The notes beneath the pieces are model-generated. The model saw only the letters and a list, made by a program, of their open reading frames with translations, had not been told where the DNA came from and searched no databases. The position numbers were made by a program, and so were the translations under genes. Shown in pieces: positions 1 to 64,000 of a stretch of 64,000 nt of DNA. Position 1 is the stretch's first letter. Each line of letters opens with the position of its first letter. The stretch spans positions 30,606 to 94,605 of the forward strand of contig JACZTG010000008.1 of NCBI GenBank assembly GCA_022573815.1, in the 5' to 3' direction. This DNA comes from Candidatus Neomarinimicrobiota bacterium. GTDB taxonomy: Bacteria > Fidelibacterota > SORT01.

Positions 1-157
1 ATCTAAACGAATAGAGGAAGGCTCTAAGCTCCGGCAGCTCTTTTAGAGCTTGTTTCAGATCTTTTAGTCCTTCAGCAGTTTCAGAAACTTCGTTCTTTTC
101 AATCGCGAGTTCGAGGAGTGAAGAAGAATATCTTCGCGCGGCCGCTAAGTCCTTCAA
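1..157 (-). CDS. atpH: ATP synthase F1 subunit delta (N-terminal part)
   Basis: Only the first 52 or so codons lie in the window; the gene runs off the left edge. Read from a TTG at 155-157, the product contains AAARRYSSSLLELAIEKN, which resembles the N-terminal helix of F1 delta (usually A-RRYA-ALFELA). The TTG overlaps the atpF stop as TTGA, so the two genes look translationally coupled. No ATG or GTG is available in this frame before an upstream stop. Delta joins the peripheral stalk (subunit b) to the catalytic head. The call rests on this short match plus its position directly after atpF. Confidence 0.8.
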   Translation of the reverse strand, partial: MKDLAAARRYSSSLLELAIEKNEVSETAEGLKDLKQALKELPELRAFLYSFR

Positions 158-654
158 TCCTTCGCCGCCATGCTCTTCATCGTTTCCTCAATAAGCCTCA
201 TATGATCTTCTGACCTAATATTACTCTTAATCACTTTTTCCGCAGCAGCAAGCGATATATCCACCACTACTTTCTTGATTTCATTCAGAGCGCCGGTCTT
301 CTCCGCTTCAATTTCTTTTTTCGCTTTGTCTATCAGAGCGGCAGCCCGTTTGTTAGCTTCCTCAAGAATCTCGGCTTTTGCTTTTTCGGCGGAATCTTTG
401 CCTGCGGAAATCACTTTACGAACTTCTTCTCTCGCTTCCGCAAGCTTCGCATTATATTCTTCAAAAGATTCTTCCGATTTCTTCTGAATCTCTTCGGCGT
501 TTTTTATTGATTCGTTTATCATCCGCTCCCTATTATCCAAATTATCTATAAGAGGTTTCCATAGATATTTTTTCAGGATAACGAGAAGCAATAGAAATGT
601 AATTGTTGACCAGAATACAAGTCCCACACTTACATCTAATAGTGTAAATTCCAT
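154..654 (-). CDS. atpF: ATP synthase F0 subunit b
   Basis: This is the peripheral-stalk subunit b of the F-type ATP synthase, 166 residues, a normal length. It has one N-terminal membrane helix (about residues 8-27, VGLVFWSTITFLLLLVILKK), followed by the usual K-x-L-W-K-P-L step into a long charged coiled coil rich in Glu, Lys and Ala. It lies 13 bases after atpE in the order a-c-b-delta, and its stop overlaps the likely atpH start. Only one b gene is visible, so the stalk is probably a homodimer, unless a b' copy lies elsewhere. Confidence 0.96.
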   Translation of the reverse strand: MEFTLLDVSVGLVFWSTITFLLLLVILKKYLWKPLIDNLDNRERMINESIKNAEEIQKKSEESFEEYNAKLAEAREEVRKVISAGKDSAEKAKAEILEEANKRAAALIDKAKKEIEAEKTGALNEIKKVVVDISLAAAEKVIKSNIRSEDHMRLIEETMKSMAAKD

Positions 655-667
655 ATTTTTTCTTCGC

Positions 668-904
668 CTATGCTCCTGTAAGAACTATCAACAGAATGGT
701 TACGATTATCGAGAAGAATGCTACACCTTCAATAAGCGCTGCGGCAACAATCATTGCGCCTCTGATATCACCGGCTGCTTCAGGCTGCCTTCCGATACTT
801 TCCATTGCCGCTGCACCGATACTCCCGATTCCATAAGCAGTTCCGATTGTGATCATTCCTGCGCCAATACCCGCAGCCAACCACGCTAATGCTTGTGAAT
901 CCAT
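668..904 (-). CDS. atpE: ATP synthase F0 subunit c (rotor ring)
   Basis: A 78-residue hairpin of two membrane helices joined by the polar loop R39-Q40-P41-E42, typical of subunit c. The ion-binding carboxylate is Glu59 in ALIEGVAFF. The residue after it is Gly, and the helix-1 position that is Gln in sodium-type rotors appears to be Ile26. The ring therefore looks proton-coupled (inference from the known sodium motif, Q...ES/T). The gene lies between atpB and atpF in one minus-strand operon. Confidence 0.97.
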   Translation of the reverse strand: MDSQALAWLAAGIGAGMITIGTAYGIGSIGAAAMESIGRQPEAAGDIRGAMIVAAALIEGVAFFSIIVTILLIVLTGA

Positions 905-941
905 CTTAATTTCTCCTTAATTATTATCTATTTTTAATTAT

Positions 942-1745
942 TTAATGTTCCGGATTTAAACTCATTCCCACAAATATTGCGGAAAGATATGTAAACACAT
1001 ACGTCTGTATCAGAACTATTAAAATTTCAAGTATACTTATACCAATGTTCGTAACTATTGTGAAGGGAACTAATATCCAACTGTGAAGGATATAGATAAG
1101 ACCGAACAATGTTAAAATTACTATGTGACCCGCTATCATATTAGCAAACAGCCTGATGCATAAAGCAAATGATTTTGTGAAAAGCCCCAATACTTCCGCC
1201 AATACTATTATCGGTAAAATAAAAGTAGGCACATTGGGTGGAACGAATGATTTTAGAAATCCGCCAATTCCATTTTTATGTATACTACCGATTATTATCG
1301 TCAGAAACGTCATAGTTGCCAGCATAAGCGTAACACTGATACTGCCTGTTGGATTAGCAAAATATGGAATCATTCCGATTGAATTATTTATCAACACGAA
1401 GACGAAGAAAGTAGCGAATAGCGGCATAAACCCTCTCCAATCGTCATGCAGATTCGGCTTGACGATATCGTCACGAACGAACATAAATAATGCTTCCACA
1501 GCATTAGCGAGCCGACCCGTAGGAGCAAGAGAAAGATTTTTCCTGACCGAAAAGGCGACCCCGAGTAAAATTGACGAGGCTATCCACATAAATATCGTGA
1601 GTTTTGTAATTGACAGATCAAAACCGTACAGATCAAGAGGTATCCAAACCTGATCGCTTACTTCGTGAAAGATGTCCCCCACTACATGAATAGGTTCTAT
1701 CTCATCTAAGCTACGAACCTTTTTTGACCCCTCTGATAACAACAT
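942..1745 (-). CDS. atpB: ATP synthase F0 subunit a
   Basis: This is the stator channel subunit a, 267 residues, with about five or six hydrophobic helices. The essential arginine is R198 in SFALCIRLFANMIAGH, the most conserved stretch of the family. The N-terminus carries EPIHVVGDIFHEVSD, the H-x-x-D type entry segment common in FCB-group a subunits. The ATG directly abuts the stop of the upstream AtpI-like gene (zero spacing), suggesting coupled translation. It works with the c ring to convert proton flow into rotation. Confidence 0.97.
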   Translation of the reverse strand: MLLSEGSKKVRSLDEIEPIHVVGDIFHEVSDQVWIPLDLYGFDLSITKLTIFMWIASSILLGVAFSVRKNLSLAPTGRLANAVEALFMFVRDDIVKPNLHDDWRGFMPLFATFFVFVLINNSIGMIPYFANPTGSISVTLMLATMTFLTIIIGSIHKNGIGGFLKSFVPPNVPTFILPIIVLAEVLGLFTKSFALCIRLFANMIAGHIVILTLFGLIYILHSWILVPFTIVTNIGISILEILIVLIQTYVFTYLSAIFVGMSLNPEH

Positions 1746-2129
1746 TTACTCTTTTTTCAAACTCCCGGTTTCTACTTTCATCATATACAGAACCTCAAAG
1801 ATAAATAAGAGAAAGTAAATAGCAACCAGAATTAGCAAAAAATCTTTAGAATTTAAATTAGTCAGGAATCTTATTGTGAAATATGAGGTCGCTACCACCA
1901 ATATTTTACTTCCCAAACTGTATGAAACGCTTTTTAATACGCGGTTTTGATCGCCTCTTGCTCCCCATTCTCTGATAAGATAACTGACTTCCATCAATCC
2001 CACCGCTGTAGCGAGGGATAATATAAAAAGGAATCCGTTCACTTCCTTCAGCATCGAAAGGATAAGATATATCGAAGTTCCGGCGACAGCTGCCACACCG
2101 AAGCCTAACAGATGAAAGTTATTTTTCAT
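1746..2129 (-). CDS. AtpI-like membrane protein of the ATP synthase operon
   Basis: A 127-residue protein with four predicted membrane helices (about residues 7-25, 32-48, 72-88, 98-117). It sits between atpZ and atpB, where bacteria commonly encode AtpI, a protein implicated in c-ring assembly or ion supply. Sequence conservation in AtpI is low, so the assignment rests on size, topology and position rather than on a motif. It abuts the atpB start exactly. An unrelated small membrane protein is possible. Confidence 0.65.
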   Translation of the reverse strand: MKNNFHLLGFGVAAVAGTSIYLILSMLKEVNGFLFILSLATAVGLMEVSYLIREWGARGDQNRVLKSVSYSLGSKILVVATSYFTIRFLTNLNSKDFLLILVAIYFLLFIFEVLYMMKVETGSLKKE

Positions 2130-2161
2130 CTACACAATTATTTCAGGAAAAATAATCAGGT

Positions 2162-2389
2162 TCATTTTTCGTAGTAAAGCTTTTTCATAAAGTAAATAAA
2201 TGAAATGATACCGAAAACCACACCTATGATTAAAAACAGCGGCAGGGTAGAAAATTTTGTGTCAAGCCAATAGCCGCCGAGGACGTAAAATGCGAATGAG
2301 ACTGCAATCTGCATTCCGAATGCATAATATTTTGTATTTGATTGAGGGGTTCTTTTTTTTGTTTCATCATTTAGTGACATATCTGTCAA
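2162..2389 (-). CDS. atpZ: AtpZ/AtpI family protein
   Basis: A 75-residue protein with two membrane helices. The segment AFYVLGGYWLDTKF ... PLFLIIGVVFG matches the AtpZ pattern (GG-x-L-D-x-x-x...P-x-x-x-x-x-G), a family proposed to transport Mg/Ca or help assemble the F0 sector. The longest reading starts at TTG 2389 and overlaps the bactofilin stop by four bases. An ATG four codons further in (MSLNDE) is an alternative start. Its place ahead of the F0 genes supports the call. Confidence 0.82.
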   Translation of the reverse strand: MTDMSLNDETKKRTPQSNTKYYAFGMQIAVSFAFYVLGGYWLDTKFSTLPLFLIIGVVFGIISFIYFMKKLYYEK

Positions 2390-2802
2390 CTTAAATTAAA
2401 CTTGCTCTCGTTTTCTTTTTCAGCTCCGGATTTTTCGGACGATTCATTTTTTGAATCATCCTTGAGCATAATACATCTGCCTTCAAATGTTGCACCCTCT
2501 TCGATTTTCAACTTCGATGTCCTCAGGTCTCCCAATAATCTTGACTGAGGCCCTAATATTGTATTCTCTTTTGTATTGAGGTCTCCTTCAATTACGCCGC
2601 CGATTATCGCCGACCTTGCTTTCACATCTCCCCTAATAATACCGGTAGTTCCAACTCTGATTGTGCTATCTGTGGTTACGTTTCCTGTAACAACACCGTT
2701 AACGAGTAAACTGTTGTTAGCGACAATATCGCCATTTATCGTCGAACCTACGCCAACAAGCGTCTCGATTCTATCAACATTTTTTTTACTGAATCCTTTC
2801 AT
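2386..2802 (-). CDS. Bactofilin (polymer-forming cytoskeletal protein)
   Basis: A 138-residue bactofilin (DUF583). The core, about residues 15-110, is a run of short glycine-containing beta turns (GSTINGDIVANNSLLVNGVV, GNVTTDSTIRVG, GDVKARSAIIGGVIEGDL) typical of the right-handed beta-helix that polymerises without nucleotide. The C-terminal 30 residues are charged and probably disordered. It lies 15 bases downstream of an M23 peptidase. That pairing is known to shape cell-wall growth in other bacteria, with bactofilin localising the peptidase. ParA and ParB upstream suggest a possible link to chromosome positioning. Confidence 0.93.
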   Translation of the reverse strand: MKGFSKKNVDRIETLVGVGSTINGDIVANNSLLVNGVVTGNVTTDSTIRVGTTGIIRGDVKARSAIIGGVIEGDLNTKENTILGPQSRLLGDLRTSKLKIEEGATFEGRCIMLKDDSKNESSEKSGAEKENESKFNLS

Positions 2803-2817
2803 AAAACCTCTATTGTC

Positions 2818-3669
2818 TTATTTGACCGAAATATCCTTTTCGCGGTATAAAGGAATCAATTCTCGAGGGTCAATTGGAACTCCTTTATTCCAAATCTCAA
2901 AGTGCAAATGCGGTCCCCTGCTCATCCCCGTATTCCCCGCGAGAGCTATTGTATCACCCCTATGAACTCTTTCGTGTTCCCTGACTATGTTGCGCGCGTT
3001 ATGGCTGTAAACCGTAAAATAATCATCACCGTGATAGATAATTACGCTATTACCAGAACGGTAAGTCCAATTAGAAAATATTACAATCCCTTCCGCCGCC
3101 GCCACAACCGCCTCTCCAACTCGTGTGGCAATGTCTATTCCCACATGCTGGTCTTCCCGGAATATTGTTGACCGGGCAAATCCTGCCGTAACCACTCCTT
3201 CAAGAGGAGGCGTGGTAGGCACATTTTCAATGAAATTAATATTACTAAACCTTGGAATATCTTTTGGATCTATATTGTTCAGCGGAATCAACATCAGTGA
3301 ATCAAAGTTTACAGTATTGGTATCGGTTTCCACTTCTATAAAGCCGAATGGAGATTTGAGATTCAGACCGAGACCAAGGTATTTCCTGATGGCTATATCC
3401 CTTTTTTTTATGCGCGCATAATCGTCAATCAGACCAAGTACCTTAAAATGCTCACGCATTAGCTTCTTATTCTCAGCTTCGATTTGATTAAATCGTAATG
3501 CTTTCGGAAGAATAATAGCTAATGAAACAGCTATTGAAAAAATCAAAAGTACAGAAAACACTATTACCGACCGTACTAATTTTCGGTTTAATCGATATGT
3601 TCTGGGATTATCCGTATCGTCAGGAATTAGAATAACTGTGTAATATTTACCTTTTTTCATAGATACCAA
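2818..3669 (-). CDS. Membrane-anchored M23 (LytM) metallopeptidase
   Basis: A 283-residue peptidoglycan hydrolase. It has one N-terminal membrane helix (about 33-54), a short coiled coil (60-95), then a C-terminal LytM domain (about 155-275). The zinc ligands are visible as H175-VGI-D179 and the H254-L-H256 pair, with H223 in YSHNAR, so the site looks intact. The first Met and a second Met at codon 4 are both possible starts. Its place directly before bactofilin suggests that bactofilin scaffolds it to cut wall cross-links at defined places. Confidence 0.93.
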   Translation of the reverse strand: MVSMKKGKYYTVILIPDDTDNPRTYRLNRKLVRSVIVFSVLLIFSIAVSLAIILPKALRFNQIEAENKKLMREHFKVLGLIDDYARIKKRDIAIRKYLGLGLNLKSPFGFIEVETDTNTVNFDSLMLIPLNNIDPKDIPRFSNINFIENVPTTPPLEGVVTAGFARSTIFREDQHVGIDIATRVGEAVVAAAEGIVIFSNWTYRSGNSVIIYHGDDYFTVYSHNARNIVREHERVHRGDTIALAGNTGMSRGPHLHFEIWNKGVPIDPRELIPLYREKDISVK

Positions 3670-3682
3670 CCGATTGTACTAA

Positions 3683-4540
3683 TCAATCCGCCAATTTACC
3701 GAAAAGCTCTATCAGCCGGTCGAGGTCTTCGTCAGAATAATATTCCACAAGCAGTTCTCCGCCTGATCCTTTTTCACGTATTTTTACTTTTGTACCGAGT
3801 TTCATCATCAGGTCATTTTCTATTGCTTTGAGCTGAGGCGATTTAAGCGGCTTCTGTTTATTTGACGATGATGTTTGCGCAGCACCATCACCGCGTTTAA
3901 CCATCTCCTCAACCTGCCGAACACTCAACCCGTTTTTCATTAATTTTCTGAACAGATTTTTAATTTTGTTCACATCTTTAAACGCTAACAAAGCTCTTGC
4001 GTGACCCTGCGAAACTTCTCCTTTTCGCAGAGCATCTTTTATTTCAGGAGGAAGAGTTAGCAGTCGAAGGAAGTTTGCCACCGTGGATCGGTTTTTACCG
4101 ACCCTGTCCGCCACTTCGCCGTGTGTCAATCCATGAGTTTCAATCAGATCATCATACGCCTGCGCAATGTCAATCGGATTCAGATCTTCTCTCTGTATAT
4201 TTTCAATGAGCGCAAGTTGCAGCATACGTTCATCATCAACGGACATTACATATGCGGGGATAGATCTCATATTTATCAGCTTTACAGCCCTAAGTCTTCT
4301 CTCTCCCGCTATCAGTTCATACTTGCCGTTCTTCTGTCGAACGGTGATCGGCTGAACAATCCCGTTCTCATTTATAGAGGCAGCCAGTTCCTCAAGGGCT
4401 ACAGAATTAAAGTCCTGTCTCGGTTGCTGCGGGTTAACTGATATATCGTCCACCAGGATTTCTGCCACGTCTGCGGAAGAAGGTTCAGTTACTTCCGGTA
4501 TTAGCGCTCCAAGTCCTTTCCCGAGTGATTTAGCTGGCAT
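3683..4540 (-). CDS. parB: Chromosome-partitioning protein ParB
   Basis: A 285-residue ParB/Spo0J. It opens with the usual KSLGKGLGALIPE segment, then has the ParB/Srx-like CTPase domain with the GERRLRA box (about 79-85) and IENIQREDLNPI, then a central HTH (LTHGEVADRVGKNRSTVANF) and a C-terminal dimerisation region. It binds parS sites and loads SMC. Its start overlaps the parA stop by 11 bases. I found no clear parS 16-mer in this window, so the cognate sites probably lie outside it. Confidence 0.96.
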   Translation of the reverse strand: MPAKSLGKGLGALIPEVTEPSSADVAEILVDDISVNPQQPRQDFNSVALEELAASINENGIVQPITVRQKNGKYELIAGERRLRAVKLINMRSIPAYVMSVDDERMLQLALIENIQREDLNPIDIAQAYDDLIETHGLTHGEVADRVGKNRSTVANFLRLLTLPPEIKDALRKGEVSQGHARALLAFKDVNKIKNLFRKLMKNGLSVRQVEEMVKRGDGAAQTSSSNKQKPLKSPQLKAIENDLMMKLGTKVKIREKGSGGELLVEYYSDEDLDRLIELFGKLAD

Positions 4541-5294
4541 CTTTTAACATCTCCTGAACAAGATTCATATAATTACTTGCTCCGGTTGACACCGCATCAT
4601 ACAATATTATAGGCTTACCGAAACTCGGCGCTTCTCCAAGTTTAACGTTCCTGTTGATGACTGTCTTAAATACCTTTTCTTTAAAATATTCTCTTATTTC
4701 ATCGGCAACCTGCCTGCTGAGATTTAGCCGTCCGTCAAACATAGTAATTAGGAAGCCCTCGATCTCAAGCTTCCGATTTAAACTTTTCTGCACAAGCCTA
4801 ATCGTGTTTAAAAGTTGGCTTAACCCTTCAAGAGCATAATACTCGCATTGCACAGGGACCAGCACACTGTCAGCTGCCGTTAAACTGTTTAGCGTTAATA
4901 AGCCCAAAGAGGGAGGACAGTCTATAAAAATATACTCGTATTTTCCGTTGATTGATTTCAAAGCTGTTTTGAGGATTGTCTCTCGCGCCAACGCCGGAAC
5001 CAGTTCAATCTCCGCTCCGACTAATTTCGTTGCCGCAGGAAGTATATCAAGAAGAGGAAGAGCAGATTTATGAATCGCTTCGTTGGTATCCGTATCATTA
5101 ATCAAAACATCGTAAATAGATTTGTCTTTCGGGGTAAGCTCAACCCCTAATCCGCTCGTTGCATTTGACTGCGGATCCATATCGATTATAAGAGTAGGTA
5201 CTTCGATGACCGCCATACAGGCCGCGAGATTCACCGCCGTGGTTGTCTTTCCCACACCGCCTTTTTGATTGGCTATAACAATAGTTTTCGTCAA
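4530..5294 (-). CDS. parA: Chromosome-partitioning ATPase ParA (Soj)
   Basis: A 254-residue ParA-type ATPase with the deviant Walker A motif Q10-KGGVGKTT-18, including the signature lysine K11, then LIIDMDPQSNAT and the Walker B region YIFIDCPPSLG. The start codon is TTG (5292-5294). It is the first gene of a tightly packed minus-strand run through parB, the M23 peptidase, bactofilin and the F0 genes. With ParB it separates replicated chromosome origins, so the locus may lie near oriC (inference). Confidence 0.96.
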   Translation of the reverse strand: MTKTIVIANQKGGVGKTTTAVNLAACMAVIEVPTLIIDMDPQSNATSGLGVELTPKDKSIYDVLINDTDTNEAIHKSALPLLDILPAATKLVGAEIELVPALARETILKTALKSINGKYEYIFIDCPPSLGLLTLNSLTAADSVLVPVQCEYYALEGLSQLLNTIRLVQKSLNRKLEIEGFLITMFDGRLNLSRQVADEIREYFKEKVFKTVINRNVKLGEAPSFGKPIILYDAVSTGASNYMNLVQEMLKDAS

Positions 5295-5881
5295 TATTCA
5301 GTTACTATAATAAGTTTATTATTCAACTTTCTAATGTAGTTGCGTATCGGACGAAATGCAAGAACGCTTTGAATGAGAAACGGCAATTTCAGTGGCTCAG
5401 ACTCCTTACTGAAACATATTATTTGACTTTAATTCCAAATAACAATAGAAGGTTCATCCGGGGAAATCCCACATGCTGTCGGGGCAAGCCCCAACCAGCA
5501 CGTTTTCATAACTCAATAAGCTTTTCCCCGTGTGCGGGTTAGGGCCGCCGCTTACAGCGGGATTCACTTGCTCTGACCGCACGCCAATATGTTACTTGGC
5601 TTAGTCCATAGTATTCGCACTGCTCAAGGTCTTCAACTCCCGAACCACCTCGAATTTTGGCTCCACCAAAATCCACACCTCCTTTTAAAGAAGGGGATCT
5701 GAATCTCCTCCCTTGAGGGAGGTGTCACGAATCCCGCCATCGGCGGGGGAAGTGACGGAGGGTGTGATACCGATATTCACAAATGCGTTTTAATCTTTCA
5801 ATATCTGTTTAAAATGAACCACTTCCACTCACTCATATTATAAGTTGCTTCCGGTAAACCTTCACTTTAGATTAAATTAGA
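5295..5881. other. Noncoding gap between parA and the dehydrogenase gene
   Basis: About 590 bases with no credible gene. The left part is AT-rich and probably carries the parA promoter. It also contains a short inverted repeat, TTTCAGT (5387-5393) and ACTGAAA (5408-5414). From about 5460 the composition turns GC-rich and oddly structured, with small hairpins such as CGGGGCAAGCCCC near 5480. This part has no reading frame resembling a protein and looks like debris of a dispersed element. The last 100 bases before 5882 are AT-rich leader sequence. Confidence 0.6.
5655..5766. repeat. Probable dispersed noncoding repeat element
   Basis: This stretch has the composition and wording of a short interspersed repeat. 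It has two small palindromes, CTCCCTTGAGGGAG (about 5708-5721) and CCCGCCATCGGCGGG (about 5733-5747), and CT-rich and GA-rich halves (CACACCTCCTTTT ... GACGGAGGGTGTG). The ends are near inverted repeats of each other (CCACACCTCC and GGAGGGTGTG). Such elements often occur in many copies in environmental genomes and encode nothing. I see only one copy here, so repeat status is inferred from structure. Confidence 0.45.
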
Positions 5882-6877
5882 ATGAGTTCCGACAATCTCA
5901 AGATCGCCATCCGTATGACTAACAATCAGCCGATGTTCGACAGAGTAACGGAAAATATCCGCGCGGAATTGCAAACGCCTGAAAAGGTCGAATTCATCTT
6001 CTGCTCTTCAGACGAGGAATTCGCATCAGCCGGTTCTGACGTTGAAGTAGCAGTTTGTTTCAGAATGAAAGAAGCTGTTTTTTCAACACTTTCGGGTCTG
6101 AAATGGATACATTTCGCGGTAACGGGAATTGACCACGCTATGTACGAGAGCATCGTCAGCAGCGATGTTTTAATAACCAAAGCCATTGGTTTTCATTCGA
6201 AAGTAACGGCTGAATATGCAGTCGCAATGATGCTATACTTTGAACGGAATCTTGAATTATCTCTGAAATTTAAATCTTCTCGAAAGTGGAACCAGAAGGA
6301 GATCGTCAAGCAAACCGGCACTCTTTCGGGAAAGACGCTCGGAATTCTTGGTCAGGGCGCTATCGGTCGCGAATTGGCAAAGATGGCGAAAGCATTTGGA
6401 ATGAAGGTAATTGTGACTACCAGAACTTCCGACTCTAAGTCCCAATTTGATAATGTGGATATTTCCTATCCTCTAAATGAATTGGAAGATTTGATGTCAA
6501 AATCGGACTACTTTGCTATTTGTGCGCCCCTAACCAAACAAACCCGTGGATTAATTGATGCAAAAAAATTATCCCGAATGAAAAAGAGCGCTATCCTGAT
6601 TAATATTGCCAGAGGGGCGATAGTTGACGAATCGGCTCTTTATGAATCACTTGTTAAAAAGGAAATAGCCGGCGCCGGAATTGACGTTTATGATACCGAG
6701 CCCCTTCCCGAAGAAAGCCCGCTGTTTGATTTGGATAATGTTTTTATGTCGCCGCACGTTGCCGGAAATTTTTCCGAATACACTCCACTTGCGGCTACGG
6801 ATTTCGGAAGAAATCTTGATAGATATATGAATGGAAAGGAATTGAACTGTGTGGTTGATAAATCTCTCCGGTATTAA
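5882..6877 (+). CDS. D-2-hydroxyacid dehydrogenase, NAD-dependent
   Basis: A 331-residue member of the D-isomer-specific 2-hydroxyacid dehydrogenase family. The NAD-binding motif is GILGQGAIGRELAK (about 158-171). The catalytic Arg is in NIARGAIVDES, the Glu in DTEPLPEESPLF, and the His in SPHVAG, so the Arg-Glu-His set is complete. The substrate cannot be told from sequence; relatives reduce glyoxylate, hydroxypyruvate, phosphoglycerate or phenylpyruvate. It stands alone on the plus strand, downstream of the repeat-like gap and 130 bases before secD. Confidence 0.9.
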   Translation: MSSDNLKIAIRMTNNQPMFDRVTENIRAELQTPEKVEFIFCSSDEEFASAGSDVEVAVCFRMKEAVFSTLSGLKWIHFAVTGIDHAMYESIVSSDVLITKAIGFHSKVTAEYAVAMMLYFERNLELSLKFKSSRKWNQKEIVKQTGTLSGKTLGILGQGAIGRELAKMAKAFGMKVIVTTRTSDSKSQFDNVDISYPLNELEDLMSKSDYFAICAPLTKQTRGLIDAKKLSRMKKSAILINIARGAIVDESALYESLVKKEIAGAGIDVYDTEPLPEESPLFDLDNVFMSPHVAGNFSEYTPLAATDFGRNLDRYMNGKELNCVVDKSLRY

Positions 6878-7009
6878 TTTATAACCTTTTAGACTTTTGA
6901 GCGCTTTATAAAAATATATGTTAGAATAATTGAAATTTTCATTTGACATAACCTGCTCTTTGAGCTAAATTCATTTTTTTGCTGAAACATTAGAAAATAC
7001 GAGGATTTT

Positions 7010-8926
7010 TTGGGAACGCGACAAACACCGAAGTTAATTTTAATAGGGATTGTTATAACTTTAGCAGTCTATAATCTCATCCCTACTATTGAGCATTACT
7101 TTTTAAATACTACAGAATCAAGCGACGGCGAGCTTGTTGAGAAAAACGTATTGAAGTTGGGGCTTGATCTTCAGGGCGGAATGCATGTTGTTATGGAAGT
7201 GGACATTCCAAAACTTGTGGAAAATCTTGCCGGTAACAGAACAGTCCTTTACGATGTTTTGGAATCCGCTAAAGTCCGGGCGAAAAACGATGGGATTGAA
7301 TATCTTGACGCTCTCCTCTTAGAGGTAAATGAAAGGGACATTAAACTTGCCAGACATTTTATTGACAGAGGCATTGAAAACTCGGTAATTATTTCTTCGC
7401 TAAAAGACGAAGCCGATGACGCGGTGACCCGCGCACTTGAGGTTATCAGGAATAGAGTTGATCAGTTCGGAGTATCCGAGCCGACAATTCAGAAGCAAGG
7501 CAATAATCGAATAATTGTTGAGCTTGCCGGTGTTAGAGACACCGAGAGGGCAAGAAATCTAATACGCCAAACGGCGCTTCTTGAATTCAGCCTTCTTAAA
7601 GAACCTGATGTCGTACAAACCGTCATAGCCCGCATCGACAACGTTTTGAAAAGCAGGAGAACCGGTATACCTTTGGATAGTCTTATTTCCTCTAACAAAA
7701 CAGCTGACGAGTACGAGAATGCCGATACCATCGCCGTTGCTCCTCAGGAAAGTCAAGACAAAGCTATCAGCGTCTCGGAAATATTCGGCGAATCGATTGG
7801 TGACGCAAATTTCGGAACTTCCGATAATTCAGTAATAGTTGACGAACAGATATTTGAAGATCGACCTTTTTCGGCTCTTCTGAGAAATATTCAGGGCGAT
7901 ATTGGCGTACCGGCGGAAAACCTTAAAGCAGTAAAAAGAATTTTAGATTTAGATGAAGTTAAAGCCGCTCTACCTGCTGATATGAAATTCGTTTGGGCTA
8001 ACAAAACAAAAGATTACGGCGGGACAGGTCTTCCCTCTCAAACATTCCATGTTTTATACGCAATCAACAGAGAACCCGGCTTGACAGGCGAAGTTGTTAC
8101 TTCTGCCTCAGCCAATTTCGGCGGTGGAGCAAGTTCCATTTCCGGTCAGCCCGTAGTTTATCTTAGCATGAACAGCGATGGAGCGCGAATTTGGTCACGT
8201 CTTACCGGAGCAAACGTAAATAAAAGAGTTGCCATTGTTCTGGATAATAAGGTTCACTCAGCTCCGGTTATCAGAGATAAAATTTCATCAGGCAATACTG
8301 TCATAGAAGGGATGTCTTCCATAAATGAGGCAAAAGATCTTTCTATAATTTTAAGAGCCGGCGCTCTTCCCGCCCCAATGGAAATAATTGAGGAACGCAC
8401 TATAGGACCATCGCTGGGAAGAGATTCAATCGAACTTGGAACAAGAGCGGCGCTCACAGGCTTTATACTCGTTGTAATCTTTATGGCATTTTATTATAAG
8501 GGGTCAGGGCTAATTGCAATCTTCGCTCTTGTACTGAATCTTACGTTTGTGCTGGCAATTATGGCAACGCTTCGGGCAACTTTGACACTACCCGGAATCG
8601 CAGGGTTGATATTGACAGTGGGAATGTCTGTGGACGCAAACGTGTTAATATTCGAACGAATCAAAGAAGAATTAAGAAAAGGTAAAACTGTTCGTTCAGC
8701 CATTGACGCAGGCTTTTCTAAGGCGTTAACAACAATTATTGACGCAAATGTCACGACAATTTTAGCGGCTTTAGTCCTATTCCAGTTCGGGACAGGACCA
8801 ATAAAAGGATTCGCAGTTACTCTGTTTTGGGGAATTCTTGCCAGTATGTTGACGGCGATTTTCATAACCAGAACTATATTCACATTCATAACAGATCGTT
8901 TTACGGTCACAAAATTAAGTATATAA
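7010..8926 (+). CDS. secD: Protein translocase subunit SecD
   Basis: A 638-residue SecD, the proton-driven accessory of SecYEG that helps pull proteins across the inner membrane. It has an N-terminal membrane helix, the periplasmic P1 region starting LGLDLQGGMHVVMEVD, and five C-terminal helices with GPSLGRDSI and the VGMSVDANVLIFERIKEE signature. The start is TTG at 7010, preceded by GAGGA at a suitable distance. It is longer than many SecD proteins through an insertion in the periplasmic region (about 215-300). secF follows after one base. Confidence 0.96.
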   Translation: MGTRQTPKLILIGIVITLAVYNLIPTIEHYFLNTTESSDGELVEKNVLKLGLDLQGGMHVVMEVDIPKLVENLAGNRTVLYDVLESAKVRAKNDGIEYLDALLLEVNERDIKLARHFIDRGIENSVIISSLKDEADDAVTRALEVIRNRVDQFGVSEPTIQKQGNNRIIVELAGVRDTERARNLIRQTALLEFSLLKEPDVVQTVIARIDNVLKSRRTGIPLDSLISSNKTADEYENADTIAVAPQESQDKAISVSEIFGESIGDANFGTSDNSVIVDEQIFEDRPFSALLRNIQGDIGVPAENLKAVKRILDLDEVKAALPADMKFVWANKTKDYGGTGLPSQTFHVLYAINREPGLTGEVVTSASANFGGGASSISGQPVVYLSMNSDGARIWSRLTGANVNKRVAIVLDNKVHSAPVIRDKISSGNTVIEGMSSINEAKDLSIILRAGALPAPMEIIEERTIGPSLGRDSIELGTRAALTGFILVVIFMAFYYKGSGLIAIFALVLNLTFVLAIMATLRATLTLPGIAGLILTVGMSVDANVLIFERIKEELRKGKTVRSAIDAGFSKALTTIIDANVTTILAALVLFQFGTGPIKGFAVTLFWGILASMLTAIFITRTIFTFITDRFTVTKLSI

Positions 8927-8927
8927 T

Positions 8928-9854
8928 ATGGAACTTTTTAGAGACACAAAAATAGATTTTATCGGGAAACGTAAAATTGGAATGAAATTCTCACTCACAT
9001 TGATTATCGTTGGCATACTTTCGCTGATCGTTCACGGCGGACCGCGATTGGGAATTGATTTCCTCGGCGGAACGTTAGTTCAAATGAAATTTGAAGAACC
9101 GGTTTCAAGCGTTGATGTTCGTTCGGCTGTTTCCGAAGCAGGGTATGAAGGCGCTGTTATTCAACAGTTCGGCGATGACCGTGAAGTGCTTATCAGAATA
9201 CTTGAAGCAGAGGGAAGTGGAGAAGATGCAAAAATAATTTCTGAGGCACTCGGAAATTATTTCTCAGGTAATGCCTATGAGATTCGGAAAGTAGAAAAAG
9301 TGGGACCCAAAATCGGAGCGGAATTGAGAGGAAATGCTGTCCTGGCAATTTTCGTAGCACTGATCGGCATCGTTATTTATATAACTTTCCGGTTCGAATT
9401 TAAATTCGCCATCGGCGCATTAATCGCCTTGGCTCACGATGTGATAATCACTCTCGGCATATTCAGCGTGTTAGATATCGAAATCAATCTTGCTGTAATC
9501 GCGGCATTTCTAACGATTGTCGGCTACTCTTTGAATGATACTATAGTAATTTATGACCGGATAAGAGAGAATATCAAATCCATGCGTCATGATTCGTACG
9601 AAACTATTGTCAACACAAGTATAAACAATTCACTTGCCAGAACTGTTGTCACTTCCTTTACTACATTTATGGTGGTATTTATTCTCTATACAATGGGCGG
9701 AGAAGTTATCTCAGGATTTTCATTTGCGATGATGATCGGCGTGGTAATCGGAACGTATTCATCTATATTTATCGCAAGCCCGGTTCTCATCGAATGGCAG
9801 GCAAGAGATGCTGCCAAAAAACGCGCTACTGTTGCAGCGAGCGGAACGAGGTAA
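8928..9854 (+). CDS. secF: Protein translocase subunit SecF
   Basis: A 308-residue SecF, the partner of SecD. It shows the periplasmic start GIDFLGGTLVQMKF, the transmembrane signature VGYSLNDTIVIYDRIREN, and the family hallmark ...NNSLARTVVTSFTTF. Six membrane helices are predicted. It is separated from secD by one base, so the pair is certainly co-transcribed. SecDF supports export here of the many lipoproteins, barrels and T9SS cargo encoded in the same window. Confidence 0.96.
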   Translation: MELFRDTKIDFIGKRKIGMKFSLTLIIVGILSLIVHGGPRLGIDFLGGTLVQMKFEEPVSSVDVRSAVSEAGYEGAVIQQFGDDREVLIRILEAEGSGEDAKIISEALGNYFSGNAYEIRKVEKVGPKIGAELRGNAVLAIFVALIGIVIYITFRFEFKFAIGALIALAHDVIITLGIFSVLDIEINLAVIAAFLTIVGYSLNDTIVIYDRIRENIKSMRHDSYETIVNTSINNSLARTVVTSFTTFMVVFILYTMGGEVISGFSFAMMIGVVIGTYSSIFIASPVLIEWQARDAAKKRATVAASGTR

Positions 9855-9857
9855 ATC

Positions 9858-10196
9858 ATGGAATTAAAACAAATCGACAAAGGTAATGTGACTGTTCTAC
9901 AGTTGCAGGGGAAGTTGATGGGTGGTCCTGATGCAACTCAACTGCATGAATCATTGCATAAGCTGATTGACGCGGATGTTAAGAACGTTGTGATTGATTT
10001 AAAGGGTGTTGATTGGATAAATAGCTCCGGGTTGGGAATCTTAATCAGCGGTCTTACGACTGTCCGTAACAACGGTGGGAATCTCTGTCTAGCTCATCCA
10101 AGCGATAAGATTAAAAATATTCTTAATATAACTAAATTATCTTCGGTTTTCACATCATACGATAATATGGATGAAGCCATCGCAAGCTTCATGTAG
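9858..10196 (+). CDS. STAS-domain anti-sigma factor antagonist
   Basis: A 112-residue single STAS domain of the SpoIIAA/RsbV type. The phosphoacceptor region is VDWINSSGLGILISG, with Ser56/Ser57 where SpoIIAA is phosphorylated by its kinase anti-sigma partner. No kinase or sigma factor is encoded nearby, so the partner switch must involve genes elsewhere. It starts three bases after secF, so it may be co-transcribed with secDF. It probably binds a protein kinase-like anti-sigma factor or a related switch protein. Confidence 0.88.
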   Translation: MELKQIDKGNVTVLQLQGKLMGGPDATQLHESLHKLIDADVKNVVIDLKGVDWINSSGLGILISGLTTVRNNGGNLCLAHPSDKIKNILNITKLSSVFTSYDNMDEAIASFM

Positions 10197-10236
10197 TTTA
10201 GTCTGGCTGTTTTTACTAAATAGGATACATTATTAA

Positions 10237-11505
<1,269 letters not shown>

Positions 11506-11525
11506 TATTCGCTCTGACACTGAAG

Positions 11526-12884
11526 CTATTTATTCATTCCAAGTGATTCAAGATGATGGTAAAGATTACTCAGAGTGACGCCTAAATCATCAGCTACTTT
11601 ATTCTTATCCCAATTATTAATCGCAAGCTTCTCTGTCAGGAATTCCTTTTTAAACAATCTCACAGCTTCTTTAAGCGACAGATTCTCATAATCAAGAGCT
11701 ATGTTTTTCGGTCTGTCCATAACATGATGCATCATCTCTATCAGCTTTCTTACCTCAGACACTATTTCACCGGTTAATAACGCTTTATCGGTTGTTTCGT
11801 CTAAGGCATTACTTCCCTTTTCAGGTTCACTTTTAATTTCTTGATGTGAGTAAATTTTATATAACAATTCAGCATAATTCCACGCACCTGGCAGTTCTTT
11901 TCCCTTTCCTGAAAAATATTCGGCTCTTAGACTATAATTCTTATCTACAAGTTCTTTAGCCTCCTTAAACTTTCCGCTTGAGATTAGATGTGCAGAAAAT
12001 TCATCTCTGCTTAACGCTATTTCAGAATCATCCGACAGGGACGTCGCCAGAGAGATGGCCTCCTCATATAAGTTATTGGCATCTTTTTCTCCCCCGATAA
12101 TTGAGTAACATTGTGCTAATTTTCGTAAACTTTTCACTCTCAATAGCGGGAACGATTTATCTTTCAAGCAATCCTCGAAATATGTAATCGCCGGAATGAT
12201 CTTATTCGTAGTCAGATTCAACTCCCCTAAACGAAAGAATAAAGGAGCTAACGGAATTTTTCCTTTGGTTTTTTGAGCAAATCGCAGCGCTTCTCTGTAA
12301 GAGTCCAGCGCCAATTCAATTTCATTTGTAGCCAGATAAGCGTCGCCGATGTTACTATGAATTTCGGAGATTTCTTTGTGAGCTTCGTCCTTCCAATAAA
12401 GTGAAACTGCTTTCCCGTACAAAGCGATGGCTCCTTTATAATCGCCTTTTCTTTGATTCAACGTACCTTTAGCGCTAAGTGTGTCCGCGCTTTGGAAGTC
12501 ATCGGTAGCAGTGGTCATTGCTCCATCAATAGCCTCTGATGCTTTATTGTATTGAGATAAACTTATATGATAATTTGCTAATGCGGTATTAACCTTGGTT
12601 TTCACCTTATCTGATTTAGAAATAGAATAGGCTTTCATTAGGAATTCGCCCGCCAATAAAGGACCGTCAACACCCATAGCAATATTGCCTAACGCTTTTA
12701 ATATTTCAGCTTTTTGATCATCGTCGGGTGTTTTTTCAAATGCTTCGATAAATTCCGCCAGTCCATCATCCTTGCGAATCATTTTACATTCAGCTGCAGT
12801 TCTGAGGAGAAATTCCAATTCGAAGTCACTAAGAATTTCGGTGTAAGATTTTATATCTTCCATTATGTCCGGCGTGGTGGTCAT
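11526..12884 (-). CDS. TPR-repeat protein with C-terminal Fis-type HTH, probable regulator
   Basis: A 452-residue cytoplasmic protein. Residues about 45-340 are helical repeats of the TPR kind (for example KGTLNQRKGDYKGAIALYGK and NIGDAYLATNEIELALDSY). The last 45 residues form a Fis/NtrC-type DNA-binding segment, with FKKEFLTEKLAINNWDKNKV followed by ADDLGVTLSNLYHHLESLG. This tail normally closes sigma-54 activators, but no AAA+ or receiver domain is present. The TPR part may act as sensor or partner-binding module. The gene stands alone on the minus strand, and no target gene can be named from sequence. Confidence 0.75.
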   Translation of the reverse strand: MTTTPDIMEDIKSYTEILSDFELEFLLRTAAECKMIRKDDGLAEFIEAFEKTPDDDQKAEILKALGNIAMGVDGPLLAGEFLMKAYSISKSDKVKTKVNTALANYHISLSQYNKASEAIDGAMTTATDDFQSADTLSAKGTLNQRKGDYKGAIALYGKAVSLYWKDEAHKEISEIHSNIGDAYLATNEIELALDSYREALRFAQKTKGKIPLAPLFFRLGELNLTTNKIIPAITYFEDCLKDKSFPLLRVKSLRKLAQCYSIIGGEKDANNLYEEAISLATSLSDDSEIALSRDEFSAHLISSGKFKEAKELVDKNYSLRAEYFSGKGKELPGAWNYAELLYKIYSHQEIKSEPEKGSNALDETTDKALLTGEIVSEVRKLIEMMHHVMDRPKNIALDYENLSLKEAVRLFKKEFLTEKLAINNWDKNKVADDLGVTLSNLYHHLESLGMNK

Positions 12885-13221
12885 AAATATCGCGTATTAT
12901 CGTTTTTCTTATCAGGTGGATTGAATTAGTGAGCCACCAAAAAAATTCTTTTATATTTTAATAAAATTACAATACCTATGCAATCTTTATTTTAACTGTA
13001 ATATTCAGTGATTTCGTTATCAAACGCTACTTTAAATTAGGTGATCTGATTCTAATTCTTGGTTATGAACATTTAAGGAATACAGGTAAAGCGTGGTGCC
13101 AATACATTACAAATTCGGTCTGAAATGCCCAAACCTGACCTTTTCAAACATCTTGACTATTGGAGAGGAAGATTAGTATTATTTTCATTACCTTGATACA
13201 AGCTGACCAAGTTGAATAAAA
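12885..13221. other. Divergent intergenic region
   Basis: About 340 bases between the divergent TPR regulator and the carboxylase operon. I see no gene or RNA. It holds a small stem (GGTGG near 12916 pairing with CCACC near 12935) and a possible promoter for the plus-strand operon, listed separately. The divergent layout makes the regulator a candidate controller of the carboxylase operon, but no operator repeat is evident. Confidence 0.5.
13153..13182 (+). promoter_or_regulatory. Candidate promoter of the carboxylase-mutase operon
   Basis: TTGACT at 13153-13158 and TATTAT at 13177-13182 are separated by 18 bases, close to a sigma-70 promoter, with the TTG start codon 40 bases downstream. 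The match is by eye only, and promoter consensus varies in FCB bacteria. Confidence 0.4.
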
Positions 13222-14724
13222 TTGAAAATAAAAAAGATACTCATATCTAATCGAGGAGAGATAGCGCTCAGGATTATAAGAGCATGCCGCGAACTTAATA
13301 TAACGTCGGCTGTGGTTTTTTCCGATATCGACAGACTTTCCCGACACGTTTTATATGCGGATGAAGCTTACTCCATTGGAGAACCGCCTGCCGCAGAAAG
13401 CTATCTGCGGATTGACAAGATCATGGAAGTCGCCAAATCCGCACGCGTTGATGCAATCCACCCCGGATACGGTTTTCTTTCTGAGAACAGCGAATTCGCC
13501 TCTGAAGTAGAGAAAAATAAAATTATCTTTTTGGGACCCTCATCGAAATCTATGAAAATACTGGGTAATAAAACTTCAGCTAAGAATATGGCGGATAAAT
13601 GCGGCATCGTTTCCGTACCCGGTTCTTCTGAAGCGTTCAAAGCTGTGGAACCCGCATTTGAATTTGCTGAAAAAATCGGGTTTCCGTTACTGCTGAAAGC
13701 GGTTTCAGGCGGCGGCGGAAAAGGAATGCGAACAGTGAATTCGGCAGCTGAATTTGAAGAACAGTTCCGAACCGCAAGTTCAGAAGCTGAGTCATCATTT
13801 AATGATCCATCTGTTTTTATTGAAAAGTTGATTGAAGATCCTCATCATGTAGAAATTCAAATTCTTGCCGATAGCCACGGAAATGTTGTTCATCTCGGCG
13901 ATAGAGAATGCTCGGTTCAACGCCGATACCAGAAAATCATTGAAGAATCACCCTCCCCGTTTATCACGAACGATATCAGGGAAAAGATGGCAAAAGCTGC
14001 CGTAGATTTAGCTAAAGCGGCTAAGTATAGAAGCGCAGGAACTGTGGAGTTCTTGATTGACAGCAGTATGAATTTTTATTTTCTCGAAATGAATACTCGC
14101 TTGCAGGTTGAGCATCCCGTCACCGAAATGAGAACAGGCATTGACTTGGTCAAGGAACAAATAAGAATCGGCGAAGGTAAAAAGCTCCCATTTTCTCAGG
14201 ACGACATTTCGTTTTCAGGTCATTCGATTGAATGCAGAATCACCGCGGAAGATACGTCTAATGATTTTGCGCCTGCCATTGGCACTATCACCGATTATTT
14301 TGAGCCGGGAGGACCCGGTGTCAGGGTTGACAGCGGTGTTCAAGCCGGTACGGTTGTATCTCCTTATTACGATTCGCTCCTTTCTAAGGTAATTGTGTGG
14401 GGAAATGACAGGGATGAGGCGCTTGACCGATGCGTGAGAGCGTTATCAGAATACATTATTGCGGGTCTGCCGACTTCCCTTCCATTTTGTAAAAAGGTTT
14501 TGACAAACGCAGAATTCAGGAACGGTAAGTATGACCTTAATCTTACAGGCAAAATAGGTAATTCCAAAAACAAAATCGTTAATGGGCATCTGCTAAATGC
14601 TGCTGCCATTGGAGCATCCGCGTTTAAATTCTCCTCCTCGCCAAATTACAATTTAAATGGCAAGGCATCGAATTTAAGCGGTTCCCGGTGGAAAACTCAC
14701 GGCAGAAAATCCTCTTTAAGATGA
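13222..14724 (+). CDS. Biotin carboxylase subunit of an acyl-CoA (probably propionyl-CoA) carboxylase
   Basis: A 500-residue biotin carboxylase with the N-terminal ILISNRGEIALRIIRACREL, ATP-grasp loop GGGGKGMRT, and MNTRLQVEHPVTE with catalytic residues. It carboxylates biotin using ATP and bicarbonate. It exceeds acetyl-CoA carboxylase AccC (about 450) by some 50 C-terminal residues, as in propionyl-CoA carboxylases, and the mutase gene downstream supports propionyl-CoA as the substrate. The start is TTG. Its stop overlaps the carrier-protein ATG as ATGA. The carboxyltransferase subunit is not in the window. Confidence 0.88.
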   Translation: MKIKKILISNRGEIALRIIRACRELNITSAVVFSDIDRLSRHVLYADEAYSIGEPPAAESYLRIDKIMEVAKSARVDAIHPGYGFLSENSEFASEVEKNKIIFLGPSSKSMKILGNKTSAKNMADKCGIVSVPGSSEAFKAVEPAFEFAEKIGFPLLLKAVSGGGGKGMRTVNSAAEFEEQFRTASSEAESSFNDPSVFIEKLIEDPHHVEIQILADSHGNVVHLGDRECSVQRRYQKIIEESPSPFITNDIREKMAKAAVDLAKAAKYRSAGTVEFLIDSSMNFYFLEMNTRLQVEHPVTEMRTGIDLVKEQIRIGEGKKLPFSQDDISFSGHSIECRITAEDTSNDFAPAIGTITDYFEPGGPGVRVDSGVQAGTVVSPYYDSLLSKVIVWGNDRDEALDRCVRALSEYIIAGLPTSLPFCKKVLTNAEFRNGKYDLNLTGKIGNSKNKIVNGHLLNAAAIGASAFKFSSSPNYNLNGKASNLSGSRWKTHGRKSSLR

Positions 14725-15221
14725 AATACACAAGTAAAATTGGAGATAAAGAGTTTTCGTTTACCCTCGACCGAAAAGGAAATAATATAGAAGTGGCTTC
14801 CGTTAACGGCGAAACTATTGATTTAGTACAGATGAGCAGCGGAATTTTTCATCTGCTGATTGATAATCATTCGTTCCAAATTTCAATTACAAAAACCGCC
14901 AATGGTATCATCGCATCAGTTAACGGAGAGGAATTATCTGTTGAGATTGAAGACAGACTCAGCCTGCTGCAAAAAGAATATGGAATTCGGAAACCATCTC
15001 AAAAGAATTTGGGTAATGTACATGCGCCTATTCCCGGTCTCGTAGTCAGAATTAATGTATCTATAGGCGACAGCGTTGAAATAGGCACCCCGTTACTTGC
15101 TCTTGAAGCTATGAAGATGGAAAATGAGATTAAATCTCCGGTTAAAGGTAAAATCATAAAAATCACTGTTTCAGAAGGTCAAAGCGTTTCAAATAATTCT
15201 TTACTGATGGTTATCAAATGA
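14721..15221 (+). CDS. Biotinyl carrier protein of the acyl-CoA carboxylase
   Basis: A 166-residue biotin carrier read from the ATG at 14721, which overlaps the preceding stop as ATGA. I prefer this to a longer GTG start at 14688 because of the coupling and the natural opening [14 protein letters not shown]. The C-terminal 70 residues form a biotinyl domain with the acceptor Lys132 in [14 protein letters not shown], and the Pro-containing PIPGLVV opening. The N-terminal 80 residues resemble the linker region of propionyl-CoA carboxylases. It is modified by the BirA encoded two genes downstream. Confidence 0.9.
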
Positions 15222-16780
15222 GCGCTTCTAAAATTAATACCGACAAACCTTTTTACAAACCGGCAGACGCATCGCACGATTATAATAAAGATTTAGGCGA
15301 TCCGGGCAATCCGCCGTTTACACGTGGAATATATCCGGAAATGTATCGGCAAAAATTATGGACTATGCGGCAATACGCAGGTTATGCCTCCGCAGAGGAA
15401 TCAAATATACGTTATAAATTTTTGCTTGAACAGGGTATCACAGGGCTATCGGTAGCGTTTGACCTTCCGACTCAAATTGGCTACGATTCCGACAATCCGC
15501 TTGCCAAAGGCGAAGTAGGCAGAGTCGGTGTGGCAATTGACAGCATCGTTGATATGGAGACCTTATTCGATGGGATAGATCTTCAGAAAGTATCAACTTC
15601 GATGACAATTAACTCCACCGCGCCTATTCTGCTGGCATTTTACGCAACAGTCGCCGAATCAAACGGCGCCGACTTATCCCAACTTTCGGGCACAATCCAG
15701 AATGACGTGTTAAAGGAGTATATCGCTCGCGGAACTTATATATATCCGCCGTCAGAAAGCATGAGGCTGATTACCGATTCGTTCGCTTATTGCTCGGAAA
15801 ATCTGCCGAGCTGGAATACCATTTCAATATCAGGCTATCATATCAGGGAAGCAGGAGCGACGGCAGCACAGGAGCTTGCATTCACGTTCGCCAATGCAAT
15901 CGCTTATTGTGATGCTGCAATCGTTGCCGGATTGGATTTTGATTCATTCGCTCCCAATCTTTCATTCTTCTTTAATTGTCATAACGATTTTTTTGAGGAA
16001 ATAGCAAAGTTCAGAGCAGCAAGACGTATTTGGTCGCGAATTGCGACAGAACGATTTAAAACAAAAAACCGGAAAAGCATGGCTTTACGGTTTCATACAC
16101 AAACTGCCGGCTCCACCCTTACTGCGCAACAGCCATCTGTGAATATCGTCCGCACTTCACTTCAGGCGCTTGCCGCCGTTCTTGGCGGGACCCAATCGCT
16201 TCACACAAATTCTTTTGACGAAGCGCTTGCTCTGCCGACTGAGGATTCAGTCCGGCTTGCCCTCCGCACTCAGCAGGTTATCGCTAATGAAATAGGTGTT
16301 GAGAAAATAGTTGATCCTTTAGGAGGTTCCTGGTTTGTAGAACACATCACCGACCGGCTTGAAACTGAGGCATTTGAGATTATTTCCAAAATTGATGATA
16401 TGGGCGGAGCGTTACAGGCGATCGAATCCGGCTATATCCAGAAGGAAATCGCTAAAAGCGCCTATGAATATCAGAAATCTATTGAAAGCTCGGAATCTGT
16501 TATCGTGGGTGTGAATAAATATCAATCGGACGAGGAAATTGAACCCGAAACTCTTGAAATTGATCCGAAGATCGCCGAGAGACAATCTCAAAATTTATCC
16601 AAATTGAAAAACGAAAGAGATTCGAACGCCGTTGAAAAATCGTTATCGGAGTTGTCTCGAACTGCCGAGAGCACAGCAAACATTATGCCCGATATATTTA
16701 ATTGCGTTAAAACAAAAGCCACTCTCGGAGAAATTTCCGATTCTTTAAGAAAAGTGTTCGGGGAGTATACTCCTTCTTAG
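15218..16780 (+). CDS. Methylmalonyl-CoA mutase, large (catalytic) subunit
   Basis: A 520-residue mutase barrel without the B12-binding domain, as in heterodimeric or two-part enzymes. Diagnostic stretches are [20 protein letters not shown] (substrate Tyr region), [33 protein letters not shown] with the Arg expected in methylmalonyl-type enzymes, and [11 protein letters not shown] with the active-site His. It converts methylmalonyl-CoA to succinyl-CoA with adenosylcobalamin. The cobalamin subunit, epimerase and MeaB chaperone are not in this window. It overlaps the carrier-protein stop by four bases. Confidence 0.92.
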
Positions 16781-16782
16781 CT

Positions 16783-17535
16783 ATGCATCCTTCCGTGCCT
16801 CTTGGTAACACTATAATCCGATTTGACAGTGTGGACTCCACCAATAAGTCCGCTCTTCTGGCTGCTGCTGAAGGAGCCGCCGAGGGAACAGTGTTTCTCG
16901 CAAAATCACAGACTCAAGGAAGAGGCAGACGCACAAAAATTTGGTATTCCCCTCCCGGAATGGGATTATATTTTTCAGTTCTCCTCAGACCAATGACGGA
17001 AGCAACAAAAGCAAACTTTCTTGTTCTCCAATCAGCCGTAGCCGTGTGCATGGCTATTGAGGAGGTAACAAAAATTCCCGCCGGAATTAAGTGGCCTAAT
17101 GATATTTATATGGACGGGAAAAAACTCGGCGGCATCTTGTTGGAGACGGTAATCTCGGGAGAAACGCTGCAACACGCTGTTGTCGGCATAGGAATTAACC
17201 TCAATCATTCTTCAGGAGATTATCCTGAGGAGCTGCGGAATAAAGCTATTTCCATCAAAGAAGTAACAGGTAAGGAAGTTAACGGTGAACAGCTGATGAA
17301 TCGAATACTATCTATATTTGACGATTATTATTCCAATAGAGTTGAGTGCACTATTAATATGTGGGAGAACAAATGTATTCATTCAAACCGGATAGTTACC
17401 TTAATGACCAACGGTGAAACGCTGCGTGGATTTTTTAATGACGTTTCTGCCGACCTTTCGTTCAAGCTCCGGGAAGAAGCAGGAAGAATACATAATATAC
17501 AATATGGAGAAATTTCTTTGGATATGGAGGAATAG
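16783..17535 (+). CDS. birA: Biotin--[acyl-CoA-carboxylase] ligase
   Basis: A 250-residue BirA of the short type, without an N-terminal repressor HTH. The biotinyl-AMP loop is QGRGRRTKIWYSPPGMGLYF, followed by IKWPNDIYMDGKKLGGIL with the catalytic Lys and VVGIGINLNH. It attaches biotin to the carrier protein encoded upstream. It lies two bases after the mutase gene. The location of a ligase inside the carboxylase-mutase operon matches its need there. With no HTH it should not regulate biotin genes directly. Confidence 0.95.
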   Translation: MHPSVPLGNTIIRFDSVDSTNKSALLAAAEGAAEGTVFLAKSQTQGRGRRTKIWYSPPGMGLYFSVLLRPMTEATKANFLVLQSAVAVCMAIEEVTKIPAGIKWPNDIYMDGKKLGGILLETVISGETLQHAVVGIGINLNHSSGDYPEELRNKAISIKEVTGKEVNGEQLMNRILSIFDDYYSNRVECTINMWENKCIHSNRIVTLMTNGETLRGFFNDVSADLSFKLREEAGRIHNIQYGEISLDMEE

Positions 17536-17540
17536 AATAG

Positions 17541-18323
17541 ATGATATTAGCAGTTGACATAGGCAATACCAACACTACTTTGGGATTATTTTCTGATTCC
17601 ACTCTTGCTTACGATTGGCGAACCACAAGCAGCACCCACAGAACCTCAGACGAATATGGCGTTCTCATAAATCAATTTCTTTCTAATGCTGACAAATCAA
17701 TCGATATGATAACAGGAATAGTAATATCATCTGTAGTTCCCTCTCTCACTGATGTCTTCGCCCATATGTCGGAAAAATACTTAAGTAAGACTCCGTTGAT
17801 AGTTTCTCACGAATTAGATTGTGGAGTTCCGCTATTGATAGACAATCCCGAACAGTTAGGTGCGGACAGAATATGTAACGCGGTTGCCGGAGTACGGGAT
17901 TATGACCTCCCTCTGGTAGTTGTGGATTTCGGAACTGCGACCACATTTGACGTAATCTCGAAAAAAGGCGAATACTTAGGAGGTATTATTGCGCCCGGAG
18001 TAGAAACTTCCGCGGAAGATCTTTTCAGGAGAGCTGCCAAGCTGCCTAAAATAGATTTTCACTTTCCCGAAAAGATAATAGGAACAAACACTATTCATTC
18101 AATGCAATCGGGAATAATGAACGGAGCCGTTGCTGTTGTTGATTCAATTGTAACTGCCATCGAAAAGGAATTAGGAGAAAAAGTAAACACTGTCGCTACA
18201 GGCGGATTCGCTCACATCATAACTCCAAAATGTCGAACAGTAGATAAAATCAATACACATCTCACTCTTGAAGGCCTGAATTATATCTGGCAAATGGATA
18301 ACAAAAAAACCGGAGAAAAATAA
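17541..18323 (+). CDS. coaX: Type III pantothenate kinase
   Basis: A 260-residue CoaX, which phosphorylates pantothenate as the first step to coenzyme A. The phosphate loop is AVDIGNTNTTLGLF, and VVDFGTATTFDVI and GGIIAPGVETS are family motifs of the ASKHA fold. It follows birA by five bases, a common BirA-CoaX pairing in bacteria. It sits among acyl-CoA enzymes, so the operon links CoA supply, biotin attachment and propionyl-CoA handling. Confidence 0.96.
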   Translation: MILAVDIGNTNTTLGLFSDSTLAYDWRTTSSTHRTSDEYGVLINQFLSNADKSIDMITGIVISSVVPSLTDVFAHMSEKYLSKTPLIVSHELDCGVPLLIDNPEQLGADRICNAVAGVRDYDLPLVVVDFGTATTFDVISKKGEYLGGIIAPGVETSAEDLFRRAAKLPKIDFHFPEKIIGTNTIHSMQSGIMNGAVAVVDSIVTAIEKELGEKVNTVATGGFAHIITPKCRTVDKINTHLTLEGLNYIWQMDNKKTGEK

Positions 18324-18325
18324 GA

Positions 18326-19141
18326 TTGAAAATTGCGCTGGTTCAGCAATTCGTCACACCGAATAAAAAAGAGAATATCAGCAAAGGATTAGCTGCGCTC
18401 GAAGAGGCCGCATCCAACGACGCCGATCTTGTGGCCTATGCCGAGCTTGCGTTCGAACCTTTTTACCCGAGATGTCATTCAGACGGAAAGCACATGGAGC
18501 TGGCAGAAACTATCCCCGGTGATCTGACTGATCTGTTCTGTCGCAAAGCTAAAGAACTTGGATTGGTAATCGTATTGAATTTGTTTGAGCGCGACGGATC
18601 AAAAACTTACGACTCATCCCCCGTAATTGATTCTGACGGCTCAATTCTCGGTGTAACGCGAATGATGCACATAACCGATTATGAATATTTTCATGAACAG
18701 GATTACTATTCACCTTCTGCCAACATTCCCGGTGTTTACGACACAGCTGTCGGCAAAATCGGCGTAGCCATTTGCTATGACAGGCACTATCCTGAGGTTA
18801 TGCGCGCGCTGAGATTACAAGGCGCCGAACTTGTACTGATTCCGCAAGCGGGAACTGTCGGTGAATGGCCCAACGGACTATATGAAGCTGAAGTCCGGGT
18901 TGCGGCTTTCCAGAACGGCTATTTTGTTGCATTGGTGAATAGGGTTGGAGAGGAAAGCGAACTGACTTTTGCGGGAGAATCTTTTATTACCACTCCCGAT
19001 GGCAGCGTACTCGCATCTGCTCCAAGCGGAAAGGAAGCGATACTTTATGCCGATCTGGATTTCGGAATATTGAAGGATACTCATGCGACAAATTATTTTT
19101 TAAAAGACAGACGACCGGGAAGTTACGGTATTATCAGCTGA
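18326..19141 (+). CDS. Carbon-nitrogen hydrolase (nitrilase superfamily), catalytic Lys replaced
   Basis: A 271-residue nitrilase-fold protein, closest in pattern to N-carbamoylputrescine amidase-like enzymes. The catalytic Glu lies in YAELAFEPFYP and the nucleophile Cys in VAICYDRHYPEV. Where relatives have the catalytic Lys (usually YRK-x-H), this protein reads GVTRMMHITD, with Met. Either it is a distinct subgroup using another residue, or it is no longer a normal amidase. The start is TTG, two bases after coaX. It ends four bases before a convergent gene. Confidence 0.78.
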   Translation: MKIALVQQFVTPNKKENISKGLAALEEAASNDADLVAYAELAFEPFYPRCHSDGKHMELAETIPGDLTDLFCRKAKELGLVIVLNLFERDGSKTYDSSPVIDSDGSILGVTRMMHITDYEYFHEQDYYSPSANIPGVYDTAVGKIGVAICYDRHYPEVMRALRLQGAELVLIPQAGTVGEWPNGLYEAEVRVAAFQNGYFVALVNRVGEESELTFAGESFITTPDGSVLASAPSGKEAILYADLDFGILKDTHATNYFLKDRRPGSYGIIS

Positions 19142-19145
19142 CTAT

Positions 19146-19598
19146 TTACTGATTGGAAAGAGTGTCCGGAACAGCTACAGATTCATTTGTTGCCACGATT
19201 CGAAACCTCTTTGATTTTAATATTTTACCGTCTTCAGATACAACATCAACGCGCCAATCCCCCGTCCACTCAACCTGCATAACTTTTGTTGACCATGTCC
19301 GCCATCGGTATCCCCGCACAGTTAATTTTACTTCCGCCATCCGTTTTTCGCCATAATACCAGACCTGGCTCACGGTGGTGGTTTCTCCCATCCCCCTAAT
19401 CTCGGTAAAACAATAAAGCGCTCCTACAGTATCAGCGAATACATCTGATACTCCTATAGGCTGACGATCTTCCACAGCGACAGCAATAGCTATTCGTTCG
19501 ATCTTAAGAATGCCCTGTGCAGAAATTGCTGAACCGGAAATCAGGTACAAAATAAAAAATAAGAAGATGATATTGAATTTGTCCCGCATTACAAACAT
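19146..19598 (-). CDS. Exported DUF2914-family protein
   Basis: A 150-residue exported protein with a signal peptide (hydrophobic stretch about 10-25, cleavage near SAISAQ). The rest matches the DUF2914 pattern, with ALYCFTEIRGMGETTTVSQV, VWYYGEKRMAEVKLTVRG and TGDWRVDVVSEDGKIL. Proteins of this family occur beside envelope or transport genes and have no settled function. It follows the HAD gene by 13 bases. Two Met codons three apart are both possible starts. Confidence 0.75.
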   Translation of the reverse strand: MFVMRDKFNIIFLFFILYLISGSAISAQGILKIERIAIAVAVEDRQPIGVSDVFADTVGALYCFTEIRGMGETTTVSQVWYYGEKRMAEVKLTVRGYRWRTWSTKVMQVEWTGDWRVDVVSEDGKILKSKRFRIVATNESVAVPDTLSNQ

Positions 19599-19611
19599 AT
19601 AATCTATACGG

Positions 19612-20352
19612 TTAATTTAAATTTGCAATAGCCTTAAGTTGCGGTACGTCCGGAAGCGATGTATATACCCATGATGCGCCGGCGTTTTTTAACTGCTCCA
19701 TCTCTTTCTCGCCGTCATTACGGGCTATGCCTATCGCCCTGAATCCATTGTGTAGAGCGCATTCAACATCGAAGATAGTGTCGCCCACAACAAATACTTC
19801 ATCCATCCCGAATTTCTTTTTCCATAGCGTTTCCGCGCGCGCCACAGCTATAGGAGGTAATTCATTCCTGTCTGCTTCGTCACTTGCGTAAGCGCCCAAG
19901 TCAAAATATTTTTCTAATCCGAAAGGAGACAATTTTATCATTGCCGAGCGTTCCATATTTCCGGTAACTAATCCCAGATAAATATTGTCCACTTCGTACA
20001 ATTCCGGAAGGGATTCAGAAATGTCGCTGAATAGGATTTTATCTTCCGCGGAATGATATTCTTTTTCCAGTCGTTCGTAATAAACAGGAAAGAATTTTTC
20101 CATAGCATTAGGTATTTCAATGTCATTCAATCCCGCACGCTGCAGCATATTTTCGAGGATTTTAGGGTCTGTAAATCCGGCTACCTGGCGAACTTCCAAT
20201 GTCACTTCTTTACCGGTAAGCTCCCTAACGATTTCAATGAATATATTTCGGGCGGTTTTTCCGGTAGAAATCAGAGTACCGTCAATATCAAACAGGAATA
20301 AAGCTTTGGGACTATCCGACAAAGTTAAACTTGGTTTCCACAAACTCCACAA
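19612..20352 (-). CDS. HAD-superfamily hydrolase, phosphoglycolate phosphatase-like
   Basis: A 246-residue HAD hydrolase with all four motifs: LFLFDIDGTLIS (nucleophile Asp), LGLVTGN, a Lys in the KKKFGM region, and VFVVGDTIFDVECA. It should be a small-molecule phosphatase; phosphoglycolate is one possible substrate. The longest frame starts at a TTG overlapping the upstream gene by 28 bases. A later TTG at 20320-20322, just after that gene's stop, would give MSDSPKALF and is perhaps more natural. Confidence 0.85.
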   Translation of the reverse strand: MWSLWKPSLTLSDSPKALFLFDIDGTLISTGKTARNIFIEIVRELTGKEVTLEVRQVAGFTDPKILENMLQRAGLNDIEIPNAMEKFFPVYYERLEKEYHSAEDKILFSDISESLPELYEVDNIYLGLVTGNMERSAMIKLSPFGLEKYFDLGAYASDEADRNELPPIAVARAETLWKKKFGMDEVFVVGDTIFDVECALHNGFRAIGIARNDGEKEMEQLKNAGASWVYTSLPDVPQLKAIANLN

Positions 20353-20741
20353 AATGAAGCGTCACTGAATAGCGGATTACCACATTCCTTGCAAAAACCT
20401 GATTGCTCTTTTTCGGGAACGTTGTATTCGGAACTGACCGAATATTCCTTTTTCTCGCTGACGCCTTTTATAGAATCCAGCTCTTCCATCACCGCCATAG
20501 CTTTAGATCGATATGAGTTTGTAAGTTCCTCAAAATCAGCGTCATCAATTTTATCCATTTGATGATCGAGCTCTATATCCTTTATTTCCCTGATAAGACC
20601 GGACTTCTTTCTTTCCAGCTCCGCAATTGCGATAGCTTCATCGCTTCTTCTGTAGTCTACCTTATACTTTTCGCTCAGGACAGGACGAAGCAATATATAG
20701 ATAATGAACGCTACCAGCATTCCCATAATCAGAAATGTCAA
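20325..20741 (-). CDS. CcmI-like membrane protein with C-terminal zinc ribbon
   Basis: A 138-residue protein with an N-terminal membrane helix, then a helical stretch (IAELERKKSGLIREIKDIEL) of the kind seen in CcmI of cytochrome c maturation. It ends in a double-CxxC zinc ribbon (FCKECGNPLFSDASFCGVCG). The start codon is probably TTG. It lies ten bases after ccmH, where ccmI is normally found, which supports a role in handing apocytochrome c to the heme ligation machinery. A zinc ribbon on such a protein is unusual. Confidence 0.65.
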   Translation of the reverse strand: MTFLIMGMLVAFIIYILLRPVLSEKYKVDYRRSDEAIAIAELERKKSGLIREIKDIELDHQMDKIDDADFEELTNSYRSKAMAVMEELDSIKGVSEKKEYSVSSEYNVPEKEQSGFCKECGNPLFSDASFCGVCGNQV

Positions 20742-20751
20742 TCAATCCCCA

Positions 20752-21225
20752 CTAAAAATCGTCCAGCTCAGAATCCAACTTGTCTGAATATTCGTTAATC
20801 ACTTTATTTTTCCCCGGAGCATTTGCTACAGCTGCTTTTGCCGAGCTCGAAGACCAGCGTTTTAAAGTAATAATGATCAATGTGCCGAAACCTAATATTA
20901 ACAGAATCGGCATTCCCCATGCGGTGAGATAAAATCCTTCAGCCCTTGGAGTAGCCAATACTCTGTCCCCATAAGTTGATATAAACCGTGCCATAATTTC
21001 ATTCGATTCCATACCCTTGTCAATCAAATCTCTTATCTCTGTACGCATACGTTCCGCTGTGCCGCAGGAACAGGAGTAAAGGGCTAAATTAGGACAGGTA
21101 CCGCACTGACATGTAAGCTTGTGAATAACATCATCCGCGTTGGTTTTCGATTGTGACACTGCCACACTGCCGAACGGAAGAATCAGTAAATAACTTAATA
21201 TAATAAATTTATATATCGTTTTCAT
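20752..21225 (-). CDS. ccmH: Cytochrome c-type biogenesis protein CcmH
   Basis: Read from the ATG at 21225, because AAAGGG lies six bases ahead of it, whereas the earlier ATG directly touches that sequence. The 157-residue product has a signal peptide, the cysteine motif LTCQCGTCPNLALYSCSCGT (heme-ligation dithiol region), RTEIRDLIDKGMESNEIMA and a C-terminal membrane helix. CcmH reduces or presents apocytochrome c for heme attachment. The c-type hemes fused to cytochrome b at 26022-27668 are possible clients. No other ccm genes are in the window. Confidence 0.88.
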   Translation of the reverse strand: MKTIYKFIILSYLLILPFGSVAVSQSKTNADDVIHKLTCQCGTCPNLALYSCSCGTAERMRTEIRDLIDKGMESNEIMARFISTYGDRVLATPRAEGFYLTAWGMPILLILGFGTLIIITLKRWSSSSAKAAVANAPGKNKVINEYSDKLDSELDDF

Positions 21226-21281
21226 TTTCATCCCTTTCAGCTCAAATTTAACTCTTCATATAACATTTATCAACTTTATTA

Positions 21282-22226
21282 TTAACCTAATGAGTTACCG
21301 CAACTTCCGCAGAAATTCGCATCAACATCTGCTTTTTCTCCGCAATTAGAGCAGAATTTTGGAACTCTATCGGATCTATACTCCAATTTCTCAACGGGAA
21401 TTTTTCTCTCTTGATTATGACTCTGTACTTTCTGAGCGGCTCTTTTAGCGCCTGCTCTTTGAATTTTGCTCCTCTTTCCGCCGCCTTTTTTAATGTAAGA
21501 CTTAATAAGCAAACCAACTAACATCACGAGTACAATTGTGGAAATTATATTATATGCGCTCCATTTCCCGTCAGGGTTTTCTAATAATTGTAAACTTGTC
21601 TTTTTACTCGATTTAAAATAGCTCACGCTGACAGTTTTAATCTCGCCTGCTGCTACTTTACCTGTCAGGACTAAATGGTTGAGAATTCCTTTGCTGTCTG
21701 AAACAGTTCTGATGCTTGAGGGCTGTGTGATAAAATTCGTTGCGCTTATCGGCTGCTGAATTTCGTATGAAAAACTTTTTATCGGATAATACGATTTATA
21801 ATTATAGATAAACGATTTGTTCGATCCCAACTTTGGGAACGCTTTATAATAATATTCAATTGCAAAATCCCTTTCTTTTAAGAGGAATTTTACGTAGGTA
21901 TCACCTTCTTCTTTTTCAATATCGAAAGGGTCATGAATGTGGTCATTGGTCGGCGTAACAGATGCCACGTGCGGCTCAACGCCCGGAATGATGCTGAATT
22001 TAATTTTGACCGGCAATTTCACGTTCGCGCTTACGCTCCCTTTATACATCACAAGCACATTTTGATTATCATATTCTGACCAAAGAGATATCTTCATTGT
22101 TGAAATATGAATAGGATTTTCCTGAGCCAACACGACATTGCTATAATGCAATGATACGAACAGAATCATGTATATTATCAGATTTGATTTACTTTTCATC
22201 CTCCGCCCAAGTTTATAGATGAACAC
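21282..22226 (-). CDS. Exported membrane protein with C-terminal zinc ribbon, function unknown
   Basis: A 314-residue protein with a signal peptide (ending near VVLAQE), an extracytoplasmic beta-rich region (about 35-215), a membrane helix (about 230-247), a basic stretch, and a terminal zinc ribbon FCSNCGEKADVDANFCGSCG on the other side of the membrane. I use the GTG start with GGAG nine bases upstream. It directly follows the cusB-like gene (5 bases), where a cusA pump gene would usually be. I do not recognise the extracytoplasmic domain. Confidence 0.7.
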   Translation of the reverse strand: MFIYKLGRRMKSKSNLIIYMILFVSLHYSNVVLAQENPIHISTMKISLWSEYDNQNVLVMYKGSVSANVKLPVKIKFSIIPGVEPHVASVTPTNDHIHDPFDIEKEEGDTYVKFLLKERDFAIEYYYKAFPKLGSNKSFIYNYKSYYPIKSFSYEIQQPISATNFITQPSSIRTVSDSKGILNHLVLTGKVAAGEIKTVSVSYFKSSKKTSLQLLENPDGKWSAYNIISTIVLVMLVGLLIKSYIKKGGGKRSKIQRAGAKRAAQKVQSHNQERKIPVEKLEYRSDRVPKFCSNCGEKADVDANFCGSCGNSLG

Positions 22227-22231
22227 CGGTA

Positions 22232-23521
22232 CTACTCCATTTCCATATTCATATTCTCATCATTTGATTTTCTCTTCATCGCTCTTAACCTTTTCCTGAC
22301 GGCTTCTCTTAAGCTACTTTCGGAATCAAGCATAAACTGACCGGAAGTAACTACCATTTCATTTCCTGTAAGCCCGTCAAGAACCTCATAATATCCTCCT
22401 TCGCCGGAGACTCCAAGAGTAACTTCGCGAGGCTCGAATTTCCCCTTTCCATAAGAGATGAATACTATATCACGTTCTCCTGAATGTATAACAGATTCCT
22501 TCGGTATTACAATTGAGTTTTTTCTCTCTGCAGCTTTTATAACAATGTTAGCGTACATTCCCGGTTTAAGTTCACCATTTTCGTTATCGAACTCAAGCCT
22601 TACCTTTATTGTTCTTGTCTTAGAATCCAAATACGGATAGATATACGCTACCTTGCCTTTGAATTTCTTTCCCGGTATATAAGTAAGAGTCATTTCGGCT
22701 TCCTGCTGCTCTTCCAGCCAGGGCAACTCGAACTCATAAATATCTGCATAGACCCATACTTTTGATAGGTCGGCGATGGCGTAAAGATTCATCCCTTCAA
22801 CTACGCTCATTCCCGCTAAAGCCTTTTTTTCAACTACAATACCGTTAAAGGGAGAGTATAGGGTCATTACTTTGCTCACCTTACCGGTTCGTTCGAGCTT
22901 ATCTATCTGTTCCGAAGTTATATCCCAATTTGATAACCGGTCTCTTGTGGAACGCAAAAGTGCTTCAGAACCTACACTACTGGTGGTAAGGCTCGATAGC
23001 GCTGAGAGATATTCTTCCTGTGTTGAGACAAGTTCAGGACTGTAAATATCAAGCAACGCCTGGTTTTTTTTAACTCTCTGACCTGTAAAATTTACGTAGA
23101 GACGCTCAATCCAACCCTTGACCTTAGTGTGAATGTGAGTGTATCGTGTCTCGTCATAATCAACGAGCCCAATAGTTCTAATCTCTTTAAATATGCTGCG
23201 TATTTCAACCGGGGTTGTCATTATTCCGGTGTTCTGAACAACTGTAGGGTCAATTATTATCACTGATTCAGAACCTCCGCTCTTATCCTCATATACAGGC
23301 ACAAGGTCCATTCCCATAGGAGATTTACCCGGTCTATCACTGATGAAATTCGGGTCCATCGGAGCTACCCAGTATTTTATCTTTCGCTCATCCTGTTTCT
23401 GATCTTCATTATCAGGCACAGCATTTATTGTTTCTTCATGGTCATTGACAGCTGAATAATATCCGAATCCACCCAATATCACGATTATTCCTACAATTAT
23501 ATATATGGTTTTTCTTAACAT
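22232..23521 (-). CDS. Periplasmic adaptor of a CusB-type heavy-metal efflux system
   Basis: A 429-residue membrane-fusion protein. It has an N-terminal anchor, the CusB-type metal-binding lead segment YWVAPMDPNFISDRPGKS followed by PMGMDLVPVYED, a barrel-sandwich hybrid (KVKGWIERLYVNFTGQRVKK), a helical hairpin and a C-terminal region ending in Met-rich NENMNMEME. It would bridge an RND pump and an outer-membrane channel. The TolC-type channel is encoded 14 bases upstream, but no CusA-type pump follows. Substrate Cu or Ag is inferred from the family. Confidence 0.88.
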   Translation of the reverse strand: MLRKTIYIIVGIIVILGGFGYYSAVNDHEETINAVPDNEDQKQDERKIKYWVAPMDPNFISDRPGKSPMGMDLVPVYEDKSGGSESVIIIDPTVVQNTGIMTTPVEIRSIFKEIRTIGLVDYDETRYTHIHTKVKGWIERLYVNFTGQRVKKNQALLDIYSPELVSTQEEYLSALSSLTTSSVGSEALLRSTRDRLSNWDITSEQIDKLERTGKVSKVMTLYSPFNGIVVEKKALAGMSVVEGMNLYAIADLSKVWVYADIYEFELPWLEEQQEAEMTLTYIPGKKFKGKVAYIYPYLDSKTRTIKVRLEFDNENGELKPGMYANIVIKAAERKNSIVIPKESVIHSGERDIVFISYGKGKFEPREVTLGVSGEGGYYEVLDGLTGNEMVVTSGQFMLDSESSLREAVRKRLRAMKRKSNDENMNMEME

Positions 23522-23535
23522 TTTATCATCCCCAT

Positions 23536-24816
23536 CTACTTATTTATTCGGAAGCCGGCGACGGCTTCGATTGCCGCAATTGATTTTTCATAATCAGTTA
23601 ATATGCGATAGTAATTAATTCTGTAATTAAATAGCGTGACCTCATTATTCAGTAGCGTGATAAAATCCACTTTATCTACCTGATAACCTGATAGGGCGGA
23701 GTTAAAGCTTTGTTCTGCCTGAGGCAGCAGCCGCTCTTCATAAAGTGAAATCAGCTTTTTACCTTTCTCCACCTCAGCATAATAAATTTTAAGGTCTTGT
23801 TTAACATTATTAAAAAAATTATTATATATTTCCCGTTCCATCTGGGTTGCTGCTTCAGATTGCTCAACTTTACTCGATTGTCTGTTCCCGGGTTTTATCG
23901 GCAGGCTAAATCCCACAGTCATTGATATAAAGTCTGCACCCAGCAAATTCCCTCCGACCAACTCGTCCCGCTGTGTATATGCCACTCCGATCCCGAAATC
24001 CGGCATCTTAAGTTTTCGGGAATAATCAGCCAATCGTTCTTTACTTGCAATACGGTATCTTGCGGCTTTCAGCGCGGGTCTTTGTTCCTCTGCTAATTCA
24101 ATTAGTTCCATTTCAGTATATTCAAATTTCGTCGGAGTAAAAATTTCGATAACTTTGATAGGCGAATTAGAATCTCTGTTCATAAGAGTATTCAGCTTCG
24201 CGACAGATTTTACCCTCTTAAACTGTAATTTTATCAGCCGCTCCTCAAATTTGGAGAGTTCCACCTGAGCTTTTAATACGTCCTGCTGAATCCCCCTTCC
24301 TACTGAATATCTCGTTTCCGCAATATCGACAAATCTCGAGAGTAAATCGAGACTTTCATTCGTAATCTTAATAGACCAATCAATAGCGAATATATTATAG
24401 TAACTTTCCTTAACCCTTTTTACAAGGTATCCTTCGAGCTCGGAAATTTCCTCACTTACTGCCTCTGCTTCCGATAGTGCCGCCGCTTTTTTTGCGCCGA
24501 GTTTTCCGGGAAATGGAACTTGCTGCATGAGCGATACCTTTTTTCCTGTCATCGGCTCTCGATTGAAAGCAAAACTCTCATAGGGTATGTTCACTAATCC
24601 GAAAGTTATCATCGGATCCTTCCACGAACCGGCTTGTTTCGATATCTCTACGGCTCTTTTAGCCTTCCACTCCGCCGCCTTAAGAGACGGATGCGATTCT
24701 AATGCAACATTGATCGCTTCCTCGACAGAGATAACGTCGCTTTTGGGTTCCGACTCTTGCGCCGCCACTGTTGTCAGTGAGACGAAACTGATAATTACTA
24801 CAAATAAGTATTTCAC
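23536..24816 (-). CDS. TolC-family outer-membrane channel (CusC-like)
   Basis: A 426-residue TolC-family protein with a signal peptide (cleavage near VAAQE), paired coiled-coil halves, and family phrases such as SLMQQVPFPGKLGAKKA, RYSVGRGIQQDVLKAQVELS and the second-half GYQVDKVDFITLLNNEVTL. The start is GTG with GGGG upstream. It lies just ahead of the adaptor gene. A perfect 18-bp palindrome lies about 30 bases upstream of its start codon, where a metal-responsive repressor could act. Confidence 0.92.
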   Translation of the reverse strand: MKYLFVVIISFVSLTTVAAQESEPKSDVISVEEAINVALESHPSLKAAEWKAKRAVEISKQAGSWKDPMITFGLVNIPYESFAFNREPMTGKKVSLMQQVPFPGKLGAKKAAALSEAEAVSEEISELEGYLVKRVKESYYNIFAIDWSIKITNESLDLLSRFVDIAETRYSVGRGIQQDVLKAQVELSKFEERLIKLQFKRVKSVAKLNTLMNRDSNSPIKVIEIFTPTKFEYTEMELIELAEEQRPALKAARYRIASKERLADYSRKLKMPDFGIGVAYTQRDELVGGNLLGADFISMTVGFSLPIKPGNRQSSKVEQSEAATQMEREIYNNFFNNVKQDLKIYYAEVEKGKKLISLYEERLLPQAEQSFNSALSGYQVDKVDFITLLNNEVTLFNYRINYYRILTDYEKSIAAIEAVAGFRINK

Positions 24817-24843
24817 GATAATTTTAACCCCATTCTTTTACTA

Positions 24844-24861
24844 ATTCGCATATATGCGAAT
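24844..24861. promoter_or_regulatory. Perfect 18-bp palindrome, probable operator of the efflux genes
   Basis: ATTCGCATATATGCGAAT reads the same on both strands. It lies between the efflux channel start (24816) and the hairpin after the upstream gene, where a repressor would block transcription. Dyads of this size and AT-rich centre are typical of ArsR/SmtB or similar metal-sensing repressors. The regulator gene is not in the window. Confidence 0.6.
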
Positions 24862-24869
24862 ATTTTAAA

Positions 24870-24891
24870 GATTTCCCGTAAGAGGGAAATC
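24870..24891 (-). terminator. Stem-loop between small secreted protein and efflux genes
   Basis: GATTTCCC (24870-24877) pairs with GGGAAATC (24884-24891) around a 6-base loop. On the minus strand it is followed by TTTAAAAT. It lies 24 bases after the stop of the 24915-25319 gene, so it could terminate that transcript ahead of the efflux promoter. Confidence 0.5.
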
Positions 24892-24914
24892 AAACAGTCT
24901 GAAAGATGGCGGCG

Positions 24915-25319
24915 TTAAATCAAGAAAGCTGAATCAAGAAGATAAATGGCATTAGCTGTGATACTTAAGAAATTATTAGACAAATCATTCTCGAGTCGAA
25001 ACTTAGGAAATGCTTCTTCGATGTGAAAACTATTTTTCTCCGAGAATAAAATATTTTTAACTGATTTTGTTTTAATCAGCTGTCTATACTCATCTACATT
25101 AAAAGTCAGTTCATCATCACACCCTTGTGCTGACTGCACTGAAATTCCCATTTTGACCATATGACAACATTGAGTCATAATCATTTTCATCTGAGAGTGA
25201 TCATTACAATCTTCAATGCACCTGATATCCGCTAACACTCCTGCCATAGGAGAGAGTATTAGAAGTATCAAGAGGAATGCCCTTGTGAGTGTAAGATTCA
25301 TATAATTTGCGTTTTTCAT
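24915..25319 (-). CDS. Small exported Cys/Met/His-containing protein, possible metal binder
   Basis: A 134-residue protein with a signal peptide (hydrophobic 13-29, cleavage near VLADI). The mature N-terminus carries clustered metal-ligand residues, CIEDCNDHSQMKMIMTQCCH followed by MVKM. The rest is not recognisable. It lies just upstream of the CusC/CusB-like genes on the same strand but is separated from them by a stem-loop and a palindrome. Small proteins of this kind often accompany copper efflux loci. A copper- or silver-binding role is inference only. Confidence 0.6.
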   Translation of the reverse strand: MKNANYMNLTLTRAFLLILLILSPMAGVLADIRCIEDCNDHSQMKMIMTQCCHMVKMGISVQSAQGCDDELTFNVDEYRQLIKTKSVKNILFSEKNSFHIEEAFPKFRLENDLSNNFLSITANAIYLLDSAFLI

Positions 25320-25551
25320 ATCTCGGCTTAATATACTTATTTTCAGTGATATTGCAAGCTTTTGCGCTAATCAGAGCAATAAAATTCACTTTATTTTTAA
25401 TAATAGTGTAGCGTTTAAGAATAAACTGCCATAATGATTCGATAGTTTTAGTATTATCGAATTATTAAAATAAATAGTAAATTCATCTATGTTATTCCGC
25501 TTAAAGAACCGTTGGAGAATATCAATCTGTTTTTAAACGGGAATCTTGATT

Positions 25552-26004
25552 ATGTATGTTGAAAACGTTTTAAACCCGGTAATCCTTAAAGCCACAATAG
25601 ATGATATTGAACCGCTGAGCAAGCTCCTCAGAAAAGAGAACCTTCCGCCCGACGATATTGAAAAATGGATAGACTTTTTTTTAGTGCTGAAGAATGACAA
25701 CATCACAATCGGGGGTGTCGGACTTGAAGTTTGGGGGGAAATCGGATTATTCAGGTCGTTTGTAATTGCCGGAGAATACAGGGCTAAAGGTTTCGGGAAA
25801 GAGCTTTATGACGCTATAATGCACGAAGCAAAAAAGATGAAGCTCGAGAGCGTAGTTCTTCTCGCCAAAGGCGCCGTTGGTTTTTTTGAAAAGAACGGGT
25901 TCAGATTCATCACAAGAAAAGAAGTTCCGTCGGAAGTTAAAAACTCGGTTCAATTCAATCTTAAAGAATGTGAAACATACAGCGTTATGCTAAAAGATCT
26001 CTGA
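25552..26004 (+). CDS. GNAT-family N-acetyltransferase, ArsN2-like
   Basis: A 150-residue GNAT protein. The acetyl-CoA motif A is RAKGFGKELYDAI, preceded by the beta strand GLFRSFVIAGEY. The later part, GAVGFFEKNGFRFITRKEVP followed by VKNSVQF, matches the ArsN2 group often found with arsenic or metal resistance genes. I choose the ATG at 25552 over a TTG six bases earlier, because GGGA sits nine bases before it. It is divergent from the small metal-locus protein. The substrate is unknown. Confidence 0.75.
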   Translation: MYVENVLNPVILKATIDDIEPLSKLLRKENLPPDDIEKWIDFFLVLKNDNITIGGVGLEVWGEIGLFRSFVIAGEYRAKGFGKELYDAIMHEAKKMKLESVVLLAKGAVGFFEKNGFRFITRKEVPSEVKNSVQFNLKECETYSVMLKDL

Positions 26005-26021
26005 TGCCTAACGACGAATAA

Positions 26022-27668
26022 CTATTTATCTATATAGTACATCAAATCTGTTAATGCGTTCAACTCGTTTTCAGGGAGTCTGCTGAATTTCGGCATTATA
26101 CTCGCAGGCACAAATTTTTGCGGGTCTATAAGATGTTCGTAGATATAATTCCGGTCATATTTTTTTGTGACCCCTGCTAAGTTCGGACCAAACCCGGGTG
26201 TTTCACTTTCAATCGCATGGCAGACACCACAGTTATAATTCAAGAACAAATTAGCGGCGAATGTGATATTATCCGGTGTTTCTAAAAGTTGGCTCTTCTG
26301 AGGAGTTGACAGCCTTGCGACAAATGAAGTTAACGCCGCGGATTGATCGGTTCTGAACTTAACTTCTTCAATTTCGGGGGATGGTTTTATGAAGTGTGCC
26401 GCTTTCCATTTATCATCAAACTTTCCGGCAGATTTTAAAAGGTCTGATTTTCCGGTTCCGTTAACTCCGCCGATGTTGTGGCATTGAACGCATGAACCGT
26501 TCTCATAAATATACCTTCCCGCCAACTCGAAAGGCTGAATTCTTGTGGAGGTTTCCTTATCAGGTGAAGCGGAATCATTGACAGACGATGGCTTCACAGC
26601 AATCACATCATCATAAGAACCTAATAAAGTGAGCACTCCCACGGCAATAAGAGCAAATGACATTAAAGTTAGGGCTAATTTCCGGTCTTTCAATTTTCTT
26701 GATCTGTTTTTATCGTAAAACGGCAGCAGCATTAGTGCGAGTACTCCTATTGTTGGTATTATTATTGTTCCTATTATTTCGAGATTGCCCGGAAAATATT
26801 TTTGAAGTTGATACATCGAAAGAAAATACCATTCGGGTTTCGGTACGTATGATGTATCGGTGGGATTTGCGATATCTTCAAGAGGCGCTTCAAAGTATAT
26901 TGCAAATCCTGAAAGCAATATAAATACGATAAGTATTGCAATTCCATCTTTCAGGAGCTGATCGGGCCAGAAATGAGATGTGTATTTCACTTCTTCACCC
27001 TCTGATTTGAACGGCGGAGTGATTCCCTGTCTTTTTTGCAAAAATACGTGTATGGCGACTGCTCCTGCCGTCAAAATGGGAAGCACTATGGTATGAAGCG
27101 AATAGAAATGTGAAAGTGTCACCGCACCGATTATCTCTCCCCCCTGCAGAATCTTTTGTATGATCTCTCCAAATACGGGAGCAGTGCCCGATATATTCAG
27201 AGTTACCACAGTAGCCCAATACGCCTTTTGATCCCATGGAAGAAGGTAGCCGGTTAGCCCGAAAGCAAGAACGAGATTAAGCAGTACGACTCCGAATATC
27301 CACGTCAACTCTCGCGGGTATTTATATGCGGCGTAAAGAAAAGTCCTTAACAGATGAATAACGACAAATACCACAAAAAAACTCGAACCCCAATGATGAA
27401 GCCCGCGAACGAAGCTGCCTAAAAATAGCTCGTTCTGAATATAATTTACGCTTAGATGAGCCGCTTCGGGAGTACCGGCATAAAACATTGAGAGGAATAT
27501 GCCCGTTGCAGCTTGCAGGATGAAAAGAAAGAGAGAGATACTGCCGAATATGTGTGTCCAGCCCACTCCTTCAGCAAGCGGTTCGTCGAGGAGCTCCTTA
27601 AATCCTTTTTTAAGATGGAGACGTTCATCCACCCAGTTGATTATTGTGTTAATCACTTTATGCGACAC
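26022..27668 (-). CDS. Cytochrome b fused to a di-heme cytochrome c tail
   Basis: A 548-residue quinol oxidase subunit. Residues 1-215 are a cytochrome b domain with heme ligands H91/H105 and H192/H207; the 15-residue step of the second pair is b6-like. PKPEWYF (277-282) opens the subunit IV-like part, with helices to about 350. The tail carries two CxxCH sites, C393-VQC-H397 and C480-GVC-H484, with MPKF as a likely axial Met. Electrons would pass from quinol through b hemes and Rieske to the fused c hemes. Its start overlaps the Rieske stop by 11 bases. Confidence 0.94.
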   Translation of the reverse strand: MSHKVINTIINWVDERLHLKKGFKELLDEPLAEGVGWTHIFGSISLFLFILQAATGIFLSMFYAGTPEAAHLSVNYIQNELFLGSFVRGLHHWGSSFFVVFVVIHLLRTFLYAAYKYPRELTWIFGVVLLNLVLAFGLTGYLLPWDQKAYWATVVTLNISGTAPVFGEIIQKILQGGEIIGAVTLSHFYSLHTIVLPILTAGAVAIHVFLQKRQGITPPFKSEGEEVKYTSHFWPDQLLKDGIAILIVFILLSGFAIYFEAPLEDIANPTDTSYVPKPEWYFLSMYQLQKYFPGNLEIIGTIIIPTIGVLALMLLPFYDKNRSRKLKDRKLALTLMSFALIAVGVLTLLGSYDDVIAVKPSSVNDSASPDKETSTRIQPFELAGRYIYENGSCVQCHNIGGVNGTGKSDLLKSAGKFDDKWKAAHFIKPSPEIEEVKFRTDQSAALTSFVARLSTPQKSQLLETPDNITFAANLFLNYNCGVCHAIESETPGFGPNLAGVTKKYDRNYIYEHLIDPQKFVPASIMPKFSRLPENELNALTDLMYYIDK

Positions 27669-28173
27669 TCGCTTTGTAATCTATCGTTTTACCGATTATC
27701 AGTTTCCCGTTAGCGATTTTAGTTTTATGTCTCATCAACGGCTTGGGTGGAGGTCCGCCGATAACAATTCCCGATTTATCATAAAGACCGCCATGACACG
27801 GGCATGCAAAGCTTCCCCTCTCACTGTCGAACGAAACGGTACAGCCGAGATGAGTGCAAATTGGCGATATAGCAACAAGTTCCCCTGCCGATTTATATAC
27901 CCAAACGGTAGCGGACGCTTTTTTCAGATTCCATCCGTCCTTCAAATTTATATCGTACTTTACGGCGACAGGTTCGGATGAGTTGAAATCCTTTGCAGCT
28001 CCAACATCTATCCATTCTTCTCTGGACTTTTTAAACGCAGGCGAAATAAAAAAAGATATAAGAGGCAGTCCCACTATAAAAGTCAGTAAGCCGTAAACTC
28101 CTACGGTTATTTTTTTGAGAAAGCCTCTTCTTGAATTTGCTGTTTCCATATTATCATTATCGGTCCAATTCAT
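27658..28173 (-). CDS. Rieske [2Fe-2S] protein of the quinol:cytochrome c complex
   Basis: A 171-residue Rieske protein with a twin-Arg-like start (NSRRGFLKKITVG), one membrane anchor (about 22-45) and the cluster motifs C106-T-H108-LGC111 and C124-P-C126-H127. The cluster ligands and the disulfide pair are all present, and GGPPPKPL follows. It is the first gene of a two-gene operon with the fused cytochrome b/c protein. Together they form a compact bc-type complex in the inner membrane. Confidence 0.95.
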   Translation of the reverse strand: MNWTDNDNMETANSRRGFLKKITVGVYGLLTFIVGLPLISFFISPAFKKSREEWIDVGAAKDFNSSEPVAVKYDINLKDGWNLKKASATVWVYKSAGELVAISPICTHLGCTVSFDSERGSFACPCHGGLYDKSGIVIGGPPPKPLMRHKTKIANGKLIIGKTIDYKASVA

Positions 28174-28278
28174 TGCTTATCTATCAATTCCTTTCTGTTT
28201 CAGGTCGCTTATTTCTATCTACAGCGTAAGAAACGAATAGATAGAATAAAAAAATGTAATATGGTTTACAAGTTAAGA

Positions 28279-28308
28279 ATCAGGAGCTTGGTTACCCAAG
28301 CCCCTGAT
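28279..28308 (-). terminator. Stem-loop terminator after the envelope-protein cluster
   Basis: ATCAGGAGCTTGG pairs with CCAAGCCCCTGAT with one mismatch around a 4-base loop. It lies 18 bases after the stop of the 28326 gene. The downstream T-tract on the minus strand is weak. Confidence 0.6.
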
Positions 28309-28325
28309 GATTATAATATAAAATG

Positions 28326-29444
28326 TTAGAAGCCGAGGTTGATCTGAGCGCCGAAGAAAGTTTCCCCATCTAATCCGGGAACACTTCCGATTTCATCCGT
28401 CCAGACTGCGACATCAAGTTGGATAATCGCCAGATTTATACCGGCGCCAAAAGTCGGGTATCCTTGATTGAACCCGCCACGCAACTTCAATATCACAAGA
28501 TCCATCTCTGCTCCGATATGAACCCTGTTGAAAAAGTTCGTATCTTGCTTGTTCAATAAATCTACGACCATAAGCTCGGCTTTAATCCTGAATGGCAGAT
28601 TTATTCGAGCTCCAATTTTTAGATTAGTATCGAAATCAGAACCCGATGTGGTGTCCACAACCGACAGGCTATCATTATCCAAGTTACCGAACACGTCTGC
28701 AAGGACAAATCCGAGTTCCAATCCATCGCTCATTTTGTAAAGCCCGCCAATGTCAAAGGCCACTCCGGTTCTGCTGATGCGCAGACTGTCTTCGAGTAGA
28801 TCTTCTGCCGCATCACCTCCGCTGGTTATTTCACTAAAGCCGAACTTAACTTCAGGAATCTCCTCACGCGTAATTAGCTTAACACCAACTCCTCCTTTAA
28901 GACCCGGCAGAAGGAAATCTAATCCTTTACCGAATCCAAAAGTAACCACCTTGTCAAAAGTTCCTCTTCCAAAAACTCTTGGCTCATATATCCCTTTATC
29001 AATTTTGATCTCAAGGTTTGGAGTTGCATAAAAAGCGAGCCCGATGTTTTTTATTGTAATTCCGGCGCTCACCGGAACTCCAAGCTTCATCCATCTGTTA
29101 TCAATAGAATTCAAATCAGTATAAATTGAATCAATCTTAGATGGACTCAAACTGTCAAAATTCGAGAAATCTTCTTGATTATCACTGATAAAATTGCCTA
29201 AATCAACAAAATTTTTATTTAAGAAGAACTGAAGTGTTGGTAGACTGAAATTGATCTTTCCTCTTGTAAGCAGCGCCGGATTATTGGTAAACGCTGTAGC
29301 CCCTTTTGCCGATAGGATTCCTACATTTCCCATTGCTCTCTCCCGCATCGTATTATAGAATACGCCTCTCGCTCCAGCATAGGCGTTAGATGCGACTAAA
29401 AGTAATAGCAACGTTAAAATATTTAATTTAATAGCTTTTTTCAT
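28326..29444 (-). CDS. Outer-membrane beta-barrel protein, PorV/UPF0164-like
   Basis: Read from the ATG at 29444, which has AGGAGA seven bases upstream and begins a clean signal peptide (MKKAIKLNILTLLLLLVASN). A longer frame to 29507 would overlap the preceding gene and bury the signal. The 372-residue product shows the motif ERAMGNVGILSAKGATAFTN, with alternating beta strands to a C-terminal GAQINLGF. This recalls the PorV/UPF0164 family of FCB-group barrels, some of which work with type IX secretion. The exact subfamily is uncertain. Confidence 0.72.
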   Translation of the reverse strand: MKKAIKLNILTLLLLLVASNAYAGARGVFYNTMRERAMGNVGILSAKGATAFTNNPALLTRGKINFSLPTLQFFLNKNFVDLGNFISDNQEDFSNFDSLSPSKIDSIYTDLNSIDNRWMKLGVPVSAGITIKNIGLAFYATPNLEIKIDKGIYEPRVFGRGTFDKVVTFGFGKGLDFLLPGLKGGVGVKLITREEIPEVKFGFSEITSGGDAAEDLLEDSLRISRTGVAFDIGGLYKMSDGLELGFVLADVFGNLDNDSLSVVDTTSGSDFDTNLKIGARINLPFRIKAELMVVDLLNKQDTNFFNRVHIGAEMDLVILKLRGGFNQGYPTFGAGINLAIIQLDVAVWTDEIGSVPGLDGETFFGAQINLGF

Positions 29445-29475
29445 TATGCTCTCCTGCATATTAAAGGAAGTTAAA

Positions 29476-30420
29476 TTATAGCGGACAAGGTTGTGGACTT
29501 CCGGCACCAGACCAATCCCAGCCGGGCGTTAATCCGCCGATTACTGAATCTTCATCTATTAAGCCATCACCGTCATTGTCTATTTGATCAATACATTCGT
29601 CATCTGCAATTCCATCACCGTCATTATCACCTACACCGGGATTTCCCGGTACACCGGTATTTACATAATAGAATTCCATAGAGCCTGTTATTTGGCTCAT
29701 CAGGCTGTCTATAGCAGATGTGTCAATACTCGTTCCCCCGAAGACTTCTGCCGCAAATTCGCTATTACCGTCAATTATATCAGTAACATTGTCTATGAGA
29801 TTATTCAGATCCTCCGGACCTAATGAGTCTAAGAATGATTCGTCGAATGCAAATCCGTCATCCGTACTCAGGAAATTGAGCTGGATGTCACTCGTTGTAA
29901 TGCGAAGGTCATTGTTGGTATCTGCAATCCTCATAATTCCCTTCACCGTATTGGCTATGAATATATCCAGTGATATATCGTCAGGACTGATACTGCCTGT
30001 TGTCCGCCCGTCAAAAATCGGCTTCAGGTCATTAAAGATAACGATGTTAGTGACGTAAATATTATCCTGAGAATCAGGCCAGGCTCGGCTAAGGAATGGA
30101 ACCTCAGAGCCAATTCCAGAATTTTCATCGAATTTCTGTAATTCATTTATTATTGTTATTATACTTTCTCCCGATGACAACAACGTTGCTTTCGCGTGGT
30201 TGTAAAGAAGATCGCTGTTCAATGAATCGGTTAGAAGTCCGATGGCGAACAAGCTCTCCGCTGATTCGAATTCTCCATCAAACATAAAATCCAATCCTTC
30301 ATCTAAAATATCTTCTCCTTCATCCGGATCACCTGCTAAACCGCTGAATATGTTACATCCTGCAAATGTTAACGATATTATTAGTAAGCCGTAGAGACTA
30401 ATTCCTGCTCTGAACTTCAT
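29476..30420 (-). CDS. Lipoprotein with C-terminal calcium-binding type repeats
   Basis: A 314-residue lipoprotein with lipobox LTFAGC (acylated Cys at 22). The body is acidic and helical and not recognisable, except for a possible TPR-like start (FDGEFESAESLFAIGLLTDS). Near the C-terminus, GVGDNDGDGIADD and QIDNDGDGLIDED are two DxDxDG loops like those of thrombospondin type 3 or dockerin calcium sites. Also note IADTNNDLRITTSDIQ, a third dockerin-like loop. It is encoded between two outer-membrane proteins. Confidence 0.7.
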   Translation of the reverse strand: MKFRAGISLYGLLIISLTFAGCNIFSGLAGDPDEGEDILDEGLDFMFDGEFESAESLFAIGLLTDSLNSDLLYNHAKATLLSSGESIITIINELQKFDENSGIGSEVPFLSRAWPDSQDNIYVTNIVIFNDLKPIFDGRTTGSISPDDISLDIFIANTVKGIMRIADTNNDLRITTSDIQLNFLSTDDGFAFDESFLDSLGPEDLNNLIDNVTDIIDGNSEFAAEVFGGTSIDTSAIDSLMSQITGSMEFYYVNTGVPGNPGVGDNDGDGIADDECIDQIDNDGDGLIDEDSVIGGLTPGWDWSGAGSPQPCPL

Positions 30421-30460
30421 TTTTGATTCTCCCTGCTTAATTAAATTGTTGTTAAATCGG

Positions 30461-31354
30461 TTAAATTATTGGAATTCCGGGTGGGTCAAATGAGAAGGTC
30501 AAACCTACGTTGACAACATTGTATTCCCCGGCTGAATAGTCCACATTTATTCCTATTAGAGGAAACACTGTTACCCTTAAACCTCCGGTATATCTGAAAC
30601 TGTTATCTCCCTCAAGACTGACATTCACTTCTGTTGTCGTTCCCGCTACCGTATAAGTCAAGTCCATATCCGTAGATTCAATTTGAGCGCCGAGATAAAC
30701 TGTTAGAAGAGGAACGCTCTTGCTCAGCCTGATATTAAACGCGGTATGAGTAGAACTTAAAATATCTCCCACGTTGAATTCCTGTCGCATATAGCCAACG
30801 GATAGCTGAGGAAGAAGTGGAAGAGGAACAGGCATATATTGATCTAAACTGTGCGAAATTCCGAATCCGGTCAAATCAATAGTTCCTATGTCATTACTTA
30901 TTTCGATCTCGGGCAGATAACGGATATTAATTTCTGTGCCCATAAAAAGTCCGATAGTAACCTGCGGGACCGCAAAAAACACGTTACTTATATCCAGTCC
31001 TCCGGGAAGACCTGTTGTGGCGGAAACTTTATCCCCGAATACACTGCTTGATTCCGAGCCGAGTGTAGAAGTAAATGTCAACCCTTCTGTAGGAATAGAC
31101 ACTACCATCGCTCTTAAACCGAAATCAAATCCGGGTATCCTGTGAATTTTCGCCGTATGGTATAAGCCGGAATTTATAGCCGTTCCCAGGGCTGTGGCAA
31201 AAGGTTGCATATAGCCTACTGCATTTTCCTCCGCTAATTCCTGCAATTTCGTTGTTAAATCAGCCTCCGGATCAAAGGTTTGAGCAAGCCCCTGATTGGT
31301 CGCTACTAAAAATATGAATGATATGATGGTAAAAAGCTTGTAAAAACTTGTCAT
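30461..31354 (-). CDS. Outer-membrane beta-barrel protein, DUF6588-like
   Basis: A 297-residue protein with a signal peptide (cleavage near GLAQT) and a run of amphipathic beta strands ending in VVNVGLTFSFDPPG. The phrases YTAKIHRIPGFDFGLR-type start, PFATALGTAINSGLYHTA and FRYTGGLRVTVFPLIGINVD recall the DUF6588 family described from FCB bacteria; this match is from memory and moderately sure. It is first in a three-gene set with a lipoprotein and a PorV-like barrel, 40 bases ahead of the former. Confidence 0.68.
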   Translation of the reverse strand: MTSFYKLFTIISFIFLVATNQGLAQTFDPEADLTTKLQELAEENAVGYMQPFATALGTAINSGLYHTAKIHRIPGFDFGLRAMVVSIPTEGLTFTSTLGSESSSVFGDKVSATTGLPGGLDISNVFFAVPQVTIGLFMGTEINIRYLPEIEISNDIGTIDLTGFGISHSLDQYMPVPLPLLPQLSVGYMRQEFNVGDILSSTHTAFNIRLSKSVPLLTVYLGAQIESTDMDLTYTVAGTTTEVNVSLEGDNSFRYTGGLRVTVFPLIGINVDYSAGEYNVVNVGLTFSFDPPGIPII

Positions 31355-31615
31355 ATATTGAATCTCCCGATTTAATTCTTCTTTCTTCGTTAGCGGTTAA
31401 AAGTAACCAATATTATAAATTTTTCAAGCTTTTTACTCATAACTAACTATAAAGTTTCCGTATTTCTTTCAATTATATGGCTACAGTATATTTTATCGCT
31501 TGAATTTCAATATACTTTATTCCTTTAAAAAATTTTCTGGTCCCCGCTGATATATACATTATGGATTCTCATTCTTGTATAGTATAATGATATATATACA
31601 CTTTTAGGAGATTTT

Positions 31616-32710
31616 ATGGGTTTTTCTTGCGGCATAGTCGGATTGCCTAATGTTGGTAAATCAACAATTTATCGTGCTCTGACATCAGCCGATGTGACTA
31701 TCGAGCCATATGCGTTTTCAACTATTACGCCTAACACCGGAATTGCGCAGGTTCCCGATGAACGTCTTGACAGTATAGCGCTAATTGTAAATCCCGAAAG
31801 GATAGTCAATACTACTCTAAATTTTGTGGATGTTGCCGGATTGGTTGAGGGCGCTGCGTCAGGCGAAGGAATGGGAAATCAATTTTTAAGCCATATAAGA
31901 AAAGTGAACGCAATCGCGCACGTAGTACGCTGCTTTGAAGACAGTAACGTCCCTCATATCTCTAAGGAATTGAACCCGATTCAAGATATAGAAATAGTCG
32001 AATTAGAGCTAATACTTAAAGATTTGGAAACTATTGGTAAAAGAATTGAAAAAACGAAAAAAGTTTCCAAAGCCGGAGATAAGGAGGCGATGGAAGAGAT
32101 TACGTTATTTGAAATGGTGAGGGATGTTCTTGACGAAGGCACTCCCGTTAGAAATATTGAATTTGATGAAGAAGAGCAAACGTTGATTGACGAACTCTTT
32201 TTTCTGTCAGCGAAACCTCAATTATTTGTCGCCAACATCGGTGAATCGAATATCGGCGATAATGATTATGAATTGTTAAATCAAGTCTCAAAAGCAGCGG
32301 CAGAACGCAAAAGCCCTATCATCTCGCTTTGCAGCAAATTAGAAGCGGAATTGTCGGAATTGGAATCGGAAGAAAAAGCTGTTTTTGCACGAGAGCTTGG
32401 GATTCTTAATTCGGGACTCGAAAACCTTGTGGCTATCGGCTACGAAATGCTTAATCTTATCACATTTTTTACTACTCGCTCTAACGAAGTTAAGGCATGG
32501 ACCGTGAAAGAGGGCACGACCGCATCCGCGGCTGCCGGAAAAATCCACACGGATATTGAAAAAGGCTTCATCAAAGCTGATGTAATCAAATATGAAGATC
32601 TGATGGAATTTGAATCTGAATCAGCCGTTAGGGAAAAAGGATTAGTTATGACGGCAGGAAGAGATTATCCTGTGGAAGATGGAGACATAATTCATTTTAA
32701 GTTCAGGTAG
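31616..32710 (+). CDS. ychF: Ribosome-binding ATPase YchF
   Basis: A 364-residue YchF of the Obg-related GTPase class that prefers ATP. The P-loop is G9-LPNVGKST-17, the G3 region FVDVAGLVEGAASGEGMGNQ, and the C-terminal TGS domain includes AAAGKIHTDIEKGFIKADVI. It binds ribosomes and is linked to stress responses. TTTTAGGAG precedes the start at a good distance. A second, degenerate family member is encoded at 52465-53496; this copy has all motifs intact and is the functional one. Confidence 0.97.
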   Translation: MGFSCGIVGLPNVGKSTIYRALTSADVTIEPYAFSTITPNTGIAQVPDERLDSIALIVNPERIVNTTLNFVDVAGLVEGAASGEGMGNQFLSHIRKVNAIAHVVRCFEDSNVPHISKELNPIQDIEIVELELILKDLETIGKRIEKTKKVSKAGDKEAMEEITLFEMVRDVLDEGTPVRNIEFDEEEQTLIDELFFLSAKPQLFVANIGESNIGDNDYELLNQVSKAAAERKSPIISLCSKLEAELSELESEEKAVFARELGILNSGLENLVAIGYEMLNLITFFTTRSNEVKAWTVKEGTTASAAAGKIHTDIEKGFIKADVIKYEDLMEFESESAVREKGLVMTAGRDYPVEDGDIIHFKFR

Positions 32711-32726
32711 CAATCAGAGGACAATT

Positions 32727-33755
32727 CTATCTCAATTTCTTCTTAATTTTCTTAAGCGCATTTTTTGCAGGCTCAAAAGCAGAGTTAATTTTTACTGATT
32801 CCTCATAATCTATTAACGCCCGGTCATATTTACCTGATTTCTCATACAGCATCCCCCTCCGCCAGAATGACGCCGCATAAGTAGTTGTTTCCGGTGCGTT
32901 TGAACTGGATATGTATCTATTATAAATTTCGATACCTGCTTCAAGGCTGTCGCCTTCAAGCAGGAAAGTCAGACCTAACTGATAAAAAACTTTAAGAGAA
33001 TCTTGGGGTGACATCAGATATATCTGCCTAAGCTGTTTTCGCGTCGAAATCCTATTTACATTCATCAAAATATGGGTTTTGGTCCATCGTACATCAATAT
33101 CGGCGCTGTCGAGCGCTATCGCTTTTTCGATTTCCTTTTCCGCCATCTCGTTATTACCGATAGAGAAATAATATTTTGCTTTCATTTCCGAACCCCTGAA
33201 CGGGTCGAGCTTTACTATATGCTCTAATTCTTCTTCCGCTTTTTTCCGTGAACCTCCTGCTAACCGGGGCGACCCGGAATAAAATTTGAACAAGTCTTCG
33301 TGTGTCCTGATGTAATCGGGCATAAGCTCAGCGGCTTTCTTAAAATGCTTTTTAACTTTACCCACTAAAAAAGCCGCTCGGAATCGGGAGGAATTTTGAG
33401 CCTTCCTTCCGTATGCTCGTCCGAGCCAGTGATGTGCCATTCCTGAATGTTCGTCTAACTTTACCGCTTTCTTGCCGAATTTTATTGCTCTATCCCAATC
33501 ATTCTCGCTTATCCAATACATACAGAGGATTCTGTATCCCTCGCTTTTTTCAGGATAGGTTCCTATCAGCATTTTTCCGTTTTCCAACACACTGTCAAAC
33601 TGAGCCACCCAAAATTGCCTTTCCGACTCTTTTACAATATGATTATATTTGGTGTCAATAGGGTTGGCATTCCCCTGCGGGCTAAAAAGAAACAATATGG
33701 TGATTAGATTGCCTATCACTATTAAGAAACCTCCTGCTGATAATCTAAATCCCAT
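32727..33755 (-). CDS. Exported TPR-repeat protein
   Basis: A 342-residue protein with an N-terminal hydrophobic signal (about 8-27, cleavage near GNANP) and TPR-type helical repeats. These include NDWDRAIKFGKKAVKLDEHS, IGNNEMAEKEIEKAIALDSA and SGKYDRALIDYEESVKINSA. TPR arrays hold protein complexes together; the partner is unknown. It converges on ychF with 16 bases between stops and has no co-oriented neighbour. The region RAYGRKAQNSSRFRAAFLVG is seen in other TPR proteins of unknown role. Confidence 0.75.
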   Translation of the reverse strand: MGFRLSAGGFLIVIGNLITILFLFSPQGNANPIDTKYNHIVKESERQFWVAQFDSVLENGKMLIGTYPEKSEGYRILCMYWISENDWDRAIKFGKKAVKLDEHSGMAHHWLGRAYGRKAQNSSRFRAAFLVGKVKKHFKKAAELMPDYIRTHEDLFKFYSGSPRLAGGSRKKAEEELEHIVKLDPFRGSEMKAKYYFSIGNNEMAEKEIEKAIALDSADIDVRWTKTHILMNVNRISTRKQLRQIYLMSPQDSLKVFYQLGLTFLLEGDSLEAGIEIYNRYISSSNAPETTTYAASFWRRGMLYEKSGKYDRALIDYEESVKINSAFEPAKNALKKIKKKLR

Positions 33756-34124
33756 TACAGATAAAATCCTTATAAAAATTATTATCTTCTATTTTCTATA
33801 TCCGTTATCGGCTCAGATTATAAAATCTCCAACAATATAGTCTCTCCTCCTTTACTTCGATCTGCATCGCTGAATAATTCCGGGTATTATCCGTTACAGG
33901 TATTAAAAACTGCATATTTCTAATTCTCATATCTGTCAACGGTTAATAAAGATCATCCGAGACTAGTATGCGTGACCTTATTATAATAGCAAAATCGCTA
34001 TTGCTTAAGGCGCCGATCCCTTCAATCTTGAGAATCTATCAGGCGACGAATTTTCTATGCTTTAATTTAATCGTTTGAATTAGGCTTTGGAAAAGATATA
34101 TTTTTTCTTCCACGATAAATAACT
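33756..34124. other. Intergenic region upstream of the lipid A genes
   Basis: About 370 AT-rich bases between divergent genes. I see no protein-coding frame or RNA. A short dyad, AATAGC (33985-33990) and GCTATT (33997-34002), and a candidate promoter listed separately are the only visible structures. Confidence 0.5.
34075..34102 (+). promoter_or_regulatory. Candidate promoter of the oxidoreductase-lpxB-lpxK genes
   Basis: TTGAAT (34075-34080) and TATATT (34097-34102) with a 16-base spacer, about 23 bases before the start codon. The match to a sigma-70 promoter is by eye and only moderate. Confidence 0.35.
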
Positions 34125-35123
34125 ATGGTTAGAATGAAAACTATCAAGATAGGTGTTATAGGCGCAGGTCACCTTGGAGCGTCGCATATTCGCAACCTTC
34201 AGACAATTGAAGGAGTGGAATTGGTCGGATTTCACGATATAGACAAGAATCGCGCAAATGAGGTTTCCAAAAGCTCTAAATCAAAATTTTATGAATCAAG
34301 ATCGGAACTGCTCGGATTGGTTGATGCGGTGTCTATTGTGACACCTACGAAAACCCATTATGAAATAGCCTCGGATGCCATTCGTAAAGGATTAAACATA
34401 TTTATAGAAAAACCTATCTGTTATATTCCCGATGAAGCACGGAAACTTGTTGAATTAGCCGGAAGCAAGGACTGCGTCTTACAAGTAGGTCACATTGAAC
34501 GGTTCAGCGGCGCTTATCAAGCTATAGCTCACAAAAATCTGAATCCAATGTTTGTAGAATGCCACAGGCTGATGGAGTTTCAACCAAGGAATTTAGATGT
34601 AGCGGTCGTGCACGACCTTATGATACATGACATAGACCTTGTTTTACATATGACAGGCTCGAAGCCGATAAAAATCGATGCCAGCGGTGTTTCTGTGATA
34701 ACAAATTCCGTGGACATCGCCAATGCGAGATTGACTTTTGCAGGAGGCTGCGTGGCAAATCTCACTGCGAGTCGCATAAGTCAAAAGGGAATGCGGAAGA
34801 TGAGGATATTTCAGAGTAATTCTTATATCACCCTCGATTTCCTGAATCAAGAAACTCATATCTACGGAATTGGCGACAGTGGAATGACAGAAAACGGACA
34901 GAAAATATCCGAGATAAAATTGGGCGATATTACGAAAGAAATATATCTCGAAGCAACAAACATTGTGGAGGATAATCCGTTATTGGCTGAATTAGAAGCT
35001 TTCATTCGGTCTATCCGAACCGGAGAAGAACCTCCCGTTACAGGTGAGGATGGATTAGCCGCTTTGGAAGTGGCATCCGAGATAATCTCAACAATTAATG
35101 AAGGACCAACGGACCCGAACTGA
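34125..35123 (+). CDS. Gfo/Idh/MocA-family oxidoreductase, possibly GnnA-like
   Basis: A 332-residue NAD(P)-dependent sugar oxidoreductase. The dinucleotide motif is IGVIGAGHLGASHIRNLQ, followed by the family motif FIEKPICYIPDEA with the catalytic-region EKP, and VHDLMIHDIDLVLHMTG. It precedes lpxB and lpxK. Oxidoreductases in lpx clusters include GnnA, which oxidises UDP-GlcNAc at C3 so that lipid A can carry a diamino sugar. That role is inference from position, and its transaminase partner GnnB is not nearby. Two Met codons three apart could start it. Confidence 0.82.
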   Translation: MVRMKTIKIGVIGAGHLGASHIRNLQTIEGVELVGFHDIDKNRANEVSKSSKSKFYESRSELLGLVDAVSIVTPTKTHYEIASDAIRKGLNIFIEKPICYIPDEARKLVELAGSKDCVLQVGHIERFSGAYQAIAHKNLNPMFVECHRLMEFQPRNLDVAVVHDLMIHDIDLVLHMTGSKPIKIDASGVSVITNSVDIANARLTFAGGCVANLTASRISQKGMRKMRIFQSNSYITLDFLNQETHIYGIGDSGMTENGQKISEIKLGDITKEIYLEATNIVEDNPLLAELEAFIRSIRTGEEPPVTGEDGLAALEVASEIISTINEGPTDPN

Positions 35124-35145
35124 TGCCCGGTTTTAAAGGCTAATT

Positions 35146-36276
35146 TTGAATTCCAACTCAATCCTTATCGTAGCAGGCGAAGTTTCAGGGGACATACAAG
35201 GCGGTAAGTTAGTCAAGGCGATTAAGGAACTCTCCCCAGAAATAAAGATAGCCGGTATCGGTGGCGACAATATGAGTTCAGCGGGTATGGAATTACTTCG
35301 CAGTGTGGACGAAATGTCTTTCCTTGGATTTACCGAAATAATCAAGCATCTCCCCTTTGTTCGTAAAGTGATGAACGAATTACTGAAATGGATTGAAATA
35401 GAACGCCCAAAAATAGTACTGCTTATAGATTATCCCGGCTTCAACCTCCGATTAGCAGAAAAGGCTAAAAAACTCGGTTGCAAAATAATTTATTATATCA
35501 GTCCTCAAATTTGGGCTTGGGGCAAAGGCAGGATAAAAAAAATCGCCGGTGTAGTCGACCAAATGATCGTAATCTTTCCATTTGAGGAGGAACTTTACCG
35601 GAATGCGGGTGTCGCTGTGGAATTTGTCGGGCATCCGATTCTTGAAAATTTAGAAGTTAACTCTTCAAAAGAAGATTTTTTTTCGGAAAACGATCTGGAC
35701 TCCGATGAAATATTGATTGGTCTGTTGCCCGGCAGTAGAACTCAGGAAGTTGAATCTCTTTACAAAACTATGATTGACGCGGTTGAGCTGCTCAAATCAG
35801 AATTTCCAAATGCGCAGTCCATAACTGCAAAATCACCCGTGCTTGATAACGCAGTTTATGATAAGATTGCTGGCAACGACAGGCTAAAACAGACAAACAA
35901 AACTTATGATGTTATGAAACATTCTGATCTGCTATTTGTGGCTTCAGGAACGGCAACGTTGGAATCTGCCTGCTTCGGCACTCCATTTATAGTTGTATAC
36001 CGCGTTTCTCCCATCTCATGGTTTATAGGAAAGATGCTGGTGAAAATCGATTCCATCGGATTGGTTAATATTGTAGCGGGAAAGAAAATAGCGCCGGAGC
36101 TTCTGCAATCTGACCTGACTCCTGCTCGCCTTGCCCGAGAAGCGCTTAATATTCTTAAAGATGAAAAATCGTATGCAGAAACATCATCCGAGCTTCTGAA
36201 AGTTAAAAATTTGCTTGGAGAGCCGGGCGCATCAAAAAAAGCAGCTGAGATAATTATTAAACACTTTCAGTCGTAA
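35146..36276 (+). CDS. lpxB: Lipid-A-disaccharide synthase
   Basis: A 376-residue LpxB, a GT19 glycosyltransferase that joins UDP-diacylglucosamine and lipid X into the lipid A disaccharide. It shows ILIVAGEVSGDIQGGKLVKA, VLIDYPGFNLRLAEKAKKLG, YYISPQIWAWGKGRIKKI, VEFVGHPILENL and LLPGSRTQEVESL, all standard. The start is TTG at 35146, 22 bases after the oxidoreductase stop. It proves an LPS-type outer membrane. It is followed closely by lpxK. Confidence 0.97.
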   Translation: MNSNSILIVAGEVSGDIQGGKLVKAIKELSPEIKIAGIGGDNMSSAGMELLRSVDEMSFLGFTEIIKHLPFVRKVMNELLKWIEIERPKIVLLIDYPGFNLRLAEKAKKLGCKIIYYISPQIWAWGKGRIKKIAGVVDQMIVIFPFEEELYRNAGVAVEFVGHPILENLEVNSSKEDFFSENDLDSDEILIGLLPGSRTQEVESLYKTMIDAVELLKSEFPNAQSITAKSPVLDNAVYDKIAGNDRLKQTNKTYDVMKHSDLLFVASGTATLESACFGTPFIVVYRVSPISWFIGKMLVKIDSIGLVNIVAGKKIAPELLQSDLTPARLAREALNILKDEKSYAETSSELLKVKNLLGEPGASKKAAEIIIKHFQS

Positions 36277-36291
36277 ACTTGAGTCCATCAA

Positions 36292-37314
36292 ATGTTCAAT
36301 AATCATTTAATGCTATTTCTCATGCTTCCAATTACGATTCTTTACCGCCTTTTGATTTTTATCAGGAATTTGCTCTATGATAAAGGCGTATTCCCTGCGA
36401 AAAAAGCCGGTTGCCCCGTCGTCAGCGTGGGTAACATAAGTGTTGGCGGTACGGGCAAGACTCCATTTGTCATCTGGCTTGCCGAACAATTTTCTTCAAG
36501 AAATAGAAATGTCGGAATATTAACCCGAGGATATGGCAGAGATAACAAAAACCCTCAAACATATATCCCGTCGGATAAAATAAATGATTGGCGGGATTCC
36601 GGTGACGAGCCTTTCCTTATCCACAATCGACTCGGAAACGTAACGCTGGCTGTAAACGCAAATAGGCTGCGCGGAGCAAGCGCCGCAATTGATAAAGGAA
36701 ATTGTGATTTGTTAATTCTTGATGACGGATTTCAACACCGAAAAATCCATAGAGACATTGACATTGTTCTATTCGATGACAGTGATAATCTCCGTGAAAA
36801 GCTGCTTATTCCGTCAGGTCGGTTGAGAGAACCGTTGAGTTCGCTTCGAAGAGCTGATGTCCTGGTTTATTCAGGTGAAGAAAAAGATTCGGCGCGCTTG
36901 AATAAGTTCTTAAAAAACAGCTGCATTGTTTGCGGCGGCAAAAAAACGGCTGACTCGTTAGTCAATATTCATACAGGAAATGAAATTGAATTCTCGTCAT
37001 TGAATAATACTAATATCAGCGCGTTTTGCGGAATCGGTAATCCTGAAGGGTTTCGTTCGACTCTAAAATCAGCCGAACCAAAAAATTTATCATTTATGGC
37101 ATTTTCCGATCATCATCTGTATAGAAAATCCGATTTGAATAAAATCAGAAAACAATATCTCTCGTCAAAATCGAAGTTTCTCGTCACTACGGAGAAAGAC
37201 TCTTTCAAATTACCACAGAACTTTTACGTGGAGCTTAACGTATACTTTTTGAGGATAAAATATGATGTCACTTGGGGAAAAGAGAGGTTAATTAGCTTAC
37301 TAATGAAAAATTAA
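36292..37314 (+). CDS. lpxK: Tetraacyldisaccharide 4'-kinase
   Basis: A 340-residue LpxK, which phosphorylates the lipid A disaccharide at the 4' position on the inner face of the membrane. It has an N-terminal membrane helix (about 6-23), the Walker A region VVSVGNISVGGTGKTPFVIW, ILTRGYGRDN, and LLILDDGFQHRKIHRDIDIV with the catalytic Asp region. The C-terminal FCGIGNPEGFRSTLK and FSDHHLYRKSDL are also typical. It is 15 bases after lpxB. Confidence 0.96.
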   Translation: MFNNHLMLFLMLPITILYRLLIFIRNLLYDKGVFPAKKAGCPVVSVGNISVGGTGKTPFVIWLAEQFSSRNRNVGILTRGYGRDNKNPQTYIPSDKINDWRDSGDEPFLIHNRLGNVTLAVNANRLRGASAAIDKGNCDLLILDDGFQHRKIHRDIDIVLFDDSDNLREKLLIPSGRLREPLSSLRRADVLVYSGEEKDSARLNKFLKNSCIVCGGKKTADSLVNIHTGNEIEFSSLNNTNISAFCGIGNPEGFRSTLKSAEPKNLSFMAFSDHHLYRKSDLNKIRKQYLSSKSKFLVTTEKDSFKLPQNFYVELNVYFLRIKYDVTWGKERLISLLMKN

Positions 37315-37420
37315 AATGAGACTAATTGTGTGTTAGACGACATTGCAATTGGAACATAAAATTTATATTTTGGTAGAAACAGATAGAATGTTTAGATTTT
37401 AAAATTGTGAAGGAGCTTTA

Positions 37421-39019
37421 ATGAAGAAACGTATTCAAATATCAGCGATAATCGTTATCAGTTTCCTTATCGGATTCGGCGGGAACCATGTTCTCCATTC
37501 TGCCTCGGATTTATACCTGAAATTAGAAGTTTTCGAGAATATAATTCAAATTATGAACCGCTATTATGTTGAAACTGTCGATTGGGACAAAGTTATGAAC
37601 GGCGCTTATAAAGGGATGATGGCGCAGCTAGACCCCCATTCGGTTTATATAAATAAGGATAAGTTCAAAAAAAGCGAAGAGAGTTTTGCAGGAAAGTTTC
37701 AGGGAATCGGGATAGAATTTGATCTGCTCGACGATTACATAACCGTAATCGCGCCTATAGCGGGCTCCCCTTCTGAAAAGTTGGGAATTTTACCCGGTGA
37801 TAAAATTGTAACCATCGACGGAGAGTCTGCAAAGGGAATAACATACGAAGATGTCTTTGAGAGGCTAAGAGGACCGAAAGGCTCAAAAGTGAATGTCACC
37901 ATCCGAAGAACCGGCTTGGATGAAGATTTTGACCTTACCATTACGAGAGACGAAATACCTATTTATTCGGTTCTTTCTTCATTTATGATTAATGAAGAGA
38001 CAGGATATATACTTTTAAGTAGATTCTCGCGTACCACAAGCGATGAAGTTGAAAAAGCGCTGATTAATTTAGAATCCCAGGGAATGAAAAGTCTTGTGTT
38101 GGATTTGCGCTCCAACGCCGGCGGTTATCTTGATGAGGCTGTAGATGTTCTTGATAAATTTATCGGAGGCGGAGAAATTCTTGTCTATACCAAAGGCAGA
38201 GTTTCAAGCGCAAATGAGGAATACTATTCCACTTCGAAAGCCACCCACGATAGGTTCCCACTCGTCGTCTTAGTGAACAGAGGTTCGGCAAGCGCTTCGG
38301 AAATCGTTGCAGGCGCTATTCAAGACCTTGACAGAGGCTTGGTTGTAGGAGAAACCACATTCGGAAAAGGGCTTGTACAAAGACAATGGAAAATGAAGGA
38401 CGATTCCGCAATCAGGGTAACCATCGCCAGATACTATACTCCCAGCGGAAGATTAATTCAAAGGTCTTACGAAAATGGTATAGAACAGTATTACGATGAT
38501 ATTCGGAACGATGCTCAAAATTCGGTTGATCCCGAACTCGATGATAGGCCTGTATTCAGTACAAGATCGGGCAGACCTGTTCGTGGAGGTGGAGGCATCA
38601 CTCCTGATATTTCAGTTCGTCCTGATGCACATTTATCTAAAAACAGTATCAAACTATTAAGTCATCCAAATAGATTCGGCTTTTCATTTGCCGCTGATTA
38701 CGCCTCCCGGAATAAGAAATTGGGTTCGGATGAGGATACTTTTTATAATTCATTCGAAATCACCGATAAAATATTTACGGATTTTAAATCGTTCATAGAA
38801 AAATCAGATTTTGAAATGGACGGTGAGTCTTTTGAATCTGACAAAGAGTATCTGAAAAATTTGATAAAATCCGAGATTGCAGGGGCATTATTCGGCAGAA
38901 ACGGAAGATATAAAATCAGGCTTCAGAAAGACAATCAGCTGCTCAGGGCATTAGAGCTACTGCCCGACGCGAAAAAGCTTTCAGAAGCTCCGGCTGTTCT
39001 TCAGGAAAAATCCAATTAA
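37421..39019 (+). CDS. Carboxyl-terminal processing protease (S41)
   Basis: A 532-residue CtpA-type protease with a signal anchor (about 8-24), an N-terminal helical region with AQLDPHSVYIN, a PDZ domain (about 95-180) and an S41 core. The catalytic Ser lies in NRGSASASEIVAGAI (about 286-300) and the Lys is K316 in TFGKGLVQ. It trims C-termini of envelope proteins. The last 100 residues (after about 430) are an extra helical extension. GAAGGAG lies upstream of the ATG. Confidence 0.95.
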   Translation: MKKRIQISAIIVISFLIGFGGNHVLHSASDLYLKLEVFENIIQIMNRYYVETVDWDKVMNGAYKGMMAQLDPHSVYINKDKFKKSEESFAGKFQGIGIEFDLLDDYITVIAPIAGSPSEKLGILPGDKIVTIDGESAKGITYEDVFERLRGPKGSKVNVTIRRTGLDEDFDLTITRDEIPIYSVLSSFMINEETGYILLSRFSRTTSDEVEKALINLESQGMKSLVLDLRSNAGGYLDEAVDVLDKFIGGGEILVYTKGRVSSANEEYYSTSKATHDRFPLVVLVNRGSASASEIVAGAIQDLDRGLVVGETTFGKGLVQRQWKMKDDSAIRVTIARYYTPSGRLIQRSYENGIEQYYDDIRNDAQNSVDPELDDRPVFSTRSGRPVRGGGGITPDISVRPDAHLSKNSIKLLSHPNRFGFSFAADYASRNKKLGSDEDTFYNSFEITDKIFTDFKSFIEKSDFEMDGESFESDKEYLKNLIKSEIAGALFGRNGRYKIRLQKDNQLLRALELLPDAKKLSEAPAVLQEKSN

Positions 39020-39077
39020 ACTGATATAAACATTGACAATTGTGAATTTTTTAATTATTCTTCCTGCGTTATGTCCG

Positions 39078-39098
39078 AAAGCCTTAAATAGTGGCTTT
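39078..39098 (+). terminator. Weak stem-loop after the S41 protease
   Basis: AAAGCC (39078-39083) pairs with GGCTTT (39093-39098) around a 9-base loop, followed by TATAAA rather than a clean T-run. It lies between the protease and the ExbB gene, so it may separate the two transcripts. Confidence 0.4.
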
Positions 39099-39160
39099 TA
39101 TAAAGAGTTTTAGACAGATTTATTATTATTATTACTAAATAATTCGGAGGAAGATAATTT

Positions 39161-39838
39161 ATGGTTGATAAATTCTTTCAGGGAGGCCCCTTTATGTGGC
39201 CTATTCTCATATTATTCATTGTCGGGTTGGCGCTTTGTGTAGAGCGGCTTGTAACACTATCACGAGCATCAATTAATACTCGTCAATTTATGATAGACAT
39301 TAAAACCGCGTTAAGTCAGAAAGGCTTTGAAGCAGCAATGGAACTTTCCTCAGAGACCAAAGGTCCTGTTGCTTCCCTTCTTTACGCAGGGCTTTTGAAA
39401 GCTAAAAGAGGTGTGCAAGCTGTAGAAAAGGCTATCGAAAGTGCCGGCACAATAGAAATGGCGTTTCTTGAGAAAAATCTGATCTGGCTCGGAACTATCT
39501 CAACTATCGCTCCGCTTCTCGGTTTCACCGGAACAGTTTCCGGTATGGTAGGCGCTTTCGATGATATTGCAGCTGCCGATGATATATCCCCTTCTATTGT
39601 TGCAGGCGGAATTTCTGAAGCTCTACTGACAACACTATTCGGTCTTATCGTCGCAATGATTATTCAAATACTCCATAATTATTTCGTCTCCCAGATTGAT
39701 GCTTTGATACTTGATATGGAAGAAAGTTCCGTGGAATTAGTTGATTCGCTAATCGACTTAAGTGAAGGAAATCTTAAAGTTCAGCCGCCGGCAGCACCAG
39801 GTGGAAGCGACTCAGGTTCAGGCTTAGCGAGTGATTAA
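39161..39838 (+). CDS. exbB: MotA/TolQ/ExbB proton channel protein (ExbB-like)
   Basis: A 225-residue ExbB/TolQ-family protein with three membrane helices (about 12-30, 108-130 and 148-172). The conserved channel stretch is TIAPLLGFTGTVSGMVGAF, and the Thr-containing VAGGISEALLTTLFGLIVAM follows. GGAGGAAG lies just before the start. It begins a four-gene set with two ExbD genes and tonB, so it energises outer-membrane transport with the proton gradient. The last 30 residues are a Gly/Ser/Pro-rich tail. Confidence 0.95.
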   Translation: MVDKFFQGGPFMWPILILFIVGLALCVERLVTLSRASINTRQFMIDIKTALSQKGFEAAMELSSETKGPVASLLYAGLLKAKRGVQAVEKAIESAGTIEMAFLEKNLIWLGTISTIAPLLGFTGTVSGMVGAFDDIAAADDISPSIVAGGISEALLTTLFGLIVAMIIQILHNYFVSQIDALILDMEESSVELVDSLIDLSEGNLKVQPPAAPGGSDSGSGLASD

Positions 39839-39841
39839 TCG

Positions 39842-40243
39842 ATGCTGTTAGATAAAAGAAAAAGAAAACCAGCCGAAATCCCTACCAGTTCATTGGCGGA
39901 TATCGCATTTCTTCTATTAGTATTCTTTTTGGTGACGACTACGATAGATATGGACAAGGGACTCACGCTCGTCCTTCCCGCTCCGGGTGAAGAAAAGGAA
40001 ATCCCGAAGGAAAATATTTCTAACTTGCTGATAAACGCGGCAGGTATGGTAATGATGGATGAGGTGCCTCTTGCAATATCTGAGATAAAGAAAATTGCAA
40101 AACGGAAAATTGCAGAAAATCCAAATTTAATTTTTTCTGTTAAAACTGATAGAGCTACTGATTACCAGAAATTCGTATCGGTCATAGATCAGCTTAAGAT
40201 GGCTAACGCCTTAAGAATATCAATAGCTGAACCGGAGTTTTAG
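39842..40243 (+). CDS. exbD: Biopolymer transport protein ExbD, first copy
   Basis: A 133-residue ExbD/TolR with a single N-terminal membrane helix and a periplasmic domain. The helix motif is SSLADIAFLLLVFFLVTTTI, with the proton-carrying Asp in LADIAF. It begins three bases after exbB. A second, divergent ExbD follows immediately. Paired ExbD genes are common in FCB bacteria and may form a mixed dimer inside the ExbB pentamer. Confidence 0.95.
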   Translation: MLLDKRKRKPAEIPTSSLADIAFLLLVFFLVTTTIDMDKGLTLVLPAPGEEKEIPKENISNLLINAAGMVMMDEVPLAISEIKKIAKRKIAENPNLIFSVKTDRATDYQKFVSVIDQLKMANALRISIAEPEF

Positions 40244-40247
40244 AGTA

Positions 40248-40658
40248 ATGAAATTTGAAAAAAAACATGGAGTACAGGAGGGAATACCTACGGCGTCAAT
40301 GCCTGATATCGTATTTATGCTTCTGATTTTCTTTATGGTAACAACAGTCCTTAAAAAATTTGACGGTCTTCCGCTGACACTTCCCCGCGCTCGTAAAATT
40401 GAGAAGTTGGGTACAAAAAGACACGTGACTTATATCTGGGTGGACCGAGCCGGTAAAATTAGTGTCGATGATAAAATAGTCAGCACAAGAGGCGTTAGAA
40501 GTGTTGTCTATGAACGGTTTGTAGAAGATCCCCAACTGATTGTCTCTATGAAAATCGATCAAAAAACCAATTTCGGAATCGTAAGCGATATTCATCAGGA
40601 ACTGCGCGAAGCAGGTACGCTGAGAATTAATTATTCTACCAAAACAGAATCCGGCTAA
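40248..40658 (+). CDS. Biopolymer transport protein ExbD, second copy
   Basis: A 136-residue ExbD paralog with helix motif TASMPDIVFMLLIFFMVTTV, again keeping the membrane Asp. It differs clearly from the first copy over the periplasmic part, for example RHVTYIWVDRAGKISVDDKI. It starts four bases after the first exbD, and its stop shares one base with the tonB start (TAATG). Two distinct ExbD chains suggest specialised roles in the energising complex. Confidence 0.94.
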   Translation: MKFEKKHGVQEGIPTASMPDIVFMLLIFFMVTTVLKKFDGLPLTLPRARKIEKLGTKRHVTYIWVDRAGKISVDDKIVSTRGVRSVVYERFVEDPQLIVSMKIDQKTNFGIVSDIHQELREAGTLRINYSTKTESG

Positions 40659-41296
40659 TGGACTATAAAAAACCGGAAGTTAGCCTGAAGACCCCTTATC
40701 GCCGATTGGTAGAGATAGGATTTATGGTTACTCTCTTCATGCTGATAACTCTTGGTATTGCCTTTCCAAAGTTTAGGGAGAAAAGAGTCTCACTCACACC
40801 GCCGAAAATAGAGATTAACATCGATAAGATTGAGGTAACACAGCAATTTGAAGCTCCGCCCCCGCCAGCAAGACCATCTATACCGGTAGAATCGGAAAGC
40901 GATGATCTCCTTGACGATGTTACCATTGATCCTACTACGATTGATATGTTCTCCGAAATCGAACCTCCACCTCCACCTCTTTCGAATATAGAGTTTATTG
41001 CTTATGATGAAGACCCTGTGCCTATTGGCGGTTACGCTGCTATTAAGAAAAAGGCTAAATATCCCGACATAGCCCGTGAAGCCGGTATTGAAGGAATGGT
41101 TATTGTTCGAGCATTTATCGATGCAAAAGGTATTGTTCGGGAAACAAAAATTCAACTTGGTATTCCCAATACAGGTTTAAACGAAGCGGCAATGGACGCA
41201 GTGAGAAAAACACGGTTTAAGCCAGCCAAACAGAGAGACAAGCCTGTAGGAGTTTGGATTTCGATTCCGATTACATTCAAACTCACTGCGGACTAA
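40658..41296 (+). CDS. tonB: TonB energy transducer
   Basis: A 212-residue TonB with an N-terminal membrane helix (about 18-37), a proline-rich spacer that includes EAPPPPARPSIPVE and EIEPPPPPLSN, and a C-terminal domain. The domain carries KYPDIAREAGIEGMVIVRAF and TGLNEAAMDAVRKTRFKPAK, the YP and G-V features of the family. It spans the periplasm to drive TonB-dependent receptors, none of which are in the window. It is coupled to the second exbD by a one-base overlap. Confidence 0.95.
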   Translation: MDYKKPEVSLKTPYRRLVEIGFMVTLFMLITLGIAFPKFREKRVSLTPPKIEINIDKIEVTQQFEAPPPPARPSIPVESESDDLLDDVTIDPTTIDMFSEIEPPPPPLSNIEFIAYDEDPVPIGGYAAIKKKAKYPDIAREAGIEGMVIVRAFIDAKGIVRETKIQLGIPNTGLNEAAMDAVRKTRFKPAKQRDKPVGVWISIPITFKLTAD

Positions 41297-41388
41297 TTTT
41301 AATATCTTATATTATTAAGTTATTGTAATAGATTTATTTCAGTTCTTATATTTATGTCGATTTATAATTATATTAGATAGGGGCATTT

Positions 41389-42309
41389 GTGAGTTTACTC
41401 ATAGTCGGTTCAATTGCTTTCGACTCTATCGAAACCATCAAAGGTAAACGAGAAAAGATTATCGGTGGCTCTGCTAATTACGCATCTTTGGCGGCTTCGC
41501 TATTTACATATTCTAAGATTATCGGTGTAGTTGGAGAGGATTATCCAAAAGATATTATAGAAATTATGAATCAAAAAGGTATTGATACCACCGGTTTAAT
41601 CGTGGAGGCGGGCGATACATTCAGCTGGGGTGGAGTGTATTCTGATGATTTCTCCCAGCGGACCACTCTATTTACGAACCTCAACGTCTTTGAAACATTT
41701 AATCCGGTACTAAACGATTCACATAAAAAATCCAATTACGTACTCCTCGGAAATATTCATCCATCGCTTCAATCAAGTGTCCTTGATCAATTGGAGTCAG
41801 CTTCTTTTGTTGCTTGCGATACGATGAATCTATGGATTAACACTACTTTAGATGAATTAAAAAATCTAATATCGAAAGTTGATATTATTCTTATCAATGA
41901 GGAAGAAGCAGTTCTGCTTGCCGGGAATAATAATTTATCCGGGGCGGCTCAAACAATACTCGGAATGGGACCGAGCTTTTTAATTATAAAGAAAGGTTCC
42001 GATGGAGCAGTACTTTATGGCAAAGACCTTAAATTTTCTATCCCTGCTTTTCCGGTGGAAGAAGTATTCGACCCTACCGGCGCCGGAGATTCATTTGCCG
42101 GCGGACTTATGGCGTATTTAGCCATGGCCGGATCTAATGATAAAGAAACTTTTAAACGTGCTATGGCCGCCGGAACGATTCTCGCTTCATTCTGTGTGGA
42201 AGAATTTGGAGTTGAGCGGTTATTAAAAGTTACTCCCGAAGAGGTAAATGACCGTTTTTCTATTTTATCTGAATTAGCAAATATGGACGCAACTCCTCTT
42301 TTAAAGTGA
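41389..42309 (+). CDS. PfkB-family carbohydrate or nucleoside kinase
   Basis: A 306-residue ribokinase-family kinase. The N-terminal SLLIVGSIAFDSIET and GGSANYASLAASLF form the substrate side, and VFDPTGAGDSFAGGLMAYLA is the C-terminal signature with the catalytic Asp. It starts with GTG after an AGGGG ribosome site. It lies 73 bases ahead of mtnA, so a role in nucleoside or methylthioribose handling is plausible, for example as an adenosine-type kinase. The substrate cannot be told from sequence alone. Confidence 0.85.
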   Translation: MSLLIVGSIAFDSIETIKGKREKIIGGSANYASLAASLFTYSKIIGVVGEDYPKDIIEIMNQKGIDTTGLIVEAGDTFSWGGVYSDDFSQRTTLFTNLNVFETFNPVLNDSHKKSNYVLLGNIHPSLQSSVLDQLESASFVACDTMNLWINTTLDELKNLISKVDIILINEEEAVLLAGNNNLSGAAQTILGMGPSFLIIKKGSDGAVLYGKDLKFSIPAFPVEEVFDPTGAGDSFAGGLMAYLAMAGSNDKETFKRAMAAGTILASFCVEEFGVERLLKVTPEEVNDRFSILSELANMDATPLLK

Positions 42310-42382
42310 ACGTATCTACGTTAGAAATAACGGTGCCTACAAAACAAATCATCATTCAGCTTATGAGAAATGGATTGAAGAA

Positions 42383-43432
42383 ATGAGCCGTCCACCCACT
42401 ATTATTTGGAAAGACGATAAGGTTCATATGATTGACCAGACCTTACTTCCGGGTGAACTGAAGGTACTTGAAATAGACGATTATAAAGTCCTTGCTGAAG
42501 GGATTAAATCCCTAAGGATCAGAGGAGCACCGGCTATAGGTATTGCCGCCGCATATGGAATTGTATTAGGCGCAAAGCAGTATGAGAACAGTGACATAGA
42601 TGGATTCACGGTACATCTTGAAAATGTAGCTGAATACCTTATAGCAACCCGACCTACAGCCGTAAACCTAAAGTGGGCGGCGGAACGAATGATGAATAAA
42701 TTAAAATCAATTTCTTCTACCGACTTAAATGACATCAGATCAACACTTCTTGCCGAAGCGAATAAGCTTCTTGAGGAAGATATAATATCATGCAAAAGGA
42801 TTGGCGATTACGGGGCAGAGATTTTACCGGATACTGCAACAGGGTTGACCCACTGTAATGCCGGAGGACTTGCGACAGGTGGCTACGGAACAGCTCTTGG
42901 CATTATATATTCAGCTCTGAGCGCAGATAAAAATATTAAAATGTATGTTGATGAAACAAGACCGCTTCTTCAAGGCGCTCGATTGACAACGTGGGAGCTG
43001 CAGCAGGCAGGTGTTGACACAACCCTGATTACTGATAATATGGCAGGACATGTGATGTCACAAGGGAAAATTGATTTTGTTATAGTAGGTGCCGATAGAA
43101 TTGCAAATAACGGCGATGTGGCAAATAAAATCGGAACATATTCCGTAGCAGTCCTTGCTAATCATCATAACATCCCGTTTTACGTCGCTGCACCGATTTC
43201 TACCATCGATTTTGATGCTGTTAGCGGAGAGGATATTCCAATTGAAGAGAGAGACCCTCTTGAGGTTACACACGGTTTTGGCGTTTCAACTGCGCCGGCT
43301 GGCACAGCCGTTTACTCACCGGCTTTTGACATCACGCCTAATAAACTTGTATCAGCTATCATAACCGATAAAGGTGTGTTTTATTCTCCTTATGATAATC
43401 TTAAAGATAAAATCCTTGATTCAATTAAATAA
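42383..43432 (+). CDS. mtnA: S-methyl-5-thioribose-1-phosphate isomerase
   Basis: A 349-residue MtnA, which isomerises methylthioribose-1-phosphate to methylthioribulose-1-phosphate in methionine salvage. It shows IRGAPAIGIAAAYGI, ATRPTAVNLKWAAERM, the catalytic Cys in LTHCNAGGLATGGYGTALG, and the catalytic Asp in VGADRIANNGDVANKIGTY. Length and motifs are standard, and it is distinct from eIF2B-like relatives. Other salvage genes (mtnP, mtnB, mtnD) are not here. The upstream PfkB kinase could be part of the same route. Confidence 0.95.
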   Translation: MSRPPTIIWKDDKVHMIDQTLLPGELKVLEIDDYKVLAEGIKSLRIRGAPAIGIAAAYGIVLGAKQYENSDIDGFTVHLENVAEYLIATRPTAVNLKWAAERMMNKLKSISSTDLNDIRSTLLAEANKLLEEDIISCKRIGDYGAEILPDTATGLTHCNAGGLATGGYGTALGIIYSALSADKNIKMYVDETRPLLQGARLTTWELQQAGVDTTLITDNMAGHVMSQGKIDFVIVGADRIANNGDVANKIGTYSVAVLANHHNIPFYVAAPISTIDFDAVSGEDIPIEERDPLEVTHGFGVSTAPAGTAVYSPAFDITPNKLVSAIITDKGVFYSPYDNLKDKILDSIK

Positions 43433-43477
43433 TAAAGTTAAAATTTAACATTATTAATTAAACACCGGGAAAATATT

Positions 43478-44536
43478 ATGAAAAATCTTTCTCTACCGAT
43501 ATTCTTAATTGGCATCTTCTCCATCGCCGCCCTTTCGATAGCGTGTGATAGTACAGAAATGACGTCAGCAAAAGTCTATCTACAACAAAATAACTTGGAA
43601 AAGGCTGAGGAGCAGGTACTTCTATCCATAAGCGCTGAACCATCAAACCCACTCCCCTCTTACTGGCTTGGATATAATATCTATGCAAAGCAAAAAAGAT
43701 GGGAAGAGATGAATGCTATGTTTGATAAATCTCTCTCAATATCACCTAAATTTGAATCTGAGATTAATTTTGAGAGAGAATCTCAATGGGTCAAAAAGTT
43801 CAATGAGGGAGCAACAACGTTCAATAACGTTTTAAACGGCACCGCAACTGATGTTGATGCAGTAGTTGCTAAAGCAATAATGGCTTTTGAAACGGCTATC
43901 CTCATATTACCCACCAAAAGCCAAGCTTATTCAAGCCTTGCTTCCATTTATCTTCGCGACAAAAACACTGAGATGGCAAAAGAATATCTTATAAAAACTC
44001 TTGAGTATGAGATGGATAATGTGAATGCCCTTGTGAATTTAGGTCTTTTATATTCCAACAGTGAAGATTTCGATATTGCTAATGACCACTTCAACAAAGC
44101 CCTCGAATTGGAACCGGGAAATTTGATTGCCCTTCAACAATTGGCGCAAAACTTTGATATAGCGGGAAAATCCGCCGATGCGGAAGAAATGTATCAAAAA
44201 GCTATGGCAGCAGATCCTGATAATTCAAATCTGATGTATAACTTAGGAGTTATATATCTTAAGGCGGACAATTTCGAGAAGGCAGAAGAAATGTTTATTA
44301 GTAGCCTTGCATTAACTCCCGATGATTGTGACGCAGTTGCAAACATCGCTGTCGTTTATTCAAATATGAACGACAGGCTCGAAGATGCCGAAAACTACTT
44401 ATTGAAAAGTATCGACTGCGCGCCCACCGAAAATATCTATTGGCGGAAGTTGGTCGGAATATATATGAAAATGGGGAAACCGAAAGATGCGCAGAAGGCG
44501 TTGGATAAAGCTAAAGAATTAGGTTACAAACCATAG
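43478..44536 (+). CDS. TPR-repeat lipoprotein
   Basis: A 352-residue lipoprotein with lipobox LSIAC (Cys at about 23) followed by about seven TPR units. These include NNLEKAEEQVLLSISAEPSN, SEDFDIANDHFNKALELEPG, SADAEEMYQKAMAADPDNSN and ADNFEKAEEMFISSLALTPD. It faces the periplasm and probably scaffolds other envelope proteins. It follows mtnA by 45 bases and ends at a strong terminator. No enzymatic domain is present. Confidence 0.85.
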   Translation: MKNLSLPIFLIGIFSIAALSIACDSTEMTSAKVYLQQNNLEKAEEQVLLSISAEPSNPLPSYWLGYNIYAKQKRWEEMNAMFDKSLSISPKFESEINFERESQWVKKFNEGATTFNNVLNGTATDVDAVVAKAIMAFETAILILPTKSQAYSSLASIYLRDKNTEMAKEYLIKTLEYEMDNVNALVNLGLLYSNSEDFDIANDHFNKALELEPGNLIALQQLAQNFDIAGKSADAEEMYQKAMAADPDNSNLMYNLGVIYLKADNFEKAEEMFISSLALTPDDCDAVANIAVVYSNMNDRLEDAENYLLKSIDCAPTENIYWRKLVGIYMKMGKPKDAQKALDKAKELGYKP

Positions 44537-44564
44537 ATTAAATCGGATTCAGAAATTATTCGTT

Positions 44565-44595
44565 AAAAACCCCTGCTACACAGTCAGGGGTTTTT
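44565..44595. terminator. Strong bidirectional terminator between converging genes
   Basis: AAAAACCCCTG (44565-44575) pairs with CAGGGGTTTTT (44585-44595) around a 9-base loop. It has an A-tract on one side and a T-tract on the other, so it can stop the plus-strand TPR gene and the minus-strand DUF58 gene. Confidence 0.9.
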
Positions 44596-44610
44596 TATTT
44601 CACAGTTTTA

Positions 44611-45507
44611 CTAACCACCCACCCTTTTACGCTTTATTAAAAAATTCTCTAATGCTTTTGCAAGATTTGTAGATGTAGTCAGCTGGTAATAATCAATATT
44701 ATTTTTTCTACAGCCTTTTTTATAGGTATCAAGAAAGCTCTTCATTTTAATCTTATAGTCTTTTCTGATGTGCAATGGATCCACATCAATTCGCTCACCC
44801 GATTCCATATCAGTAAATGAGGCTTCATCGGGAAAATCAAAACTTAATTCTAACGGGTCGAGAATATGGAAAACAACTATCTCGTGTTCTTTATGACGAA
44901 AATGTTTTAGCCCTTTAATTACCTTCTCGGGGTCTTCAAGCAGATCAGACAGAATGATTATTAATCCACGGCGGTGTATCCGTTCCGCTAAATCATGAAA
45001 ATTCGACGATAGGTCGGTATTTCCTCCGGGCGTAATATCTTCCATACGCTCAAGGAGGATCTTCAAATAGGTGGAGCGGGAACTTGGAGGTAAATATGTA
45101 CGGATTTCGTCGTCCATCACACATAACCCCACTGCGTCTCTCTGCTTCAACATCAGATAGATTAGGGAGCCGGCGATATAAGAAGCATATTCCAATTTGG
45201 TTACCCCCCCTGACGAATAATTCATTGAAGAACTGGAATCGAGTAAGATATATGCCTTAAGATTCGTTTCTTCCTCAAATTGTTTTACATAATATTTATC
45301 GGTTTTCCCAAAATGTTTCCAGTCGATATGTCTCGGTTCATCTCCGGGCATATATTGACGATGTTCCGAAAATTCTACGCTAAATCCATGATACGGACTC
45401 CTGTGCAGTCCTGTGATAAAACCCTCAACAACAAGACGGGCGCGAATGTGGCTGTTTTTCACTGTGGATAGCGCGACAGGGTCTAAATATTTTAGGCGAT
45501 TAGCCAT
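44611..45507 (-). CDS. DUF58-domain protein with VWA-like fold
   Basis: A 298-residue cytoplasmic DUF58 protein. The signature GDEPRHIDWKHFGKTDKYYV is followed by AYILLDSSSSM, a DxSxS metal-site motif of the VWA fold. It lies eight bases after a MoxR ATPase gene. MoxR-DUF58 pairs usually act with further VWA and TPR genes in chaperone-like assembly of envelope or enzyme complexes; here the pair stands without those partners. The exact client is unknown. Confidence 0.92.
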   Translation of the reverse strand: MANRLKYLDPVALSTVKNSHIRARLVVEGFITGLHRSPYHGFSVEFSEHRQYMPGDEPRHIDWKHFGKTDKYYVKQFEEETNLKAYILLDSSSSMNYSSGGVTKLEYASYIAGSLIYLMLKQRDAVGLCVMDDEIRTYLPPSSRSTYLKILLERMEDITPGGNTDLSSNFHDLAERIHRRGLIIILSDLLEDPEKVIKGLKHFRHKEHEIVVFHILDPLELSFDFPDEASFTDMESGERIDVDPLHIRKDYKIKMKSFLDTYKKGCRKNNIDYYQLTTSTNLAKALENFLIKRKRVGG

Positions 45508-45515
45508 CCCGGAAT

Positions 45516-46523
45516 CTATTCCTTCTCAGAGGATTCCGTTATGAGATTTTCAATCAATGAATCGGCAGTCACTCCTGAGGATTCAGATGCGAAACTCATT
45601 ACCATCCGATGCCTCAACACGGGCTTTGAAATTGCAATAACATCTTCAATTGACGGCGTGGTTCTTCCATCAAGAAGCGCCCGGGCTTTTGCGCCGAGAA
45701 TTAAATACTGGGATGCCCTGGGACCTGCTCCCCATTCCACCATTTCATTTACTATCGGAAGCGCTCCATTAAGTCCCGGTCTTGTTTGGGATGTCAGGCG
45801 GACGGCGAATTTAATTACATTTTCGGCAACAGGTACCCTCCTCACAAGATTTTGATACTCAATGATCTCTTTCTTTGAAATAATAATTTTGGGAGGTGAC
45901 TCTTGTGTTCCGGTAGTCATTTTGACAATATTTATCTCTTCGGATTCGGAAGGATAATCTATATTTAAGTTGAACATAAATCGGTCGAGCTGAGCTTCCG
46001 GCAAGGGATAGGTTCCTTCCTGCTCAATCGGATTTTGGGTAGCAAGCACAAAAAACGGTTCATCCAGCACATGCGAGTGGCCTGCCGCTGTTACCTGGTG
46101 CTCCTGCATCGCTTCCAACAGCGCAGCTTGAGTCTTAGGCGGAGTACGGTTTATCTCATCAGCAAGCAACATATTGGCGAATATCGGACCCTTAACGAAA
46201 CGAAATTCTCGCTTTCCGGTATTAATTTCCTCTTCCAATATTTCCGTCCCCGTGATATCCGAAGGCATTAAATCAGGAGTGAATTGAATTCTGCTGAAAC
46301 TGAGGTCTATCACCTGAGATAACGTTTTTATCAGGAGAGTTTTTGCCAAACCCGGTACGCCAACAAGCAGACAATGGCCGTTGGAATACAGGGAAAGTAA
46401 AAGACCGGTGATTATCTCTTTTTGACCGACAATTACTTTGCCTATTTCTTCAAGAATATTTTGGTGGGACTCCTGCATGTTATTTGCTAATTCTACATCT
46501 GAAATCTTACTTTTTCTTGCCAT
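45516..46523 (-). CDS. MoxR-family AAA+ ATPase
   Basis: A 335-residue MoxR AAA+ ATPase with Walker A GVPGLAKTLLIKTL, Walker B MLLADEINRTPPKTQAALLE, and sensor 1 FFVLATQNPIEQEGTYPLPE followed by AQLDRF. The C-terminal lid includes GAGPRASQYLILGAKARALL. It powers remodelling by VWA-domain partners, here the DUF58 protein encoded next. Two-gene minus-strand operon, starting about 95 bases after the end of the upstream phosphoesterase gene. Confidence 0.95.
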   Translation of the reverse strand: MARKSKISDVELANNMQESHQNILEEIGKVIVGQKEIITGLLLSLYSNGHCLLVGVPGLAKTLLIKTLSQVIDLSFSRIQFTPDLMPSDITGTEILEEEINTGKREFRFVKGPIFANMLLADEINRTPPKTQAALLEAMQEHQVTAAGHSHVLDEPFFVLATQNPIEQEGTYPLPEAQLDRFMFNLNIDYPSESEEINIVKMTTGTQESPPKIIISKKEIIEYQNLVRRVPVAENVIKFAVRLTSQTRPGLNGALPIVNEMVEWGAGPRASQYLILGAKARALLDGRTTPSIEDVIAISKPVLRHRMVMSFASESSGVTADSLIENLITESSEKE

Positions 46524-46618
46524 CGACTGTCCATAATTTTTTGGTATAATCTCTCATTTGGAAAGGAAAATTAACGGCATTTCTATGCAATGTCAACTGC
46601 AATGCGGAATTAACCGTC

Positions 46619-47827
46619 TTAAAATATTTTAAATTGTTCAATTATTCCTGTTGAATCGGCGTTTCTGCCATTTACAGATTTAACTATCACCTCTATACCG
46701 TTTTCCGTAACGGTAACTACACAATAATTGTACGCTTCTTCTCTTTTCAGCATTTGAACGTTATATCCCATATTCTGCTCGATCTTTATTTTTTCCATTA
46801 CCGATTCGTTAGAAGTCAATGGTCTTACAGGAGTACCTCCTCCGCCTGTAATAACAATATGCATCTGATAGGAGATTTCTTCTTCCTCGTAGCTTAGTAA
46901 ATTATGCTCATAGTAATGTTCGTGACCCGCGAATATCGCATTTACATGATTTTTTTTGAGAACTTTGAAAATCTCGTCACGTTTTCCGCTTATATTATTT
47001 CCCCAATTATCCCTTCTCCAGTCGCCGGAATGTTTACCGAAACTAATAAGAGGATGATGCATAAATATGATTTTGTACTTTTCGTTTGATGATTCCAACT
47101 TTTGCTCAAGCCATGAGGCTTCAGCGGAGCCTGCCTGTGATACAAACCATTTTCGAAAAAGTCTATCCTGTTCATCTCTGCTCCCCAAGTGTCCATCCTG
47201 ATCAAGGATTATTGTAGAATCAATGAAGATGAGTAAAATATCTTTAAAGCGTTTGGTATAAAATTTGGAATTCGGAAATACTCTATTAAAATTTGCCTCA
47301 CCATATTCTTTATGATTAGGATAATCGTGATTTCCTGCTGCGGGATAAATAGGAACTCTCTGCAAGACGGGAATTTCAATTCCTGTTTCTCTCAAAAAAT
47401 ATTCCCAATGACTCGCATATGATCCATTTGTCACTATATCGCCCGTATGAGCGATAAAATCTATATTGTTGTTTTCAATCTCAGCGTACAGCTGTGTGAG
47501 CACAGCGCGACTCTCATCCCGACCAAATACCGGCGTTCCACGAAAATAATTAATGCTGCCATAAAGATCATTCAGGATCAGCCAGGGAGCATAAATCGGA
47601 AATATCAACAGCTTCTGTTTTGACCAGTTATTTTTACTGAACACTAATTTCTCATAAGCTCTGTAAGAAGGGCGATTGTCGCCGTAAACCAGGAATACCG
47701 GATTTCGGTCATATACGCTGACATCAAGCTTAGGAAAGTTATTATAAAGCTCCGGAGGAACCGATTCGCTCACATAGCTTCCGCCTGAACAGCCGGATAT
47801 AAACACCATCAGCAGAGCAAAAATCAA
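46619..47827 (-). CDS. Metallophosphoesterase lipoprotein (calcineurin-like)
   Basis: A 402-residue calcineurin-like phosphoesterase with an N-terminal signal and lipobox (VFISGC). Metal-site motifs are YGDNRPSY (D50), AHTGD130, AAGNHD168, MHHPLISFG and AGHEHYYEH; the first motif has Arg where many relatives have His. The TTG start is uncertain, because the frame stays open upstream and no good ribosome site is visible. It is third in a cluster after an Omp85-type barrel and a kinase-like lipoprotein, so it probably acts in the periplasm or at the outer membrane on phosphorylated substrates. Confidence 0.85.
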   Translation of the reverse strand: MIFALLMVFISGCSGGSYVSESVPPELYNNFPKLDVSVYDRNPVFLVYGDNRPSYRAYEKLVFSKNNWSKQKLLIFPIYAPWLILNDLYGSINYFRGTPVFGRDESRAVLTQLYAEIENNNIDFIAHTGDIVTNGSYASHWEYFLRETGIEIPVLQRVPIYPAAGNHDYPNHKEYGEANFNRVFPNSKFYTKRFKDILLIFIDSTIILDQDGHLGSRDEQDRLFRKWFVSQAGSAEASWLEQKLESSNEKYKIIFMHHPLISFGKHSGDWRRDNWGNNISGKRDEIFKVLKKNHVNAIFAGHEHYYEHNLLSYEEEEISYQMHIVITGGGGTPVRPLTSNESVMEKIKIEQNMGYNVQMLKREEAYNYCVVTVTENGIEVIVKSVNGRNADSTGIIEQFKIF

Positions 47828-47892
47828 CGCAGATAGATTTATTTTACGAAGACTGAGATTTTTCGCGTATTTCAGAAATGCCGAATAAATTA

Positions 47893-49611
47893 TTAATCTC
47901 TCTCTATCGCAATAACTTCATATCCGTTTTTTCTCTCTCGATATGCAACATGAATTCTCACCTTTTTCTTTGAAGCTCCGGATGTTTCGCGTGTAGTTTT
48001 AATCTCTATTTCGTAATTCGGATGCTTAGCATTTGCTCTCACGGATTTTTCCAACAGAAAATCTGATGCATCCACAAGGTTAATTACTCTTTCGGACTTA
48101 TCTTGCTCATTTTTTACTCTCACAGTATATCGATTATTCCGTTTCTCCGCAACACCCGCTTTTAAAGCCATATCAGTAAATGTAAATATGAAATTGTTTG
48201 AACTGTCTTTCGATACTTTAAACTCGTCAAGAGGATTTATTTTACTGAACCAGTAGGATACTACCTTATCTCTTCGTTCGATCAAAATCCTTGTGAGATA
48301 GGCTGCAGCTTCAGGATCAGAAATTTCTCCGGTTTTAACTATTGCTTCTATATCTTCGTCAGAAAAATTCATAACGATTTTTGCGCCCCAATACGCATCA
48401 CGATAAGTCATATTTTCACTGGCAGGATTGGGATACATTCCCACCCAGGATTTCGGATCGAATACTTCCGATTCTATCATTCCTATTGACGTATAGTTAA
48501 GGGAATCAAGACTATCCCAGGGCTCTTCGTACATTCCGAGCATCAGAAATGCTTTGGCAACGTTTTCAAAATCGAAATCATATTCATTTCCATTGCGTGG
48601 AGAATGCGGATGATCCCAACCGCTACCCAATGTTGATCCCATATCTATAAGATAATGCTTTATATACTTTCTGTTCTTTTCATCCGTGATATACATATCG
48701 AGCGTATTTGCCATTCTCCTATCAGTGTCCCCCAACCAGGAACTCAAGACACGCAATCCCCTTAATTCTCTTCTATGTTCGTGATCGACACTATCATTTG
48801 GGTCATCTGCTCTTCTTCCATGAAATTGGAAAGGTCCGATAGGAGAGCCGGTTAACCATTTACTGGCAACTGATCGAATTTTTCCTTCACTGTTTCTCCT
48901 TTGTGAAGAAAGCATTTTTTCTATATCCTCCATCGTCATTTTACGCTCTCTTTTATCCGCAGTAGGCACAACTGCTTCCGGTCCGATTTTTAATTGAGAA
49001 TATTTAAAGTAAAATATATGGTTTTCAGGGACATTGTAGCCCGCGGAGTGAAAAAATTTAGTACTTATAACTTCTGCCGAAGTGGACATCTCATAGAATC
49101 CGGGTCCATCAAATTTTAAAAAATATTTATCGCCCTTTGAGTCAATAATTATAAATCCAATGGACACTCCTTCAAACTTCCCCTTAATAATAGTTATAAC
49201 ACCTGAAGAATCCGGTCCGTCTGTACTATTTGGTCCCCTCATTAGCTCTTCTACACTCATTCGATTCTTTCCGTGCCGGTGTGTAAACCATGTGGAATTC
49301 GGATTATCATCAAGACTGTTTAAATTGTCGGCTTCTCTGGAACCGACGATTCCTAAATTGTAGCCGATTTTTCTTGAAACCCATCCGATATCAAGCACTT
49401 TTCCTATCTCGTAAAATCCGTCATGTTCTATAATGTCCCATAGTTGGTTTTCAGCGTTCTCTTTCGGGACCGAAATGTGCTCTCTGTCGCTTTCTATCCA
49501 AGCCGGTGTGTGATTATAATTGATTTTCTCAGAAGTACACCCAAAAAAAGTGATGAGTACTGCAGGGTATAAAAGACGTTGAAATCTTTTACTATGTTTT
49601 GTTAATCTCAT
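47893..49611 (-). CDS. Lipoprotein with HipA-like atypical kinase signature
   Basis: A 572-residue lipoprotein (lipobox ITFFGC, Cys25) of no assigned family known to me. Its middle reads like an atypical kinase fold. It has a beta-strand Lys, K166 in GDKYFLKFDG; a helix Glu, E180 in MSTSAEVIST; then AGYNVPENHIFYF, a HipA-like hinge. The catalytic loop SWLGDTDRRMANTL has D297 and N302, and HYLIDMGSTLG has metal-site D323. All five key positions are in the right order. The first 130 and last 150 residues are unrecognised. Kinase activity outside the cytoplasm is inference. Confidence 0.6.
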   Translation of the reverse strand: MRLTKHSKRFQRLLYPAVLITFFGCTSEKINYNHTPAWIESDREHISVPKENAENQLWDIIEHDGFYEIGKVLDIGWVSRKIGYNLGIVGSREADNLNSLDDNPNSTWFTHRHGKNRMSVEELMRGPNSTDGPDSSGVITIIKGKFEGVSIGFIIIDSKGDKYFLKFDGPGFYEMSTSAEVISTKFFHSAGYNVPENHIFYFKYSQLKIGPEAVVPTADKRERKMTMEDIEKMLSSQRRNSEGKIRSVASKWLTGSPIGPFQFHGRRADDPNDSVDHEHRRELRGLRVLSSWLGDTDRRMANTLDMYITDEKNRKYIKHYLIDMGSTLGSGWDHPHSPRNGNEYDFDFENVAKAFLMLGMYEEPWDSLDSLNYTSIGMIESEVFDPKSWVGMYPNPASENMTYRDAYWGAKIVMNFSDEDIEAIVKTGEISDPEAAAYLTRILIERRDKVVSYWFSKINPLDEFKVSKDSSNNFIFTFTDMALKAGVAEKRNNRYTVRVKNEQDKSERVINLVDASDFLLEKSVRANAKHPNYEIEIKTTRETSGASKKKVRIHVAYRERKNGYEVIAIERD

Positions 49612-49620
49612 TCACAAATC

Positions 49621-50997
49621 TCAGTTGAATATCTGCGAAAATTGCGCTACTGTACGATGACCTTCTGAACTATATCCCACCTGAATTCGCGCAAGAAAAC
49701 TATTCTTCAGTCTTAGCCTTACCCCTGCTCCGTAGCCGGTATGCAAAGAGGAATATTTCACATCATCCAAATCCTTATAAACCTGTCCTGTATCAAGGAA
49801 TATTACACCGTCGAAACTATCCCATATCGGATAGCGGTATTCGAAATTGGCAAGCAGCGAACCAAAATCCCTGAATCTACCTTCTTTGAATCCCCTGAGA
49901 GTATCGTGGGAACCAAGGATACTCATTCGATAAAATGGAATGACTTTCCCTTTGGGTCTTGCAGTCCCATCAAGAATAACTCGAAACGCAAACACCCGGT
50001 TTTTCTTAAACAGCTCGATATATTTTTGATACTCTACAGTGTAGCGCAAATATCTAAATTCGGACCCATTCATTTGTCGTGTATATTCTGTGAACAACCG
50101 CAGCAGATTCCCCATTCTCGGATTAAACTCGTGATTCCTTGTATCATAGGTCCACTGAATCCCTGTTTCAAAAAGCGTTGTATTTCCATACCCTAAAATT
50201 GTAGTAGGTACGGTGGGGTAACGGTTGAGCCCCTCGTCAATATTTACTTCACTGAAACGGAGAAACAGTTTGGTTGTAAAATGATTAGCTCTACCTCGCT
50301 TCCTCCGTCTTTGATAATCCGTCATAACATAGCGACCGGATTCTTTTTCCCATTTAATCGTCCAGTCTATCTCGATATATTTATCATCAATTCCATATGC
50401 CAGACTATCATTGACCAATGAGCTGTTTCCACCAATGCCATAAACCACTTCCTCATCGTCACTCCATAAAATTGCTGAAACGCCCAGACTGCCGGAGTTA
50501 TTACTAACAGGCATCCTATACTTCGCTCCGACGAAAATATTATCAGGATTGTGATAAAGACCGAAACCAGAAATTGAAATATTCTTATTTCTAAGGTTGT
50601 TGTCAAATAAAGCTATACCGGCCGAAAAATTATTTTTGCCACCGATAGACGCTATTGGGAATATACCTGCGGTCCTATCTTCATTCATCAAAATATTTAG
50701 CACTCGCCGGTCTATTCTATTGCTTTCTCCCCAAATAACAATCTCTCCTAACGGTTTGTACAGTTGCGTCCAAATTGTGCTTGGAAGTGCGAGAATATGC
50801 TGTGGTATATTTTTTCGGGATTGAAATTTGATTACTCTGACAGAATCTCTTTCACTCACATTAAGGCTATCACGTGCGGATAAATTATCCGGCGCCATCA
50901 CTATCAATATTGCTGATATTAACAGCATTACTAATATTGAACTCTTCAACATAGTTGGAGAATAATTGTTTTCCGGTATTTGATGCGCTGAGTTCAT
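49621..50997 (-). CDS. Omp85/BamA-type outer-membrane barrel without POTRA domains
   Basis: A 458-residue protein with a signal sequence (about 16-42) and a C-terminal surface-antigen (D15) barrel. The barrel motif is GSHDTLRGFKEGRFRDFGSL, the counterpart of the VRGF lock of BamA, then NFEYRYPIWDSFDGVIFLDT, and a terminal aromatic strand. There is too little sequence ahead of the barrel for POTRA domains. It heads a cluster with the kinase-like lipoprotein (9 bases on) and a phosphoesterase, and might carry or display them. Alternative start at Met16. Confidence 0.85.
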   Translation of the reverse strand: MNSAHQIPENNYSPTMLKSSILVMLLISAILIVMAPDNLSARDSLNVSERDSVRVIKFQSRKNIPQHILALPSTIWTQLYKPLGEIVIWGESNRIDRRVLNILMNEDRTAGIFPIASIGGKNNFSAGIALFDNNLRNKNISISGFGLYHNPDNIFVGAKYRMPVSNNSGSLGVSAILWSDDEEVVYGIGGNSSLVNDSLAYGIDDKYIEIDWTIKWEKESGRYVMTDYQRRRKRGRANHFTTKLFLRFSEVNIDEGLNRYPTVPTTILGYGNTTLFETGIQWTYDTRNHEFNPRMGNLLRLFTEYTRQMNGSEFRYLRYTVEYQKYIELFKKNRVFAFRVILDGTARPKGKVIPFYRMSILGSHDTLRGFKEGRFRDFGSLLANFEYRYPIWDSFDGVIFLDTGQVYKDLDDVKYSSLHTGYGAGVRLRLKNSFLARIQVGYSSEGHRTVAQFSQIFN

Positions 50998-51141
50998 CTA
51001 ATCATTTCTCGTTTCATATTTATTTAGTCCTGCAATCATTACCTATATTCCCTTTGAAATAATACTAATTTTTCTAACTACTAAAAGTAAATTGAATTAC
51101 ATATAATATTTTTTAATTAATAACTGATTTTTTTCTTTAGA

Positions 51142-51540
51142 TTAGGCAGATTTTTCCATTTGAAAATAATCTTTAAATGCATACATCCCGAGTTCCCAAC
51201 CTGAAAATGCAAACAGTGGATAAATCAAATAATACGTTTTGAAGAATGTTTGTACGTTGTATATCATCAATGTCGCTGCGGTCAGCCCTAAAAACGCTCC
51301 GCATCCGCCAACCAACGCCCTTATTTTTCCCTTTTTGACAAAACTCACTCCGGCAATCGTACCAATCAACCCGGATAATACCGAGCCAATTAATACGGGT
51401 GGAATATCAACTGCCCCTGTAGTCAGGATTTCAATAATGTCAATTTGCTCCCCTGCAATCTTGACAATCACATATTCTCCAAACAAGAAGCCTATATATG
51501 AGCCTATATATGACGCTATAATTATTTTTACTATTCGCAT
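51142..51540 (-). CDS. Small integral membrane protein, unknown function
   Basis: A 132-residue protein with three or four membrane helices (about 4-22, 45-68, 77-92, 100-120), many Gly residues in the helices (SYIGSYIGFLFGEY, GLIGTIAGVSF, GGCGAFLGL) and a short polar C-terminus. I do not recognise the family. It stands between the Omp85 cluster and the prephenate dehydratase gene on the same strand, with 140 to 155 bases on each side. It could be a small transporter-like or accessory protein. Confidence 0.6.
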   Translation of the reverse strand: MRIVKIIIASYIGSYIGFLFGEYVIVKIAGEQIDIIEILTTGAVDIPPVLIGSVLSGLIGTIAGVSFVKKGKIRALVGGCGAFLGLTAATLMIYNVQTFFKTYYLIYPLFAFSGWELGMYAFKDYFQMEKSA

Positions 51541-51658
51541 AATTACAATAATGTTTAATTGATGACAATCACGAATTTAATATACGCTGATCTCAGTACA
51601 AAAGAATATTAAGCTGAATGATGCTTACTTTATGGAGCTTGTAAATAGCTCAGAATTC

Positions 51659-51684
51659 AGAGCCGGAGGATTATATCCGGCTCT
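51659..51684 (-). terminator. Stem-loop after the prephenate dehydratase-like gene
   Basis: AGAGCCGGA (51659-51667) pairs with TCCGGCTCT (51676-51684) around an 8-base loop, 11 bases after the stop of the minus-strand gene at 51696. The T-tract is weak on the minus strand. Confidence 0.6.
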
Positions 51685-51695
51685 AATTTTAATGT

Positions 51696-52262
51696 CTATC
51701 CGAATTTTTTAATCCCTATAAATAGCGTAAGATTGTTCTTCAAATCCTGAATATCTTCCTGTAATATCGTTAACCCGTAAAGATCAGCGCAATATTTCGA
51801 TGCTACGACAGCGGCTGTTTCCGGTATTTTACCCTCTGACAGCCTGCGCGCTGATTCAGCAGTATCGTCAGCTTCTACCAACGGTCTTGTCCAAAAATGT
51901 TCCGCAAGAAAATCCCGGCATTGTCTCAACGCTTGCTGATGAGAGTATATTTCTGTGATGTCACCTATTAACGTATCTTGTCTTACTAACAAATTTTGAC
52001 TGATGGATATATGAAACATCTCAATAATTTTACATTTATGATTAGCGAGCGCCTCAACGCTTTCGATAACCACTCCCCCCTTGGCGTTTTCTATCGCAAA
52101 TACTCCGTAATCTACATCGTCATTCTCAACTGCTGCTATGGCTTTTTCCGAAGTGATCAGGTAATCTATCTCAAATGGATCAATGCCGTTGTTGACGGCG
52201 AATACTTTCGCTGCTTCCTCCGAAAAACTCCCTTTTCCTCCCTGAATTCCGATTTTAGCCAA
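51696..52262 (-). CDS. Prephenate dehydratase-domain protein without ACT domain
   Basis: A 188-residue protein with only the dehydratase catalytic fold. It shows GIQGGKGSFSEEAAKVF, GVFAIENAKGGVVIESVEAL, and YSHQQALRQCRDFLAEHF. Where normal enzymes have the NxTRF motif, this reads NNLTLFIGI, so the catalytic-region Thr remains but the Arg is Leu. Normal prephenate dehydratases are about 280 residues with a C-terminal ACT domain that senses phenylalanine. It may be an unregulated enzyme or a relative such as a BacA-type prephenate decarboxylase. Confidence 0.8.
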   Translation of the reverse strand: MAKIGIQGGKGSFSEEAAKVFAVNNGIDPFEIDYLITSEKAIAAVENDDVDYGVFAIENAKGGVVIESVEALANHKCKIIEMFHISISQNLLVRQDTLIGDITEIYSHQQALRQCRDFLAEHFWTRPLVEADDTAESARRLSEGKIPETAAVVASKYCADLYGLTILQEDIQDLKNNLTLFIGIKKFG

Positions 52263-52464
52263 TTTAATACTCCTGAAATGAAATTATTTATGGCGCTTAT
52301 CCTTAGTACAAATTTATAACATTCTATTTTCGCCTGCAAGCTGAACTGACGGAGGAATTTGATAAAAAATCTTACAATATCATTAAATTATCGTTTCCTT
52401 TTTAGTAAATAGGCTTAAATTCGCCTTCTACTTGGTATGAAATAATGAGAGAAGCTATACAGAA

Positions 52465-53496
52465 ATGAATATATCGCTTATAGGATTACCACAATCGGGC
52501 AAGAGAACGCTGTTTTCATTGCTTACCGGAAGAGAAGTTCCTTCCGGTCAACTCTCCGAACCACTGGAAGGCGTTGCGCCTGTTAGAGATCCCAGAGTCG
52601 ATTCTATTGCTAAGATTGAAAAACCGGAGAAAATCACATATGCCGAAACACTGATAAAACTTTGTACCGATATCGATCCGGGAAGTGGTAACTCTTCATG
52701 GATTGATGCAGCACGATTGAGCGATCTGCTTTGTATAGTCGTTCGGGAATTTAGTTCCGAGGAAGTTTACCATACTGACGGCTCGGTGAATGCCGATAGA
52801 GACAGACAAAACATCGAAGCAGAATTATTAATTGCCGATCTTTCTTTAACTGAAAGTCGGCTGGAACGTATCGCCAAAGACAGAAAACGTGCCAAACCCA
52901 CCCACAACCAGCAGGTGGAAGAAAATACAGTTATTAAATTTAATGATGCGTTAAATGACAATATTCTTCTTAATACCCTCTCTCTGAATGATGAAGAAAT
53001 CAAATCTGTCAGGAGCTTGAATTTTCTGTCACTAAAACCGATACTTTGGTGTCTTAATGTGGATGAGGATAAGATGACAGAAGACAGCAAGGAAAATATT
53101 TTCCGTGTCTCAGCATTAATCGAAAAAGAGATAATGGCTATCGAAAACTCCGATGAACGCTCCGCATTTCTGAACGATCTTGGAATAAGTGAATCCGGTG
53201 TAAGCAGGCTCAATTCAGCGGCTTATGATTTACTCGGATTGATGTCTTTTTACACTATGGGAGAGGATGAAGCGAGAGCATGGACCATCAAAAAGGGGAC
53301 ATTGGCTCCGGTTGCCGGCGGTAAAATTCATACCGATATCGAAAGGGGTTTTATTAGAGTTGAGGTGATTAAGTATGATGATTTAATTGAAGAAGGGAGT
53401 GAACAAGCAGTAAAGGCGGCAGGTAAATCTCTCCTGAAAGGTAAAGATTATCTGCTTGAAGACGGTGACATTTGTAATTTCCGCTTTAATGTTTAA
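52465..53496 (+). CDS. Degenerate YchF/Obg-type paralog
   Basis: A 343-residue homolog of YchF with a damaged nucleotide site. The P-loop reads G7-LPQSGKRT-15, with Arg where the Mg-coordinating Ser belongs, and the G3 DxxG region (DVAGLV in the intact copy) is replaced by KLCTDIDPGSGNSSW. The C-terminal TGS domain is well kept (KIHTDIERGFIRVEVIKYDD). So it may keep the ribosome- or partner-binding part without normal ATP hydrolysis. It starts seven bases ahead of the alcohol dehydrogenase operon partner. Confidence 0.85.
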   Translation: MNISLIGLPQSGKRTLFSLLTGREVPSGQLSEPLEGVAPVRDPRVDSIAKIEKPEKITYAETLIKLCTDIDPGSGNSSWIDAARLSDLLCIVVREFSSEEVYHTDGSVNADRDRQNIEAELLIADLSLTESRLERIAKDRKRAKPTHNQQVEENTVIKFNDALNDNILLNTLSLNDEEIKSVRSLNFLSLKPILWCLNVDEDKMTEDSKENIFRVSALIEKEIMAIENSDERSAFLNDLGISESGVSRLNSAAYDLLGLMSFYTMGEDEARAWTIKKGTLAPVAGGKIHTDIERGFIRVEVIKYDDLIEEGSEQAVKAAGKSLLKGKDYLLEDGDICNFRFNV

Positions 53497-53502
53497 TATG
53501 AT

Positions 53503-54543
53503 ATGATGAAAGCTGTTCAGCTTATTACACCCGGACGACCTCTTGAATTACGGGATGTGGAAATTCCTTCACTTCAATCCGACGATGTTCTTATAGCCGT
53601 CAAGGCAGCGGGAATTTGCCATTCTGACGCACATTATCGAGCGGGGGCTTTATCCGATGAAAAGCTTCCGGTTACGCTCGGTCATGAAATTTCAGGTGTT
53701 ATTGAAGAGGTGGGAACGGAAGTCACGAATTTCAATGTGGGAGATCGTGTCTGCGTTCATTACCTGATTTCCTGTGGAGAATGCGAATATTGTCTCATGG
53801 AGAAAGAGCAATTCTGCACTTCCGTGAAAATGATTGGTAATAGTTTAAATGGCGGCTATGCCGAGTATATTGCAGTTCCGGAAAAGAGTGTTTTCATTTT
53901 ACCGGAAGAGATTCCTTTTGAGCCGGGAGCGATAATGATGTGTTCCAGCGCCACTTCCTTTCACGCTCTCTGTAAAGCCCGGCTCAAAGAAGGTGAAACC
54001 GTTGCTGTATTCGGTATCGGGGGTCTTGGAATGGCGGCTATTCAAATCGCTAAATCGCAGGGCGCATCGGAAGTTTACGCTGTGGATATCAATAAAGAAA
54101 AATTAACTCAAGCTGAACATTTCGGTTCTATAAAAGTAGATGCCTCGGAAGTAGACCCTGTAAATGAGATACTGCGATTGACTAACGGCAAAGGGGTTAA
54201 CGTGGCATTGGAACTTATAGGTCTTCCGCAAACTATGGGACAGGCTGTTCGGTCGTTAGCTGTCTTTGGGCGAGCGGCAATCGTCGGTTTAAGCAATAAT
54301 CCGATGGAAATTGAAACTCATACCGATCTTATTAATAAAGAGACTGAAATCATAGGAGTCTCCGACCATCTTGCAAGCGAATTGCCGCAGCTTATCAAGC
54401 TGGTTCAGGATGGAAAACTAAATTTAGACTCAGCTGTCTCAAAGCGTATACCTCTTGATGCGGATGAAATAAACTCTGTTCTTGACCGGCTGGAGAATTT
54501 CGGCGGCGAAGCTGTCCGCACTGTAATTATACCTTCCCTATAA
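53503..54543 (+). CDS. Zinc-dependent medium-chain alcohol dehydrogenase
   Basis: A 346-residue MDR-family dehydrogenase. Catalytic zinc ligands are C39 (AAGICHSDAHY) and H61/E62 (GHEISGVIEEVG). The structural zinc ligands C91, C94, C97 and C105 are all present (CGECEYC ... FC). The cofactor fold is VAVFGIGGLGMAAIQIAK. It oxidises or reduces alcohols or aldehydes with NAD(P); the substrate is unknown. It follows the YchF-like gene by six bases and ends at a strong terminator. Confidence 0.92.
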   Translation: MMKAVQLITPGRPLELRDVEIPSLQSDDVLIAVKAAGICHSDAHYRAGALSDEKLPVTLGHEISGVIEEVGTEVTNFNVGDRVCVHYLISCGECEYCLMEKEQFCTSVKMIGNSLNGGYAEYIAVPEKSVFILPEEIPFEPGAIMMCSSATSFHALCKARLKEGETVAVFGIGGLGMAAIQIAKSQGASEVYAVDINKEKLTQAEHFGSIKVDASEVDPVNEILRLTNGKGVNVALELIGLPQTMGQAVRSLAVFGRAAIVGLSNNPMEIETHTDLINKETEIIGVSDHLASELPQLIKLVQDGKLNLDSAVSKRIPLDADEINSVLDRLENFGGEAVRTVIIPSL

Positions 54544-54547
54544 ACCA

Positions 54548-54581
54548 CAACCCCTGAATGCTAATAAGTATTCAGGGGTTG
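54548..54581 (+). terminator. Strong rho-independent type terminator after the dehydrogenase
   Basis: CAACCCCTGAAT (54548-54559) pairs perfectly with ATTCAGGGGTTG (54570-54581) around a 10-base loop, four bases after the stop codon. It is followed by TATATTTTA. It also sits ahead of the converging DUF4382 gene. Confidence 0.85.
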
Positions 54582-54623
54582 TATATTTTATTAAATTATT
54601 GGGAGTCTATTCTTCCGCAAATA

Positions 54624-55406
54624 TCATTGCAAATCAATAGTGCCGAGGTCGTTATCAGCTCCTACTGTGACTTCAACAGCTGCTGAATCAAAACGAGCTC
54701 CGGTTGAATCTTCCACGATAATGTCATATGAACCTGCGTCAAGGAATGCGAGTTGAAATTCACCCGAAAGAGTGTCAACAAAAACGGTCGAAACAGTATC
54801 TTCGCCTGAGAGCGCCAGCGCTACAGGGACATTAGCAGGTGATGAAACTGCTCCTGATATAGAGCCTGAGGTTGCTATAGCTACCAAACGTATTGTGGGT
54901 TTCAACAGAAATTTTGGATTTGCATTTTGACCCGCAGAAACGACCGATCTTGATGCGTCAAAATCGATCATAAGGTCATATGTAGAGCCGGCTTCCAGGG
55001 TAAACTGATGGGTAAGTTTTAATCCTGTCTGAGCTCCGCTTGGTACGGTGATGTCAGAAGTCACCTCGTCAATCGTAACTGAGGCTGATTCTATAATCAA
55101 ACGAATCTGATTATACGTTCCCGCTTCCAGCTCTATACTTCCTAATGGTGTTGAAAGTCCGTTACTCCATTCGATTAAATTTATAGTTTGAGTGGCATCG
55201 CTGACCACAATTGGGCTTCCACCCGATTGAATCACGGATATTTCGGTAAATGTGATATTAACGGCATCAAATGCAGCAGGCGCGTCTGTGATTCTTATAT
55301 TAAATGTTCCTGTCGTTCCTACGGGTTCGGAAGTGCTATCGCACCCTGCTATTAAAGACGATAGAAACAATCCGACAATTATTGCCGAATAAAATTTTTG
55401 CATCAC
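54624..55406 (-). CDS. DUF4382 lipoprotein
   Basis: A 260-residue lipoprotein with lipobox SLIAGC and a DUF4382 region, opening TFNIRITDAPAAFDAVNITF and carrying LEAGTYNQIRLIIE. The C-terminal 60 residues look like a carboxypeptidase-regulatory-type beta domain (SISGAVSSPANVPVALALSG, FLDAGSYDIIVEDS). DUF4382 proteins are common in marine FCB and are thought to act at the cell surface; the function is not known. It stands alone between a terminator and the divergent envelope operon. Confidence 0.85.
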   Translation of the reverse strand: MMQKFYSAIIVGLFLSSLIAGCDSTSEPVGTTGTFNIRITDAPAAFDAVNITFTEISVIQSGGSPIVVSDATQTINLIEWSNGLSTPLGSIELEAGTYNQIRLIIESASVTIDEVTSDITVPSGAQTGLKLTHQFTLEAGSTYDLMIDFDASRSVVSAGQNANPKFLLKPTIRLVAIATSGSISGAVSSPANVPVALALSGEDTVSTVFVDTLSGEFQLAFLDAGSYDIIVEDSTGARFDSAAVEVTVGADNDLGTIDLQ

Positions 55407-55612
55407 TAAATCTCCTAATTAATTATAATCGTATTACTATATTGCTCTGACATACAAGTTATCCGATAATTTACAATAAAATGTGTTTTTAATCACCTTT
55501 TATTCACTTTTATTGCCGAATTACACCTTGATAATCTTCACAAAGGTAAAAGTTACTTGCCACATTGGACGAAATTGTGTTAATATCTGTCCGAAATTAA
55601 AAAACCAATATC

Positions 55613-55852
55613 TTGAAAAAAAATATCCTGACATACAGACAAATATTGATTTTCGCCGCGGTATCGATATTAACTTTTCCTAATTTCGCGCAGGCGTATT
55701 TAGACCCCGGCTCGGGCAGTTATATTATTCAGCTGTTGTTTGGTGCACTTTTCGGAGCATCTTATTTGGTTAAAGTATACTGGGAAAAGATAAAATCTTT
55801 TTTCAGCAAATCGCCCACCGAAAATCCTTCCTCAGATAACAAAGATGACTAA
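55613..55852 (+). CDS. Small membrane protein with YLDPGSGS motif
   Basis: A 79-residue protein read from a TTG, with a signal-like helix, the motif AYLDPGSGSYIIQLLFGALF and a second hydrophobic stretch, then a charged tail (SPTENPSSDNKDD). The DPG-GSG motif at a helix start is shared with small proteins found near surface-glycan genes in many phyla, as far as I recall. Its last codons overlap the methyltransferase start by eight bases, so the genes are co-translated. Confidence 0.7.
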   Translation: MKKNILTYRQILIFAAVSILTFPNFAQAYLDPGSGSYIIQLLFGALFGASYLVKVYWEKIKSFFSKSPTENPSSDNKDD

Positions 55853-57236
55853 AAAGACTCATCCGGGTTCTTTTCGCGACCCAAGCGGTTTTATTTTTTT
55901 TGAAGACGGTCATCTATTTAGGCAGATAAACCACAGCTACAAATCTGACTATGATCTGCTAATGAGTTCCGGTCTGTATGAGACATTAACCAAAGAGGAA
56001 TTGCTCATTCCGCACGAAGAAATAAGCTTCGAATCTTCCAAAAACAGCGATGCTTACAAAATCATAAAACCTGAGTTTATTCCATTCATTTCATACTCTT
56101 ATGAATGGTCTTTCAGCCAGTTGAAAGACGCCGCATTGTTAACGCTCGCTGTTCAGAAGAAAGCATTAAAAGTAGGAATATCGCTGAAAGATGCCAGTGC
56201 CTATAATGTTCAATTCCTGAACGGTAAACCTCTGATTATCGATACGCTGTCATTTGCGCAGCATATAGATGGAGAGCCGTGGATAGCATATAAACAGTTT
56301 TGTCAGCACTTTCTTGCGCCTCTTGCGCTGATGTCTTTCCGGGATATTCGTTTGAGTTCTTTGCTGAAAACATATATTGACGGAATCCCATTAGATCTCG
56401 CAGCAACTCTTCTTCCTTTTCGGTCTTATCTGAAATATTCGATTCTCTCGCACATACATCTGCATTCAAAAAGTCAAAGCCATTTTGCGGATAAGGCAAT
56501 TAAAAAAGAAAATCCTTCTTTTAGCCTGAACGCTATGCGCGGACTGATTGACAGCCTTGAATCAGCAATTCGGAAGCTTAAGTGGAAACCGGTCGGAACC
56601 GAGTGGCATAACTATTATTCAGATACAAACTATTCCGAATCGGGACATATTCACAAAAAAGAATTGGTTTCCGAATACATCAAGATTTCGAAACCGAAAA
56701 AGTTATGGGACTTAGGAGCAAATGACGGGATATTCAGCCGATTGGCAAGTGACGAAGCTATTTTTACTCTTTCCTTCGACAGCGATCCCGCCGCCGTGGA
56801 GAATAATTACCTGAATGCCCGGAATCAGTCCGAGACAAACATTCTTCCGTTGTTGATAGACCTTACAAACCCAAGCCCTGCCGTCGGCTGGGAGAATGAT
56901 GAACGGAGTTCCCTTCTCGAACGGGGTCCCGCTGATACCGCTATGGCGCTTGCTTTAATTCATCATCTTGCGATTTCGAATAATCTTCCGCTTTGGAAAA
57001 CTGCTGAACTGTTTTCAAGGATTTGCAATTATCTCATCATCGAATTCGTCCCTAAAACTGACTCGCAGGTTCAGAGACTTCTATCGTCAAGAGAAGACAT
57101 TTTCCCCGATTATAATCAAACCGAATTTGAACGAGTTTACGCCGATTTTTTCACTATTATAAACTCTGATAGGATTGTCGATTCTGAGAGAACAATTTAC
57201 CTAATGAAAAATAACAGCCGAAAAAATGGTGGATAA
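55845..57236 (+). CDS. SAM-dependent methyltransferase, NoeA-like
   Basis: A 463-residue protein. The N-terminal 270 residues (starting HPGSFRDPSGFIFFEDGHLF) match the large regions of NoeA-type proteins first described in nodulation. The C-terminal half holds a class I methyltransferase core with LWDLGANDGIFSRLAS as the SAM-binding motif and SFDSDPAAVE as the acidic post-motif. ALALIHHLAISNNLP follows. The acceptor is unknown; a glycan or lipid is plausible given the neighbours. It overlaps genes on both sides. Confidence 0.82.
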   Translation: MTKKTHPGSFRDPSGFIFFEDGHLFRQINHSYKSDYDLLMSSGLYETLTKEELLIPHEEISFESSKNSDAYKIIKPEFIPFISYSYEWSFSQLKDAALLTLAVQKKALKVGISLKDASAYNVQFLNGKPLIIDTLSFAQHIDGEPWIAYKQFCQHFLAPLALMSFRDIRLSSLLKTYIDGIPLDLAATLLPFRSYLKYSILSHIHLHSKSQSHFADKAIKKENPSFSLNAMRGLIDSLESAIRKLKWKPVGTEWHNYYSDTNYSESGHIHKKELVSEYIKISKPKKLWDLGANDGIFSRLASDEAIFTLSFDSDPAAVENNYLNARNQSETNILPLLIDLTNPSPAVGWENDERSSLLERGPADTAMALALIHHLAISNNLPLWKTAELFSRICNYLIIEFVPKTDSQVQRLLSSREDIFPDYNQTEFERVYADFFTIINSDRIVDSERTIYLMKNNSRKNGG

Positions 57237-58794
57237 ATCCGCTAAAGCCTTTATCCATCCCTTTCTCTTCGGAATCTATCCGGTATTGTTTCTTTACTCA
57301 CACAATATTTATGATACTTATTTATCGCAGCTGTCTGCGCCACTGATTTTTATATTAACGATTACCATTTTCCTGATTATTGCATTGCGATTCATAACTA
57401 AAAACAACGCTAAAACGGGTATTATTCTGAGCTTTTTTTATCTGCTATTTTTCTCGTACAGGTCTATCTTTAATTTGATAAGGGAATTGGACGACGGAAC
57501 AAATGTGGACATTATTATTTTTTTTGTGGAGATTATTCTTCTTGGAGCCGGAATCTTTTTTATCGTTAGATCTAAAAGCAATTTTCGCATTCTTACGGGT
57601 TTTTTGAACGTATTTTCTATAACTCTAATATCTTTTTCCCTGTTCAATATCGCCATTTTTGCTATTACTCACTCAAATGACAATGAAAACTCTATGGTAA
57701 ACAATCAAATAGAAATTCAAGACAGCCTCAATCCTGAGATGTTGCCTAATATTTATCATCTGATTCTTGATGCGTACGGAAGAGAAGATGTTTTGAAAGA
57801 GCTTTATAACTATGATAACAGTGATTTCACCAACTATTTGGAGAGTAAAGGATTTTATGTTGCCCAAAAGAGTGTCACTAACTATTCTCAGACCTATCTG
57901 TCTTTAGGCTCTATGTTTAATTTAAACTATCTTGAGGAAGTACTCCCGTGGATCACCTCAGAATCAAGGGATAAACATTGGTGGAAATATCCGATCAGAG
58001 ATTTTCGTTTTTTTAAAATCATAAAAAAATTCGGCTACAATATATTTGCCTTTTCCTCAGGCTACATCCACACAGAATTATTAAATGCCGATGTATATAA
58101 TAATCAAGTATATATGACGGAATTTGATAACTTACTTTTTAATACCACACTTCTTGTACCATTAGTGTCGAGAGGCTACAAATTTTATGACCAGTATTCA
58201 TTTCACCGAAAAAGAATTCTTGGTACTTTTGAAAATCTAAAGGATATACCGAAATTTAGCTCGCCGACTTATATCTTTGCTCATATAATGTCTCCCCATC
58301 CTCCGTTTGTCTTTGATGAGCATGGTAATCCCCGAGATGCTCCCTGGGAATTCACAACTGACGATGGATCTGAATACTTTCAATATCCGGGTACGAGCAG
58401 AGAAAAATATCATGAAGAATATGGAAACCAACTAACCTATCTAAACAGTGAATTAAAAGAGATTATCAACAGTATACTTGCTAATCCTGAGAGACCTACT
58501 ATTATTATTATTCAGGGTGACCATGGACCCCGTTCGTTCCTTGATTGGGAAAATATTGAAAAATCCAATTTTAAAGAGACACTTTCAATATTGAATGCTT
58601 ACTACTTCCACGACGGGAATTACGAACAGCTTTATGAGAATATCTCTCCTGTCAATTCATTTCGAGTCATATTTAAGCAATATTTCGATTTGGATTATGA
58701 ATTGCTTGATGACAGAAGCTATATGTCCACTTGGAATACTCCGTATGATTTTATTGAGTATAACCAAAACGATACGAATACTTCTTTATTTTAG
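57226..58794 (+). CDS. Membrane-bound sulfatase-like hydrolase/transferase
   Basis: A 522-residue alkaline phosphatase-superfamily enzyme with about five N-terminal helices (to about 150) and a periplasmic catalytic domain. PNIYHLILDAYGRED gives metal ligand D182, and NYSQTYLSLGSM supplies a likely nucleophile T223. HIMSPHPPF (H358) and IIQGDHGPRS (D432, H433) complete the metal site. The Cys/Ser-x-P-x-R sulfatase motif is absent, so it is more like phosphoethanolamine or phosphoglycerol transferases. The start overlaps the methyltransferase stop by 11 bases, and its stop overlaps a convergent gene. Confidence 0.82.
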   Translation: MVDKSAKAFIHPFLFGIYPVLFLYSHNIYDTYLSQLSAPLIFILTITIFLIIALRFITKNNAKTGIILSFFYLLFFSYRSIFNLIRELDDGTNVDIIIFFVEIILLGAGIFFIVRSKSNFRILTGFLNVFSITLISFSLFNIAIFAITHSNDNENSMVNNQIEIQDSLNPEMLPNIYHLILDAYGREDVLKELYNYDNSDFTNYLESKGFYVAQKSVTNYSQTYLSLGSMFNLNYLEEVLPWITSESRDKHWWKYPIRDFRFFKIIKKFGYNIFAFSSGYIHTELLNADVYNNQVYMTEFDNLLFNTTLLVPLVSRGYKFYDQYSFHRKRILGTFENLKDIPKFSSPTYIFAHIMSPHPPFVFDEHGNPRDAPWEFTTDDGSEYFQYPGTSREKYHEEYGNQLTYLNSELKEIINSILANPERPTIIIIQGDHGPRSFLDWENIEKSNFKETLSILNAYYFHDGNYEQLYENISPVNSFRVIFKQYFDLDYELLDDRSYMSTWNTPYDFIEYNQNDTNTSLF

Positions 58795-59410
58795 TAGCGC
58801 CATCTTTTTCGTTTGTGTAAAATCGTTAGCCTGTAATCGGTAAAAATACACTCCTGACGCTACATTCGATGCGTCCCAAACAATTGTATGGACCCCGGCA
58901 GATAGCTCATTGTTTACGAGACGTTCTATCTCCCGTCCTCGCAAATCGAAAATCGTCAGTACCACCTTGCCGGGCACAGGCAATGAATATTTTAAAGTCG
59001 TCACCGGGTTAAACGGATTGGGAAAGTTCGAGTGTAAAACATATCCTGTCGGTAAATTGTCATCAAATTTTTGTACAGCTGTTATAGTTCCCGTAAAATA
59101 TTTCTTAGCGAGTTGGACGGCTTCAATACCTATTGTTTCTCCTATCAGGCGACCAGGTATATCATCCGCCGGCGGGTGAATTCCTCCGAAAATCCGTGAG
59201 AGGCTACACTGGTCGGACGCGTCCCTGTATGTTGCCCACTGAAGTGTGAAATAGATTTCGCGCGTGTACAGTGGGTCGTGCAAAATCTTCTCTAATTGCC
59301 TCTAACAGCACATCATTCCACTCTCGAGCTACTGATTTTTGAGAATATATCGTGACCGGAAAATTCAGGACAATTATCGCAAGAAAAAGTGAGACGAATT
59401 TCTTATTCAT
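58786..59410 (-). pseudogene. Deleted vanadium-type haloperoxidase (PAP2 family) with T9SS tail
   Basis: Two overlapping frames make up one broken gene. The upstream part (59204-59410) has a signal peptide and REWNDVLLEAIREDFARPTV, the N-terminal signature of PAP2/vanadium haloperoxidase-like proteins. The downstream part (58786-59283) resumes with LQWATYRDASDQCSLSRIFG followed by GIHPPADDIPGR, the active-site end of the same family, then a T9SS sorting domain (NFPNPFNP to TKKMALLK). Several hundred middle codons are missing and the frames do not join, so an internal deletion with a frameshift is the best reading. Confidence 0.82.
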
Positions 59411-59579
59411 AGTTTACCCCCATGGCGATACTCCATAATCGGAATTAATTTATCAATGTTTCAAGGTAATGTCTATCAGAAACAGGGGCAATAAAAATGC
59501 CTTAATGAGTAATTTCCTTTTATTCTTTGTCATTCATAGCGGTTTTTCCACTTGAGTTAATCTTGGAATACAATAAGTC

Positions 59580-60314
59580 CTAAACCCTAATCCGCACTTC
59601 CCATAATTTTTTATAATAACTTCGGCATTCCTCTAAAAGTGAATCAAATTCCGAAGGAAGTTTTTCAGGATTAGGCTGATATTTCCCGAAGCCTGTCGTC
59701 TCCTTAACCGAATCGTACCAATGCTCTGCCCAAATTCCATCCGTTTCACGTAAGCCCGGTTTCCATTCTAACATCTCTTCGGTGAATTCTATACCGATGT
59801 TTTCGCAGAGAAGCGTCAGAATTTCGTTAGGATTTTCAAGCACATCACGTGAATCTATAACCGCAGGACTGTTTCCTGTGGCTACTTTCAAAAAATCAAA
59901 TAGCTCCGATTGCTGCCTATAACCCAAACCCTCAAGACTCACCGTCTCGCGTTTTTTGTTGTATGAAAGGAGTACTTCTTTTGGTTCCCGAATCAAAAAG
60001 CAGTTTTGAAAGCTCCTTATCCATTCTCTGTCAATATGCGGCAACAGATGATGAGACATATGCTTTTGATACCAGATTTTTTTATCGTTCGGAACAGGTC
60101 CGCCAAGCCAATCTATTACCTTATGCCAATCGGATTCGTAAGTCGCGATAATCTCATCCCTCATAGGATGATCTATTCCGGTTTCGTATAGATAGTGGCT
60201 ATATAGAGGCTCGTCGGTTACGAATGAATCTCCCCGAGCCTCAAACGAGCGCATCAATGCCGTTGATATATTTCGCGGTCCTGACCACATCGCAATTCTA
60301 ACAGGACTATCCAT
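59580..60314 (-). CDS. Sulfotransferase-like P-loop protein
   Basis: A 244-residue protein of the sulfotransferase fold. The phosphate-binding loop is IAMWSGPRNISTALMRSFEA, and the second substrate-side region FLIREPKEVLLSYNKKRE corresponds to the 3'-phosphate-binding Arg/Ser of such enzymes. It lies two bases after the class IV aminotransferase. In plants, a similar P-loop domain is fused to a branched-chain aminotransferase-like enzyme (known to me from annotation), which suggests the two work together. The reaction is unknown. Confidence 0.78.
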   Translation of the reverse strand: MDSPVRIAMWSGPRNISTALMRSFEARGDSFVTDEPLYSHYLYETGIDHPMRDEIIATYESDWHKVIDWLGGPVPNDKKIWYQKHMSHHLLPHIDREWIRSFQNCFLIREPKEVLLSYNKKRETVSLEGLGYRQQSELFDFLKVATGNSPAVIDSRDVLENPNEILTLLCENIGIEFTEEMLEWKPGLRETDGIWAEHWYDSVKETTGFGKYQPNPEKLPSEFDSLLEECRSYYKKLWEVRIRV

Positions 60315-60316
60315 TC

Positions 60317-61225
60317 TTATTCAGGACATTCTTTTTTAATCAAGTCGGCATACAGTTTTTGCAAGCGTTCCGTCATAGTTCCCCGCTTACCGTCACCGAA
60401 TATTCTTCCGTCCACTTCGCTAACGGGAATGACTCCTCCAAAAGTACCTGTCACGAATGATTCAGCCGCAGAATAAACATCAGATAACGAAAAATCTTTC
60501 TCGTAAACAGAAATTTCGTTTTCCCGGCAGAGACTGATAATATTTCCTCGTGTAATACCGTTAAGACAATACATACCTGTTGATGTCCAGACTTCACCGT
60601 CTCTGACAATGAAAAAATTGGTGGAATTACATGTCGAGACATTTCCGTCCATGTCCAGCATCAAAGCCTCATCATAGCCCGCTTTATCCGCCTCGATACA
60701 CGCCGCGATGCAATTATGTTTTGACAGCGTATTGAGCTTCGGATCTTGAATATCGGGATGGGATCTACGAACCTTTACAGTGAAAAGTCGCAGAGTATTA
60801 GTAAGTATATCTTTATTTGGCGTCTTATATTCCGGGATTATTACGATAGTCGGACCGCCTACATTGGCAGAAGGATGTTGGTATGGTGTTCGTTTAAGAC
60901 CTCTGGAAACAATCAATCGGATATGCACACCGGATTCCATTGAATTTGCTTCAACAGCGCTCATTACCGCTGCTTCCATTTCTTTTTTCGTCATACCGAT
61001 ATTTATATCTAACGCTTTAGCGCCTTCATAAAGCCGATCTAAATGCGCATCTCCAAATGCCAACTTCCCGTTGTGGAGTCTGATACCCTCCCAAACACCG
61101 TCTCCAAGCAGAAATCCGCTGTCGAAAACAGATATTTTTGCTTCCTCTCGTAGAGTCAGCTCGCCGTTAATATAGATAAGTATATTTTTATTCCGCTCAT
61201 CTTCTATGTAATCATGAGTACTCAA
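60317..61225 (-). CDS. Class IV (branched-chain / D-amino acid type) aminotransferase
   Basis: A 302-residue fold-type IV PLP enzyme. The Schiff-base Lys is K169 in DPKLNTLSKHNCIAA. Other family stretches are VFDSGFLLGDGVWEGIRLHN, DEALMLDMDGNVSTCNSTNF (Glu and Asn of the PLP site) and LNGITRGNIISLC. It could be a branched-chain aminotransferase, a D-amino acid transaminase or an aminodeoxychorismate lyase; the GDGVWEG and GxI features do not settle this. The sulfotransferase-like gene follows at two bases, so they share an operon. Confidence 0.88.
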   Translation of the reverse strand: MSTHDYIEDERNKNILIYINGELTLREEAKISVFDSGFLLGDGVWEGIRLHNGKLAFGDAHLDRLYEGAKALDINIGMTKKEMEAAVMSAVEANSMESGVHIRLIVSRGLKRTPYQHPSANVGGPTIVIIPEYKTPNKDILTNTLRLFTVKVRRSHPDIQDPKLNTLSKHNCIAACIEADKAGYDEALMLDMDGNVSTCNSTNFFIVRDGEVWTSTGMYCLNGITRGNIISLCRENEISVYEKDFSLSDVYSAAESFVTGTFGGVIPVSEVDGRIFGDGKRGTMTERLQKLYADLIKKECPE

Positions 61226-61496
61226 AAGTCATACTCCTCCTTATTAAACGGGAACTCAGATGCCAAATATATATCATTAAAAGTCAATTTGTAATCTAAT
61301 ATACTGTTATATATGCGCTATTAGGTAATATTATATAGTATGATAACCCCTGAGTCTGATTATTCATAAAGGCTGCTGTTATTTAATAGTTCTATTTCTG
61401 CTGGAAACAGTAGCTCTTTCTCCCTGTTATGCTCAAACCAAAACCTGGGAATTATCTCGAGAAAATTCCCGCATTGAGTTTTCAATCAAATACCTG

Positions 61497-61970
61497 ATGT
61501 TCGGGAAGATAAAGGGGGAATTTCGCGAATTTGACGCAACTTTTATGAGTGAGAAACCTGATTTCAGCGAAGCTGATATAGAGATTAAAATTTACACAAA
61601 CAGTATTGAAACGGGCAACGAGAAGAGAGACAGTGATCTGAAGTCGGAAAATCTCTTTTTCGTTAATAAGTATCCTGAAATGAATTTTCATGGCAAGCAA
61701 ATTGAATTAGTAAAAGATAATATTTATAAAATTAGCGGTGATTTGCGGATAAAAGATATAACCCGTACAGTGATATTGGATGCGATACGTTTGGGAGGGG
61801 ATACCGCCAAAGATAATCAAACAATCACTGAATGGCAAATCAGCGCAATTATTAAACGCTCGGATTACAATCTAAAATTAAGTAGGCTGAAGGAAGTACT
61901 CGCAGGCGATAAAGTTAGAATAGATATAAAAGTTGAATTCTTATTACAGAGGAGTGATGAATCGTTTTAG
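61497..61970 (+). CDS. YceI-family lipocalin-like protein, N-terminus unresolved
   Basis: The 157 residues from the ATG at 61497 are the C-terminal bulk of a YceI domain (for example NKYPEMNFHGKQIELV and ISGDLRIKDITRTVILDAI). The same frame stays open upstream to 61347 and encodes what looks like a signal peptide and true domain start (YLIVLFLLETVALSPCYAQT, then SRIEFSIKYL). That extension has no ATG, GTG or TTG, so the real start is a rare codon such as ATA, ATT or CTG, or there is a frameshift. YceI proteins bind isoprenoid lipids in the periplasm. Confidence 0.75.
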   Translation: MFGKIKGEFREFDATFMSEKPDFSEADIEIKIYTNSIETGNEKRDSDLKSENLFFVNKYPEMNFHGKQIELVKDNIYKISGDLRIKDITRTVILDAIRLGGDTAKDNQTITEWQISAIIKRSDYNLKLSRLKEVLAGDKVRIDIKVEFLLQRSDESF

Positions 61971-62166
61971 GAAGTGCCACTTCTCTCTGTAATAGACCAT
62001 TAATTTTTACGCGACTTTTCATATCGTTGAACGAAGGAACCTACCTAAGCACGGGCAATTGTCTCACCAAATAAATTAAACCGTTAAATTTTTTTGATAT
62101 TGTGCGATAAGATGATTATGCAGTACGGAAAACAATCAAACAATAAATTTGCGGAAAGGAAGATCC

Positions 62167-62580
62167 ATGACTAACGAACAGATAAGGTTAGTACAGGATA
62201 GTTTCGATAAAATTCGGCCGATATCAGAGGTGGCAGCAGACCTTTTCTATAAAAGGCTCTTTGAACTCGACCCAACCTTAAGGCCTATGTTCAAAGGTAA
62301 TATCAAAGAACAGGGTAAAAAGCTAATGAGCACGCTATCCTTCGCGGTGAACGGACTGAATAATTTAGACAGTATCGTCGGGGCAGTTGAAGAGCTCGGT
62401 AGAAAACATGTCGGTTACGGGGTGAAACCTGAGCACTACAATACAGTAGGTGAAGCGCTTTTATGGACGCTCGAAAAAGGATTAGGTGACGCATTTACTC
62501 CTGATGTAAAGTTCGCGTGGACTGAAGTATATGGTTTACTTGCGGGAGTTATGCAAAACGCCACCAAGGAAGTCGCGTAG
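62167..62580 (+). CDS. Single-domain bacterial globin
   Basis: A 137-residue globin of the flavohemoglobin/Vgb type, read from the ATG at 62167, which has GGAAAGGAAG at a good distance; a TTG six codons earlier is less likely. The proximal heme His is in LGRKHVGYGVKPEHY, with VQDSFDKIRPISEVAADLFY as the A/B helices and FTPDVKFAWTEVYGLLAGVM as the G/H region. It has no reductase domain, so it binds oxygen or NO alone. No regulator lies beside it, and it ends at a strong terminator. Confidence 0.92.
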   Translation: MTNEQIRLVQDSFDKIRPISEVAADLFYKRLFELDPTLRPMFKGNIKEQGKKLMSTLSFAVNGLNNLDSIVGAVEELGRKHVGYGVKPEHYNTVGEALLWTLEKGLGDAFTPDVKFAWTEVYGLLAGVMQNATKEVA

Positions 62581-62609
62581 CTACTGAATAGATTTATTTA
62601 AGGTTATTC

Positions 62610-62650
62610 AATAAGGTTTGGATTCCAATATCAAGAATCCAAACCTTATT
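62610..62650 (+). terminator. Strong perfect terminator after the globin gene
   Basis: AATAAGGTTTGGATTC (62610-62625) pairs perfectly with GAATCCAAACCTTATT (62635-62650) around a 9-base loop and is followed by TTATTTTA. It lies 30 bases after the globin stop and before a converging gene. Confidence 0.9.
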
Positions 62651-62701
62651 TTATTTTACAATACCGAAAAGAATCTCTGAATTATCGCTGACAATTCAGT
62701 C

Positions 62702-64000
62702 TTATTTTAGGAGTACCATCTTCTTCGTTCGGACGAAATTGCCTGCCCGCAAGACTGATGTCGGGTTGGCTTGGAGGCGGTAGAAATAAATACCCGACGC
62801 CAAGTCAGAGGCATCCCATTTCACCGAGTGTTTACCTGCCCCTTTTTCTTCATCTACCAATCGTGCTACCTCTTGACCATTTAGATTGAAGATAATAAGA
62901 GAAATATCAGACCGAGTTTCCAAAGAGTATTCAATAGTGGTTATGGGATTGAATGGATTGGGAAAGTTCTGTTTTAACTCATACGATCTAATAACAGAGG
63001 TACCTCCCGGAGATATACCAATTATTGGGGATGACGGTTCTATATTCCGGACACCCCATTCTGAAATCTCATTATTTAATAATGCATCAGTGTTTTCGAA
63101 CCTTATGACATTAACGGAATCAACAAGATTCATAGGAATTATTAATGATTTGACTGTTCCCCAACTGTTTTCATCTGTTGTATTGAGATATGAGAGAAAA
63201 ATACCGTTAACGAACACTGATACTGCATTGCTCTTTCGAATATTGTAGGCTTCAAAACTGATTGTTTCACCAGCAGTGAAAGGCACATTGTCCGATCTGA
63301 AGCTATATCCGATTTCATTTATATAAGCGCTGTCCGATTCACTGAAATATCCATATTCAATCGTTGATGGGAGTTCCACCAATTCAGTTGACACCGGCTT
63401 GTTCACCCAAACCGGACTCGACCAGGCAAAACGATCATTCCAATTTCCGAAAGAGATTACCCTCAAATAGTAAAATGAACTCCGCACATACGAAGAATCC
63501 CGGTAGGAAAAGTTCATTGATGAACTGCCTCCCTCGAAATCAAGAGGAATTATATGATAAATCAGACCATCAAATTTTATAATCTCGACTCCTTTGATTG
63601 GAGTATGGGAGAGCACACTTCCACTGATTAACGGGATAGAATCGGATTGAATCTCTGAACCCATCCATTCCCCGTTCACCTTAAACTTAACTATCGTTCT
63701 ATGATCTGTAGTTGCGAATACTCTACGGTCCTCAAGCGCAGCAAACAGTGATTCCCTGGTAAGGGTATCTGCGTAAATACCGGTTAAGCCCGTGCCTCTG
63801 GAGGTCGAGTCAAGGGCAGTTGCAGCCCACATCCATCCGTTTCCCGGATAGCCATAATGACCGTCGCTGGAGGCTAAAATGCCCATTTTATGGCCCATTG
63901 CGAGTGCGTCTCGGACATAGTGCCCGGCTGCCCTTCCTGCTGCAGTTAAGTCATCAAGTGGATTTAAGAGAAATTCATTTGCTGCGTGCTGGGAATATAT
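62702..64000 (-). CDS. DUF3604/PHP-like surface protein with T9SS tail (C-terminal part)
   Basis: The gene is open to the right edge of the window, so only the C-terminal 432 or so residues are present. Near the start, YVRDALAMGHKMGILASSDG followed by HYGYPGNG and LTGIYADTLTRESLFAALED then RRVFATTDH match the DUF3604 family, which looks like a PHP-type metal phosphoesterase. A beta-sandwich-like region follows. The C-terminus (SYELKQNFPNPFNPITTIEY to FVRTKKMVLLK) is a T9SS type A sorting domain, so the protein should be exported across the outer membrane. Confidence 0.85.
   Translation of the reverse strand: MYSQHAANEFLLNPLDDLTAAGRAAGHYVRDALAMGHKMGILASSDGHYGYPGNGWMWAATALDSTSRGTGLTGIYADTLTRESLFAALEDRRVFATTDHRTIVKFKVNGEWMGSEIQSDSIPLISGSVLSHTPIKGVEIIKFDGLIYHIIPLDFEGGSSSMNFSYRDSSYVRSSFYYLRVISFGNWNDRFAWSSPVWVNKPVSTELVELPSTIEYGYFSESDSAYINEIGYSFRSDNVPFTAGETISFEAYNIRKSNAVSVFVNGIFLSYLNTTDENSWGTVKSLIIPMNLVDSVNVIRFENTDALLNNEISEWGVRNIEPSSPIIGISPGGTSVIRSYELKQNFPNPFNPITTIEYSLETRSDISLIIFNLNGQEVARLVDEEKGAGKHSVKWDASDLASGIYFYRLQANPTSVLRAGNFVRTKKMVLLK

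Follow-up and report, generated by a model that had tools for sequence, protein, structure and literature searches.

A family of predicted exported HipA-like kinases paired with an Omp85-type barrel and frequently encoded beside ATP/ADP carriers

Gene organization of the locus

The window (the whole stretch of DNA analysed, 64,000 nucleotides) contains three consecutive genes transcribed from the minus strand in the order Omp85 barrel, 572-residue lipoprotein and metallophosphoesterase lipoprotein, separated by 9 and 65 bases. The three open reading frames, their coordinates and spacing are those given by an earlier reading of this DNA made from the sequence only (the sequence-only reading). 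The locus shows the following features:

49621-50997, minus strand: POTRA-less Omp85-superfamily outer-membrane barrel, 458 amino acids, first gene of the unit (Pfam Omp85, 1.9e-25)
47893-49611, minus strand: predicted exported HipA-like kinase lipoprotein, 572 amino acids (HipA_2 profile match, conserved catalytic residues, Foldseek matches to kinases)
49537-49611, minus strand: signal peptide and lipobox of the 572-residue protein, residues 1-25, hydrophobic, ending in ITFFGC with Cys25
48217-49197, minus strand: kinase core of the 572-residue protein, residues ~139-465, the region aligned with HipA_2
49114-49116, minus strand: codon of K166, the strand-3 lysine, aligned with the HipA_2 Lys (K in 36 of 47 homologs)
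48721-48723, minus strand: codon of D297, the catalytic-loop aspartate, aligned with the HipA_2 DR...N loop (D in 36 of 47)
48643-48645, minus strand: codon of D323, the metal-binding (DFG-like) aspartate, aligned with the Asp of the HipA_2 IDH motif (D in 43 of 47)
47896-48231, minus strand: C-terminal beta-rich domain, residues ~461-572, possibly FN3/Ig-like (weak, from a low-confidence full-length model)
46619-47827, minus strand: metallophosphoesterase lipoprotein, 402 amino acids, probable phosphatase partner (Pfam Metallophos, 2e-18)

A MoxR ATPase and DUF58 pair (44611-46523) is found on the same strand, 95 bases downstream of the phosphoesterase gene, and no recurrence of this pair with the module was seen.

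Distribution of the kinase family

The genome that contains the window (G000, 2.39 Mb in 65 contigs) shows three copies of the kinase family, including that of the window; the other two are 64% (contig C25) and 34% (contig C7) identical to it. The 64% identical paralog (L012, 4342-6045) is alone beside histidine-biosynthesis-like genes, without barrel or carrier. Within its own phylum, the kinase family is limited to the taxonomic family of this genome, where all five genomes contain it, and none was found in the other 194 of the 199 genomes sampled. It is also present in Balneolaceae MAGs, with 42 positive genomes among 245 of the Balneolaceae class. Across the Balneolaceae phylum, 15 of 396 genomes were positive, all of them already among the matches of the class search, and the family is hardly present outside the class. 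The alignment contains 47 members from these two bacterial phyla, and 40 further neighbourhoods were collected. Sequence searches found no relatives in PDB, plasmids or viral contigs.

The 572-residue lipoprotein shows a kinase-type profile

The sequence-only reading had described K166, E180, D297, N302 and D323 as a kinase-fold order of motifs. This order is real and conserved: all five residues are kept in 33 of the 47 aligned homologs, and at least four of the five in 36. The 36 intact members were compared by hhalign with 29 HipA_2 (PF20613) proteins, which gave a P of 4.6e-7, a Prob of 92.6 and a score of 60.6 across 239 columns (146-472). In this alignment all five catalytic positions, from the strand-3 Lys and helix-C Glu to the catalytic Asp, the Asn and the metal-binding Asp, are in register. 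The highest score among 60 column shuffles was 23.0, and the reversed profile scored 18.5. Since the HipA_2 kinase profile and that of the family match with the catalytic residues aligned, the order of motifs is not due to chance, and the HipA-type resemblance noticed from the window alone is supported.

The comparison with the HipA_C (PF07804) profile aligned the N-lobe and was weaker than that with HipA_2 (P between 0.0016 and 0.0042). No Pfam kinase model passed its threshold with single proteins, the best being HipA_C with ~14 bits (cut-off 30.5) and HipA_2 with 13.1 bits (cut-off 27); in the 572-residue protein the sub-threshold HipA_C match (0.039) covers residues 158-240. The NCBIfam search of this protein gave no match. 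CotH (PF08757) showed no Pfam match to the family and an hhalign P of ~0.5, and a CotH-type identity was rejected for lack of a match in this profile comparison.

AlphaFold2, given four sequences as input, produced poor models (pLDDT 40.4, full length; 39.5, core), although the N-lobe of the core model (b1-b2-b3-aC) was predicted at a pLDDT of ~65-78. With values of ~40, these models were rejected as stand-alone proof of the fold. Foldseek of the low-confidence core model against PDB found kinases in nearly all of the top 40 matches (best E 0.018, none below 0.001), which include an Entamoeba alpha-kinase, the Golgi casein kinase/Fam20C (among the first), Src, AAK1 and TTK. The full-length model matched only FN3-type domains (E > 0.004), attributed to its C-terminal part. 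The profile and fold check proposed for this protein thus returned HipA_2 by profile, and Fam20C and other kinases by Foldseek. A remote HipA-like kinase fold is therefore a well-supported prediction for the family, and its intact members are predicted to have kinase activity.

A catalytically dead clade

In eleven of the aligned members K166, E180, D297 and N302 are all gone, with L-A-K-H as one example of what stands at these positions. They correspond to L085-L096, with the partial L094 left out of the alignment, and look like natural exported pseudokinases; each of the eleven loci still shows the Omp85 barrel paired with the kinase-like gene. The tree shows a single event for this loss, which defines one clade.

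Export signals are found across the family

The sequence-only reading had considered the window protein lipidated and exported. Its export signal is supported and its lipobox is plausible (FFGC, with Cys at residue 25), with cleaner lipoboxes in relatives and a lipobox cysteine at the corresponding place in most intact members. In a related subgroup, which comprises L080, L082, L083 and the dead clade, the signal peptides are of the ordinary Sec type and end near AQxF. A few GC-rich members with over-extended start calls were left out of this assessment. Because lipobox or Sec signal peptides occur family-wide, these proteins are predicted to be extracytoplasmic, in an anchored or a soluble state.

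The Omp85 barrel is a nearly constant partner

The Omp85 domain of the 458-residue barrel covers residues 193-442, with only ~110 residues ahead of the barrel region, and no POTRA match was found by the Pfam search. The barrel family profile matches the BamA and TamA barrels in PDB and contains the RGF loop motif, features shared with the Omp85 superfamily; in contrast to BamA and TamA, the window barrel has no POTRA domains and its gene is paired with that of an exported kinase-like protein. The POTRA-less barrel pointed out beside the lipoprotein is therefore confirmed, and the pairing is conserved: in 46 of the 47 loci the barrel gene immediately precedes the kinase gene on the same strand, usually within 75 bases, and the sole exception is the lone paralog L012. 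The retention of the pair where catalysis was lost suggests that some of what it does needs no ATP.

Two subfamilies of metallophosphoesterase lipoproteins

The window phosphoesterase (PF00149) shows the metal motifs GD, GD, GNHD and GHEH, and a lipobox (FISGC). Its homologs, with 31-49% identity, are found beside the kinase gene at L014, L015, L080, L081 and L083. Another metallophosphoesterase subfamily, whose members begin with lipobox-like sequences and show the metal motifs, is present beside or near the kinase gene at L057-L061 and L079, in one lineage:

L057, 1240-2385: second phosphoesterase subfamily
L058, 8696-9847: second phosphoesterase subfamily
L059, 5844-6983: second phosphoesterase subfamily
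L060, 5828-6982: second phosphoesterase subfamily
L061, 13376-14572: second phosphoesterase subfamily
L079, 8172-9833: second phosphoesterase subfamily

At L079, the phosphoesterase is followed by a larger second ORF with an Omp85 domain. Both subfamilies are found only at loci of the intact form (the split form in L079). The kinase-phosphatase pairing proposed from the window is thus recurrent and involves two subfamilies, but it is optional, at about a quarter of the loci; of the suggested three-gene co-occurrence, the barrel holds as a nearly constant partner and the phosphoesterase does not. The sequence-only reading had named a fold without kinase similarity, poor conservation of K166, D297 and D323, and a lack of co-occurrence as grounds against it, and none of these was found.

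ATP/ADP carriers accompany the catalytically intact form

The intact form is most commonly accompanied by a partner that the sequence-only reading had not mentioned, an ATP/ADP carrier (NTT, PF03219), which is usually adjacent in the relatives. It is found within four genes in 29 of the 36 catalytically intact loci, and in 28 of these it shares the strand of the module. Its gene either precedes that of the barrel or follows that of the kinase; some NTT genes are 10-12 bases from the module or overlap it (L057, L061 and L058, among others). Four of the seven intact loci without a nearby NTT (L010, L015, L080 and L084) are close to a contig end. According to a rough estimate, ~1% of random positions in such genomes would have an NTT within four genes.

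The carriers next to the module are NTTs of two kinds, a short form of ~450 residues and NTT-HEAT fusions (HEAT-repeat proteins) of ~900 residues. They pass the PF03219 cut-off, and the short form is similar to ADP,ATP carriers of solved structure (9j3j, chloroplast, 5e-28; 9j3n, 1.1e-25), which ruled out a generic MFS protein. No NTT adjoins the kinase module at the window locus; elsewhere in the same genome, a short NTT is beside the paralogous barrel-kinase pair of contig C7 and a long one is on contig C26.

No NTT was found near the 11 dead loci, in comparison with 29 of 36 intact ones (Fisher 1.8e-6), a correlation whose points are not statistically independent because the residue loss is a single event on the tree. 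Six genomes that contain only the dead form show no PF03219 match anywhere in the genome, while in those holding both forms (G381, G383, G384, G391, G395 and G402) the NTT is beside the intact copy only. In the Balneolaceae class, PF03219 is present in 30 of 42 family-positive genomes versus 10 of 203 family-negative ones. NTTs of ~1050 residues are found in many genomes from other families of the window's own phylum that lack this kinase, which indicates that NTTs also have other roles there.

Discussion

The kinase family shares with HipA_2 and HipA_C a kinase-type profile and the order of catalytic residues, with HipA_2 aligning across the whole core. HipA proteins are cytoplasmic and HipA itself is paired with HipB, whereas members of this family show export signals, are longer, carry an insertion and a beta domain at the C-terminus, and are encoded beside an Omp85 barrel and an NTT. 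No HipB-like gene was recognized by inspection among the recurrent neighbours, and signal peptides are found throughout the family, at odds with a HipA-type toxin. Fam20C, the Golgi casein kinase, resembles the family in working outside the cytoplasm and depends on ATP import into its compartment, but it is eukaryotic, has no Omp85 or NTT partner and shows no significant sequence relation to the family. CotH kinases are bacterial enzymes of the spore coat, which is an extracellular structure (PMC7821199). In relation to the characterised NTT carriers, those of the module differ in being located with an exported kinase. PADLOC matched neither the barrel nor the kinase, and the phosphoesterase only weakly, and a role in anti-phage defence was rejected.

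Our best reading, which we hold to be somewhat more probable than not, is that of a kinase working in the envelope on ATP from an NTT, while the Omp85 barrel would help in its assembly or display. The 572-residue protein would be an extracytoplasmic kinase anchored to the outer membrane, from a HipA-like branch of the kinase superfamily, which a dedicated Omp85-type barrel assembles, holds or displays. The NTT-type carrier would run as an ATP exporter across the inner membrane, in exchange for ADP; the carriers beside the relatives would thus transport ATP, and do so outward. With ATP as its co-substrate, the kinase would phosphorylate a substrate in the envelope or at the surface, perhaps a protein or a glycan, and the phosphoesterase lipoprotein may reverse this phosphorylation or recycle its products. 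The barrel may also be the exporter of the kinase, as the sequence-only reading suggested. In the window genome, this role would fall to carriers encoded elsewhere, one of them beside the paralogous barrel-kinase pair. An ATP supply is preferred over an unrelated transport mainly because the intact ATP-handling residues go with the ATP/ADP carrier.

NTTs import nucleotides in intracellular parasites, and the main rival is nucleotide scavenging, in which the barrel would admit nucleotides, the kinase-fold lipoprotein bind or process them, the phosphoesterase trim them and the NTT import them. The combination of a barrel, a surface lipoprotein and an inner-membrane carrier does look like nutrient uptake, and phosphoesterase lipoproteins recur at the loci; however, a binding protein has no need of the full K-E-D-N-D catalytic set, the barrel belongs to the Omp85 (assembly/secretion) superfamily and not to the porins or TonB receptors, and the barrel-kinase pair is kept in genomes without any NTT. 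We regard this explanation as rather unlikely. A second rival is an outer-membrane assembly or display factor, in which the kinase-fold protein would be mainly a structural partner of the barrel, a pseudokinase-like scaffold that uses ATP binding as no more than a switch. The position of the barrel directly upstream in 46 of 47 loci, all catalytically dead ones included, speaks for it. Nevertheless, such a scaffold appears improbable, given that 33 to 36 members have strictly conserved the catalytic residues despite very long divergence, that these residues then disappeared jointly, and that NTT genes go with the intact form only.

The kinase fold could instead catalyse another ATP-dependent extracytoplasmic modification, such as AMPylation, polyglutamylation, or glycan or lipid phosphorylation. 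The kinase fold has recorded alternative activities (AMPylation and glutamylation, and a polyglutamylating bacterial pseudokinase), and Fam20-type kinases rank high among the Foldseek matches; but the residues follow the pattern of ordinary phosphotransfer kinases, aligned with HipA_2 in the normal order, and the loci show no glycan or lipid pointer, which makes this a quite improbable alternative to an envelope kinase that phosphorylates its substrate.

It is generally held that no ATP supply is known for bacterial periplasms. A 2020 review considers ATP transport from the cytosol to the periplasm unclear (PMC7432876), and NTTs occur in free-living bacteria, outside the characterised set, with fusion proteins of unknown function (PMC5381601). 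Searches of open-access text, whose coverage excludes subscription papers and preprints, turned up no description of such a system. The module takes its parts from known superfamilies, and their combination is, by these searches, previously undescribed. Whether some free-living bacteria run an ATP-powered envelope phosphorylation, with ATP exported by an NTT, a HipA-like kinase linked to an Omp85 barrel and opposing lipoprotein phosphoesterases, seems to us evenly balanced. If true, it would be a bacterial parallel to the phosphorylation of the animal secretory pathway and would also give a function to NTTs of free-living bacteria. A kinase module with an ATP/ADP carrier would join the questions of periplasmic ATP and of NTT fusions, and would be testable in cultured Balneolaceae or their relatives, where the natural pseudokinase clade without carriers may serve as a built-in control.
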